Source: Armatimonadota bacterium
GTDB lineage: Bacteria > Armatimonadota > Fervidibacteria > Fervidibacterales > Thermosaccharophagaceae
DNA: 46,598 nt
NCBI GenBank assembly: GCA_025062195.1
Contig: JANXAS010000025.1
Location: 1 to 46,598, forward strand
Direction of reading: 5' to 3'
The number at the start of each line of letters is the position of its first letter. Positions within the stretch are counted from its first letter, which is position 1. Of this stretch, positions 1-46,598 are shown piece after piece. The notes under the pieces are model-generated. The model did not search any database. It was not told where the DNA came from and saw nothing but the letters and a program-made list of their open reading frames with translations. The translations under genes and the position numbers were made by a program.

Positions 1-78
1 TGCTGCCAGGATCGCAATTATAGCTATCACCACGAGCAGTTCAATCAATGTGAAGCCGCGCTTCCTTAATGCCATCAT
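1..78 (-). CDS. Prepilin-like protein, N-terminal fragment cut by window edge
   Basis: The 26 codons visible here, read on the minus strand from ATG at 78, give a type IV prepilin leader: a short basic stretch (RKRG), the G/F cleavage point, [12 protein letters not shown] with the conserved Glu at +5, and the start of the hydrophobic helix. A strong ribosome site (GAGGAGGG) lies 8 nt upstream, and a second ATG follows immediately. The product would be processed by a prepilin peptidase and either assembled in a pseudopilus or left membrane-anchored. It is almost the same over this stretch as the neighbouring gene at 495-1220, so the two are probably paralogues of the DUF1559 group. The rest of the gene lies outside the window, so membership in that group is inferred from the N-terminus only. 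Confidence 0.8.
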   Translation of the reverse strand, partial: MMALRKRGFTLIELLVVIAIIAILAA

Positions 79-494
79 TGGACATCCCTCCTCATTTTGG
101 ATTTGTTTTCCACTCACGCTCACCGAGCAACTGCGTCATGCCACCACCTTAAGGCACCCTCTTGCGTTACCTACTGCATCACCTCCTTTGGGCAAGTTTT
201 GCTTAATGCAATCGCTGCTGAGCGATGTTGCCACACAGTTTGGAACCATCATGCGCTATTAGAGCTATGGATGACGCATTGGTTATGTCGTGCATCACAG
301 CTATTGCATTTCAATGTTCGGTGAGGCATGTGTTGCCCGATGAGCCATTATCCAGCACAGCAATTTATTTGCATTCGGTTTAGTGCATCACATTTTCAAT
401 GTTCAACTGCGATGCCTGTGCCGCCTGCCAATGCTGCCCTTCATTTTAGTTCGGATGGACATCAATTTATTAACCCCACTGCTCTCCTAAGCCA
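79..494. other. Spacer between two prepilin genes
   Basis: These 416 bases hold no reading frame with a credible ribosome site or family similarity. I see no palindromic repeat of the kinds present later in the window. The ribosome site of the truncated prepilin gene lies at its left edge. Confidence 0.5.
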
Positions 495-1220
495 TTACCA
501 TTCCCAATCGTAGTATCGTATCGGACCGCCACCAGTTGTTGTGCGCACCTGTGCCCAGTAATACCATCTGACATGCCCATCAGCGAATGCGAGGTTTGAG
601 CCACCAAGATGCAATGTCCAATCTTCGTTCTTCGTTAGGCTTGGTGGACAGCCACATGGTGCGCCGCCCCTCGCAAATGCCACACGGCGAAGGTGTGGTC
701 TATCGGCAGATTGCCAATAGCCGCCAATCCATGTGCTCGTGCAATCAGCCAATACCAAGGTCTCTGATGGGTTGTTCAAGCGAGCCAGTGACAATCCACC
801 GCTTGCGTTCCCGATGAGTTCGTTATAGCCATAGTTGTTGGCAAAACCAGGTGTGTTGAACGGCGGGTTGTTATCAATCCAGATCTGCCAAGTGTTGTGT
901 CCCGTGCTTGGGTTGCTTGGGCACTTGTAAATCTGCAAGTTCTTCACATACGGGTAAATGCCAGCCCACCATGTGCATGAGTATGGGTTGCCGGAATTGC
1001 CTTCGCCCCAGTAGTATGTTGGGAACTTCTCGTCGTAGTCCTGCGAGTATTGAATCACCCCCAACATGAGCTGCCTCAGATTTGACTGGCAGGATGACAT
1101 CCTCGCCTTCTCGCGAGCCTTGGCAAATACCGGGAAAAGAATAGCTGCCAGGATCGCGATTATCGCTATCACGACGAGCAGCTCAATCAATGTGAAGCTG
1201 CGCTTTGTCATCATATGCAT
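495..1220 (-). CDS. DUF1559 prepilin-like protein with H-X9-DG C-terminal motif
   Basis: This 241-aa protein starts with a class III prepilin leader (MHMMTKRS then [15 protein letters not shown], with Glu at +5). The helix is followed by [17 protein letters not shown], the usual continuation in DUF1559 proteins of Armatimonadota and Planctomycetota. The C-terminal part carries the family signature H-X9-DG (His, nine residues, then DGHVRWYY). The start is supported by GGAGGAGGG 7-8 nt upstream. Family members are thought to be pseudopilin- or sheath-like surface proteins and are often present in many copies per genome; a specific role is not known. The middle of the protein has several Cys residues that could form disulfides. 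It sits downstream of a metal-uptake operon on the same strand, but a 235-bp gap suggests separate transcription. Confidence 0.9.
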
Positions 1221-1455
1221 TTTCTATTCCCTCCTCCGTTTGGTCCTGGAATTATAGGCGAGCAATGGCTGCAAGCACAGGCATCGGTTATCTTTGACGC
1301 CCATATGATGCAAAAGTTGCAAGGCAGCAGTTGTCATGGTTGGCTGCCAGCAAACTGTAGGTAACAGTAGGCATTAAATGCGCCCGAAAAGTTTTTCATG
1401 CGTGGGGTGCACATGCAGCATTGGATGCGGGGATGTTGTCATCACTAAACCACCG

Positions 1456-2337
1456 CTAAGTTTGCTTTTTAGGTTGCTGTATGGATTTAATGTGGTGGCG
1501 GGCTTTGGACAAACGCAAGCATATAGCCAACGGCGCAATGGCAACCAATGGAAGCAGCGTGCACGCAGCCACAGTTGGGCTTGATGGCAAGTCGTAGTGG
1601 AATGATATGATGACGCCGGCAATGTTTGCGACAAGCCCGCACGAGATTGAGATGACAAAGGCTATTTTTAGCCTGTCGGTGAGGAGTAGGGCAGTCACAG
1701 GTGGAAGCACAAGATATGAAAATGTGAGCAACGCACCAACTGCGCGTATGCATTCGCCTATGAGTATAGCAAGCGCAATGTAAAAGACGCTGTCAAAAAG
1801 CTGTGTGCGTATTCCGAGCGTAGTTGCAAATTCGGGGTCAAATGATGAAAGCAGCAGTGGCTTAAAAAGCACCAAGTGGATTGCGAGTGTAATTATTGTG
1901 ACAATTCCGAGGCGCAGCGCCACATCCTTCGTCGCATAAAGCAGCTCGCCAAATAGAGTTGACTCCATTAAATGTTCCTCGGCTGGGCTTTTCGCAACGA
2001 ATATCATGGCGAGTGATGCCGCTATAGCATACATTGCTCCAAGAACGCTTTCTCGGCTGACTCTCCTTTCACGCTGTATTAACGGGACAAAGAGCATCCC
2101 AAGCAGTATGAAGGCGTAACAGGTCACCACTGGATTGATATTGAGCATCAATCCGAGTCCAACACCGGCGGCGCCAAGTTGAGCCAATGCAGCGCTCACA
2201 AATACAATGCGCCTGAGCACAACATAAACCCCAACATAGCAGCATGCTGTTGAGGCAATTGAAGCGCTCACAATTGGCATGATGAGCAAGCCCAGTGGAG
2301 CCACTGCCATGTCACCTGCCAATACCGTCGTATGCAT
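1456..2337 (-). CDS. znuB: Zinc/manganese ABC transporter permease (ABC-3 family)
   Basis: This 293-aa polytopic membrane protein is built almost entirely of hydrophobic segments and matches the ABC-3 permease family of zinc, manganese and iron-chelate importers. Recognisable stretches are YVVLRRIVFVSAALAQLGAAG near the N-terminus, RESVLGAMYAIA in the middle, and RAVGALLTFSYLVLPPVTA in the later part; these are typical of ZnuB/TroC/MntB. It is the last gene of znuA-znuC-znuB, starting 9 nt after the ATPase stop codon, which fits translational coupling. The ribosome site before ATG 2337 is weak (AGAG); a downstream ATG preceded by AGGTGA is an alternative. The length is normal for the family. 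Metal specificity cannot be read from the permease; zinc is the default from context. Confidence 0.92.
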   Translation of the reverse strand: MHTTVLAGDMAVAPLGLLIMPIVSASIASTACCYVGVYVVLRRIVFVSAALAQLGAAGVGLGLMLNINPVVTCYAFILLGMLFVPLIQRERRVSRESVLGAMYAIAASLAMIFVAKSPAEEHLMESTLFGELLYATKDVALRLGIVTIITLAIHLVLFKPLLLSSFDPEFATTLGIRTQLFDSVFYIALAILIGECIRAVGALLTFSYLVLPPVTALLLTDRLKIAFVISISCGLVANIAGVIISFHYDLPSSPTVAACTLLPLVAIAPLAICLRLSKARHHIKSIQQPKKQT

Positions 2338-2346
2338 TGCAGGCTC

Positions 2347-3126
2347 TCATTTTGAAGCCTTAACGAACACAAACTTCCTTCCATCAACAGTTGCGATGCC
2401 TGTCTCAATACCGTATGCTTCTCGCAGCTTCTCTTGAGATAGCATCTCTGATGCCGTCCCCATGCGCACTCGCCCATCGTGGACTATCCCAATCCTGTTG
2501 GCGTAGTTGATCACGACATTGAGCAAATGGGTTGCAAATATGATGGTGATTGAATGTTCATGGTGCAGCCGTGCAATTAGCTCCATGACACCATGTTCGG
2601 TCGGCAAGTCAAGCCCATTTGTTGGCTCATCAAGCACAAGCACATTTGGCTTTGCCGCGAGCGCCCTTGCAACTAATAGCCTTTGCCTTTGTCCACCTGA
2701 GAGCAGCCTGTATGGCTTTATCGCTATATCGGCAATGCCAGCTTGCTCGAGCGCCCAATGGGCAATCTCAATATCATCGGTTGTGTATCGCCTCCACGGC
2801 TTGTTTGCTTGTATTAGGCTCATTAGAACGATGTCAATGGCGCTGAGCGGATAAAGCTCGTCAAGCAATTCTCGCTGTGGCACATAGCCAAACCTTACTT
2901 CGTCCTTTTTGGTGTGCCAAATTATTGAGCCACGAATCGGTCTGAGCATACCAAGGAGAGCCTTTAGGAGCGTTGTTTTCCCCGCCCCGTTTGGTCCAAC
3001 CAACCCGATGAAATCGCCATGGTGCACATCAAACTCAACGTCCTTTAAGACGACATTTCTGCCGTAGCCAAGCCAGATGCCCTTCACTGTTACAAGCGGC
3101 TTACTTGTGGCAATGTTGCTGTTCAA
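2347..3126 (-). CDS. znuC: Zinc/manganese ABC transporter ATP-binding protein
   Basis: This 259-aa ATPase energises the metal importer. It has a Walker A (GPNGAGKTT), a signature motif (LLSGGQRQRLLVARAL), a Walker B (VLVLDEPTNGLD) and the switch His (FATHLL). A Q-loop is seen at FGYVPQRE. The start is a TTG at 3126 with GGGTGA 7 nt upstream. That ribosome site lies inside the last codons of znuA, leaving only 3 nt between the genes. The Walker and signature motifs look intact, so the protein should be active. It would sit on the cytoplasmic face bound to the ZnuB-like permease. Confidence 0.94.
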   Translation of the reverse strand: MNSNIATSKPLVTVKGIWLGYGRNVVLKDVEFDVHHGDFIGLVGPNGAGKTTLLKALLGMLRPIRGSIIWHTKKDEVRFGYVPQRELLDELYPLSAIDIVLMSLIQANKPWRRYTTDDIEIAHWALEQAGIADIAIKPYRLLSGGQRQRLLVARALAAKPNVLVLDEPTNGLDLPTEHGVMELIARLHHEHSITIIFATHLLNVVINYANRIGIVHDGRVRMGTASEMLSQEKLREAYGIETGIATVDGRKFVFVKASK

Positions 3127-3129
3127 AGT

Positions 3130-4092
3130 TCATTCACCCTTCCTCTTGGTTGTGCAGCCTGTGATTGCCTCCACAAGCTTGCCCAGTATGTTGGTGAGCA
3201 AGTCACGGTATGTGTTTACGCCTTTGTCACCGCCTATAGACGGAGCAACCTCAACGAGTTTTGCGCCAGTCTGCTGTGCAATGAGCCTTGGGAAACGGTT
3301 TTCATAGAATGGTTCTTTGAGTATGACTTTCACTTCGTTGGCTTTCATCAATTCTATCAACTCGCTAATGTGCCTTGCCGATGGTGGTATGCCCGGCTTC
3401 GGCTCAAGCTGCCCGATGATTTTAAAGCCATAACGATTTGCAAGGTATGACCATGTGAGGTGGTATGCGACAATCTTTTCGCCCTTAAGTGGCGCTGCGA
3501 GCTTCAGCGTCTCATCAAGTATTTCCTCTATCTCTTCAATGAGCTTCTTTCTGTTCGCTTCAAAGTAATCGGAATTGCCTGGCGAGACGCGCTTCAAACC
3601 GGCTGCTATGTTGTTTACAATTATCTTGGCGTTGAGCGGGTCAAGCCAGTAGTGCGGGTTGCCGAAGATATGTATTTCGCCCTGTTCCCTTGTAACCCTA
3701 CCTGTCGGCACTTCAATCAATGGGATGCCAATTGAGGCATCCACATAACCTTGTGCGCCACGCCTTATCTTCGGATTGCGAGCCATGTCAAGGAGTTGGT
3801 CTGCCCATAGCTCAAAGTCAAGACCAACACACACGAATAAGTCAGCATGGCTCATCTGAACTGCAAATGATGGTAGGGGTTGAACCGTGTGTGGATTTTG
3901 CCTTGGGTGCATCAAGCAGGTGACGGTCACCTTATCGCCGCCAATTCGTTCAGCGAAATAGCGCAAATCAGGCGTTGTCGTCACAACGAACAATTTCTTT
4001 GCGTTTGCATGCCCAACGCTGGGGAGCAAAAGTATAATCGCAATCTGGAGGACAAGTTGCGGTTTCGCGCACATCTTCACTTTGGAAAACAT
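3130..4092 (-). CDS. znuA: Metal-binding solute-binding protein (ZnuA/TroA family)
   Basis: This 320-aa periplasmic metal-binding protein has a hydrophobic signal segment (LVLQIAIILLLPSVGHA) and then a mature domain of the ZnuA/TroA cluster. Candidate metal ligands are the His in QNPHTVQP, the His in GNPHYWLDP, the His in AYHLTW and a late acidic residue near SIGGDKG, as expected for the family. The His-rich flexible loop seen in enteric ZnuA is absent. ATG 4092 is preferred because GAGGTGA lies 5 nt upstream; an in-frame GTG 9 nt earlier overlaps that site. It heads znuA-znuC-znuB. A 170-bp gap to the outer-membrane gene upstream contains a repeat element, so it may have its own promoter. 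Zinc versus manganese is not settled by sequence. Confidence 0.92.
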   Translation of the reverse strand: MFSKVKMCAKPQLVLQIAIILLLPSVGHANAKKLFVVTTTPDLRYFAERIGGDKVTVTCLMHPRQNPHTVQPLPSFAVQMSHADLFVCVGLDFELWADQLLDMARNPKIRRGAQGYVDASIGIPLIEVPTGRVTREQGEIHIFGNPHYWLDPLNAKIIVNNIAAGLKRVSPGNSDYFEANRKKLIEEIEEILDETLKLAAPLKGEKIVAYHLTWSYLANRYGFKIIGQLEPKPGIPPSARHISELIELMKANEVKVILKEPFYENRFPRLIAQQTGAKLVEVAPSIGGDKGVNTYRDLLTNILGKLVEAITGCTTKRKGE

Positions 4093-4146
4093 GCCTATCA
4101 CCTCAAACCAAGCATCATCTTGACCGTTTTCGGCGGCACCCAGCTG

Positions 4147-4217
4147 TCGCTATGTGCCTCACTAAGAACTCTTTTTCATCTTCGTAGTGAGCCACAAAGC
4201 GAAGTGGAGCGGCGTTA
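4147..4217. repeat. Degraded copy of the paired-arm palindromic repeat
   Basis: The spacer between znuA and the outer-membrane gene holds TTCGTAGTGAGCCACAAAGC (4190-4209) followed by GAAGTGG and GGCGTT. This matches the left arm of the element described at 39300. Just before it, TGTGCCTCACTAAGAA resembles the right arm. CTCACTA and TAGTGAG form a perfect inverted 7-mer across about 20 nt. It could act as a transcript hairpin between the two genes. Confidence 0.55.
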
Positions 4218-4262
4218 TTTGTTTTTGACGGCTGAGTTGGCTGCATGTAAGCGCTGCAGACC

Positions 4263-5750
4263 TCAAAACGGATGTGGTCTGTGGACGCCGATTGAAAAAG
4301 TCATCTCAAGTATCAAGTCCCAAGATGTGCCGAGCAGCGAATACTTCCTCCTGTTTAGTTGCAGGCGATAGCGCGAGAATTCGCTTGGGTAGTAAGTGAG
4401 CGCAAACGAAACACCGGAGCCATGTGCGCTGCTGTCAGGCAAGCTCGCCCAATCATACCTTGCGCCGAGGTAAAATGTTCGTGAGAATTGATACTCAACC
4501 ATTGAAAAGAAGCCGGTGGCGCTTCGTGAGCCATTTGCACCTGATTGCCTTGCAACTGCGAACTCGTTATACCAGCTGAGCGACCTGTATAAGCCCGCCT
4601 CAATTGGACGCCATCGGTAAGTCAAATCAACCGAGTAAAGATGTGTGTTGCCGCCAAACGAGTTTGGTCCGTAGCCATAGTTTAGTCCTAAGTCAAGCGT
4701 TTTCTCCACAGGCGCGAGTTCAAAGAAAGAGCGCCACCTGCTTAGGAGCAACGGTCTCCCGCTGCCGCAATCAAATGTGAGGTTGTGTGTATTGAGCGCC
4801 TCAATTGAGATTTCATGTGCTTGCCTCGGACTCTTTGTCGGCAGAAGATAACTTATCCTTGCACCTGTGCCGTGAAAGTTATGTCCGCCATGCTCAATGA
4901 TGTGCCTGAGCAGGTTGGAAACATCTGAATTTTGGTTGCCAGAGTTGTGATTCTCCTCCGGTGGGTGAGAGTAGAAGAACTTATGCAGCAATGGCAGGTC
5001 TGCGAGTGGTTGCTCATGTGCATGTATCGTATTTAGCTTGCCAACATTAGCCAGCAATATGCCGCCACGAATTTGGAATCCCTTTGGCAGCCGGAGCACA
5101 CTCGGATCAAGAAGGCTCAACTCAGCTTGACAGATGTGAGTCCCTTCTTGGGTGTGTTCAACAAATGTGTCAAGCCGCCCAAATGGGTCTGCATATGCTT
5201 GCAGTGCAATTTCAACTGAGCGCAAAGCTGCACCCCTGTAGCTTCCGAGCGGGTTTTTGCCGCCAAGCCTCATGGCAAAGCCGCCAATGAGGCTTATGTC
5301 CGGGTTCATCGCCTGCCAAAGCCCAGCACCACCTAATGCCGCCGAAGATGACGACGGTTGCACAGTTTCAAATTGAGGTTGCTCATTTCGTATGCGCTGC
5401 CCTTTTGGCGTCCCGCCATTAAGCCGAACAACTCTTAGCAGCCCCCAAGGTGCATAGCGCATTGAAAGCCACAGATTACTACCCTGCAATGCAGGATAAT
5501 CTCTCAGTCTGGTTGAGAGCAGCTTGCCACCGGTGTTTGCTTTTTCGGCATCTCGTCCGGCTTCAAGTTCTTCAACTCTTCGCTTCAGCTCGCTGACGAG
5601 CCTTTCAAGCTCGCCGATTCTATGTATTAGCGCTTCTACATTTTCGTCCATATGCACCGTTAGAACTTCCTTCGCTGTATCGCCCGCATATGCCGATTGG
5701 ATTTGTGAGAGCATGAGAATGAGCAGAGTGATAATTGCCACCGCCTTCAT
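4263..5750 (-). CDS. Predicted outer-membrane beta-barrel protein with His-rich loop
   Basis: This 495-aa protein starts with a signal peptide (residues 1-22, ending SAYA). An acidic/basic coiled-coil follows at about residues 35-68 (heptad-like Leu spacing around LERLVSELKRRVEELEAG). The rest is a long region rich in alternating aromatic and polar residues, as in a beta-barrel, ending in a C-terminal Phe (RPHPF) as outer-membrane barrels usually do. A middle segment (about nt 4865-4990) is unusually His-rich, with at least eight His in 45 residues including EHGGHNFHG. The start has GGAGGGGG 9 nt upstream. It lies between an M56 peptidase and the znuACB genes on the same strand. A role as an outer-membrane channel or receptor for zinc is inferred from the His cluster and context; I do not recognise a named family. 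Confidence 0.65.
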   Translation of the reverse strand: MKAVAIITLLILMLSQIQSAYAGDTAKEVLTVHMDENVEALIHRIGELERLVSELKRRVEELEAGRDAEKANTGGKLLSTRLRDYPALQGSNLWLSMRYAPWGLLRVVRLNGGTPKGQRIRNEQPQFETVQPSSSSAALGGAGLWQAMNPDISLIGGFAMRLGGKNPLGSYRGAALRSVEIALQAYADPFGRLDTFVEHTQEGTHICQAELSLLDPSVLRLPKGFQIRGGILLANVGKLNTIHAHEQPLADLPLLHKFFYSHPPEENHNSGNQNSDVSNLLRHIIEHGGHNFHGTGARISYLLPTKSPRQAHEISIEALNTHNLTFDCGSGRPLLLSRWRSFFELAPVEKTLDLGLNYGYGPNSFGGNTHLYSVDLTYRWRPIEAGLYRSLSWYNEFAVARQSGANGSRSATGFFSMVEYQFSRTFYLGARYDWASLPDSSAHGSGVSFALTYYPSEFSRYRLQLNRRKYSLLGTSWDLILEMTFSIGVHRPHPF

Positions 5751-5773
5751 CTTCGTTGCCCCCTCCTACCATC

Positions 5774-6817
5774 TCAGTTCATCCCGTGTAGCAGCACTTC
5801 AAAGAAACAGTGCGCCGTCCCAAAGATTGGCTTTGAGAATAGAAGCACAGTGGCGATAAAAGCTGTGCACATAAGCGTTATGCTAAGCCACAGGTGTGAT
5901 TGCAACTGCTTTCGCCTTACACTGCCCGCTCTCAAACTTTGTGAGCGCAAGCTTAACCTATTAAGCACATCCTCTGAGGCGCCGCAGTCTCGCAGCATTT
6001 TAATGACCTTCCGAACGGCACTCTCAAAATCCGAAGCACATCGCTCATATGCCATCTCCCTATATGCGGCTCTCTCAACAGCCTCCTCTAAGTGCCTGCG
6101 AAGCCATTTGAACGACGGCAATAGCAGAAAAAGGCACGATAGAAAGCGAAGCAGCAGGCGAAGTATATGGTCGCGACGGCGCTTATGAATGAGTTCGTGC
6201 TTTATTAGCGCCTTAAGTTCATTTTCCGTAAGAGCGTTTGTGATGCCGCTTGATATGGTGCATGTTGGTTTGAGCCACCCAAACAGCCCAGCAAGGCAAA
6301 AACCCGAATCACATTCGGCGAGGTTCACTTTTCCGCTTGAAAACTCCGGCAGCGTTTTGGCGACCGACAGGAGTTTCTGTGACGGTGGCTTGATGGCGCT
6401 CTTCCATACCGTGTGCCACGCAAATCGTCCGATTGCGAGGAAAACAACAAAGGCGGTGCCAGCCAACTTCATCCCGTTGGATATCGCCATGGCTATGCCA
6501 ATAGCAAGCAGCTTGTTGCCTTGCCCTGCATGTGCGCACCAGTGTGCATAGCGTTGGAAGCATTTTTGCAGTTGCCAATCGCACAGCGATGGATATGCAC
6601 GAGATGTGCACAAAGCTGCCGAAACTGATATCGTCACTGAGGCTGCTATGCCAATTAACAGTGGCAGAAGTATAGCAGCGATAAGCCCATTCAATGGCAC
6701 AGCAGTTTCATCATGAAGCCACAGCTGCTCAGTCGCTCTTAAGGTTGTGCAGGTGAGCGCCATAGCCAAGTTTGAAGCGATCAGGAAAACGAAGGCGTTA
6801 ACAAGGGCGACCTCCAT
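5774..6817 (-). CDS. M56 (BlaR1/MecR1-type) membrane metallopeptidase
   Basis: This 347-aa protein has several hydrophobic N-terminal segments and then a cytoplasmic-type zinc-peptidase core with the HExxH motif in ALIKHELIHKRRRDH. This is the M56 arrangement of BlaR1/MecR1. It ends soon after a last hydrophobic segment (about residues 315-333) and lacks the extracellular penicillin-sensor domain of true BlaR1, so the signal is unlikely to be a beta-lactam. Its start overlaps the end of the BlaI-like gene by 20 nt, and GAGG lies 7-8 nt upstream. M56 proteins of this kind normally act by triggering cleavage of the partner BlaI repressor. Here the pair leads a zinc locus, so a link to metal status is possible but not shown. 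Confidence 0.85.
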   Translation of the reverse strand: MEVALVNAFVFLIASNLAMALTCTTLRATEQLWLHDETAVPLNGLIAAILLPLLIGIAASVTISVSAALCTSRAYPSLCDWQLQKCFQRYAHWCAHAGQGNKLLAIGIAMAISNGMKLAGTAFVVFLAIGRFAWHTVWKSAIKPPSQKLLSVAKTLPEFSSGKVNLAECDSGFCLAGLFGWLKPTCTISSGITNALTENELKALIKHELIHKRRRDHILRLLLRFLSCLFLLLPSFKWLRRHLEEAVERAAYREMAYERCASDFESAVRKVIKMLRDCGASEDVLNRLSLRSQSLRAGSVRRKQLQSHLWLSITLMCTAFIATVLLFSKPIFGTAHCFFEVLLHGMN

Positions 6818-7205
6818 CTATGTTCCTCTGCCCCCTTGTCTTTCCCTTTGGCTCACTATTTGGTTTGTTTGACAATGTCCTTGTTTTTGATGGGCGCTCA
6901 TTCAGAACTTCAATGAGATATGCAGAAGCTGGTTCGCCAAACCATATGAACATGCGCTCAAGGAATGCTTTGATGAACAGCTTTGCAGTCTCAGAGCGCG
7001 ATAGAGTCGGTTCATAGATGTATCTTCTCCCAATCTTCTTGCGTTTAAGGAAACCCTTCTGGCATAGGCGAACCATCGTCGTCATGATGGTTGTGTATGC
7101 CCTTCTCTTCCCGAGGGAGCGCATAGCCCGCCATACATCTCTAACGGATGCGTTCCCGAGTTCCCAGATAACTCGCAAAACATCGCCCTCAAGCTGCGGA
7201 AACAT
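6798..7205 (-). CDS. BlaI/MecI/CopY-family transcriptional repressor
   Basis: The 135-aa product has the N-terminal winged helix of the BlaI/MecI/CopY family: VLRVIWELGNASVRDVW, then AYTTIMTTMVRLCQKGFL and a wing GRRYIYEP. The C-terminal half would carry the dimerisation helices and ends in a basic, probably disordered tail. ATG 7205 is preferred because AAAGGTGA lies 5 nt upstream; GTG 7214 and ATG 7211 are alternatives inside or before that site. It overlaps the M56 gene by 20 nt, the usual arrangement for a repressor with its membrane peptidase. Such repressors commonly bind TACA-type dyads near their own promoter; I did not find a convincing dyad upstream. Its targets probably include the downstream barrel and znu genes. 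Confidence 0.9.
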   Translation of the reverse strand: MFPQLEGDVLRVIWELGNASVRDVWRAMRSLGKRRAYTTIMTTMVRLCQKGFLKRKKIGRRYIYEPTLSRSETAKLFIKAFLERMFIWFGEPASAYLIEVLNERPSKTRTLSNKPNSEPKGKTRGQRNIDGGRPC

Positions 7206-7558
7206 GTCCATCACCTTTGAATAAGCGGATGGACAAATATGATGATACTTGCTTCACCAAGACGGCAACATGCCGCGCTTTGCTACGATGTCAATAGTAG
7301 TTGGGATGATTTAAAAACTCTTTTGAGCTCGTGAGTTAGCCAAGAAGTGTTAGGGAGCGGTATTGTTGTAGACCTTCAACATGTCACTTAGCTTTGTTTT
7401 GTGCCTCACTACAAGCTTTTGAGCATCTCTCACGATTTGTATGCCGCCTGAGAGTAGCTTTAGCCTTGACGCTCCATCCTGCAGGTTGCAACTTTTCAAT
7501 GGCAGGATGTTGTGCACCATCCTTGTGAGCAACTTAATTAACATGTGAGGTGAGCCTT
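7206..7558. other. Divergent intergenic region, blaI-like / Gfo-Idh-MocA
   Basis: About 350 bases separate the two divergent genes, so promoters for both must lie here. I cannot point to a clear -35/-10 pair or to a BlaI-type dyad. A 64-codon minus-strand frame at 7350-7544 has no ribosome site or recognisable family and is not called. Confidence 0.4.
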
Positions 7559-8626
7559 ATGGGTAAGGTAAAGGTGGGTGTCATAGGATGCGGGATGATT
7601 TCAGGTATGCATCTTCGTGCCCTCAAATCATTGCCCGATGTTGAAGTGGTGGCGTGTGCTGACATCGTCGTTGAGCGCGCTAAGCAGCGCGCATCTGAAT
7701 TTGATGTGCCACACGCCCTCAAAGACTATAGGGAGCTTTTGCGAATGGATGAAATAGATGCTGTGTGTATCTGCACGCCGCACGCCCTTCACGCACCTAT
7801 TGCAATAGAGGCGCTCAATGCGGGCAAGCATGTCCTGTGTGAGAAGCCGATGGCAACAAATGCAAAAGATGCAGCTGCGATGTTAAAGGCTGCACGCAAT
7901 TCGGGTAAGCTCCTTGAAGTCGCGATAAGAAATCGCTTCTCGCCAACAGTGCAATTTGCTAAGCGCATCGTTGACGACGGTGCTCTTGGCAAGGTTTATT
8001 ATGCTGAGGGTTCAATAGGTGGCAGAAGGCGCATACCTGGTTGGGGTGATTCGGGTTTCATACGCAAGAGGACAGCCGGCGGTGGCGTAGTGCTTGACTT
8101 GGGTGTTTACACGATTGACCTTTTGATGCACCTGCTCGGGCATCCAAAGCCAGTTTCCGTGTGCGCAATCACATCCGATGCCATAGGCAAAAACAAAGAG
8201 GCAATTGTTGAGGGTGGTTGGTATTGGGAAGTTGAGGATTTTGAGGTTGAGGATTTCGGGGCTGCCTTTGTCAGGCTCGATGGTGGGACATCTTTCGTTC
8301 TCAAGGCAGCGTGGGCTATGCATCTTGATTCGCTTGGCAGCACTTTCTTGCTCGGCGACAAGGGCGGTTTGCGCTTTGAACCATTTGAACTTTATAGGGA
8401 TGAGCATGGGACGATGGTGACAATATCATTTCCGAACTTGCCACGCTTAGACCCATACTCGGTTCTAATGGCGCAAATAAGCGCATTCATTGATGCGATA
8501 AAGCAGGGCAAGCCATCGCCAACGCCGCCCGAAGAGATCATGATGACCAATGTCATTATGGATGCGATTTATGAATCGGCAAGGCTTGGTAGGGAAGTAA
8601 AATGCCGTGTGCCAAAGCTTGAGTGA
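7559..8626 (+). CDS. Gfo/Idh/MocA-family NAD(P)-dependent oxidoreductase
   Basis: This 355-aa protein has an N-terminal Rossmann fold (VKVGVIGCGMISGMHLRAL, glycine pattern GxGxxxxxH) with an acidic residue after the second strand (ACADI). It has the family motif CEKPMA, with the Lys that binds cofactor and substrate. The C-terminal half is the alpha/beta substrate domain (GGGVVLDLGVYTIDLL). ATG 7559 is chosen because GAGGTGA sits 5 nt upstream; GTG 7550 lies within that ribosome site. Members oxidise or reduce sugars, inositols and related polyols; the substrate cannot be told from sequence. It stands alone on the plus strand and converges with selB, the stop codons being only about 27 nt apart. 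Confidence 0.9.
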   Translation: MGKVKVGVIGCGMISGMHLRALKSLPDVEVVACADIVVERAKQRASEFDVPHALKDYRELLRMDEIDAVCICTPHALHAPIAIEALNAGKHVLCEKPMATNAKDAAAMLKAARNSGKLLEVAIRNRFSPTVQFAKRIVDDGALGKVYYAEGSIGGRRRIPGWGDSGFIRKRTAGGGVVLDLGVYTIDLLMHLLGHPKPVSVCAITSDAIGKNKEAIVEGGWYWEVEDFEVEDFGAAFVRLDGGTSFVLKAAWAMHLDSLGSTFLLGDKGGLRFEPFELYRDEHGTMVTISFPNLPRLDPYSVLMAQISAFIDAIKQGKPSPTPPEEIMMTNVIMDAIYESARLGREVKCRVPKLE

Positions 8627-8642
8627 GTTTAGGGCGATGGGT

Positions 8643-8659
8643 AAAGTGCACATCACTTT
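8643..8659. terminator. Possible short bidirectional hairpin between convergent genes
   Basis: AAAGTG (8643-8648) and CACTTT (8654-8659) can pair with a 5-nt loop between the stop codons of the oxidoreductase gene and selB. The stem is short and no strong T-run follows, so this is a weak candidate. Confidence 0.25.
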
Positions 8660-10608
8660 GATGCTCCTTCCATTTGCTGTTGCTCCTTAGCAGCTTTTGA
8701 GCGCAGTATACGGCAGTCGCCGAGACGCTGAGTGAAACCTATGCGATCAAGGTGTTCAAGGATTGGCGTAGCATACTTCCTTGTAATACCGGCCATGTCC
8801 CTGAATTCAGCCACCGTTATTTTGCCGTGCCTTTCTATGTGCTCACCAACAAGCTGCTTTGCGCGCTCTATAACATGGGGATGAAAGACAAACTCTTCAA
8901 CGAGCACAAGTTGCCCGCTCTCAAGAAGGGCGTGAAAGACTTCCATTGCACTATCTCGCTCGTTCGCGAAGTGCTGCATCAATTCGTTGAGTGACGGCGG
9001 TGAAAAACCGGCATCGGCACACAGCTTGAGCATTTCGTTTGCTATTTCCAGATACTGCCCACTGAGTGATGGGGAGTGAGAACTCAGCCGAACAAGCTCA
9101 CGCTCAATTGTTACATCGCCCTCCTCTTGAAAGCGCGTGAGTAAAAGCTCAAGTGTGGCTTCGTCAGTGACGCTGCTCATCTGTCCAAAAAGCACCCCTT
9201 TTCTCATACCCATGTGCAGCGGATGCGCCTCATGATGTGAACGTAGGAGTGATAGCAATTCATCCTTTGCAGCCTTGTAAGAGACTGGTGAGATATAAAG
9301 TTCGTCATTGAGTTTGATAGCGCTGCCTCGTTCTTGCAGCCTGTCAAGCAGTTCTTTAGTGCGCTCTTTTGTTATGTGAAGCAGCACCGAGAGTTCTCTT
9401 GTGCTTAAACCATTTGCGTTCTCTTCAAGCAGCATTTGGGCAGCATCCTCATAACTGCCAGTTGACTTTCGCACACAGCTCTCCAAGTAGCGTGGCGAGC
9501 GCCTGCGATACCTTGGCGGATACGGTTCAACGATTGTGCCACCGCCGATTGTTTCAGCCGGAGAGTATGAGCGTATGACGAACCGGTCGTAGCGCACACA
9601 TGCCAAGTGTTCATCTGTGCGCAACTCAGCAAATGTGTTTTCTCCGGGAGCAAGCTCATCCCCGGAAATTAGAAAAATTCTTGCGACCCACTCGCCAGTC
9701 CCAATGTGAAGGCGCACTGGTGAACCATCCTTTAGCGGTTTCTTCACATTAGGCAATAGGCGCACATTAACGGCTATACGATTGGTCGGCGGAATATAAC
9801 CAACTTCGGTGACAACATAACCTCGTTCAATGCTTTCTCGCTCAATGCCAGTTAGGTTCATTGCCACGCGCTGCCCAGCAAATGCCCTCTCAACACTTTG
9901 CCTGTGAACTTGCATGCTGCGGACGCGGGCTCGGATGCCGATTGGTGATATCTCAACTTCCTGTCCAACGCTCACATTCCCGGAGAAGGCTGTCCCGGTG
10001 ACGATCACGCCAAAGCCGGCTTTGATAAATGCCCTGTCTATCGGCAACCTGAATGGGCGCTCCATTTCCTTCTTGGGCTTGAAATCTTTCGCCCTCTGTT
10101 GGATGAGTTTCACAAGTTCATCCAATCCATTGCCAGTAACTGATGAGACAGCAACAACTGGCGCCCCATCAAGAAATGTCCCTTTGAAATGCTCACGCAC
10201 ATCTTCAATGACGAGTTGCAACCACTCTTCATCAACCAAGTCGCGCTTCGTGATAACAATGATGCCGTCGCGCACATCAAGCAATTGCAGTATGTTGAGG
10301 TGCTCAACCGTCTGTGCCATCACACCTTCATCGGCAGCTACCACCATAAGAACCAAATCCATTCCGGCAGCACCGGCAAGCATGTTGTGCACGAAGCGCT
10401 CATGCCCGGGAACATCAACTATTCCCACAATCCTTCCATCTGGGAGCCTGAAATATGCGAATCCAAGGTCAATGGACATGCCGCGCCTTTTCTCCTCGGG
10501 AAGCCTGTCGGTGTCTATTCCAGTTAAAGCCTTTATGAGTTCTGTCTTTCCATGGTCAACATGCCCGGCAGTGCCTATGATAAAGTAGCCGCATTGCTCA
10601 CTCGCCAT
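8653..10608 (-). CDS. selB: Selenocysteine-specific translation factor SelB
   Basis: SelB delivers Sec-tRNA to ribosomes at UGA codons next to a SECIS hairpin. The protein (about 651 aa from ATG 10608) has an EF-Tu-like GTPase with G1 GTAGHVDHGKT, G3 DVPGHERFVHNML and G4 TKRD. These are followed by domains II and III and a C-terminal part made of repeated winged helices, which bind SECIS RNA (for example SLNELMQHFANERD and KITVAEFRDMAGITRKYATP). The frame is open further upstream, but SelB proteins usually begin a few residues before FIIGTAGH, so ATG 10608 is preferred; GGGGTG lies about 10 nt upstream. No selA, selD, tRNA-Sec gene or obvious selenoprotein lies in the window, so the rest of the pathway must be elsewhere. 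Confidence 0.94.
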   Translation of the reverse strand: MASEQCGYFIIGTAGHVDHGKTELIKALTGIDTDRLPEEKRRGMSIDLGFAYFRLPDGRIVGIVDVPGHERFVHNMLAGAAGMDLVLMVVAADEGVMAQTVEHLNILQLLDVRDGIIVITKRDLVDEEWLQLVIEDVREHFKGTFLDGAPVVAVSSVTGNGLDELVKLIQQRAKDFKPKKEMERPFRLPIDRAFIKAGFGVIVTGTAFSGNVSVGQEVEISPIGIRARVRSMQVHRQSVERAFAGQRVAMNLTGIERESIERGYVVTEVGYIPPTNRIAVNVRLLPNVKKPLKDGSPVRLHIGTGEWVARIFLISGDELAPGENTFAELRTDEHLACVRYDRFVIRSYSPAETIGGGTIVEPYPPRYRRRSPRYLESCVRKSTGSYEDAAQMLLEENANGLSTRELSVLLHITKERTKELLDRLQERGSAIKLNDELYISPVSYKAAKDELLSLLRSHHEAHPLHMGMRKGVLFGQMSSVTDEATLELLLTRFQEEGDVTIERELVRLSSHSPSLSGQYLEIANEMLKLCADAGFSPPSLNELMQHFANERDSAMEVFHALLESGQLVLVEEFVFHPHVIERAKQLVGEHIERHGKITVAEFRDMAGITRKYATPILEHLDRIGFTQRLGDCRILRSKAAKEQQQMEGASK

Positions 10609-10759
10609 CTCGCTGTCACACCCCATTAGCAACATCTCAACCCAATAGGTCGTCAAATTTCAACTGGCAGACAGTTCAGGGCTAAAGCCAATCCTACCAG
10701 TTGTCAAACAGATTATGCAATAATGAAGTGTAGCGTTGCATTTATGCATGGTGATGAAC

Positions 10760-11932
10760 ATGGGAGAAGATGTTGCGGGAATGGTATCTCCAGTTAACAG
10801 CGTTACGAGGCGGACCGCATTTTACATGGCTGCAATTGTGCTTTGGGTTGTCAGCTTCGTTTTCGGCATTTACCACCTTACATTTCTTTTCACCGCTGTG
10901 GTTTCAACATTCGCCCTCAGTTTTCTTTGGGTGAAAGTCAGCCATCTTTCGCTGCGCGTGTCGGTGCGCGGACCAAGCGAGGTGACATGTGGGGATGAAT
11001 TTGAGCTGACAGTTGAAGTTGCAAATGATAGCAAGTTGATGCGCTCTCTAATTGAGGTGATGCTTCCAAAGCAGCGTTGGCTTAACGCCATAAATGGCTC
11101 TCAAAGGATATTGCTCGCCATACCGGCGCATAGGTCAGTATCAGTTGAATTTAAGCTCAAGGCGCTGAAGAGGGGTGTTTACAACTATGACCATGTGTTG
11201 ATTCTTGTCCGTGACCCGTTTGGGCTGTTCAACGATGTGAAACGCTTTCCGTGCGAATGCAAAGTTGTCGTCCTTCCGAAAGTCGTGAACATTTATGCCA
11301 TGTGGCATGTAGCAGGGGAAGTGCTAACGGAAGTGAGCTATGGCGATGGTGATGTCAGCAGGCTCGGGATGGAGTTTTATGGCGTTCGCGAATATCGTCC
11401 TGGCGACCCCTGGAGACGCATACACTGGAAGGCTACAGCGCACACAGGCAAATTGAGCATCATTGAGCTTGAGAGGGAAAAGCAGGGCAATGTCATCCTG
11501 CTCGTTGATTGCGATGTGCATTCGCACTGGGGAAGTGGAGTTAATGCATCAATTGAGCATGCCGTTACTATCGCTGCATCAATAGCTAATGAGCTTCTCT
11601 TAGCCGGTGCAACTGTTACGCTTGTGGCTGAGCCGTTTGTCCAATCACCGGGGTTGACAGTTGATGTCCCCCGTGAGCTTAAAACTTTGCTCTATGAACT
11701 TGCAGCGATTGAGCCATCCTCAGCGCCGTCTTTGGCGGAGGTTGTCCAAAAGCTCCGTCAGGTTTATGGGCGCTCAGTCGGCATTGTGGCAGTTTGCACG
11801 GCACGCACGCCAAACACTGAGCGCATAGTCTCTGAATGTGATGCGTGTGCTATTGTCTATGATGGATTTGCGCGCATCACGCACGGTGTCCACGATTCGG
11901 ATTCGCAAATCTTGCGCCTGCCTATGGTGTGA
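10760..11932 (+). CDS. DUF58 protein
   Basis: This protein of about 390 aa has two N-terminal membrane segments (around AIVLWVVSFVFGIYHLTFLF), an Ig/CARDB-like beta domain and then the DUF58 signature EFYGVREYRPGDPWRRIHWKA. The last part has a VWA-like fold beginning at NVILLVDCD. The DUF58 family usually sits with a MoxR ATPase and a transglutaminase-like protein and is thought to help assemble or mature envelope complexes. Here the transglutaminase gene follows 6 nt downstream, but no MoxR gene is adjacent. Several starts are possible (TTG 10736, ATG 10748, ATG 10760); 10760 has GGTGA about 6 nt upstream. Confidence 0.85.
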   Translation: MGEDVAGMVSPVNSVTRRTAFYMAAIVLWVVSFVFGIYHLTFLFTAVVSTFALSFLWVKVSHLSLRVSVRGPSEVTCGDEFELTVEVANDSKLMRSLIEVMLPKQRWLNAINGSQRILLAIPAHRSVSVEFKLKALKRGVYNYDHVLILVRDPFGLFNDVKRFPCECKVVVLPKVVNIYAMWHVAGEVLTEVSYGDGDVSRLGMEFYGVREYRPGDPWRRIHWKATAHTGKLSIIELEREKQGNVILLVDCDVHSHWGSGVNASIEHAVTIAASIANELLLAGATVTLVAEPFVQSPGLTVDVPRELKTLLYELAAIEPSSAPSLAEVVQKLRQVYGRSVGIVAVCTARTPNTERIVSECDACAIVYDGFARITHGVHDSDSQILRLPMV

Positions 11933-11938
11933 ACCAAC

Positions 11939-14113
11939 ATGCTGAGCAAAGTAAGGTCAGCTGCGGAGATAGATGAATTGCAAGTCCCATGGAAAAATGC
12001 CTCTATGGCAATGCCGGCATACGGATGCGCATTTGTAGTGGCTTATTCGGCATTGCTTGCATCGGCTTCAACTATTGACGCACCGCTGTTTGGCAGCACA
12101 GCTTTTGTGCTTGGGGCGCTCGGGCTGCTTTCAAACTATATTCGCTCAGTCGGCAGTTCAAAGGGACAGCATTATTTTGGGCAAGCCATGTCACTCACAC
12201 TTGTTGTCCTCTTGCCACTGTATGGGCTCATCATAGACCCGCACCGTTTTTTTCCACCAATCGTATTTGAGTTTCGTGACTATCATCCGCTCGCTTTGAT
12301 GACATGGGTGTGCGTTATAACCCTAACAGTCACGGGCAGGTGGGGCAATAACGAATATGCTCCGCTTTCGTTTGTGCTTTTGCCGGCGCTCTCAATGATT
12401 GCGCTCTCCGCACCACACAACATCAACATTGAAGTGACAGTTGCAACCCTCTTTATAGTCATCTTTGGCACATTCCTTCTGGCGTATGAGACGACGGTGA
12501 TGCGCGCCTCAAAGCTCGGCGATGAAGATGTGCTTAACGAACGCTCGCTTATCGGCTTCCACATATATTCCGGGGCACAGTGGAGTTTGGTCATCCTGCT
12601 GGTGAGTTCGCTATTGGCGCCTTTGCTTTTGCTCATCAGGTTGCCCATTGCTCCGCCAAATGTCCGTCTGCCATTGCCGAGAAGGTATTTCATAGTCAGC
12701 CCCGAGTTCACGATATTCTCACGCCATATGAGCTTGTGGGGCGGTCCAATAAATCTATCGCCAAGGAAGGTGTTTGAAATAAGGGGTGACTTTTATCCGT
12801 ATTGGCGGGCACAAATTTACGACGAATACACTGGGCATGGTTGGCAGTATAACGAGGATGAAGACCCAATCCCGGCTGAGCAAATTGACTATGGAGTTTA
12901 TAAGTTCAATGTGAGTATGCCGCCGCATCCGAAGATCGTGAGCGCCACAGTGACAGCGCTTGGGATGCGCCCATCAGTTTTCCTAACACCCGGAACTACC
13001 CTCATTCTGGAGGTGGAGGGTCTATTACCGGAGTTGCGCCTCTCACATGGCGGTGTGCTCAGGGCATACAAAGTTGGCTTCTCGCCACAGGTTTACAAGA
13101 TTGTAGCTGCTATCAACGACCCGCCTCTGGATGCCATGCGAAGTGAAAGAACTGCATACAATGACTTGAGCCGTGATGAACTCTCAAAGTATCTGAGACT
13201 GCCCTATATCCCGCAAAGGGTGATAGACCTTGCAAGGCAAGTTGTGTCCAGTGCCAAAACACCGTATGAGAAGGCGATGCTCCTCGCCGAATACTTAAGG
13301 AAGAATTATCGTTATTCTCTCTCGCCACCGCATGTGCCTATGGATGCCGATGCGGTTGATTTCTTCCTCTTTTGGTCACGAGAAGGTGCTTGCAACTTCT
13401 TTGCAAGCGCGCATGCTGTCATGTGCAGAGCTGTAGGTATACCGAGCAGAGTTATAACTGGTTTCATGAGCGATGAATACGACAGTAAGCAACGCTTGCT
13501 CATTATTCGTGAGCGAGACGCACACGCATGGGTTGAAGTTTACATCCCAAAACATGGATGGGTCATAGTAGACCCCACGCCACCATCAAGGAGCCGTATA
13601 CCGGTGTGGGATATCGCTGCTTGGTGGCGTGAATTGCGCTCACACATAAAGTGGCGCTTTGCTCAAAGGTTGTTCCTCTGGGTCGTTGGATTGCTCGCTG
13701 TCATTTCTGCAGTGCCGATGCTGCGCCATCAATTGCGAATATTCAAAAAGAGGTTTGCAGGCATTCGCTTGACACCGGGACATCGCCTTAGCAATTCATA
13801 TGCCGCATTGGTGCGTGAGCTGTGTCGCCTCGGCTTCAGGTGCGAACCGCACCATACACCGCTGCAGATAGCTTCTGTGCTACGTGCGTATCAGTGCAGT
13901 GAACCTATAAAAAGCACCCTTATCAATGCCTCTCGGCTTTTACAACACCTTTCGGTGCTTGCCTACTCCCCGATTGGGTTCAATGAGGCAAATGTTTCTG
14001 AGTTTGAAGCCGAAGCAAAAAGGCTCATCTGGCGGATGAGGTGGCATTGGCTCTTGACTTCACTCCGACGATTTCAAAAACTTCTATCGGTTCGGAGAAG
14101 CCGCGCACTGTGA
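11939..14113 (+). CDS. TgpA-type membrane transglutaminase-like protein
   Basis: This 724-aa protein has about six N-terminal membrane helices, a large periplasmic domain, a transglutaminase-like core, one more helix (about residues 578-596) and a C-terminal DUF4129-like tail. The Cys-His-Asp triad is intact: Cys485 in REGACNFFA, His529 in RDAHAWVEVY and Asp545 in VIVDPTPP. In TgpA this domain faces the periplasm and has cysteine-peptidase or transamidase activity. The start is ATG 11939, six nt after the DUF58 stop and with GGTGTGA upstream, so the two genes form an operon. Its last 89 bp overlap the 3' end of the adenylate cyclase gene on the opposite strand, which is unusual. Confidence 0.9.
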   Translation: MLSKVRSAAEIDELQVPWKNASMAMPAYGCAFVVAYSALLASASTIDAPLFGSTAFVLGALGLLSNYIRSVGSSKGQHYFGQAMSLTLVVLLPLYGLIIDPHRFFPPIVFEFRDYHPLALMTWVCVITLTVTGRWGNNEYAPLSFVLLPALSMIALSAPHNINIEVTVATLFIVIFGTFLLAYETTVMRASKLGDEDVLNERSLIGFHIYSGAQWSLVILLVSSLLAPLLLLIRLPIAPPNVRLPLPRRYFIVSPEFTIFSRHMSLWGGPINLSPRKVFEIRGDFYPYWRAQIYDEYTGHGWQYNEDEDPIPAEQIDYGVYKFNVSMPPHPKIVSATVTALGMRPSVFLTPGTTLILEVEGLLPELRLSHGGVLRAYKVGFSPQVYKIVAAINDPPLDAMRSERTAYNDLSRDELSKYLRLPYIPQRVIDLARQVVSSAKTPYEKAMLLAEYLRKNYRYSLSPPHVPMDADAVDFFLFWSREGACNFFASAHAVMCRAVGIPSRVITGFMSDEYDSKQRLLIIRERDAHAWVEVYIPKHGWVIVDPTPPSRSRIPVWDIAAWWRELRSHIKWRFAQRLFLWVVGLLAVISAVPMLRHQLRIFKKRFAGIRLTPGHRLSNSYAALVRELCRLGFRCEPHHTPLQIASVLRAYQCSEPIKSTLINASRLLQHLSVLAYSPIGFNEANVSEFEAEAKRLIWRMRWHWLLTSLRRFQKLLSVRRSRAL

Positions 14114-16007
14114 CCTTCCCAATGGGCTTTAGTTCAACCACACCCTCAACTTTTCTCGCTGTCTGTGCGCATATTAGGATTGCAGCACCTGTCTCCTTAG
14201 TCAATGCCTGCAGCCTTGAAGCTAAATTGACTGGGTCACCAAAAGCTGTGTATTGGAATCTGTCAAGCGCCCCAAAGTTGCCTACAGATGCAATTCCAGT
14301 GGCTATGCCAATGCCTATTCTTAGCTGCGGGTCTCCCCTCTCAAGCCACCTTTTAGAGAGCGATTCTGCCGTAGCGCGCATTTCAAGTGCAGCCATGACA
14401 GCGTTCAAAGCATATCCATCCGTTGGCATCGGTGCACCAAATAGAGCCATTATCTCATCGCCGATGAACTTATCAACGAATCCGCTATGGCGCTTTATCA
14501 CATCCGACATAACTGTGAAGTATTCAGTCAGAAGTTTTGTGAGCCGCTCAGCACCAAGGCGCTGCATTGTTGCTGTGAAGTCTCTTATATCAGCAAAGAG
14601 CACGCTCACCTCTCTATCCTCACCGCCAATGGCTGCCAACTCCGGATAGCGAGCCAACCTCTCGGCTATCTCCCCGCTAACATAGAGAGCAAACAGATTC
14701 TTCATGCGCCTATGTTCCCTGCCAACGCTGAAGTATCCCCAAGATGTAACAAGAGCGTATGAGAGGACTATGCCAGCATATACCGGAGAGGCGCTGATGA
14801 TAATGTTGGCTGAAAAGGATTTCAAACACAGCAATGTCACTATGCAGACCGAAGCTATAGTGGCCAGAAGGGCAAGTAGTGCATTGATTCGCGGAAGCAT
14901 CCAAGAGAGGAGCACAGGGATGACAAGAGCAAGCAACATAATAAAGCCGTGTGGCAGACGGCGAAAATGTTGCCGATGGACAAGCGTGTGTATTGCGTTA
15001 GCCAAAATCTCAACCCCATATGTGTATTGGCTAAATGGCGATGGACGGATATCATAAAGCCCTTCGGCGGTGAATCCAACTACGACAATCTTGCCGGCAA
15101 ACTCTTTCTTGCTAACCTTCCCCGAATACACAAGATGATATGGCAACTTATAAAATGCATCCCTGCCACCAATGAAATTGACATCCATGAGCCAGTTTGC
15201 CCCTACAGTCGGAACAAAACTATCGCCGAGCATTACACCGCCTTTGAGGAATTTGACTTCTTCCCTGTTCAAGTTGAGTGCTGCCCTTGCAGCCTCAATG
15301 GTGATGCTCGGTAATACGCGAAGTCCCCCCTCTTCATTGCTCCCGCATTCAACCGGTGTTCCCAACGGCAACTGTCTATATATGCCTGTTGTGTCTGGGT
15401 TTGAGTGGGCTATTCCAATGCCCTTGCATCCGACAAGGAAAGATGTTATTGGAGCTCTAAGTCTCAAATGCGCATCTGATGCCTTTGCCGCAATTCGTTC
15501 CATAAAAGATTTATCAATGCCCTGCGGCAGGGCATATGAGAGCTTGCACAGAGCCATCTCAAGCGCTTTCCATTCGTCGCTATTAGCCTCTGCGGGATGT
15601 GGTTCATCAAGGCGCAGCACCGGCAAGATGACATTGCCGCATTTGGCTATAGCATCGCTCAATAGCCTATCATCATCTGGGCGCTCTCTATCAGGCTCAA
15701 CAAACAAGATGTCTATGACTACGGCTTTAGCCAACTTTAGTTGTTCCAAAAGTTTTGCGTGTGTCCTTCGCCTCCATGGAAATCTGCCGAGCTGCCTTAT
15801 GCTTTTGTCGTCTATCGCAATGATGACTATATCATCAGGTGAAGGCAGTTCGCCGCGCAGCAGGAACCATTGCTTTATAAGCCAATCCTCAAACTGCGGT
15901 ATAGGTGGCAATCGCAGCAGATAAAGAACACAAACCAAGATGCCGCTTACAATGCCGAGTGCAACGCTGACTCGCTCATATCGCTGTTGCATTGTTGGGG
16001 CGCTCAA
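14025..16007 (-). CDS. CHASE2-domain adenylate/guanylate cyclase
   Basis: This 660-aa protein has one N-terminal membrane helix, a long extracytoplasmic CHASE2 sensor (about residues 35-340, with the typical start DIVIIAIDDKSIRQLGRFPW), three membrane helices and a C-terminal class III cyclase. The cyclase keeps its two metal-binding Asp residues (FADIRDFT), the KFIGDEIMALFG segment and the transition-state Asn and Arg (FGDPVNLASRLQ), so it should be active. It would turn an outside signal into cyclic AMP (or cyclic GMP) in the cytoplasm. The start is probably TTG 16007 with GAGGGTG 8 nt upstream; ATG 15992 is an alternative. It follows the FecR fusion gene by 77 nt on the same strand, and CHASE2 cyclases are often found with FecR-domain proteins. 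The 3' end overlaps the convergent transglutaminase gene by 89 bp. Confidence 0.92.
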   Translation of the reverse strand: MSAPTMQQRYERVSVALGIVSGILVCVLYLLRLPPIPQFEDWLIKQWFLLRGELPSPDDIVIIAIDDKSIRQLGRFPWRRRTHAKLLEQLKLAKAVVIDILFVEPDRERPDDDRLLSDAIAKCGNVILPVLRLDEPHPAEANSDEWKALEMALCKLSYALPQGIDKSFMERIAAKASDAHLRLRAPITSFLVGCKGIGIAHSNPDTTGIYRQLPLGTPVECGSNEEGGLRVLPSITIEAARAALNLNREEVKFLKGGVMLGDSFVPTVGANWLMDVNFIGGRDAFYKLPYHLVYSGKVSKKEFAGKIVVVGFTAEGLYDIRPSPFSQYTYGVEILANAIHTLVHRQHFRRLPHGFIMLLALVIPVLLSWMLPRINALLALLATIASVCIVTLLCLKSFSANIIISASPVYAGIVLSYALVTSWGYFSVGREHRRMKNLFALYVSGEIAERLARYPELAAIGGEDREVSVLFADIRDFTATMQRLGAERLTKLLTEYFTVMSDVIKRHSGFVDKFIGDEIMALFGAPMPTDGYALNAVMAALEMRATAESLSKRWLERGDPQLRIGIGIATGIASVGNFGALDRFQYTAFGDPVNLASRLQALTKETGAAILICAQTARKVEGVVELKPIGKVTVRGFSEPIEVFEIVGVKSRANATSSAR

Positions 16008-16084
16008 CCCTCTATCACCCTCTCATGCCCTTAGAGTTACAGTGGAGATAGCATATTTAAAGGAAGCCTGCCAAGGGGGTTCTC

Positions 16085-18223
16085 TCACTGTTCGCCGCCT
16101 TGTGGCTTACTCTCGCCCTCCTCTCGCTCAATCTCTCTGAGTTGTGAATCCCATTCTTCAAGCATGCGTTGTGCCCTTATGCCCCACTCGCTATGTGGGT
16201 CTTCTTCAACGATTTTGTGAAGCAGTTTCCTCGCATCATCAAATTGCCTCTGCTGCACATACAAGTGCACTAAGCCGAGCATTTGAGATTGCCTATCCCA
16301 GAGAGCTTTCCTTTGCTCTTCAAGGCGCTCAAGGTGAAAGATGTATGCGCTGAAGATGCTGAAGGCAATTAGCACGATGCAAAGCACAATCCAACCCCTT
16401 TCAAGCAAGTTGTTTCTCCATGCCCTTCTCAGCTCTGTTAAAATCAATTTGTGCAAGGTCGCAAACTCAGCGCGCAACGATGCCAGGATATTTTCGGCAA
16501 TGCGCATCTTCCTGATAGCTTTTGTGATCCTGCTAACAAGGGCTTCCTCGCCGGAGGTGATTGTTTCTGCACCTCTCGGCAAAAGTGCCGTGACTGCGCC
16601 ATCAACGACCGCCACATTTGCTTCACCGCCTTTAACAAACGCCCTGAACTTTGTCCCGCGCACACCGAGGACTGCAGCTGGAGTCTCAATTGAGTAATCG
16701 GTTGGACGCTCAAGATAACGCTTTATCCACCCCCATAAGTCTCCCGAACGAAATTCAAATCTCGTATTGGGTATGCCAGTGCTCATATCGTCAATTGAGA
16801 GCAAAGCAAATTCTGATCTGCCGCGCACATCCACTGTGCTTCCATCGCTGAATCTGAGGAGTAATCGTGCGCCCTCTCCGAGACGCAATTTTGTGCCCTC
16901 GCTTAACAGCTGCCGGTGCACCACAGGCTGCCAAGGCGCCTTATCATCAATTTGAAGTTCAACATTGCCTACAGGCTGCAGTGCCATAGCGAAGTGCGGT
17001 GGCACCCTATTTACAGCGTAGTAGCTGAAGGTGGCATAGCATGCAAAGACGATTGCGCAGCATGCAAGGAACATATAAAATAGTGTGCGAGCCATCTTCG
17101 TCCTATCAAGCTCCTCTCCCCATAAGCGCACAAGGAATCGCTTCCATGCACCTTTCAAATCTTCAAGGGTGGCTCGTTTCAAATCATCCATAAATACCGA
17201 GACGAACAGGAGCAAAGCTACAATTGGTAGCCCAGAAAGCGGCAAACGCAGTTCCTCGCAGAGATACAGAATGACCGCAAGCAATGCCCCACCGAGGAGC
17301 GCCGAACCGATGCCACCTATGTCTCCGGAAAGTGTTGTGCCACCGATTAGCGCTCCAACAAGTGGCGCAAGTATCCATGTCCAATCGGGCGCAAGTGGCT
17401 GTGCAGTCACATTACTTCCGGCTGCGCCGAGCACGCCGACAATGCCCGCAATCAATCCGCTGAAGATATAGACTGGCTCAACCCAGACACGCTCAACACT
17501 CACAGCAACTTGGCGGTGTCTTCTTGGGGCAACCCTTGTCAACTCTCGCAGCCAAACGAAATAGAAAGCGAGCACAACAAGTGCCACAACAAGTGCTGGT
17601 AGCGGAATGCCATAAATGCTTCCACGGCACAAGAATGCGAAGAGTGAATCTTCCCAGGTTTGTGGCAGCTTGCCGCGAGTTGAGATGGCAAGGTAAAGGG
17701 CTAAAGCACCGGTTGTTAGAGTCGTTATCGCCTTTGGCATGGGCACGATGCCAACTGCAACGGCGTTAATTAGCCCCATAAGGACGCCAGCAACGAAGCC
17801 GCCGGCAACAGCAGCGCTAACATCAATCGGTAAAAGAAACAAGGCTACAGTTCCAGAGAGCATAGCAGTTGCACCGATTGAAAGGTCAATGCCACCCTGC
17901 CCAAGGACGGTATCTACTGCCACAGCACCGAGAATAAGAAGTGAGGCACGAATGATGAGCAAAGAGAGAGCCTCACCACTTGGGCGAAGTATTGCCACCA
18001 TACCGAGCAGCAGCACAAAGGCGAGCAGTGCAAACCATTGATATGGAGGCACCTCGGCAAGATACCTCGTCAAGCTTGTTCTAAACACAACCACAAGTGG
18101 CTGTGCAATGACTGTTGATGATGGTTGCACCGCAGCGCCCTTTAACGGCGCATAGCATCGCCAGCATATAGATGCGCGCACGGCATTATGGGCGCCGCAA
18201 CTTTTGCAAACTAAAGTCTCCAT
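16085..18223 (-). CDS. Zinc-ribbon / sugar-permease-like / FecR / helical-tail fusion protein
   Basis: This 712-aa protein joins parts not normally found together. Residues 1-25 form a cytoplasmic zinc ribbon (Cys6, Cys9, Cys20, Cys23). Residues 60-345 form a multi-helix domain like the RbsC/BPD_transp_2 permeases, including GQGGIDLSIGA and GGTTLSGDIGGIGSALLGG. A helix at about 380-403 leads to a FecR domain at 415-550 (TPAAVLGVRGTKFRAFV). A second helix at 610-628 leads to a helical, TPR-like tail (645-695). The FecR part should be outside the membrane and both ends inside. The start, ATG 18223, has GGGTGGGTG 7 nt upstream. No ABC ATPase or sugar-binding protein is nearby, so transport is doubtful. 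The next gene is a CHASE2 cyclase, which suggests joint signalling. The fusion is seen directly; its function is inference. Confidence 0.8.
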   Translation of the reverse strand: METLVCKSCGAHNAVRASICWRCYAPLKGAAVQPSSTVIAQPLVVVFRTSLTRYLAEVPPYQWFALLAFVLLLGMVAILRPSGEALSLLIIRASLLILGAVAVDTVLGQGGIDLSIGATAMLSGTVALFLLPIDVSAAVAGGFVAGVLMGLINAVAVGIVPMPKAITTLTTGALALYLAISTRGKLPQTWEDSLFAFLCRGSIYGIPLPALVVALVVLAFYFVWLRELTRVAPRRHRQVAVSVERVWVEPVYIFSGLIAGIVGVLGAAGSNVTAQPLAPDWTWILAPLVGALIGGTTLSGDIGGIGSALLGGALLAVILYLCEELRLPLSGLPIVALLLFVSVFMDDLKRATLEDLKGAWKRFLVRLWGEELDRTKMARTLFYMFLACCAIVFACYATFSYYAVNRVPPHFAMALQPVGNVELQIDDKAPWQPVVHRQLLSEGTKLRLGEGARLLLRFSDGSTVDVRGRSEFALLSIDDMSTGIPNTRFEFRSGDLWGWIKRYLERPTDYSIETPAAVLGVRGTKFRAFVKGGEANVAVVDGAVTALLPRGAETITSGEEALVSRITKAIRKMRIAENILASLRAEFATLHKLILTELRRAWRNNLLERGWIVLCIVLIAFSIFSAYIFHLERLEEQRKALWDRQSQMLGLVHLYVQQRQFDDARKLLHKIVEEDPHSEWGIRAQRMLEEWDSQLREIEREEGESKPQGGEQ

Positions 18224-18419
18224 GCATTTTCACCCACCCATTAATACTACACTTGATTGACACCTGATTGCTTCAATTTCCACATCTCATTTTTCCACAC
18301 AGCGTAATGCGATGTCTGTATTGGATGCGGTGTTAAATGATATCCACACCTTTGTCGGTTTGGCGCGGCATAATTTGCCCTGACACCGCTTGTGTGGGTC
18401 TTGGACGGGGTGATGTTGA

Positions 18420-19016
18420 ATGCGCAAATTGACATTAGCCGATGTTTGTGTGGCGGCGCTCCCAATTGCCCTACCGTTCTTTAGTGAGCTATCACTTATA
18501 TTGCTTGGTAGCATATCTTTGATAGTGCTCTCACAGGTGCGCATACCGCTACCGTTTACCCCCGTGCCAATAACGCTTCAGACACTCGGCGTGCTTCTTA
18601 TCGGTCTATCGTTTGGCTCGTTGCGCGGTTCTGTCACAGCTGCTGTTTACATTGTGTTTGGTGCTATTGGTGTGCCTGCTTTTGCTGGTGGTGCTTGTGG
18701 ATGGAAACATTTGTTCGGTCCAACTGGTGGCTACTTGTTTGGGTTCGTTGCAGCGGCATGGCTTGTTGGACGCCTCGCCGAGTTGCGCTGGGATAGAAGC
18801 TTTTGGCTCACATTCGCATCAACCATGCTTGGAACACTCGTTATCTACGTATTTGGGGTTGCATGGCTCTCCTGCTTTGTCGGTATAGAACGCTCCTTAA
18901 CTATGGGTGTCCTTCCATTCATACCCGGGGACATCATCAAAGCATTAGTTGCCGCTGCTGTGCTGCCGTCTGTTTGGAGATTAATTGGCACACGATGCGG
19001 CATCAAAAACGAGTGA
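18420..19016 (+). CDS. bioY: Biotin transporter BioY (ECF S-component)
   Basis: This 198-aa membrane protein matches BioY throughout: an N-terminal helix, then QVRIPLPFTPVPITLQTLGV, the GSLRGSVTAAVYIVFGAIGVPAF region, GPTGGYLFGFVAAAWLVGRLAE, and the late motif FIPGDIIKALVAAAVLPSVW. BioY binds biotin with very high affinity and works alone or with an ECF energising module; no ecfA/ecfT genes are nearby. ATG 18420 is supported by GGGGTGATG about 6 nt upstream. The divergent spacer to the FecR fusion (196 bp) must contain two promoters. I did not find a BirA-type biotin operator there. A 44-codon frame begins inside its stop codon. Confidence 0.95.
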   Translation: MRKLTLADVCVAALPIALPFFSELSLILLGSISLIVLSQVRIPLPFTPVPITLQTLGVLLIGLSFGSLRGSVTAAVYIVFGAIGVPAFAGGACGWKHLFGPTGGYLFGFVAAAWLVGRLAELRWDRSFWLTFASTMLGTLVIYVFGVAWLSCFVGIERSLTMGVLPFIPGDIIKALVAAAVLPSVWRLIGTRCGIKNE

Positions 19017-19147
19017 TGTTCGCGTTGCAAGCAATGGTGGGGACAAAAATTGCGTCCCTCATTTTTACGGTCTCGTTCATGTCCGCCGTTACTTTCGCAT
19101 CGTTTCATTTGCAACGCTCACGCTATCTGGAAGCGAACATTAACTGA
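19016..19147 (+). CDS. Possible 44-aa membrane peptide coupled to bioY
   Basis: ATG 19016 overlaps the bioY stop codon (TGATG). The 43-44 residue product has one hydrophobic segment (KIASLIFTVSFMSAVTFASF) flanked by charged ends, so it could be a single-span membrane peptide made by translational re-initiation. There is only a weak GAG before the start, no family is recognised, and the frame could be chance. Confidence 0.35.
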   Translation: MFALQAMVGTKIASLIFTVSFMSAVTFASFHLQRSRYLEANIN

Positions 19148-19153
19148 GGAAGT

Positions 19154-19174
19154 TGAGGGAGCAATTTTCCCTCA
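19154..19174. terminator. Bidirectional hairpin between bioY unit and nifU-like gene
   Basis: TGAGGGA (19154-19160) pairs perfectly with TCCCTCA (19168-19174) around a 7-nt loop containing a T-run (TTTT at 19165-19168). It sits between convergent genes; the stop codon of the minus-strand NifU-like gene forms part of the stem. It is a plausible weak terminator for both directions. Confidence 0.4.
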
Positions 19175-19441
19175 CTCAACAGCGACGACTTGGCGCACCT
19201 CTGGCACACGCTCTTTTAAGTGGTTTTCAATGGCGAGCTGCAGTGTGAATTGGGCAAATGGGCATGCACTGCAAGCTCCCACAAGGCGCACCTGCACGAT
19301 GCCATTAGCTTCGTCAATGTTCACAAGCTCAACATCGCCGCCATCCATGCGCAGGTAATGTCGGACCTCTCCGAGCGCCTCCGAAATTCGTTCATGCAAA
19401 TTCTTTTCAGGTTGCGCATCAGCAGATTGGTTTTCGTTCAC
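19172..19441 (-). CDS. NifU C-terminal-domain iron-sulfur scaffold protein
   Basis: The 89-aa product is a stand-alone NifU C-terminal (Nfu-type) domain. It has the helix EALGEVRHYLRMDGGDVELV and the CxxC pair in GACSACPFAQFTL that would carry a bridging [4Fe-4S] cluster for transfer to target enzymes. GTG 19441 is the likely start, with GAGGTGAG 4-5 nt upstream. The length is normal for single-domain Nfu proteins. No other Fe-S assembly gene lies near, and it is transcribed on its own. Confidence 0.92.
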   Translation of the reverse strand: MNENQSADAQPEKNLHERISEALGEVRHYLRMDGGDVELVNIDEANGIVQVRLVGACSACPFAQFTLQLAIENHLKERVPEVRQVVAVE

Positions 19442-19622
19442 CTATCTCACCTCGTTGTTTGAATGCATACATTGCCGATGGGTTAAGTTTATCACGCTGA
19501 GATGCAAGCGCTACCTTTTAGAGCTTAAATCTTTTAGCGATGCAAGGGCGGTGAGGAAAGCTCTTTGTAAAAAGTTCTCATGGGCAGGATGTCCGCATCG
19601 CAAATTGATTTTTGAAATTGCG

Positions 19623-20183
19623 TTAAAACATGGCTGACATAATGATTGTTGCCATAGCCAAAGCTGCAGCGAACTTGAGAATTGTTCCGAGCACCCTGCC
19701 CATAACAGTTGCCTTTGCTATCGCAAGGGCTTCTTTGCGATCCCGTCCTGAACGCAGCTCATATACGAATGCAGCTACAAACGCACCAAGTGTGGCAAAT
19801 GCGAGTGTCACAAACGCCGAAATGAGCAGCGCCGCAATGATAAACGGCATGACCAATGCAGCTAAGGCAACCAACCATGCACTTAACTTTGCGCCAAGCA
19901 AACCGCCGGCAACGGCGCCAATAACTGACCAAAGTATTGACTTGCCCGATGCACCGCTGCGCTTGGCGAAAAACATGCCAAGAGCATTTTCACCACCCTC
20001 GGCGATGAGGCAAAGAGCGAGCAAGATAAGCAGTGTTGTGATGTTCATCTCGTTGAACTTCGTGGCGATACCGTAGATCAATGCCGCCCCGAAGATAATC
20101 ACAGTTCCGGGCATGCCTAACGGAATGGTGAACAAGCCGACGATGATGCAAAGTGCCAAAATCACTTTGAGAAATACCAACAT
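19623..20183 (-). CDS. DUF456 membrane protein
   Basis: This 186-aa hydrophobic protein has four to five membrane helices rich in Gly and Ala. It matches DUF456: the N-terminal VGLFTIPLGMPGTVIIFGAALIYG, the segment AEGGENALGMFFAKRSGASG between helices, and the glycine-rich IGAVAGGLLGA. No biochemical function is established for the family. A region of about 180 bp without genes separates it from the nifU-like gene. ATG 20183 has no strong ribosome site (GAAATACCAAC upstream), so the exact start is uncertain. Confidence 0.85.
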   Translation of the reverse strand: MLVFLKVILALCIIVGLFTIPLGMPGTVIIFGAALIYGIATKFNEMNITTLLILLALCLIAEGGENALGMFFAKRSGASGKSILWSVIGAVAGGLLGAKLSAWLVALAALVMPFIIAALLISAFVTLAFATLGAFVAAFVYELRSGRDRKEALAIAKATVMGRVLGTILKFAAALAMATIIMSAMF

Positions 20184-20558
20184 GCTTTAATGCACCACCA
20201 TTTCCAATCACCAAAAGCTTTTTACCGACTGCGGCTTCGATGTTTTCGCAACGGCATTTTTGGTGCAATCAGTGTGCCTCTAAATTTAATGATTGCAGAT
20301 GCCATAGACTATTCATAGGGTGGAAGATGCTTTAGCCCGGGAGATGCGATGTAGGCATTCCGCCAATGAAAGCTCTCAGCAAATTGTGTTGCCCGATGCA
20401 TGGCGGGAGGTTAAATTCCAGATTGTGGGTGTGTGCCAGAGGCGCATGAAATGCGCATTAAAAAGCGCGCTTGCTTTTGTGCGTCCCTGTTCTTGTGTCG
20501 CTTAAAATGTTCGCATTGCATAAATCTTTGAGAATGCATTGGAGGGCAAGCTGCAGCT
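20184..20558. other. Divergent intergenic region, DUF456 / mlaE
   Basis: These 375 bases should hold promoters for both flanking units. I found no clear promoter boxes. It contains the 14-mer GTTAAATTCCAGAT (about 20411-20424), which also occurs in the spacer at about 27833-27846, so a shared short motif is present. Confidence 0.4.
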
Positions 20559-21389
20559 ATGGCTCGTCGCAGAGAAGTGCTTAATAACCGAAGCAGTGCT
20601 GAAGGGCAATCGGAGCGCACTGCAAGGCAGCCACAGTGGGTTGGTGAATTCATTATCGTTCCAATAGTTTACCTGGGTGAGGTGGCATTGCTCCTCGCTG
20701 AAACAGTGAGAGCGATGTTTTCCGAGCGCCTGCGTCTGCGCCAACTCGTTGAGCAAATGGACGAGGTCGGTGTCAGGTCATTGCTCATCGTCCTTTTAAC
20801 AGTTTCATCAGCCGGCGTTGTGCTCTCACTATACACGGCAAAGGAGTTGGCAACAAGGGGCGCTGGGCACTTCGTTGGTTGGTTGCTCGCATACACAATT
20901 GCGCGTGAGCTTGGACCGATGGTGACAGCAATCGTAGTTGCCGCAAGGGTCGGTGCGGCATTTGCAGCGGAGATTGGAACGATGAAGGTGACAGAGCAAA
21001 TTGATGCGCTGCGCTCGCTTGCTGTTGATCCGGTTGCTTACCTTGTTGTGCCACGAATGCTTGCGTGCATCATCATGATGCCGGCGCTGACTATGCTTGC
21101 CGATGTTTCCGGGACATTGAGTGGCATGCTCATAGCGAGCACTGTTGGCGTCCATCCGAACATCTTCTTGGATTCAATCAGGAGCTTCTTAACCGTGACG
21201 GACTTAGCCGTTGGATTGATCAAGTCAGTGCCATTCGGCATACTTATCGCCATTGTGAGCTGCCATCAAGGGTTGGAAACGACCGGCGGCGCAATGGGTG
21301 TTGGGAGGGCGACAACAAATGCCGTTGTTCTATCGCTCATCCTTGTCTATGTTGCCGATGTGATAATGTCATCAGTGCTTCCGAAGTGA
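20559..21389 (+). CDS. mlaE: MlaE-family lipid ABC transporter permease
   Basis: This 276-aa membrane protein is the permease of an Mla-type phospholipid transporter. It shows the MlaE family pattern: an amphipathic N-terminal stretch, then [38 protein letters not shown] as recognised in parts ([19 protein letters not shown] and [16 protein letters not shown]), and a C-terminal [19 protein letters not shown]. It begins at ATG 20559, with GGAGGG about 12 nt upstream. Its stop codon overlaps the start of the ATPase gene. The complex would move lipids between inner and outer membranes, which supports a diderm cell. Confidence 0.94.
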
Positions 21390-22165
21390 GGCGGAAAGCT
21401 TTGGAAAAGAATATCTCAAACGAACATGTAATTGAGCTTGAAGATGTGCATTACTCAGTTCCCGATGGAACGGAAGTGCTTAGCGGTGTAAATTTGAATG
21501 TCAAGCGCGGCGAGATAATGTGCGTCGTTGGCGCATCAGGTGCGGGCAAGAGCACGCTGTTGAAATTGATTGCGGGCTTGCTTCGCCCAACATCTGGGAG
21601 TGTGAAGGTGCTCGGGGTTGACATAACTTTTCTCACGGAGAGGCAACTAAATGATGTGAGGAAGCGCATCGGCGTGGTCTTTCAATTTGGTGCGCTTTTT
21701 GATTCGCTTACCGCCTTTGAGAATGTTGCATTCCCGTTGCGTGAACACACCAATATGAGCGAAGATGAGATCAGAGAGCGTGTCTTTGAACTGCTTGATG
21801 CCGTTGGCATGCGCGGCAGCGAACATCTTCTTCCAGCTGAGCTGAGCGGCGGAATGAGAAAGCGAGTCGGCATAGCGAGGGCGCTCGCGTTGGGCCCCGA
21901 AATTGTGCTCTACGACGAACCGACGAGTGGCTTAGACCCAATTATGGCCGGCGCTATTAACAGCTTGATCGCTGATATGAGGGAAAGATATGGCGTGACA
22001 TCGGTCATAGTGACACATGACATACATAGCGCCTTTGAACTCTCTGACAGGATGGCAATGCTGCACGATGGCAGAATACTTGTCTGCGATACTCCCCGTG
22101 CAATCAAGTCAAACCATCATCCATTCGTGCAGAGGTTCATTCACTCTGGTGTTAGAGAAGTGTGA
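21386..22165 (+). CDS. mlaF: MlaF-family lipid ABC transporter ATPase
   Basis: The ATPase partner of the Mla transporter is about 259 aa long. It has Walker [12 protein letters not shown], a Q-loop ([17 protein letters not shown], typical of MlaF), signature [15 protein letters not shown], Walker [14 protein letters not shown] and switch His THD. The frame is open much further upstream, into mlaE, but family proteins start just before [13 protein letters not shown] 21386 overlaps the mlaE stop (GTGA), giving coupling; TTG 21401, with GAGG 9 nt upstream, is a good alternative. The third gene of the unit, mlaD, starts 77 nt downstream. Confidence 0.93.
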
Positions 22166-22242
22166 GCCTCAAGGCGGAATTTTAAAGTTCGCTGCCATGG
22201 GACAAAGGACATCGCAAATTTATATTGAAGGGGTGATGCGCC

Positions 22243-24069
22243 TTGCGCCGCTACATTGAGATTAAGGTTGGTATCCTCGTCTCGCTTGGTTTGGCTCTAT
22301 TTATAGCCGTTGTCTTTTTCCTTCGCCCACTCGGATGGTTTCAGCGCGGCGTTCAATTCACGATGTTAGTTAATAGCGCTCACGGGCTGCGCAGCGGCTC
22401 TGAAGTTTATGTTCAAGGTGTCAAAGTCGGCACCGTAAGGGATGTTTCGTTTCGCCCAGATGGCAAGGTTGCAGTGAAAGCCGTCGTCCATCCAGACGCA
22501 CCGATATATAAAGGCTCAAGGTTCGCGATTCGCATTCACCCATTGCTTGGGCAAGCCTATGTGAGCGTTGATACGCCAAAGAGGGCGCGCAAGTTGGTGA
22601 GACTGCGCAGCGACGCCACCGTGAACGGTATAGAGCCAGTTGAACTTGATGAGTTAATGCCGAGGGCTCAAAAGCTGATTGAGCATTTGGGTGGGCTTGC
22701 AAGTTCTTTTGAGGAATTGATCGGGGATAAGGCATTTCAAGCATCTATACGAAATGTTGCCCGAGAGCTTTCGGAAACAGCTTCAAACTTGCGCAAGTTG
22801 ACTGGGGATGCAAAGCTCATTGAGGCTATAAAGCAAACGGCAATGCACATTGAGGGCACAACGAGGCAACTTGAAATGCTTGTTAGAGATCAAAGGCTGC
22901 GCAAGTCAATTGGCATGACGGCGGAGAATCTGTCCGAAGCCACCGGTGCGCTGAGGCGACTGCTCTCCGATAGGCGCCTGCAGGAGGGCTTGCCTAAACT
23001 CATTTCTAACTTAGAGTGCGCCTCTGGCGAACTTCGTTCGCTGCTCTCCGACAAAGAACTTCGTGGAACGCTCGCTAAGGCTATAGCTAACATTGAGGCA
23101 GCCTCAAGGCAACTTAACGAGTTGCTCTCGGATAAAGAGTTGAGAGAGGGTTTGCACACATCAGTTGTCAACATAGGTGAAGCGAGCAAGCGCCTTTCCG
23201 AGTTGCTTTCCGATAAGGAGCTCCGTGGCAGGTTGAGCAAATTGCTTGACGAAGCTGATGAGCTCCTTCAATCCGGTTCAAAAGGCATGAAGGGGTTTGA
23301 AGAGACAGTGGCTGAATTGCACCAGACGATCTCCGAAAACAGGGAGAGCATCAAGCGCTTAACGGCGAGCCTTGCTCAGCTGTCCGAGAACCTGGAGGAG
23401 ACTTCAAAGACGCTCAACTGGCTTGTGACCGAGGGCGGCGTTGCCGAGAATGTGCGTGTGGCTATCGCAAACCTTCGTGAGTCAACCGAGAATGTAAGGG
23501 AGCTCACAGCTAACTTGAAAGAGGTGACATCAAGCGAGGAGTTTAAGAGTGGTGTGAAGCAAGCGGTTGTTGGCGCTGCCGAAGTTACGAAGGCAGCAAG
23601 TGAGCTTGCAAAGCGCGGGAGCGAAATTGTCGCCGACATACAGCGCCCGGTGCGCGAGTTGACTAACCTGCGCGTTCAACCGTCGCTTGCAATTTGGCAT
23701 CTTGATGGCGGGCGAGGTGGAGTAGGTGATGTCGAGGCATTGATCACCCTGCCGCACAGGCGCTCATTCGGCTTGGTCGGTGTGCACGACTTCAGCGGGA
23801 AGGGCTATGCCACCTTTCAACTTGGTCAGTTCCTCTCAAATTCGTTAGCTGTGCGAGCCGGTGCATACCGTTCAGAGTTGGGCATAGGTCTGGATTGGCG
23901 CTTTAAGGGCGGTCTGTTATCGCTCAATGCTTACGATGCGAGTCACCCGAATTACAATGCTTGGCTTCGCCTGAGGCTGCTTCACGGGCTTTATCTTCGT
24001 CTCGGCGTTGAAGAATTGCGTCACGGTGGCAAGTTTGGCGCCGGGCTTGAATGGCGCTTGGGGGAATAG
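22243..24069 (+). CDS. mlaD: MlaD-type MCE protein with 27-residue repeat stalk and beta-rich C-terminus
   Basis: This 608-aa protein has an N-terminal membrane anchor (about residues 8-28) and one MCE domain (about 36-115; VNSAHGLRSGSEVYVQGVKVGTV), the hallmark of lipid transporters. Next come seven tandem 27-residue helical repeats (156-344) of the type LLSDKELRxxLxK, then further coiled-coil to about 470. The last 130 residues (476-608) are rich in alternating aromatic/Gly strands and look beta-sheet or barrel-like. The start is TTG 22243 with GGGGTGATG 6-8 nt upstream. A long helical stalk of this kind could bridge the periplasm, with the C-terminus at the outer membrane. That is inference; the repeat is seen directly. 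The protein is much longer than E. coli MlaD. Confidence 0.9.
   Translation: MRRYIEIKVGILVSLGLALFIAVVFFLRPLGWFQRGVQFTMLVNSAHGLRSGSEVYVQGVKVGTVRDVSFRPDGKVAVKAVVHPDAPIYKGSRFAIRIHPLLGQAYVSVDTPKRARKLVRLRSDATVNGIEPVELDELMPRAQKLIEHLGGLASSFEELIGDKAFQASIRNVARELSETASNLRKLTGDAKLIEAIKQTAMHIEGTTRQLEMLVRDQRLRKSIGMTAENLSEATGALRRLLSDRRLQEGLPKLISNLECASGELRSLLSDKELRGTLAKAIANIEAASRQLNELLSDKELREGLHTSVVNIGEASKRLSELLSDKELRGRLSKLLDEADELLQSGSKGMKGFEETVAELHQTISENRESIKRLTASLAQLSENLEETSKTLNWLVTEGGVAENVRVAIANLRESTENVRELTANLKEVTSSEEFKSGVKQAVVGAAEVTKAASELAKRGSEIVADIQRPVRELTNLRVQPSLAIWHLDGGRGGVGDVEALITLPHRRSFGLVGVHDFSGKGYATFQLGQFLSNSLAVRAGAYRSELGIGLDWRFKGGLLSLNAYDASHPNYNAWLRLRLLHGLYLRLGVEELRHGGKFGAGLEWRLGE
22708..23274 (+). 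repeat. Seven tandem 81-bp (27-codon) units inside mlaD
   Basis: Units begin at residues 156, 183, 210, 237, 264, 291 and 318. Positions 4-5, 7 and 10-14 are best kept (L L, D and a leucine pattern); units 4-7 share LLSDxxLxxxL almost exactly, the first three are more diverged. The higher identity of the last four points to recent duplication of units. Confidence 0.8.
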
Positions 24070-24167
24070 GCAAAGGGTTGCTCTACACCGGGCGCGTCAG
24101 AAGATGGCGGCATAATGAAATTTTGATGACATAGCTGAGGGCGGAATTCCTGTGGGGGTGCTGCGCG

Positions 24168-24620
24168 ATGAAGGTTATTCTCACTCAGGATGTCCCGAAG
24201 GTGGGGAAAAAATTTGATGTGGTTGAGGTCTCAGATGGCTATGCGAGAAACTATCTCATACCCAAGGGGCTTGCCATGCCAGCGACGGAGAGCGCTATGA
24301 AGCAGCGCGAGCATATGTTGAGCATGATGAAGCAGAAGGAGGAGCGGATTGCTGCGACTATGAACCAGTTGAAAGAGCAACTTGAAGGTGCGATTGTTGA
24401 AATACAAGTCCCCGCTGGTAGAGATGGCAGGTTGCATGCAGCAGTCACTTCGCAGGAAATAGTTGACCACCTAAAGAGGCAATTTGGAATTGAGCTTGAC
24501 AGGCGTCAGATAGAGCTTGAGGAACCACTGCACACAATAGGTTTGCATAATGTTCCAGTTGACTTGCATCACGGCGTTAGCGTCAGGTTGAAGGTGCGCG
24601 TGATCGCCAAGACCGAATGA
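24168..24620 (+). CDS. rplI: 50S ribosomal protein bL9
   Basis: This 150-aa protein is a standard bL9. It has the N-terminal RNA-binding domain (MKVILTQDVPKVGKKFDVVEVSDGYARNYLIPKGLA, seen as ILTQDVPKVGKK and GYARNYLIPKGLA), a long connecting helix rich in Lys/Glu/Met, and the C-terminal domain ending VRLKVRVIAK. It binds 23S rRNA near the base of the L1 stalk. It overlaps dnaB by 4 nt (ATGA), and the rplI-dnaB pairing is a common conserved gene order. Confidence 0.97.
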   Translation: MKVILTQDVPKVGKKFDVVEVSDGYARNYLIPKGLAMPATESAMKQREHMLSMMKQKEERIAATMNQLKEQLEGAIVEIQVPAGRDGRLHAAVTSQEIVDHLKRQFGIELDRRQIELEEPLHTIGLHNVPVDLHHGVSVRLKVRVIAKTE

Positions 24621-26050
24621 GAAAGGCGAGTGATAAAACCATGTCCAGCATTCAAGCAGCCGGTGTTGAAAGGGTTACACCAAACAGCTTTGAGGCTGAG
24701 CAGGCTGTGCTTGGTGCAATGATGATTGATAAGGACGCAGTTGCCCAAGTGGCTACTTTGCTTCGTCCCGATGATTTTTACTACGAACATCATAGGGTCA
24801 TCTATGAAGTTATCTTGCGGCTTTACAATCGCGGCGAGCCGACAGATATGGTGACAGTCATAAATGAGCTCAGGCGGATTAACCAGCTTGACCGTATCGG
24901 CGGCTCAGCATACATTGGCACTTTGATTGAGAGTTGCCCGGCGATAGCCAATGCCCCGGATTACGCACGCATAGTTGTAGACAAGGCTACACTGCGCCGG
25001 TTGATACTCGCTGCGGCACGCATAACCAGTTGGGCATATGAGGAGCAAGAGGATGTAGATACGGTCGTTGACAGGGCAGAGGCAGAGGTGCTGGCGGTTG
25101 GACAGAGGCGGCTCGGAGCGCATTACGAGCCGTTGCAGCGTTTGCTGATGGAAGCATGGAGCAGGATTGAGAGGCGCTATGAGCTTGGCGGCATACTCAC
25201 TGGCATACCGACAGGCTTTAGGATGCTTGATTATTGGACTGGTGGTTTGCAGCCCTCGGAACTCATAGTTGTCGCAGCACGCCCCGGAGTCGGCAAAACA
25301 TCTTTTGCGCTATGTGTCGCGTTAAACATAGCGGTTAAAGAAAAGCAGGTGGTCGTCATATTCAGCCTTGAGATGTCAAAGCAGGAGCTAATCCAAAGGA
25401 TGCTGTGCACATACGCTATGGTTGACCAGCACATAATGAGGCGCTCCACAGTAGCTGACGAAGATTTGGAGAAGCTCTCGCTTGCGTGCCAACACTTATA
25501 CGAAGCTCCAATATACATCGTTGATTCGCCAGACCTCTCCCCATTTGAAATAAGGGCGCTGTCAAGAAGGTTGCAGGCTGAAAAGGGTCTTGGTTTGATC
25601 GTTGTTGATTATCTTCAGCTTGTTAAGCCGCCGAGGAAGGCTGAGACAAGGGCGCAAGAGGTATCCGACATAGCTCGCTCTCTAAAACTGCTCGCCCGTG
25701 AGCTGAATGTGCCATTGATGGCGCTCTCACAACTCTCAAGGGCAGTTGAGCATCGTCCCGGAAGAAGACCGATCCTTGCTGACCTGCGCGACAGCGGCGC
25801 CATTGAAGCTGAAGCAGATGTTGTCATCTTCCTTCACAGGCAAGATGAGGAAGAGAGAGGCAGGAAGAGGAAAACAACCGGTGAGGGCGCTCAATTGGGC
25901 GATGAAAGACCACCTGTTGAAGACATAGAGGTCATCATTGCGAAGCAACGCAGCGGTCCGACGGGAAGATTCACAATGAAATTTGATAAGCGCTACACAC
26001 GCTTCGCTGAAATTGCCACGGAAGAGGGCGAAGATATCCCCACATACTGA
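24617..26050 (+). CDS. dnaB: Replicative DNA helicase DnaB
   Basis: DnaB is the hexameric helicase that unwinds DNA at the fork. The 477-aa product has the N-terminal helical domain (NSFEAEQAVLGAMMIDKDA) and the RecA-like motor with Walker A (ARPGVGKTSFAL), Walker B (LIVVDYLQLV), the arginine-rich late motifs (LADLRDSGAIEAEADVV) and C-terminal KQRSGPTG. ATG 24617 overlaps the rplI stop; ATG 24641 is an alternative that would still include the whole N-terminal domain. No intein or other insertion is seen. Confidence 0.97.
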   Translation: MRKASDKTMSSIQAAGVERVTPNSFEAEQAVLGAMMIDKDAVAQVATLLRPDDFYYEHHRVIYEVILRLYNRGEPTDMVTVINELRRINQLDRIGGSAYIGTLIESCPAIANAPDYARIVVDKATLRRLILAAARITSWAYEEQEDVDTVVDRAEAEVLAVGQRRLGAHYEPLQRLLMEAWSRIERRYELGGILTGIPTGFRMLDYWTGGLQPSELIVVAARPGVGKTSFALCVALNIAVKEKQVVVIFSLEMSKQELIQRMLCTYAMVDQHIMRRSTVADEDLEKLSLACQHLYEAPIYIVDSPDLSPFEIRALSRRLQAEKGLGLIVVDYLQLVKPPRKAETRAQEVSDIARSLKLLARELNVPLMALSQLSRAVEHRPGRRPILADLRDSGAIEAEADVVIFLHRQDEEERGRKRKTTGEGAQLGDERPPVEDIEVIIAKQRSGPTGRFTMKFDKRYTRFAEIATEEGEDIPTY

Positions 26051-26080
26051 ACGGCGCAGATGAATGCAAATTTTAACCGC

Positions 26081-27427
26081 TCAATGTCTCACCTTACTCA
26101 TGTAATCCGAGAGCTTGACATCAAATTGTGGGCTATGTTCCTTATCGTGGCATGGTGTGCATACCTTTATCGGGTCAATTCTCGGTGGGCGCGCCCTCTC
26201 TGAAGGCATATGACCATGCTCTTTAACTTTGACTGGGTCTTTTAGCTCCACATGACATGAGACACATTCAACGCCGCTGCCCTTGTCAGTCATCGTCAGG
26301 CGCTTCGTTTGTATGAACTCCTCTGAGTGACACTTCAAGCAATCCGGTTCTATACGGTGCCTTTTCTTCAAGGTCAGCACTGCAGTTGCATGCTTTGTCG
26401 TCATCCAATGGCGATATTCGCTCTCATGGCACTTTGCGCATTCCTTTGGCGTCGTGTATTCCTTTGCGCGCCTGACAATAGTTAACCATTGCGCCTTAAG
26501 CCTCTCCTGTCGCTTCCTGTAATAAGCGCTTACGAGCATCTTGATCTCCTCATCCGGAATTTCAACGGACGGTGAATAAGTCGTCATGTTAAGATGGCGC
26601 ACTTTGCCCCTGTGTATCCATAATCTCAGCAATGGCATTGGAAGCAACCTCTCGGGAAGTAAAAGGAAGTGCGTCTCAAAATTAGTTTGGAACTCAGGGC
26701 GGTTAAGCTGTTGCGCGGAAGTGTGAGTGATTATAGCAGTTATGAACTTGCCCGCATCTGTTTCCTTCAACACTCGTTCAATCAATCCCCAATCCCAATA
26801 GTTCATGAGTATGACTGCATTGGTGTTGCCTGAGGCTGACTTAACATCATTCATCACTTCATTCCATTTCGCCATCACTGTCCTCTCATCGTTTGATTTT
26901 GGTTGAATGCCACTCGTTACGAATGCAACCTTGTATTGTGAGCGACTTAAAACCCACACCGGCTTGCAAATGTCGCTTAGCCCCTCATTGCCCTTGATGT
27001 CTCGTGCGAGCAGTTTCATGTTGAGTTTTCTTGCCTGGGAGAGCACCTCATCAATGTAGAACTGTTCGCTTTGCGCGGTTGACACAAGGTCATATCCAAG
27101 CATCTTAAATGAGCGCATTGCCACCTCCACCGACTCTCTATCGGATGTGAAATTGCCCGATTCAATCAGAAGCAGCCTCTCACGAAGTTGCGGCGTTAAA
27201 GTCAAGCCCTTAATAGCCTGAGCCCTCATCGGAAGGCTTTGAGCCCTTTCGCCTGGGCATCCGCAAAATTCAAAGCGTCCCCTCATTTTTCCCGTGACAA
27301 GAATTTCAATGTCAGGTGGGCGGTTTATGATTGCCCTTTGAGATGTGATGATAAAGTTTGCGATGATGCCGATGATCACTATCGTAATTAGAGCGAGCAG
27401 CAAGATGTGCGTTGAGCGGAACTTCAC
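26081..27427 (-). CDS. Membrane-anchored UshA-like domain fused to tetraheme cytochrome
   Basis: The protein (about 448 aa) starts with one membrane anchor (ILLLALITIVIIGIIANF). A domain resembling the UshA/5'-nucleotidase-like proteins of metal-reducing and planctomycete genomes follows, recognised by the RFEFCGCPGE motif near its start. The usual metal-binding DxH pair is not evident, so hydrolase activity is doubtful. The C-terminus has four CxxCH haem sites: CAKCH, CLKCH, CVSCH and CTPCH. Further His residues (for example HGHMP) could serve as axial ligands. GTG 27427 is chosen because GGGGGTG lies 6 nt upstream; the open frame extends to 27511 with no such site. It should sit outside the inner membrane and take part in electron transfer; the partner is unknown. 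No cytochrome maturation gene is nearby. Confidence 0.8.
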   Translation of the reverse strand: MKFRSTHILLLALITIVIIGIIANFIITSQRAIINRPPDIEILVTGKMRGRFEFCGCPGERAQSLPMRAQAIKGLTLTPQLRERLLLIESGNFTSDRESVEVAMRSFKMLGYDLVSTAQSEQFYIDEVLSQARKLNMKLLARDIKGNEGLSDICKPVWVLSRSQYKVAFVTSGIQPKSNDERTVMAKWNEVMNDVKSASGNTNAVILMNYWDWGLIERVLKETDAGKFITAIITHTSAQQLNRPEFQTNFETHFLLLPERLLPMPLLRLWIHRGKVRHLNMTTYSPSVEIPDEEIKMLVSAYYRKRQERLKAQWLTIVRRAKEYTTPKECAKCHESEYRHWMTTKHATAVLTLKKRHRIEPDCLKCHSEEFIQTKRLTMTDKGSGVECVSCHVELKDPVKVKEHGHMPSERARPPRIDPIKVCTPCHDKEHSPQFDVKLSDYMSKVRH

Positions 27428-27675
27428 GCAATTCACCCCCATAGCGCTGCATCGCAATTGGAAGTGCCATTTAAAATTTTGCTGTGCGTAATGAGTTGAG
27501 TAGCGCCGCATTGTATTCGTGACAATGTCATCCCGCTATTTAAAAGCTTCGTTTGAGGAGGCATCTTATCGTTAGGGAACTTCACGGGCGTAAAGTGCAT
27601 GAGATTGAGAATCATCAACTGTGATTGAATGCTGTTCCGTTACAAAATGTAGCATGGGCATAACGCGTAGGCACA

Positions 27676-27761
27676 GTCTGTAACAGCTGTGAAGCAATAG
27701 CGCAGCGGCGTCTTTGATTCTCTTGATGGCATCACATTTTGTTGCTTGTCTTGCTGCAAAC
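27676..27761 (+). repeat. Decayed, short copy of the paired-arm palindromic repeat
   Basis: CAGCTGTGAAGCAATAGCGC, then AGCGGCGTC, follows the left-arm pattern (GCCACGAAGCGATAGCGAAG, then TGGCGTC). GATGGCATCAC...CTTGCTGCAAA resembles the right arm (GACGGCACTCC...CTTGCTACGAA). The spacer between arms is shorter than in the copies at 39.3 kb. Confidence 0.45.
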
Positions 27762-27921
27762 ATTTTTGAACTGTGCTGATGAAAAACTTCTTGCAAAGTG
27801 CCTTTTCCGATGCCCTTTATACTGCGGGAGAGTTAAATTCCAGATGGGCTGAATGCTATATCATTTTCAAAAACTAAGGCAGCATCAAATCTTTGTATCA
27901 TTGTGGCTTGTCTGCGATGGC

Positions 27922-28024
27922 TGTTTAAATTTCGTCGCCGTCAAGCGGCGAGGCTGCACGGCATGATTCTTATCGTTTCGTGATTTAAGCGGTATCATGT
28001 TGCTTTAATTCCTTGAATGGTATA
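27922..28024 (+). repeat. Interspersed repeat shared with 41932-42035
   Basis: Both copies run from GTTTAAATTTCGTCG (27922 on) or GTTTTTAAATTTCGTCG through a variable middle to ATGTTGCTTT, then CTTGAA and TGGTAT. They align in the same orientation over about 100 bp with many substitutions. No coding content is seen. Confidence 0.55.
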
Positions 28025-28133
28025 AGAGGCATCATAACTTGCGTTATTGTGCGAGTGGGTAGGCAGCTCAATTGAGTTCATTTTGACAAAGCCCTTTTTA
28101 GCAAGCGGTTGATAGCCTTGAGGGGTGAGTGGA

Positions 28134-28685
28134 ATGCAGATTGACCTCACTGAAAAAACGATTGAGAGCAAAAGGGTTTATGAGGGTAGGGTGGTAAACC
28201 TGCGTGTTGACACCGTTGTCCTTCCAAACGGACGCATCACGACGAGAGAGATTGTTGAGCATCGTGGTGCCGCTGCAGTTGTGCCGATGCCAACACCGGG
28301 CACTGTCATATTGATTCGGCAGTTCCGAAAACCAGCTGATGAGCGCTTGCTTGAAATACCAGCCGGAACACTTGGTGAGTGTGAAAGCCCAATTGAATGC
28401 GCCCAGAGAGAGCTCGCTGAAGAGATAGGATATCGTGCCGGAAAGCTTGAGGAGCTTTTCTCAATTTACCTTGCGCCCGGTTATAGCACGGAGAAGCTGC
28501 ATGTCTTTTTAGCAACGGATTTGGAACGAGGGGAAAGACATGCGGATGAAGAGGAGTTCATTGAACTCGTTGAGATGACGCTTGATGAGGCTATAGCGCA
28601 AATTGAGGCTGGGAGAATAAAGGACGCAAAGACGATATGCGGCTTGCTCTTGACTTGGTATCGCTTGCACCGTAAAAAGGCATAG
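28134..28685 (+). CDS. nudF: NUDIX hydrolase, ADP-ribose pyrophosphatase type
   Basis: This 183-aa protein has a clear NUDIX box (GTLGECESPIECAQRELAEE followed by IGY), with the REUXEE core at RELAEEIGY. The N-terminal strand VYEGRVVNLRVDTVVLPNG and the Pro 16 residues beyond the box (APGYSTEK) are typical of ADP-ribose diphosphatases, which split ADP-ribose into AMP and ribose 5-phosphate. ATG 28134 is preferred, with GAGGGGTGAG upstream; GTG 28125 overlaps that site. The gene stands alone between two long spacers. The substrate is inferred from family resemblance. Confidence 0.88.
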   Translation: MQIDLTEKTIESKRVYEGRVVNLRVDTVVLPNGRITTREIVEHRGAAAVVPMPTPGTVILIRQFRKPADERLLEIPAGTLGECESPIECAQRELAEEIGYRAGKLEELFSIYLAPGYSTEKLHVFLATDLERGERHADEEEFIELVEMTLDEAIAQIEAGRIKDAKTICGLLLTWYRLHRKKA

Positions 28686-29156
28686 TCGGTTAAGTTTTAC
28701 TAAACTCCGTCACCCACAAGAGGTGATACTACAGTTTGCGGTTCAAATTGCTTCATCGTATTGTGGAGATAAGGTTTATCGTCTGATGGCTGCTCAAATT
28801 TCCATCGCCCAAGGATGGGGTGCTGCTTCTCGCAGGCTCATCCAAAGAGCGCTTATGCAGGCACAATGTTAGTATCATCCGTTCTTTGCTACAAGTGTGT
28901 TGGTAGACGGCTTTTCCAGAGCATGTTATAAGCTTAGCCCATAGTAGCTGAGGGAACTTGTGTGGGTGAAATCCGCACGCAGATTTTGTGGCAGGCTTTG
29001 CTTGCCCTCTTCAAAAACTCGCCGAATAAATTCGGCGCTTAGCGAACATGTCGCAAAAACGAGTGACTGAGCACCAACAACATTTTGGGTAAAGAAAGAT
29101 GTTATCATATTGCTTCGTCCGTCTGCGCCACTCGCTATGTGAGGTGCTTGTTCAAA
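28686..29156. other. Spacer with palindromic repeat fragments
   Basis: Within these 470 bases, GCTTAGCCCATAGTAGCTGA (28932-28951) matches part of the repeat at 41695-41741. GCCGAATAAATTCGGC (29021-29036) is a perfect 16-nt palindrome that also occurs, decayed, in the repeats at 34060 and 41770. The rest shows no gene or RNA that I recognise. Confidence 0.45.
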
Positions 29157-30317
29157 GTGGAAACGCACAATGGTCACAGTTCAAAACGCATTCGCCTGAT
29201 GGTCATATTCGGGACAAGACCAGAATGCATAAAGCTCGCGCCGGTCATTAAAGCTCTTGAGCAGTGTGGCGATTTTGAAGTCGTCATAACTGTTACAGCG
29301 CAGCACAGAGAGATGCTTGACCAGTTCCTGAATTTCTTCGGGCTGGAACCTGACTATGACCTTAACATCATGCAGCACGGACAAACGCTTGCCGAGGTGA
29401 CATGCCGTGCACTGAGCGGACTTGATGATGTGCTCGGCAGGGAAAGCGTTGATATGGTCATAGTTCAAGGTGATACCACGACAGCATTTGTTGCAACGCT
29501 CGCAGCATACTACCACCGAGTGCCATCGGCGCATGTTGAAGCTGGCTTGCGCACCTATGACAAGATGCAGCCATTCCCTGAAGAGATTAATAGGCGTTTG
29601 ATTGGGACTATAGCTGACTTGCACTTTGCTCCCACAGCCAAAGCAAAGCAGAACTTGCTCCGAGAGGGTGTTGAGCCAGAGCGCATATTCATCAGTGGCA
29701 ACACAGTGGTTGATGCCCTGCTTGAGTGTTTGGAGCGCCTGCCGCCAGTGCACCCAAATTCATTTGGACGGATGTTGCTTGTTACGGCTCACAGGAGAGA
29801 AAATTGGGGTGAACCATTAAAACGCGTATGCCGTGCGCTAATCAAAATCCTTGAGCACTTCAGCGATGTGAAAATAGTCTTCCCGATGCATCGCAACCCG
29901 GCAGTAAGAGAGATAGCAACAGCGTATCTTAGTTCACATAAGCGTGTTGAATTAATTGAGCCGCCAGATTACTTTGGCTTCATTCAACTGATGAGGCTTG
30001 CGCATATCATCGTGACAGATTCTGGCGGCGTTCAAGAGGAGGCTCCCACACTTGGGAAGCCGGTTTTGGTGTTGCGCGAGGTGACGGAACGACCAGAGGC
30101 AGTTGAGGTTGGCGTAGCAAGGCTTGTCGGCACTGACGAAAATGTGATTGTGAGCGAGCTTTGCAAACTGCTTTCCGATGAGGATGCCTATATGAGGATG
30201 GCTCGCAAGGTCAATCCATATGGTGATGGTAAAGCATCACAACGCATAGTTAATAGGCTGCGTTGCTTTTTCGGGCTATGTGATGAGCACCCGGAAGAAT
30301 TTAAGCCATCGTTTTGA
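29157..30317 (+). CDS. wecB: UDP-N-acetylglucosamine 2-epimerase (non-hydrolysing)
   Basis: This enzyme interconverts UDP-GlcNAc and UDP-ManNAc for surface polysaccharide synthesis. The protein has the family start MVIFGTRPECIKLAPVI, the TAQHREMLDQ motif, VQGDTTT, AHVEAGLRTYD, PEEINRR, the catalytic-region TAHRRENWG, and the UDP-binding TDSGGVQEEAPTLGKPVLVLR with TERPE. All main catalytic regions are present. The start is not certain: GTG 29157 has GAGGTG 10 nt upstream and is chosen. ATG 29199 would remove the first residues before the Rossmann strand, and the frame is open to TTG 29085. It is followed 4 nt later by apbE, so the two are co-transcribed. Confidence 0.93.
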   Translation: METHNGHSSKRIRLMVIFGTRPECIKLAPVIKALEQCGDFEVVITVTAQHREMLDQFLNFFGLEPDYDLNIMQHGQTLAEVTCRALSGLDDVLGRESVDMVIVQGDTTTAFVATLAAYYHRVPSAHVEAGLRTYDKMQPFPEEINRRLIGTIADLHFAPTAKAKQNLLREGVEPERIFISGNTVVDALLECLERLPPVHPNSFGRMLLVTAHRRENWGEPLKRVCRALIKILEHFSDVKIVFPMHRNPAVREIATAYLSSHKRVELIEPPDYFGFIQLMRLAHIIVTDSGGVQEEAPTLGKPVLVLREVTERPEAVEVGVARLVGTDENVIVSELCKLLSDEDAYMRMARKVNPYGDGKASQRIVNRLRCFFGLCDEHPEEFKPSF

Positions 30318-30321
30318 GTGA

Positions 30322-31455
30322 ATGATGATGCAAAGCGCTCCCCTTTCGGACATTAAAGCCGGAAATGTAAAATCAGGCGCACAACTCACATTCAAAGTGT
30401 CAAACCGAAATTGTTTGCAACCTATGAGAGCACAATGCTTGTATCGCCACTTTATTAACTTCAACACCGTTTCGCTTTTACTTGTGCTCTGTGTGCTTTA
30501 TCTTCTTCGTGCAAATGGAAGTGTGCCACTGCAGCGCTTTGAATACGCTCAAATCCACATGGGAGTAAAGGTCCGTATCGTCATGTATTCCGAGGATGAG
30601 CCAAGCGCTGAAACAGCTTGCATTGCAGCCTTCAAGCGCATAGCGCAGCTTGAAGATATCTTCAGCGATTATCGTCCAAGGAGCGAGCTCATGCGCCTGT
30701 GCGCGAATGCTGGCGGGGCGCCGGTTAAAGTTAGCGATGAACTTTTTGCAGTGCTTGAGTATGCCCAAAGAATCTCCGAGCTGACTGATGGTGCTTTTGA
30801 TGTGACAGTCGGTCCGTTGAGCACGCTATGGCGCAATGCGCGCAAGCTTGGTCAATTGCCACCGGAACAAGAAATGCAAAAGGCGTTGAGGAAGGTTGGG
30901 TGGCACAAAATGCGCCTTGATGCAATTTCAAAGACCGTTCAATTGCTTGAGCCGGGCATGCTCCTTGACCTCGGTGGAATAGCAAAGGGCTACACGCTTG
31001 ACCGCGCAATTGAAGTGCTTCGTCAACATGGCATACATAGGGCGCTAATTGAGGCAGGCGGCGATATAGTCACTGGCGATCCACCACCAAACGAAGATGG
31101 ATGGAAGATTGAGCTGGCTTATGCGCGTGACAGCGGTGATAGTTTGGATGGCGATCGTAAGTGCCGACGCATCATTAAAATCGCAAATGCAGCCATAGCC
31201 ACTTCCGGCGATACCGAGCAATTCATTGATATTGGTGGCGTGCGCTATTCACACATAGTTGACCCACGAATCGGCATTGTGCCAGCCAAAGAAATCGTTG
31301 CAACAGTAGTTGCTTCAGAGGGAATTACTGCCGATGCATTAGCGACGGTGTTATATATGTTTGGTGACATTGAGCGGTTTAAAAGCGTTGTCATGCGTGG
31401 GCGGTTCAAGGTTATCAATGCATACCTGTTTAGTGTGCGCGGGGTGGTTAAGTAA
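30322..31455 (+). CDS. apbE: FAD:protein FMN transferase ApbE
   Basis: ApbE attaches FMN to Ser/Thr of exported flavoproteins, using FAD. The protein shows the main family pieces: HMGVKVRIVMYS near the mature N-terminus, LTDGAFDVTVGPLSTLW, the LLDLGGIAKGYTLDRAIEVL motif, EAGGDI, and late YSHIVDPRIG and GITADALATVLYMFG. A hydrophobic segment (FNTVSLLLVLCVLYLL) makes it membrane-anchored; the Cys in it does not fit a lipobox. The first 35 residues before that segment are unusual, and a start at ATG 30424 is possible, though it has no ribosome site. No Rnf, Nqr or other flavinylation target lies in the window. Confidence 0.92.
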   Translation: MMMQSAPLSDIKAGNVKSGAQLTFKVSNRNCLQPMRAQCLYRHFINFNTVSLLLVLCVLYLLRANGSVPLQRFEYAQIHMGVKVRIVMYSEDEPSAETACIAAFKRIAQLEDIFSDYRPRSELMRLCANAGGAPVKVSDELFAVLEYAQRISELTDGAFDVTVGPLSTLWRNARKLGQLPPEQEMQKALRKVGWHKMRLDAISKTVQLLEPGMLLDLGGIAKGYTLDRAIEVLRQHGIHRALIEAGGDIVTGDPPPNEDGWKIELAYARDSGDSLDGDRKCRRIIKIANAAIATSGDTEQFIDIGGVRYSHIVDPRIGIVPAKEIVATVVASEGITADALATVLYMFGDIERFKSVVMRGRFKVINAYLFSVRGVVK

Positions 31456-31617
31456 GTGCCAAATTGAAGAGGAGCTGTGTGCAACATTGAAGTGTAAGCG
31501 GTGTGTGCGTTTGGATCTATAGCGCTGTATTTACGCGGTTAAGCGTTTGTGTTACGCTTTGATGCGATTGTGTTTAGCGGTGCAGATTTGATGCAATAGC
31601 TATAGGAGGGATTGAAA

Positions 31618-33591
31618 GTGCCAGCAGTGGGTGCTGATGCGGAGCTTGAAGAGTATAGGCGTTTGATGGATGTGCCAAAGGAATTTGAAGAGGGCTTTAC
31701 TCTGAAGACAATTGTTGGGGCGCTATTTGTCGCCTTCGTCTTCCTACCGGGGTCAATTTACCTTTGGCTTGTTGCCGGGCACACTCTTGGAGCAGCCGCG
31801 CAATGGGTGACTGTGATTTTGTTCGTTGAAGTTGCAAGGCGTTCGTTTATGGTGCTACGCCGCCAGGAAGTTTACTTGCTTGTTGTCGTTGCGAGCGCTC
31901 TCATAGGGACAAATCCGTTTCAGGGCTTCATATGGAATGTCTACCTTCGCACATCACATGTGACGAAGGGATTGGGCATAGCCGATGAGATACCAACTTG
32001 GGTTGTCCCGCCAGCTAACTCGCCAGCTATTATCCATCGCACATTTTTCCACCAAGATTGGATTGTGCCGATATTGCTCATGCTATTCGGAAGCACAGTT
32101 GGACAGGTGAAAGGATTTAGCTTTGGCTATTTGCTTTTCAGGCTCACATCCGATTATGAGCGTTTGCCATTCCCGCTTGCACCAGTTGGAGCATTATCAG
32201 CGACGGCGCTCGCTGAGATAACTACGAAAGAGGAAACTTGGCGTTGGCGCATATTCTCAATCGGTGCAATGATCGGGCTTGCATGGGGCATATTCTATGT
32301 CGGTATACCAACACTGACTGGAGCGTTGATGACTCGCCCGTTACAGCTCATCAAAATTCCATTCATTGAACTGACGCACAACACTCAAAATGTTTTGCCA
32401 GCAACACCAACTGGCATCGGAACCGACTTGGGTTCATTCCTATACGGTTTTATTGCGCCATTTTGGTCTGTGACTGGTGGCTTCATAGCAGCGCTCCTTA
32501 CCCTCATACTTAACCCAATCCTCTACTACAAAGGCTTCTTAAAACAATGGCGTCCCGGAATGGACACGATACAGACTCAAACAGTAAACCACTACGATTT
32601 TTGGCTGAGCGCAAGCATCGGCGTCTCACTTGCAGTGGCGACACTCGGAATTGGCTCAATGATAGCATCGGCATTCAAGGTCAAGGGTAGCAGCGCAAGG
32701 AGAGAGAGGGGCACTTTCGCAGTGCCACCTGGAAGGGGAGATTTCCCAATACCAGTCATGCTTGTCGCCTTCATACTCGCTTCAATGGCATATGTTGTGC
32801 TTTGCCGCCACTTAATCCCTTACTTCCACATATGGTTCTTGCTCTTTTTTGCCTTCATTTACACGCCACTTGCCTCATATGTTGATGCGCGCATGATCGG
32901 TTTGACTGGACAATGGATCACAATACCATATGTCAGAGAGGCAACTTTCATCCTCTACAGCAAATTCACTGGCTATAAAGGCGTTGACATTTGGTTTGCA
33001 CCAATACCAATAGCAGATTATGGTGGTGCCGCGCAACACTGGCGCATAGTTGAATTAACTGGGACAAAGTTCACAAGCCTGTTGAAAGCCGTCGTCCTCG
33101 TAATCTGCATTGCTCTACCAAGCAACCTTGCTGTGTGGCAGCTCATTTGGCGCTTGGCTCCGATACCGAGTTCCGTTTATCCATACGCCCAAAAGATGTG
33201 GCCGTTGTGGGCTTTTTATTCTTCACTGTGGTGGACAGCAACCGCAAAGGAAAAACAGGCGCTACTTCAAGCCGTCAAATTCCCTGTCATTGCAGCATTT
33301 TACACAGCCTCACTTGGAGCTTATGGCATACTTTATGCATTCCAATTGCCGATATTGCTCATCTACGGCTTCATACGGGGAATGTCTGGCATACTCCCGC
33401 ACTATATCTTCGTTGAATTTGCAGGTGCACTTGTCAGGCGATACTACATTGAAAAGAGAATTGACCCAGACACTTGGAGAAGGTATGCCGCGGTGTTGCT
33501 CGGTGGTTACTCATGTGGCATGGGCTTAGTTGGAATGTTCTGCGCAGCTATCGCCATCGTCTCAAAGGCAGTATCGCAGTTGCCATATTGA
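31618..33591 (+). CDS. OPT-like multi-pass membrane protein (DUF6784/DUF6785 type)
   Basis: The protein of 657 aa has a soluble N-terminal stretch (about 40 residues) and at least ten to twelve membrane helices. The stretch KEFEEGFTLKTIVGALFVAF and the following FLPGSIYLWLVAGHTLG resemble the oligopeptide-transporter-like proteins of Planctomycetota and Armatimonadota annotated as DUF6785 with DUF6784. The family is often called a peptide transporter without experimental support. GTG 31618 is chosen, with AGGAGG and 8 nt of spacing; TTG 31612 would be too close to that site. It stands alone. In related genomes such genes often sit by secreted carbohydrate enzymes, as here, but the substrate is unknown. 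Confidence 0.75.
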   Translation: MPAVGADAELEEYRRLMDVPKEFEEGFTLKTIVGALFVAFVFLPGSIYLWLVAGHTLGAAAQWVTVILFVEVARRSFMVLRRQEVYLLVVVASALIGTNPFQGFIWNVYLRTSHVTKGLGIADEIPTWVVPPANSPAIIHRTFFHQDWIVPILLMLFGSTVGQVKGFSFGYLLFRLTSDYERLPFPLAPVGALSATALAEITTKEETWRWRIFSIGAMIGLAWGIFYVGIPTLTGALMTRPLQLIKIPFIELTHNTQNVLPATPTGIGTDLGSFLYGFIAPFWSVTGGFIAALLTLILNPILYYKGFLKQWRPGMDTIQTQTVNHYDFWLSASIGVSLAVATLGIGSMIASAFKVKGSSARRERGTFAVPPGRGDFPIPVMLVAFILASMAYVVLCRHLIPYFHIWFLLFFAFIYTPLASYVDARMIGLTGQWITIPYVREATFILYSKFTGYKGVDIWFAPIPIADYGGAAQHWRIVELTGTKFTSLLKAVVLVICIALPSNLAVWQLIWRLAPIPSSVYPYAQKMWPLWAFYSSLWWTATAKEKQALLQAVKFPVIAAFYTASLGAYGILYAFQLPILLIYGFIRGMSGILPHYIFVEFAGALVRRYYIEKRIDPDTWRRYAAVLLGGYSCGMGLVGMFCAAIAIVSKAVSQLPY

Positions 33592-33760
33592 TGGAATTTT
33601 GGGGAATGCGGAGAGTGTCTGAAGAATCCCCCATAACCAACGCCAACTTTTCATCAAAGTTATAAGGTGACTTCCAAGATAAATGCACCCATTTATGCAA
33701 AATGTTGACAAAATGTGTCATCTCACCATGTAATTGGGCTTAAACACCACCCAAAATTTG

Positions 33761-33850
33761 CATGTCCTGTAAGACAGGCAAAGCCTGTCCGAAGTGGCGG
33801 AAAACCGTAACGAAAAATTGCGGAGGGCGAGGCTACCGCCGAGCCTAAAA
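33761..33850 (+). repeat. About 90-bp two-hairpin repeat, copy 1
   Basis: ATGTCCTGTAAGACAGGC, AAAGCCTGTCCGAA, GGAAAACCGTAACGAAAAA and CGGAGGGCGAGGCTACCGCC occur in this order. The copy at 41573-41664 has the same order with about 85-90 percent identity by eye. The first half folds as a GACAGGC/GCCTGTC hairpin, and the second has GGCT/AGCC and CGGC/GCCG complementarity. Confidence 0.7.
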
Positions 33851-34007
33851 TGAGTGCAAGGATTATTTTTCGGAGGGCGAGGCTATGCCGAGCCGAAAAG
33901 ATTTTGAAAGAACTCTCACAGCCATCCAAAGACGGCGCTAAGAGAATTCGTCAACGACCATGTGCTAAAGCCCATAGCACGGTTTTGAAAAAGCATGCTT
34001 AATTACT

Positions 34008-34073
34008 CATGCCACTGGCTTTAGCCATTGGTTGATGACGAAGCAAATGAGCGCTGAATTCATTCGGCGAAAG
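34008..34073 (+). repeat. Interspersed palindromic repeat, copy 1
   Basis: Starts CATGCCACTGGCTTTAGCCA and ends GAATTCATTCGGCGAAAG. An inverted copy is at 41765-41829, a diverged direct copy at 42039-42102 and a short piece at 39861-39880. The core GGCTTTAGCC is itself nearly self-complementary. Confidence 0.65.
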
Positions 34074-34084
34074 TTTTCCTCTTA

Positions 34085-34210
34085 GGTTCGTATTTAGCCA
34101 CGAAGCGATAGCGTAGTGGCATTAAGTTGGTTCAAAGTGCAATGGTATAGTTTTACTTGCACTTTGAACTTAGCATTTTGCACTTGTTTTGACGGCACTC
34201 CTCTTCGCTC
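34085..34210 (+). repeat. Paired-arm element with internal 13-bp palindrome
   Basis: The left arm (34085-34123) reads GGTTCGTATTTAGCCACGAA, then GCGATAGCGTAGTGGC. The right arm (34190-34210) is GACGGCACTCCTCTTCGCTC and lacks its outer end. Between them, GTTCAAAGTGCAA (34130-34142) and TTGCACTTTGAAC (34157-34169) form a perfect 13-bp inverted repeat with a 14-nt loop, which the other copies lack. Confidence 0.7.
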
Positions 34211-34517
34211 AAAATAACCGTAGGGACAGGTGAAACCTGTCCGGGAAAGGGGAGGGTGGATTTCATCCGTCCCTATGTCATAGGCGTTTACGCAAAATCA
34301 TAGAGGGTAGGTGGAATCTGCTCGGAAAAAGAGAAAGTAGGCGGGCTTTATCCGCCCCTGTGAGAAAATGTGGCGGGTTTCATTTGTCCCCACAATTTGT
34401 GTGTAGATTTTATCCGTATTTTTGTCATTCCGTGATGCAAAGGCAACTATGCTCTAAATTAAACCATTTTCGTGTTTTTCTCGCCAAATTTTGGAAATTC
34501 CCAAAACGAGGTGGTGC

Positions 34518-35933
34518 ATGGTGATGGACATGGAAAAGCTATACCAAGAGAGATTGGCAAGGTATGTGACTGCTATGCGGAATGAGATGCCAGATTGCGT
34601 TCCAATTCGCCCATTTGTTGCTGAATTTGTGGCAAAGTATGCTGGATACAATTGTCAGGAAGTAACTCATGACTACCGAAAAGCTTTTGAAGCTACTTTG
34701 AAGTGCTGTAAAGACTTTGATTGGGATGCAACAGTGCCAAACATGGTCTATGTCTGGACTGGGTTGACGCAAGCTGTCGGACTGAGGTATTATGCCATCC
34801 CTGGGATAGAAATACCACCTGATGTCGGTTTTCAATACCTTGAACCGCCTGAGGAGGAAGCTTTCATGAGAGCTGATGAATATGACCAACTCATTGAAGA
34901 TCCAACAGCTTTCCTTTACAATGTCTGGCTTCCACGTGTTTCCTATGATGTAGTGCCAATAGGTGAACCAGTCACATATCGCAATAATCTCTCGTTTGTC
35001 AAAGGCGGCATGGCAATGCTTAAGTATTTCATTGACCTTGGTGCGCAAGTTGAGAGAATGAGGAAGGAAACTGGAACGGTATCGGCAATAGCTGGCATTT
35101 TGAAAGCACCATTTGACATACTCGCTGACAAACTTAGAGGCTATATAGGACTTACGATGGACATGTTCACACAACCTGATAAAGTTCTCAAAGCTTGTGA
35201 GGCGCTTCAACCTCATCTCTTTCATGTAGCCCTCACAACTGCCGACCCGAACAAACAAGTTCCTATCGGATTTTGGATGCACCGTGGATGTGTGCCCTTT
35301 GTCAATATGAAAACCTTCCATTCCCACTACTGGTCAACCTTGAAGCCAATTATTGAGGAACTTTGGAGACATGGGCATAAGGTTTTGTTTTATGCCGAAG
35401 GGAATTGGGATCATCATTTAGACAGTTTCAGGGAATTGCCTGATGGAAGTATCATTTACCATGTTGACAAAGGAGATATATTTACGGTCAAGCGGAAATT
35501 GGGGGACAAGTTCTGCATAAGTGGTGGAGTTCCTAACACTTTATTGAGCTACGGCACTCCAGAAGAAGTTAGAGCCTATTGCAGGAAATTGATAGATGAA
35601 GTTGCTCGTGATGGTGGATACATCATGGACGCAAGCGCTATCATTCAAAATGATGCGAAGGTGAAAAATATAAAAGCAATGACCGAATTCACCAGGGAAT
35701 ATGGGGTTTATTCTCGTGGGCGCTCTTACTTGCAAGAAAATAAGGGGGATTCTTTGGTTAATCCAGGGATCACTCCAACATCAAAGACGCGTCCCGGAGT
35801 TTGTATCCCTTGGGAGGAGAAGCTAAAAGAAATCAAAGAAATCTCTGGGGATGAGGGACTTTTCCGAAGGATATGGGAGGAGGTTGACTCACTCGGATAT
35901 ACATACATTTGGCAAATATTGGTGTCTTTCTGA
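34518..35933 (+). CDS. Uroporphyrinogen decarboxylase (URO-D) superfamily protein
   Basis: The protein of about 471 aa has a URO-D-type TIM-barrel fold. Recognised features are the early R-x-P stretch (DCVPIRPFVAEF), the late FCISGGVPNTLLSYGTPEEV, which matches the GGV/T...L..GTPEEV pattern, and ARDGGYIMDAS. It is longer than HemE (about 350 aa) and lacks the HemE N-terminal signature RQAGR. It is therefore more likely one of the methyltransferase-like members (MtaA/CmuA group) than a haem enzyme. ATG 34518 follows GAGGTGG closely; ATG 34524 has better spacing. The next gene, a secreted TIM-barrel protein, starts 43 nt downstream, so they may be co-transcribed. No corrinoid protein is adjacent. 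Codons are richer in A/T than in genes before 33 kb. Confidence 0.8.
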   Translation: MVMDMEKLYQERLARYVTAMRNEMPDCVPIRPFVAEFVAKYAGYNCQEVTHDYRKAFEATLKCCKDFDWDATVPNMVYVWTGLTQAVGLRYYAIPGIEIPPDVGFQYLEPPEEEAFMRADEYDQLIEDPTAFLYNVWLPRVSYDVVPIGEPVTYRNNLSFVKGGMAMLKYFIDLGAQVERMRKETGTVSAIAGILKAPFDILADKLRGYIGLTMDMFTQPDKVLKACEALQPHLFHVALTTADPNKQVPIGFWMHRGCVPFVNMKTFHSHYWSTLKPIIEELWRHGHKVLFYAEGNWDHHLDSFRELPDGSIIYHVDKGDIFTVKRKLGDKFCISGGVPNTLLSYGTPEEVRAYCRKLIDEVARDGGYIMDASAIIQNDAKVKNIKAMTEFTREYGVYSRGRSYLQENKGDSLVNPGITPTSKTRPGVCIPWEEKLKEIKEISGDEGLFRRIWEEVDSLGYTYIWQILVSF

Positions 35934-35976
35934 TGCAATATTGAAGTTGCCACCTTGGATAGTGGGAGTGAGATGG

Positions 35977-38670
35977 ATGAAAGTGCCAAATTTCTTGGCT
36001 AAATTATCCAGTTCATTTTTGTTTGCCATCATAGTTTCAATTATAACTTCAAATTGCCATTCAGCCACTTTCATTGTTGAAAATGGGCAATTAAGGTTGG
36101 GGTTTGGCGGTGATGGGAAAATTCGGGAAATTTTTGGAAAATCTTTGGGGGAAGATTATTCGGCTGCAGTTGACATCCCTGTTGCATCCATTACATTACT
36201 GGACGGGAAAAGAGTTGGGGCAACTTGGGCAATTTTGGAGGGCAATGTTCTAAAATTGCGCTTTGATTCCTATGGCTCTGCTTCGCTCAAGATTGAATCT
36301 AAACCAGAAGCAATAATTGCTGAAGTTTTGTCATTAGATGTGGAGAATGTGGCTCAATTATCATTTCTGCAATTTCCGGTGAGAATAACGGAAAATGTTG
36401 GGAACATATTGGCAACAGCTTGGGATAAAGAATTTGGCATTGTGTTTTTGGGGTTGAATTTGAAGACACATCCTACTGCAATAAAGCTAAAAGATGCTGC
36501 ATTATTGCAAGCAAACGGCTATCGTCAATTTGGATTCGTTGGGTGTTCTGTGGCGATAGTCGGTGCGCCAACTTCACAGCTTCGTATGGCAATTTATCGT
36601 GCAGCAAAGGCAACTGGGCTTCCGGCACCTGAATTTAATGGGAAACCAATCCACTTGACTGAGGAGAATCGCCGTTCTTACCTATTCACGAATGTCACCG
36701 AGGCGAATGTTGAAAAGTGCATAAAATACGCAAAGGAAATGAACTTTGGTCAGATTATGATTTTTCAATGGATTTGGGCGAAAACATCGGGGCATTTTGA
36801 ATTTAACACATCTGCATATCCAAATGGGATTGATGGGTTAAAAACTGTGGCGTCAAAGATTAGGGCAGCTGGGCTAAAAGTAGGCTTTCATGTTTGGGCA
36901 TCAAAAGTCCACAAAAACGACAAATATTGCACACCAATCCCGGATGGCAGGTTGTGGAAGAAGGCTAAAGTGACATTGGCTAAAGATATTGATGAAAATG
37001 ACGATACAATACTCACGAAAGAGCCTCCTATTGGTTTTTATGGCGAAAAGGGTGATATTGCCGAAGTTTGGCGTGATATACAAATTGGTGACGAAATCGT
37101 TACATACAAATGGCTCAGTTTAAAGCCACCATACGGATTCTTTGGCTGTAAGCGTGGCGCAAATGGCACAAGACCATCAGCGCACAAAGCAGGCAAAGTC
37201 ATTTATCAACTTGGAATTGACGATTGTTGTCCCGGATACATAATTGACCAAGAGACCGATTTAATTGATGAGATGCATGAAAGGCTTGCTAAAATACTCA
37301 ACGCCGTCGGTTGCGATATGATTTACTTTGATGGTGGTGAAGATGTTCCGCCACCAATTTGGCATTATGTGCCGAAATTTGAGCTATCGCTTTGGCACAG
37401 GCTTGAGCCAAAGCCGATCGTTGTTCAGGGGACAATAGTTCAACACCATTCATGGCACATTTTCTCACGGAATTCAACTGTTGATATACGGAAGGAGAGG
37501 AGCAAGGAGCATGTGGACAATTCCGTCAAATATATGCTAAGAATGCGCGAAAATCTTCTACCTGGGGAACTTGGTTGGTTTGGCATATTTCCGCCACAGG
37601 GAAAGGAAGTTGGGACTCAGTTTGACGAAGTTGACTACCTTTGTTGTAAATCCTTAGCTTATGATGCACCGTTCTCAATAGAGATGCCGATTGAAATGCT
37701 CGAGAAGAACCCGCTTTTCCCCTCAATGGTCCGTCAGATACGGATTTACGAAACGCTGCGTTTAAAGCGTTATTTCAAGCCACAAGAACTTGAGCCATTG
37801 AAGGAGCCTCAGGTTGATTTCACCATTTTCAATGACGGTAAAAGATGGCGTCTGATCAAGTTGCGCCAAGTCAATGGAATTAATGTGGGGGATTTTCGCC
37901 TTTTTATCGGGAAGATTGATGGAAAGGTTGTTGCATACTTTTGGAACGCTATTGGCGAAAGCGAAATTGAGCTAAAGTTGCCCCAAATCAAGTGCCACCT
38001 TGTTGACGATTTCGGAAAGACTTTAAAAATTTGGCGAAAAGATGGCACAATCATCCTGCCGCTTGAGCCAGTGCGGAGATTTTTGGTTTGTGAAGGGTTA
38101 AGTGAAAGAATAATTGAAGATGCGTTTAAAAGTGGGCAATCTAAGAGGATTGTTAAGATTTTCATTCAAGCTGAAAGTGGGAAATTGTCCGGCAGAATGA
38201 AGTTAGGGAAAGAAATTGGCGTGATTGAGCCGATGGCACTCGGTGATTTTGTGACATTTGTTGGGGATATCAGGGTCGGAGAAAAGTATGATGGAGACTT
38301 TGCCGAATACGAGGTTGAAGTGCCAGTGAATGGTGTCTATGCCATTTGGGCAAGATTACGCTATCCAAAGGGTGGTGATATGTCATTCTGGCTCTCAGCT
38401 GGCAGTGTGACAGAAAATTGGCAAATACTTGGGAATAGTGGTTCTGAAGGTGACAGATGGCATTGGGATAGCCAAGGCTACGGCTTGGCATGCAAACCTG
38501 GCACAAGGTCAGTATTGCTCAAAGCAGTGAAGAAAAGAATTAAATTCCGCATTTATCCAAGAGAAGGTTCTGGCGGATTGCACAATCCACGCCTTGACGC
38601 TATTTGCATCACAAACGACCTAACTTATGTGCCAAATGATGAGGATGCAAAGGCAATGCGAGCAAATTAA
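35977..38670 (+). CDS. Secreted TIM-barrel (glycoside-hydrolase-like) protein with C-terminal binding module
   Basis: This protein of about 897 aa starts with a signal peptide (SSFLFAIIVSIITSNCHS). An N-terminal beta-rich region (to about residue 210) precedes a TIM-barrel-like core with strands GQIMIFQWIWA, KVGFHVWAS and DMIYFDGGED; Asp452 in the last is a candidate catalytic residue. After a second beta domain, the C-terminal 150 residues resemble a carbohydrate-binding jelly roll (YEVEVPVNGVYAIWARLRY). ATG 35977 has GGAG 8 nt upstream; the open frame runs back into the URO-D gene but without a ribosome site. The architecture recalls alpha-galactosidase-like hydrolases, but I cannot assign a family. 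The gene is distinctly A/T-rich compared with the first 33 kb. Confidence 0.65.
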   Translation: MKVPNFLAKLSSSFLFAIIVSIITSNCHSATFIVENGQLRLGFGGDGKIREIFGKSLGEDYSAAVDIPVASITLLDGKRVGATWAILEGNVLKLRFDSYGSASLKIESKPEAIIAEVLSLDVENVAQLSFLQFPVRITENVGNILATAWDKEFGIVFLGLNLKTHPTAIKLKDAALLQANGYRQFGFVGCSVAIVGAPTSQLRMAIYRAAKATGLPAPEFNGKPIHLTEENRRSYLFTNVTEANVEKCIKYAKEMNFGQIMIFQWIWAKTSGHFEFNTSAYPNGIDGLKTVASKIRAAGLKVGFHVWASKVHKNDKYCTPIPDGRLWKKAKVTLAKDIDENDDTILTKEPPIGFYGEKGDIAEVWRDIQIGDEIVTYKWLSLKPPYGFFGCKRGANGTRPSAHKAGKVIYQLGIDDCCPGYIIDQETDLIDEMHERLAKILNAVGCDMIYFDGGEDVPPPIWHYVPKFELSLWHRLEPKPIVVQGTIVQHHSWHIFSRNSTVDIRKERSKEHVDNSVKYMLRMRENLLPGELGWFGIFPPQGKEVGTQFDEVDYLCCKSLAYDAPFSIEMPIEMLEKNPLFPSMVRQIRIYETLRLKRYFKPQELEPLKEPQVDFTIFNDGKRWRLIKLRQVNGINVGDFRLFIGKIDGKVVAYFWNAIGESEIELKLPQIKCHLVDDFGKTLKIWRKDGTIILPLEPVRRFLVCEGLSERIIEDAFKSGQSKRIVKIFIQAESGKLSGRMKLGKEIGVIEPMALGDFVTFVGDIRVGEKYDGDFAEYEVEVPVNGVYAIWARLRYPKGGDMSFWLSAGSVTENWQILGNSGSEGDRWHWDSQGYGLACKPGTRSVLLKAVKKRIKFRIYPREGSGGLHNPRLDAICITNDLTYVPNDEDAKAMRAN

Positions 38671-38687
38671 AAGTGGAGGTGAGAGTG

Positions 38688-39218
38688 ATGAAGCAACCGA
38701 TTGAGCCTTTTGAGCTTTGGCGCGAAATAGTTCATTTAATGACGCGTTATGGGCTGCTGCTTTGTAGTGTTGGGTCGGATGGAAAGCCGAATGTCATGGC
38801 AATTGGGTGGATGACCGGCGGAATAGTTTGGGATAAGCCAATTTTGTGTGTATTTGTTCGTCCAAGCCGTTACACTTATTCGCGCTTGGAAGAGGTGGGT
38901 GAGTTTACCGTAAATGTGTTGCCGCCAGAATTCAAAGATGCCATTGAGTTGTGTGGGACTGTCTCTGGAAAAGATGCGGACAAATTTGAAAGGACCGGTT
39001 TGAAGCCTGTGCCAGCTCAAAAGGTCTCTGTTCCAATAATTGAGCAGGGCATAATCCACTATGAGTGCACAGTTGTGCACAAAAATGACATTTTGTGCCA
39101 ATTTTTGTCGGAAGAAATTGCCCGCTATGCCTACCCAAGTGGCAATTTCCATCGCGTATATTTTGGCAAAGTTGTTGCATCTTATGCCCTTAAGGATGCG
39201 GTAAAGGCGTTAATTTGA
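38688..39218 (+). CDS. Flavin reductase-like FMN-binding protein
   Basis: This 176-aa protein belongs to the flavin reductase-like split-barrel family. It has LLLCSVGSDGKPNVMAIGWM at the start of the barrel, CVFVRPSRYTYSRLEEVGEFTVNVLP over the flavin-binding region, and the motif CGTVSGKDADKF. Such proteins bind FMN and reduce free flavin or act on small substrates; a specific role is unknown. ATG 38688 has GGAGGTGAG upstream and is preferred to an in-frame earlier start at 38673. It follows the secreted protein by 17 nt, and a repeat-filled spacer follows, so it probably ends the operon. Confidence 0.88.
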   Translation: MKQPIEPFELWREIVHLMTRYGLLLCSVGSDGKPNVMAIGWMTGGIVWDKPILCVFVRPSRYTYSRLEEVGEFTVNVLPPEFKDAIELCGTVSGKDADKFERTGLKPVPAQKVSVPIIEQGIIHYECTVVHKNDILCQFLSEEIARYAYPSGNFHRVYFGKVVASYALKDAVKALI

Positions 39219-39299
39219 ACTACACAAATATCGCTCTTAATGTCATTAATAGTCACCAGCTGGTGTTTTCGCTCTTTAATACGAACTTTGTTGTTTAAG

Positions 39300-39412
39300 T
39301 TCGTAGTTAGCCACAAAGCGTTAGCGAAGTGGCGTCCTAAACTCTCCCTTGTCCTTTGTCGCGCGTTCCATTTTTTACGGCACTCCACTTCGTTCCGTGC
39401 CTTGCTACGAAT
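39300..39412 (+). repeat. Paired-arm palindromic element, best copy A
   Basis: The left arm (39300-39336) reads TTCGTAGTTAGCCACAAAGC, then GTTAGCGAAGTGGCGTC. The right arm (39377-39412) reads ACGGCACTCCACTTCGTTCC, then GTGCCTTGCTACGAATC. The outer ends (TTCGTAG...GCCAC against GTGCCTTGCTACGAA) are inverted repeats of each other. Each arm also has its own GCCAC/GTGGC or GGCAC/GTGCC stem. A MITE-like or large REP-like element is the best description. Confidence 0.7.
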
Positions 39413-39422
39413 CAAACCAACA

Positions 39423-39461
39423 GGTTCGTAGGTAGCTGTGAAGCGTTAGTGGAACGATGTC
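39423..39461 (+). repeat. Solo left arm of the paired-arm element
   Basis: GGTTCGTAGGTAGCTGTGAA followed by GCGTTAGTGG and GATGTC matches the left arm of the neighbouring elements. No right arm follows before the next element begins. Confidence 0.55.
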
Positions 39462-39475
39462 AAAAACCTATTTAA

Positions 39476-39594
39476 GTTCATGGTTAGCCGCGAAGTGATA
39501 GCAGAGTGGCGTCAAAAATATCTTTTGTCTCGTGTCCTATGTCTGGTGCCCCATTTTGATGGCACTTCGTTTTGGTGCGTGCCTTACTACGAAT
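39476..39594 (+). repeat. Paired-arm palindromic element, copy B
   Basis: The left arm (39476-39513) reads GTTCATGGTTAGCCGCGAAG, then TGATAGCAGAGTGGCGTC. The right arm (39559-39594) reads GATGGCACTTCGTTTTGGTG, then CGTGCCTTACTACGAA. The interior resembles copy A (TTTTGTCT...GTCC...CCATTTT), so the whole unit of about 115 bp, not only the arms, is repeated. Confidence 0.7.
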
Positions 39595-39903
39595 CAACAA
39601 AATTTTGATTAAAGAGCACCTACGAAAGATTGGCACACCGATAGGCTTGCCCTGCGAATTGATGGGAAAAGATTCGGCTATAAACCAACAAATTTGATTA
39701 AATAGCGGGTTTATAGGGGGCAGATGATAGTCTGCCCGATAAATCACCCGGTGAATAACAAATGATGTAAGTGGCTTGACAACTGCCTCCACATTTAGCT
39801 GCGTAACTTCTAACTTCAAAAAACGCTCTTTACTTAAAATTTCGCTTGTGCTATTTTATCCATGCCATTGGCTTTAGCCATATGTTCTGAAGGAGGCGGT
39901 CTA

Positions 39904-40559
39904 ATGAGCCGCAAGGCATTCACACTAATTGAGTTGCTCGTCGTCATTACCGTTATTACCGTCCTTGCTGCTTTGCTTTTTCCTGTCTTTTCAACAGCGA
40001 GGGAGAAAGGACGACAAATGACCTGCCTAAACAACATTCGACAGTTGGGCATGGCTTCGGTCATGTATGCTCAAGATTGGGACGATTGGTATTTGCCTGC
40101 TTGCTTGCATCCCGACATGGATGCGACTAAACCTGCCATTGCCCTTTGGTTTCAACTTGTTCAGCCTTATCTGAAAAACTGGGATTTGATCAAGTGTCTA
40201 TCGCATGGTGGTGGCGCAGGTTACAAGGGCATTGCTGGTAGTTACGGTTACATTTGCTCTGGGACCTCTGATGACCCCAATGACCCTAACTTTTCAGGTC
40301 TCCCTCGGTTTGGCACACTCGCTCAAATTCATAATCCCACCCAGATGATTTTGTTTGCCGAAATTCCATTGGCAGGTTGCCGTGCTTGCCCAGAATATCA
40401 CACTCACACACCACTTTTGCACATGCACTTTTGGGCACGACCTGTTGAGCACACAAGGCATATGCAAGGCGCAAACTATGCTTTTTTGACGGTCACGCCA
40501 AATGGCTTCGCTACGAGATGACATTGCACCCACGAAACATGTGGAAGAACTTGCCTTGA
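39904..40559 (+). CDS. DUF1559 prepilin-like protein interrupted by a -1 frameshift at a T6 run
   Basis: ATG 39904 with AAGGAGG 8 nt upstream opens a prepilin leader (MSRKA then [14 protein letters not shown], Glu at +5) and a DUF1559 body. In the initial frame translation ends at 40521, just short of the family's C-terminal motif. At 40482-40488 the sequence is TTTTTTG. If the ribosome slips back one base there, the product continues DGHAKWLRYEM to a stop at 40559. That gives exactly the H-X9-DG spacing (His in RHMQG, nine residues, DG) and a normal family C-terminus. The lesion may be a one-base deletion, a sequencing error, or genuine slippage. Two further damaged frames follow, which favours decay. 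The gene is preceded by a cluster of repeats. Confidence 0.75.
40482..40488 (+). promoter_or_regulatory. Possible -1 slippery heptamer T TTT TTG
   Basis: Read in the zero frame as T-TTT-TTG, this fits the X-XXY-YYZ form of a -1 slippery site and is also a run suitable for polymerase slippage. I saw no clear stimulatory stem-loop directly after it and no SD-like element at the usual distance upstream. Confidence 0.3.
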
Positions 40560-40569
40560 TAGTGATAGG

Positions 40570-40859
40570 AGATGCCAAGTATCTTGGATTCTATACAACA
40601 GCGTGTTTAACTCGCAAGCAACTCGAAAGCTTGGTAAAGCAATTGATGGCGGGGGATGGGAATGTAAAGTGCGAAAAGGCTTACGCCAGCACCGTTTCAT
40701 GGCAACTCGTTTGCGTTTTTCGGCAGCAAGCAAAGAAGCAATGGATGACTACCAGAAGCAAAGGGGCTTATGCCTGACCAATTTTGGCGCATTGATTTGG
40801 AGACTCAAAATGGCGAATTAATGCCAGTTATTGAACAAATACTCAAAACACAATCATAA
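40570..40859 (+). pseudogene. Remnant of an unrecognised gene with at least one frameshift
   Basis: A frame from about 40603 gives a plausible basic segment (GWECKVRKGLRQHRFMATRL, then RFSAASKEAMDDYQKQRG). A frame change near 40770 would continue MPDQFWRIDLETQNGEL to a TAA at 40859. Upstream, ATG 40572 opens a short piece in a third register. Residue usage looks protein-like across the joins, so I read this as a decayed gene of 90-100 codons. No family is recognised, and the reconstruction is tentative. Confidence 0.35.
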
Positions 40860-40883
40860 CTAAAACTCGTAAGGAGATGCTAA

Positions 40884-40928
40884 ATGATGCGTTTTTGGCT
40901 TTTTGCTATTGCCGCCACTTCATGTTAG
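40884..40928 (+). pseudogene. Truncated lipoprotein-like leader (14 codons)
   Basis: AAGGAG lies 7 nt before ATG 40884. The peptide MMRFWLFAIAATSC has the look of a lipoprotein signal with its lipobox Cys last, then stops at TAG. It follows the preceding remnant by 24 nt, as in an operon. It is either the ruined start of a lipoprotein gene or a chance frame. Confidence 0.3.
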
Positions 40929-41202
40929 AATTTAGAATTAGCAATCGCCAATAAAACTTGCAATTGTAGCAACAACTAAATGCTTTCAACATGAACTCTT
41001 GTAACCAAGTTAACATATAAAGCTACAGTGCCTGAAATTTCAAAGGGAGCAAAAGCTGTGGAACTGTAGCTGCCCATTCCCTTCAAGGCTCAATAGGGGT
41101 TGAGTTACCGGTTGCAGTGAAGGGAATAACGAAACTGGCGAGTGAAGAATGCACAACGAACTGACGCTGTTTGCTGCGAATGTTGTTGGTGAGCGAAGAT
41201 TC

Positions 41203-41222
41203 GGCACGCCAGTAGGCGTGCC
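41203..41222. repeat. Perfect 8-bp-stem hairpin GGCACGCC/GGCGTGCC
   Basis: GGCACGCCAGTAGGCGTGCC folds with an AGTA loop. A second copy, GCACGCCAGTAGGCGTGC, is at 41341-41358, and both are followed by C(C/T)CTACGA. A diverged relative lies at 39632. Confidence 0.75.
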
Positions 41223-41224
41223 CT

Positions 41225-41540
41225 ACGAAACGACAGAAAAATCGTGGCAGAAAAACTGTGACGGAAAAACCGTGGAAAAACTTCGGAGGACGAGGCTACT
41301 GCCGAGCCGAAAATTTGCTTCATCCGCCTGTGAGGATTTAGCACGCCAGTAGGCGTGCTCTACGAGATGATGGAAAATTGTGGGGGAAAAATCGTGACGG
41401 AAAAATTATAGTGGAAAAATCGTGACGAAAAATTGTGGCGGAAAATTGTGACGGAAAAATTGTGGCGAAAAATCGTTACGAAAAACGGGTGTAAAAAACG
41501 GGCGGAAAAATTCGGGTGGAAAAACAGACGGAAAAATCGG
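41225..41540 (+). repeat. Degenerate tandem minisatellite, unit about 12-16 bp
   Basis: Units of the type GTGACGGAAAAATTGTGGCG recur, with A-runs preceded by GG or CG at about 15-bp spacing, from 41225-41280 and again from 41370-41540. They are interrupted by a GGAGGACGAGGCT unit (41283-41309) and a GCACGCC hairpin. The array consists of alternations of TCGTGACGGAAAAA and TTGTGGCGGAAAA with substitutions. No frame through it looks like protein. Confidence 0.65.
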
Positions 41541-41572
41541 AGGGCGAGGCTACCGCCGAGCCTAAAATTTGA

Positions 41573-41664
41573 ATGTCCTGTAGGGACAGGCGAAGGCTGT
41601 CCGAAATGACGGAAAACCGTAACGAAAAACTTCGGAGGGCGAGGCTACTGCCGAGCCGAAACGA
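41573..41664 (+). repeat. About 90-bp two-hairpin repeat, copy 2
   Basis: TGTCCTGTAGGGACAGGC, GAAGGCTGTCCGAA, GGAAAACCGTAACGAAAAA and CGGAGGGCGAGGCTACTGCC correspond piece by piece to 33761-33850. Another GGAGGGCGAGGCT unit precedes it at 41538-41562. Confidence 0.7.
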
Positions 41665-41694
41665 TTTCAAATATTGTTTGTGACCATTTTCTCC

Positions 41695-41829
41695 GGCTAT
41701 GCTATGGGCTTTAGCCCATAGTCGCTGACGAATTTTTTAAGCGCCCTCTTTAAACGGCAGAATTCTTTCGCCGAATAAATTCATCGCTCATAGATTCGCC
41801 ATCAACCAATGGCTAAAGCCAGTGGCATG
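41695..41829 (-). repeat. Inverted copy of the composite repeat of 33.9-34.1 kb
   Basis: On the minus strand, 41829-41765 reads CATGCCACTGGCTTTAGCCA through to TTCGGCGAAAG, as at 34008-34073. The segment 41695-41741 contains ATGGGCTTTAGCCCAT, a perfect 16-nt palindrome; its minus strand resembles 33936-33987. In block 1 the two parts occur in the other relative order, so they are separate modules. Confidence 0.65.
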
Positions 41830-41931
41830 GCAGCAGAGCAAAAACAAGCTTTGTAGCAAATAGCGTTTGTGAATTTTTGGGGCAGAATTTTGTCCGCCTC
41901 TTAGGAACGATACCAAATGCGTGAGTTCTAA

Positions 41932-42102
41932 GGTTTTTAAATTTCGTCGTCGGCAAGGTGCTATGCTACATTGTGGAGTTTTTGTTTCCTGATTCAAGGA
42001 TGGGTTATGTTGCTTTGGTTTCTTGAAGTGGTATTACCCATGCCGCTGGTTCAAGCCAGCTGGTGATGGCGAAACTAATGAGCGTCGAATTTAATGGCGA
42101 CG
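41932..42102 (+). repeat. Direct repeats matching 27.9 kb and 34.0 kb
   Basis: 41932-42035 matches the spacer repeat at 27922-28024. It is followed directly by CATGCCGCTGGTTCAAGCCA (42039-42058) through AATGAGCGTCGAATT, a diverged copy of the unit at 34008. Next, 42123-42170 resembles the module at 33936-33987. Confidence 0.55.
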
Positions 42103-42264
42103 ATTTTTAGCTGTCTAAAGATGGCGCTCAAAAACTCGTCATCAGCTGTGGGCTAAACTCTATAGCATGGTTGTGAAAGATGTCCGCAAAGAATTTCGGT
42201 AAGGAGCGAAGTGCAAAATTGACTTGCATTAGGGATTACACTATCCACAAGGGGGGTGGGGAGT

Positions 42265-44970
42265 ATGTGCGTCTTGAAGGCGCTTGGGACACTATCTCCA
42301 GCGTTAATTTGCTTTACTCTCGTCACAGTTGCAAATGGGCAGGGTGAAAGGCTCTTTCCATTCGTCTTACCTTGGGATGACTCATCGCTGAGTGTGACGA
42401 ACTTGAGCCATTGGCTTCATAAGCCTGCGGGCAAGTTTGGGCATGTGAGGGTAGGTAAGGATGGTCACCTTTATGTTGGCAATGAACGCATACGCTTCTT
42501 TGGCGTCAACTTGTGCTTCGGCGCTTGCTTCCCAAGGAAAGAGGATGCCGAAAAGATTGCAGCGCGCATGGCAAAGTTCGGGATCAACGTCGTGCGCTTC
42601 CATCACATGGATATGCAGCAATTCCCGAATGGCATAAGGCTTCGCGGTGTCCCTCACACGAGGGAATTTGACCTTGAGGCGCTTGACCGCTTGGACTACT
42701 TAGTAGCGCAACTGAAGCGCAACGGAATCTATGTGAACTTTAACTTACTCGTATCACGCCCATTTGTTGCAGCCGATGGACTCCCACCTGAAATTGAAAA
42801 GCTTGATTGGAAGCAGCGGCATGTCGTTGGCTTCTTCTATCAGCCAATGATTGAGTTGCAAAAGGAGTATGCCAGGAAGCTGCTTACGCATCGCAATCCA
42901 TACACTGGCATGACATACGCCGAAGACCCAGCAATAGCATTTGTTGAAATCAACAACGAGAATGGACTTGTGCACGCATGGCTTGGTGGCACTGTTGATA
43001 GATTGCCCCAAGTTTTCATTGACGAATTGCAGCGCCAGTGGAATGAATGGCTCAGGAAACGCTATAAGAGCACTCTTGAACTCAAGAAGGCGTGGGGAGT
43101 GAAGGAGGAGCCGATCGGAAACGAGATGTTAGTCAACGCCGATTTCTCCGAGGGCACAAAAGGATGGATACTTGAAAGGCATGCAGGTGCTGAGGCGACT
43201 GCAGAAGTTGTTACTGATGATGTCCCACCATTTGCGGGCGCACCGAAAAGGGCGCTAAAGATAACTGTGACAAAGCTCGGAACAGAAACATGGCATGTGC
43301 AATTCAACCAGCCGAAGTTGAAGGTGGAAGCTGATAGGCCTTACACACTCACATTCTTTGCCAAGTCAGACAAGCCGAGGCAAATAAGCGTCGGCATAAG
43401 GCAGGCACATGAGCCTTGGGCTGACTTGGGCTTTAGAACGACTGTCAACCTGACGACGCAGTGGCAGCAGTTCCGCTTCATATTCATGCTCACTGATAGC
43501 GATGATAATGCGCGCTTGGACATATCACAGCTTGGGCAAGAGTTGGGCACATATTGGATTGCTGGGGTATCACTCCGCCACGGTGGTGTTGTCGGTATAG
43601 TTGATGGTGAAAGCCTTGAAAAAGGCACTGTTCAAATCTTTTACCGAACTCGTCTTGCCGAAAGGACAAGGGAAGCGCAGCTTGACTTCATCCGCTTCCT
43701 TTGGGAGACGGAGGACAGATACTGGCAGACGCTGTATCACTACATTAAGGGCGAGCTTAAGGTAGAAGCACTTGTTATTGGCACAATCGTTGGATGCAGC
43801 ACACCAAACATGATGGCGAAACTTGACTGTGTTGATACTCATGCCTACTGGCAACACCCAATATTCCCGAAGCGCCCTTGGGATGCTGAGGAGTGGATTG
43901 TGCCAAATAGGACGATGGTTAACGCTTTGGGTGGGACACTGCCTGGGTTGGCGATGAGGCGAGTCTTTTCAAAGCCACATTGTGTGACCGAGTATAATCA
44001 CCCGGCACCGAACACATATTCAAGCGAGGGTTTCCTGCTCCTTGCAGCATACGCGGCATTGCAGGATTGGGATGCAATCTACGCATTCAGCTATTCTCAC
44101 AGGCGTGACAATTGGGACATAGGGCGAATTCCCAACTTCTTTGACATTGACCAACACCCAACCAAGATGGTGACTCTGATACCAGCAGTTGCAATGTTCA
44201 TGCGTGGTGATGTGTCACCGGCTAAGCAACAGATTATCGTCCAACTTGATGTGGAGCGAGAGATACAAGAGCTTCGTAGAGCATGGGCGTGGAGTCTTGT
44301 GCACGCTGGCAACCTTGGTGTCACATCTGAGATGACACTCATTCATCGCGTTGCCATCGCCACCGAAGGAATGAAGTTGCCAAAGGACGCACTTACACCC
44401 GAAAGGGTGAAACCCACAATCACACAAGCCAAAAAATTCATCTCCGACACCGGAGAACTTATTTGGGATTTGAGCGAGCCGAATCGCGGCATCGTTACAG
44501 TCAACACTTCAAGGTCAAAGGCGGTCATAGGCTTTGGTGGTGGCAAACGAATCGTGCTCGGAAGCGTTACCATTGAGCCATCACAAACGATGCAGGACGG
44601 TTGGAGTGTAATAACCCTGACTGCAATTGATGGTGACTTTGAAACATTGCGCAAGGGTAAAGTGCCATTGCGCGCTATTATCACAGCGACTGGCTATGCC
44701 GAGAACAAAAATATGGGTTGGAAGGAAGTGGCAGGTTACCCGCCAAAGTCAAGTGTGGGAAGGAGATGGGGCGAGCCACCATCACTCGTTGAAGGGGTTG
44801 GCGCTCGCATAACAATTCCAGTGAATGCAAGCAGAGTTGAAGTTTGGGCACTTGATGAGAGAGGGCAAAGGAAAGCCAAGTTGCCAGTGCAAGCCGATAG
44901 CAGCGGAAATACCATCATCACCATTGATGCACAATGGCAGACGCTCTGGTATGAGGTTGTCGTGAAGTGA
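42265..44970 (+). CDS. Secreted clan GH-A-like glycoside hydrolase with inserted binding module
   Basis: The protein of about 901 aa has a signal peptide (ALICFTLVTVANGQ) and a cellulase-like TIM barrel. RFFGVNLCFGACFP and INVVRFHHMDMQQFP mark early strands. Glu232 in FVEINNENG is the likely acid/base and Glu576 in HCVTEYNHP the likely nucleophile. Between them, about residues 285-445, lies a jelly-roll module of the CBM4/9 type (LVNADFSEGTKGW ... WQQFRFIF ... DISQLGQELGTYWIAGVSL). After the barrel come beta domains, ending IDAQWQTLWYEVVVK. ATG 42265 has GGGGAG close upstream; GTG 42256 is possible. It would cleave a polysaccharide outside the cell. Clan GH-A (GH5/GH42/GH50-like) is as far as I would go; the substrate is unknown. 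Confidence 0.78.
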   Translation: MCVLKALGTLSPALICFTLVTVANGQGERLFPFVLPWDDSSLSVTNLSHWLHKPAGKFGHVRVGKDGHLYVGNERIRFFGVNLCFGACFPRKEDAEKIAARMAKFGINVVRFHHMDMQQFPNGIRLRGVPHTREFDLEALDRLDYLVAQLKRNGIYVNFNLLVSRPFVAADGLPPEIEKLDWKQRHVVGFFYQPMIELQKEYARKLLTHRNPYTGMTYAEDPAIAFVEINNENGLVHAWLGGTVDRLPQVFIDELQRQWNEWLRKRYKSTLELKKAWGVKEEPIGNEMLVNADFSEGTKGWILERHAGAEATAEVVTDDVPPFAGAPKRALKITVTKLGTETWHVQFNQPKLKVEADRPYTLTFFAKSDKPRQISVGIRQAHEPWADLGFRTTVNLTTQWQQFRFIFMLTDSDDNARLDISQLGQELGTYWIAGVSLRHGGVVGIVDGESLEKGTVQIFYRTRLAERTREAQLDFIRFLWETEDRYWQTLYHYIKGELKVEALVIGTIVGCSTPNMMAKLDCVDTHAYWQHPIFPKRPWDAEEWIVPNRTMVNALGGTLPGLAMRRVFSKPHCVTEYNHPAPNTYSSEGFLLLAAYAALQDWDAIYAFSYSHRRDNWDIGRIPNFFDIDQHPTKMVTLIPAVAMFMRGDVSPAKQQIIVQLDVEREIQELRRAWAWSLVHAGNLGVTSEMTLIHRVAIATEGMKLPKDALTPERVKPTITQAKKFISDTGELIWDLSEPNRGIVTVNTSRSKAVIGFGGGKRIVLGSVTIEPSQTMQDGWSVITLTAIDGDFETLRKGKVPLRAIITATGYAENKNMGWKEVAGYPPKSSVGRRWGEPPSLVEGVGARITIPVNASRVEVWALDERGQRKAKLPVQADSSGNTIITIDAQWQTLWYEVVVK

Positions 44971-45052
44971 GGGTAAATGGCATTCAGGGCAAGTGGACAT
45001 CTTTTTGGTTTGTTGATTTATAGGTTGTCTGCAGTGTGTGGAGGTTGCGTGG

Positions 45053-46498
45053 ATGAGGTCAATTCGCAGGGCAACAAAAGTGCGTTTGGCAAGGATGGAT
45101 GATTTTGGGGCGGTGAAGGAGTTAGCGGACAAGCATCGGCACGAGCTGGGTTTTGTGCGTTTGTCGGTATTGGAAGAGGCTATTAAAGGGGGGCGTGTTT
45201 TTGTTGCTGTTAATTCGTCATCCGTAATAGGCTTTGTTCATTTCCGCTGTTGCAAGGATGGTCACGCAACAATTTATGAGATTGTAGTTGCACCTATGTG
45301 GCGCGGCGTTGGTGTTGGCAAAGCGTTAGTCAATGCCGTTATTGAGGAGGCAAGGAGGGAGGGTTGTTCAACTCTGCGTCTCAAATGTCCGATTGACTTG
45401 CCATCAAATGGCTTTTATCACCACATTGGGTTCCAACGGGTGAGAATTGAACAGGGCAAAAAACGTTCGTTGGCAGTTTGGGAACTCGTGCTCAACTTAC
45501 CTTGCGCACCTTCGTGGCAGTTTTTCGTTGGTCTGACTTCCGATGCATCTCAAATCCGTGCCCTTGTCCGTCGCTTCTTTGAAGGTTACAATCGGCAGCC
45601 ACCCTTCAACCCCTTTGAGCGAATCATAGTTTCAGCACTCGCCGAAAGAACAACACTTCGGCTTTTAAAGTCCTGGCGGTTGGGCGATTCATCTGTCCTC
45701 AATTGCCAATTTGAAGTCCCAAGCCCCAAGTCCCTGATGTTTGACAGCGGCGGCTACCAAGTTCAAATGGGCAAAATCGGTTACGACGAACTTTGCAGAA
45801 GGCTGCAGGAAATCTACGAACGGGAAACTTGGGCAGACTTTTATGTCCTGCCCGACCATGTCCCAACTTCACGGGATGCTGACTTTGAAGTTGAGTGGAA
45901 GGTGAAGGAAACGCTGACTATGGGCGAACTGTTTTTGCGCCGGCTTTCCAACCTTTTCTCCGTTCCGCAAAACTCAACCCACGCCCCTCGCCCCATCGGG
46001 GTCGTGCACGGACGAACAATCCAACAGGTCATTTACTCAGTGCGGAAATGGCACGAACTGGGCGTTGACTACATCGCTTTCGGAAGTTTCGGAACTTCAG
46101 GACCGAACGGAAGCGTGAACATGCTTTCAAAGCGCTCCCTAAAGTTGCTTCGTGCAATCGTTGAAGAAGCAATGGCAAATGAACAAAAGTTGCACATTTT
46201 CGGCATCGGCAACCCAACTTACTTGCTTAAACTCCACGAAAACAACATCATCCCAACGAGTTTTGACAGCACAGGCTGGTGGAAGGCAGGCGGGTTTGGG
46301 AAAGTTTTTTTCCCAAGCAGTCAGCAATGGCACATTACGCGCAAGTCTATCGCTATGTCACTCAGATTGAATGCAAACGGTCATGATTGTCCATTTTGCC
46401 TTGAGTTAACAATTTTACGCCGTTGTCGTTGGAGTCGTGTGCTTCACAATTTAGTTTCCTTTGCCGAGACAGTTCAGAAGTTGACGATGGGACAGTGA
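45053..46498 (+). CDS. GNAT acetyltransferase fused to tRNA-guanine-transglycosylase-like domain
   Basis: Residues 1 to about 145 (481 aa in all) are a GNAT domain with the acetyl-CoA loop VVAPMWRGVGVGKALVNAVI. The remainder resembles tRNA-guanine transglycosylase and the related DpdA. It has FDSGGYQ with Asp231 at the place of the general acid/base, VDYIAFGSFG, LHIFGIGNPTYLL, and FDSTGWW with Asp405 at the place of the nucleophile. A candidate zinc site follows (Cys446, Cys449 and His465 in VLHNLVSF, with a Cys between). TGT exchanges a guanine for a 7-deazaguanine base in tRNA, and DpdA does this in DNA. ATG 45053 has GGAGGT 7 nt upstream. The fusion is a single unbroken frame. The stop codon lies in the first bases of a repeat. 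Confidence 0.75.
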   Translation: MRSIRRATKVRLARMDDFGAVKELADKHRHELGFVRLSVLEEAIKGGRVFVAVNSSSVIGFVHFRCCKDGHATIYEIVVAPMWRGVGVGKALVNAVIEEARREGCSTLRLKCPIDLPSNGFYHHIGFQRVRIEQGKKRSLAVWELVLNLPCAPSWQFFVGLTSDASQIRALVRRFFEGYNRQPPFNPFERIIVSALAERTTLRLLKSWRLGDSSVLNCQFEVPSPKSLMFDSGGYQVQMGKIGYDELCRRLQEIYERETWADFYVLPDHVPTSRDADFEVEWKVKETLTMGELFLRRLSNLFSVPQNSTHAPRPIGVVHGRTIQQVIYSVRKWHELGVDYIAFGSFGTSGPNGSVNMLSKRSLKLLRAIVEEAMANEQKLHIFGIGNPTYLLKLHENNIIPTSFDSTGWWKAGGFGKVFFPSSQQWHITRKSIAMSLRLNANGHDCPFCLELTILRRCRWSRVLHNLVSFAETVQKLTMGQ

Positions 46499-46583
46499 GG
46501 CTTCTACTGAACCCGATTTTTGGCTCATCATGAGATTCACCCTCCCAAAATCGTCGTTGGGAGGGTGAGGCTCCTGCCGAACC
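46496..46583. repeat. Two GGTGAGGCT...GAACC repeats around a 10-bp-stem hairpin
   Basis: GTGAGGCTTCTACTGAACC (46496-46514) and GGGTGAGGCTCCTGCCGAAC (46563-46582) are diverged copies of the GGCGAGGCT...GCCGAGCC repeat. CACCCTCCCA (46538-46547) and TGGGAGGGTG (46558-46567) pair perfectly with a 10-nt loop. The hairpin could also end transcription of the preceding gene. Confidence 0.65.
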
Positions 46584-46598
46584 AAAAAATTGCCTTTG

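Follow-up and report, generated by a model that had tools for sequence, protein, structure and literature searches.

A permease-derived FecR protein encoded beside a CHASE2 cyclase in Armatimonadota, a variant of the FecR and CHASE2 module and a candidate receptor

The permease-FecR fusion gene and its cyclase neighbour

The window, i.e. the whole 46,598-nucleotide stretch of DNA analysed here (contig JANXAS010000025.1 of the Armatimonadota assembly GCA_025062195.1), carries a gene for a 712-aa protein (16085..18223) read as a single unbroken frame from an ATG, and seven full-length homologues support this frame. This gene, its neighbour and all their features lie on the minus strand. The protein starts with a zinc ribbon (residues 1-30; 18134..18223), predicted to be cytoplasmic, which matches DUF7577 with an E-value of 4e-4, under the Pfam cut-off, and whose cysteines C6, C9, C20 and C23 are invariant in all eight fusions. 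An RbsC-type permease core of about 10 transmembrane (TM) helices follows (residues about 56-355; 17159..18058), identified from PRK09512, BPD_transp_2, the structure model and a tree. An extra TM helix found by hydropathy and in the model (residues 374-405; 17009..17104) then leads from the permease to a FecR domain predicted to lie outside (residues 445-544; 16592..16891; PF04773, E 9e-13). This domain is above the Pfam cut-off in the window's protein and was retrieved in all eight fusions by the genome search. The last TM helix (residues 611-629; 16337..16393), defined by hydropathy and the model, is part of a long helix spanning residues 576-657, and a helical TPR-like tail ends the protein (residues 630-712; 16088..16336; TPR_19, E 1.8e-4, under the Pfam cut-off). 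This tail is conserved across the fusion family and is predicted to be cytoplasmic. Pfam scans of the fusions gave no anti-sigma family, their N-terminus being occupied by the zinc ribbon and the permease. The original prediction of a zinc ribbon, an RbsC-like permease, a FecR domain and a helical tail joined in one frame was thus correct in its coordinates, and this architecture is kept in all eight carriers.

Hydropathy analysis of the family gave 10-12 helices, one of them before and one after FecR, with basic loops on the predicted inner side. A first structure model built from 8 alignment rows had a pLDDT of 55.8; with permeases and FecR proteins added, the deeper model (34-row alignment) reached a pLDDT of 80.8 and a pTM of 0.74, and displayed a FecR fold flanked by helices 374-405 and 576-657. 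In Foldseek searches, the FecR part matched the cell-surface signalling domain of PupR (6ovk, E 1.7e-4), and the permease part gave weaker matches to the TM domains of the type II importers PsaC, BhuU and BtuC (E 0.01-0.06). The permease fold of the model is not independent evidence because the deeper alignment included real permeases. Sequence searches against the PDB returned nothing useful. 

The next gene on the same strand, located 77 bp downstream, codes for a 660-aa CHASE2 class III cyclase (14025..16007), with a CHASE2 domain (14925..15935; PF05226, E 1.6e-45) and a catalytic domain (14079..14615; PF00211 Guanylate_cyc, E 2e-20). Both metal-binding Asp, Lys and Thr of the purine site, and the paired Asn and Arg are all there (D, K, D, T, N, R), in agreement with the apparently active enzyme that had been proposed. 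From this full catalytic set, the window's enzyme is straightforwardly predicted to be an active adenylate cyclase, and its product is most likely cAMP. In a consensus scan, a terminator-like hairpin was detected where the cyclase gene ends (14024..14040) and none between the two genes, which makes their co-transcription likely.

Elsewhere in the window, a BioY biotin-uptake gene (18420-19016, plus strand) diverges from the fusion gene, and a gene for the selenocysteine elongation factor SelB lies at 8653-10656 on the minus strand. The window yielded no tRNA gene. The nearest ABC ATPase gene (21065-22165) was considered as a partner of the fusion and rejected, since it is on the other strand and belongs with an MlaE permease.

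Homologues and adjacency in the phylum

When 60 relatives were searched first, a single whole-length homologue emerged, in genome G050; it aligned with the window's protein from ribbon to tail at 29% identity. A profile search extended to 291 Armatimonadota genomes then identified full-length fusions in eight of them, distributed over 4 families and 5 genera (G000, which is the window's assembly, G050, G261, G262, G264, G265, G276 and G290). A deeper profile retrieved the same eight carriers with scores of at least 864 bits, the next match being at 122 bits. Even at about 25% identity, whole-length homologues share both the domain order and the adjacent cyclase gene. At 1e-30, the four other genomes belonging to the window's order gave no match to the fusion, and its spread is therefore patchy. 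Scanning genome contigs with the single protein gave no match, and the alignment-based scan gave two carriers, both among the eight; viral contigs and plasmids contained no relative of the fusion. One carrier is on record as Candidatus Zipacnadia, Armatimonadota. In the genus with close pairs, the permease part has a dN/dS of 0.15, indicating purifying selection.

In three genomes of one genus, an excisionase-type HTH head is present in frame at the N-terminus of the fusion (TIGR01764, E 5e-5, below cut-off; L035:9660-9894(-), L068:2525-2765(+) and the fusion N-terminus of L069). This head is under purifying selection (dN/dS 0.10-0.14), and such a fusion could possibly be a membrane protein with a DNA-binding head.

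A same-strand CHASE2 cyclase gene adjoins the fusion gene in every carrier (8/8), which answers whether the cyclase is always the neighbour. It is upstream of the fusion in seven carriers and downstream in the window's genome, where the order is reversed. The seven upstream cyclases form one clade (100/99), the position of the window's cyclase being uncertain in the tree; a single clade of all eight was not rejected (p-AU 0.062). The reversed order and this uncertain placement leave room for a separate pairing, which may have arisen in the window's lineage.

Each of the seven other partner cyclases has one textbook residue changed: Asn is replaced by Ser in the four enzymes of genus g41 (G050, G262, G264 and G265), a change also common among other CHASE2 cyclases of the phylum, and Lys is replaced by Asn in those of G261, G276 and G290. 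As judged from these residues, the seven enzymes may be less active or may differ in substrate or output. The partner cyclase frame of G261 (L071:10564-13833(-)) has about 450 extra N-terminal residues with no Pfam match.

The permease core and its TM6-TM7 segment

Residues 65-317 match the ribose permease PRK09512 of NCBIfam with an E-value of 2e-10, below the equivalog cut-off, and Pfam BPD_transp_2 matches 7/8 fusions (best E 1.7e-12), the window's own copy being the one without a match. In a tree with 33 ordinary permeases, the permease domains of the fusions form one clade (100/100), within which that of the window has a long branch. The fusions share with RbsC-type permeases (BPD_transp_2, type II importers) the sequence family, the order of the TM helices and the core glycine motifs, and differ from them by the lost coupling segment, by the lack of a linked ATPase or binding protein, and by the added ribbon, FecR domain and tail.

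The coupling segment is the stretch between TM6 and TM7, which we take to be the ATPase contact from the layout of the type II importer BtuC rather than from a solved RbsC structure. In the ordinary RbsC-type permeases of the phylum it reads GRxxYAxGGNxxAAxLSG and is recognisable in 33/33, most of its columns being 74-97% one residue; the permease alignment has 34 rows including a fragment of the window's own locus, which the count of 33 excludes. The segment is lost in all eight fusions. In the window's protein it corresponds to degenerate residues 224-250 (17474..17554), and model confidence is low at residues 232-242. The core glycines, the D-L/F-S/C-x-G stretch and the GG pair are kept in the fusions. 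Judged from its sequence, the permease core of the fusions appears to have no working ATPase coupling segment and, by that criterion, is predicted not to be a working ABC permease. Such a loss matches what is expected from a former transporter turned into a sensor. That the permease fold had become a ligand sensor had been suggested for this locus; the loss of the segment in 8/8 fusions speaks for it, and the ligand-binding part is one that we infer. The fusions are thus a clear example from nature of an ABC importer permease that has lost its motor contact yet was retained within a signalling protein, and over 30 ordinary relatives are available for comparison.

A FecR and CHASE2 module and its possible mechanism

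FecR and CHASE2 genes have been described side by side in several clusters. In Campylobacterota, a CHASE2 cyclase gene is found with phosphodiesterase, FecR and TPR genes (PMC9239204), the BiofilmReg operon of Burkholderiales combines a LysM-FecR protein with a CHASE2 histidine kinase as output (PMC5192318), and in magnetotactic bacteria a CHASE2 cyclase gene comes after mtxA (PMC4439547). Among 15 genomes of the phylum, 45 of the 64 FecR domains have a CHASE2 domain encoded no more than 4.5 kb away; FecR is therefore the usual partner of CHASE2 cyclases, and the association was rightly called a known one. FecR carriers in the phylum comprise short single-helix proteins, chains with an outer-membrane-barrel-like end, and TPR and barrel chains. 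These varied carriers near CHASE2 make the permease-borne FecR one branch of a module often used by the phylum. At two loci (L106:1438-5049(-) and L112:1322-4822(-)), the gene immediately following that of a CHASE2 cyclase encodes FecR joined to TPR repeats and to a barrel end resembling that of a TonB receptor. A Ser/Thr protein kinase-FecR fusion also exists in G002, from the window's order (L119:1702-3846(-)), with no CHASE2 gene found near it.

The pair studied here has the testable defining parts of this module, namely a FecR gene and an adjacent gene for a CHASE2 protein with a cytoplasmic enzyme. It is thus a variant of the FecR and CHASE2 module, and "new signalling system", the term first applied to it, is too strong. 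Its likeness to the published clusters lies in the side-by-side genes for a FecR protein and a CHASE2 receptor-enzyme and, for that of Campylobacterota, also in a TPR protein. In those clusters, however, FecR is reported to be carried by a LysM protein of the outer membrane or periplasm, and TPR by another protein, whereas in the fusion FecR is borne by an RbsC-derived inner-membrane core and the zinc ribbon and TPR-like tail belong to the same chain. What is new in the pairing is the permease core uncoupled from an ATPase. The fusion shares a FecR-type domain with the FecR/PupR anti-sigma regulators, as also reflected in its structural match to PupR, but it has no anti-sigma domain and its operon partner is a cyclase rather than a FecI-type sigma factor. 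The literature searched contained no description of a permease-FecR fusion.

The reading that we favour, with somewhat more confidence than doubt, is that the permease-derived, FecR-bearing protein is a receptor or co-receptor controlling the neighbouring cyclase, the two proteins forming a signalling module. The 712-aa protein would sit in the inner membrane with its ATPase-uncoupled core derived from an RbsC-type ABC importer permease; the extra helix would take the chain outside, where FecR would be placed, and the last helix would bring it back to the cytoplasmic tail. The partner would expose CHASE2 outside, with its class III cyclase on the cytoplasmic side. Whether or not the permease core has a ligand bound could then be relayed by FecR to CHASE2, and the tail may perhaps also signal to the cyclase; this would set the output of cyclic nucleotide, which for the window's enzyme is most likely cAMP. 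We infer ligand sensing, the contact of FecR with CHASE2 and which way control runs. The zinc ribbon and the tail may in addition contact cytoplasmic partners, as had been suggested. The inputs of CHASE2 have been stated to be unknown (PMC5192318), and reports of FecR next to CHASE2 enzymes have come with no mechanism; the permease-derived partner offers a candidate ligand pocket for switching such an enzyme.

The same data could be explained by a permease-derived part that binds nothing and simply tethers FecR and the tail to the membrane, CHASE2 or FecR being the sensor. The other FecR partners of CHASE2 cyclases are on very different carriers (one TM helix, beta-barrel-like, TPR and barrel), as would suit a mere anchor, and the window's copy has diverged too far for the Pfam BPD_transp_2 model. 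However, about ten TM helices with a dN/dS close to 0.15, in which core glycines and prolines are conserved, exceed what an anchor needs, and we consider this explanation unlikely. Still less probable is a facilitator or channel, in which solute would pass through the core independently of ATP and the flux would be reported to the cyclase: the core fold and the GG/DLSxG-type columns are kept, but no transport path is evident in the sequence, and no type II ABC permease is known to us to function in the absence of its ATPase. A precedent for such a transceptor exists in CbrA, an SLC5 symporter fused to a histidine kinase, which transports and signals at once (PMC7096432, PMC13022988). CbrA embodies the same idea of a transporter fold with a signalling output, and the fusion differs from it by an ABC type II fold instead of SLC5 and by FecR plus a cyclase on its own chain, where CbrA has the fused kinase.

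It appears very unlikely that the fusion is a genuine ABC importer subunit whose ATPase gene lies at another locus of the genome. RbsA-type ATPases are present in G000, G261, G262 and G276, none of them adjoining the fusion. Those of the window's genome are on contigs C115 and C137, and C115 carries no BPD_transp_2 permease. The lack of an adjacent ATPase had been correctly noted for this locus, but it is weak evidence by itself because ordinary permeases on C85 and C101 of the same genome also have none in the stretches examined. Stronger arguments are the coupling segment lost in 8/8 fusions and the missing RbsA in several carriers: at 1e-30, no RbsA-type ATPase was found in G050, G264, G265 or G290, and G050, which is 96% complete, has no other BPD_transp_2 protein either, an importer role being therefore unlikely. 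Finally, although the window's genome is a draft of 170 contigs (97% complete), an assembly or frameshift artefact or a chimera joining separate permease and FecR genes can be dismissed, since the frame is continuous in eight separate assemblies, with seven further full-length homologues none of which is split, and, in the genus with close pairs, is under purifying selection.

Returning to the receptor or co-receptor that we favour, a bolder version of it, which we put forward as rather doubtful, would make the fusions the first receptor class derived from a type II ABC importer permease freed of its ATPase. The core would sense a small solute and drive the cyclase via a FecR-CHASE2 contact, in cells without any CRP-type cyclic-nucleotide receptor, and in the one genus (3 genomes) with the excisionase-type HTH head on the same chain, this head may act on DNA directly. 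The cNMP_binding domain (PF00027) is matched in 223 of the 291 genomes of the phylum, and gave no match in 5/8 carriers (G000, G050, G261, G262 and G264), which are draft assemblies in which absence is not proof. Carriers without a cNMP_binding protein raise the question of what reads the messenger. Each of these five genomes has 2-8 CHASE2-domain matches.
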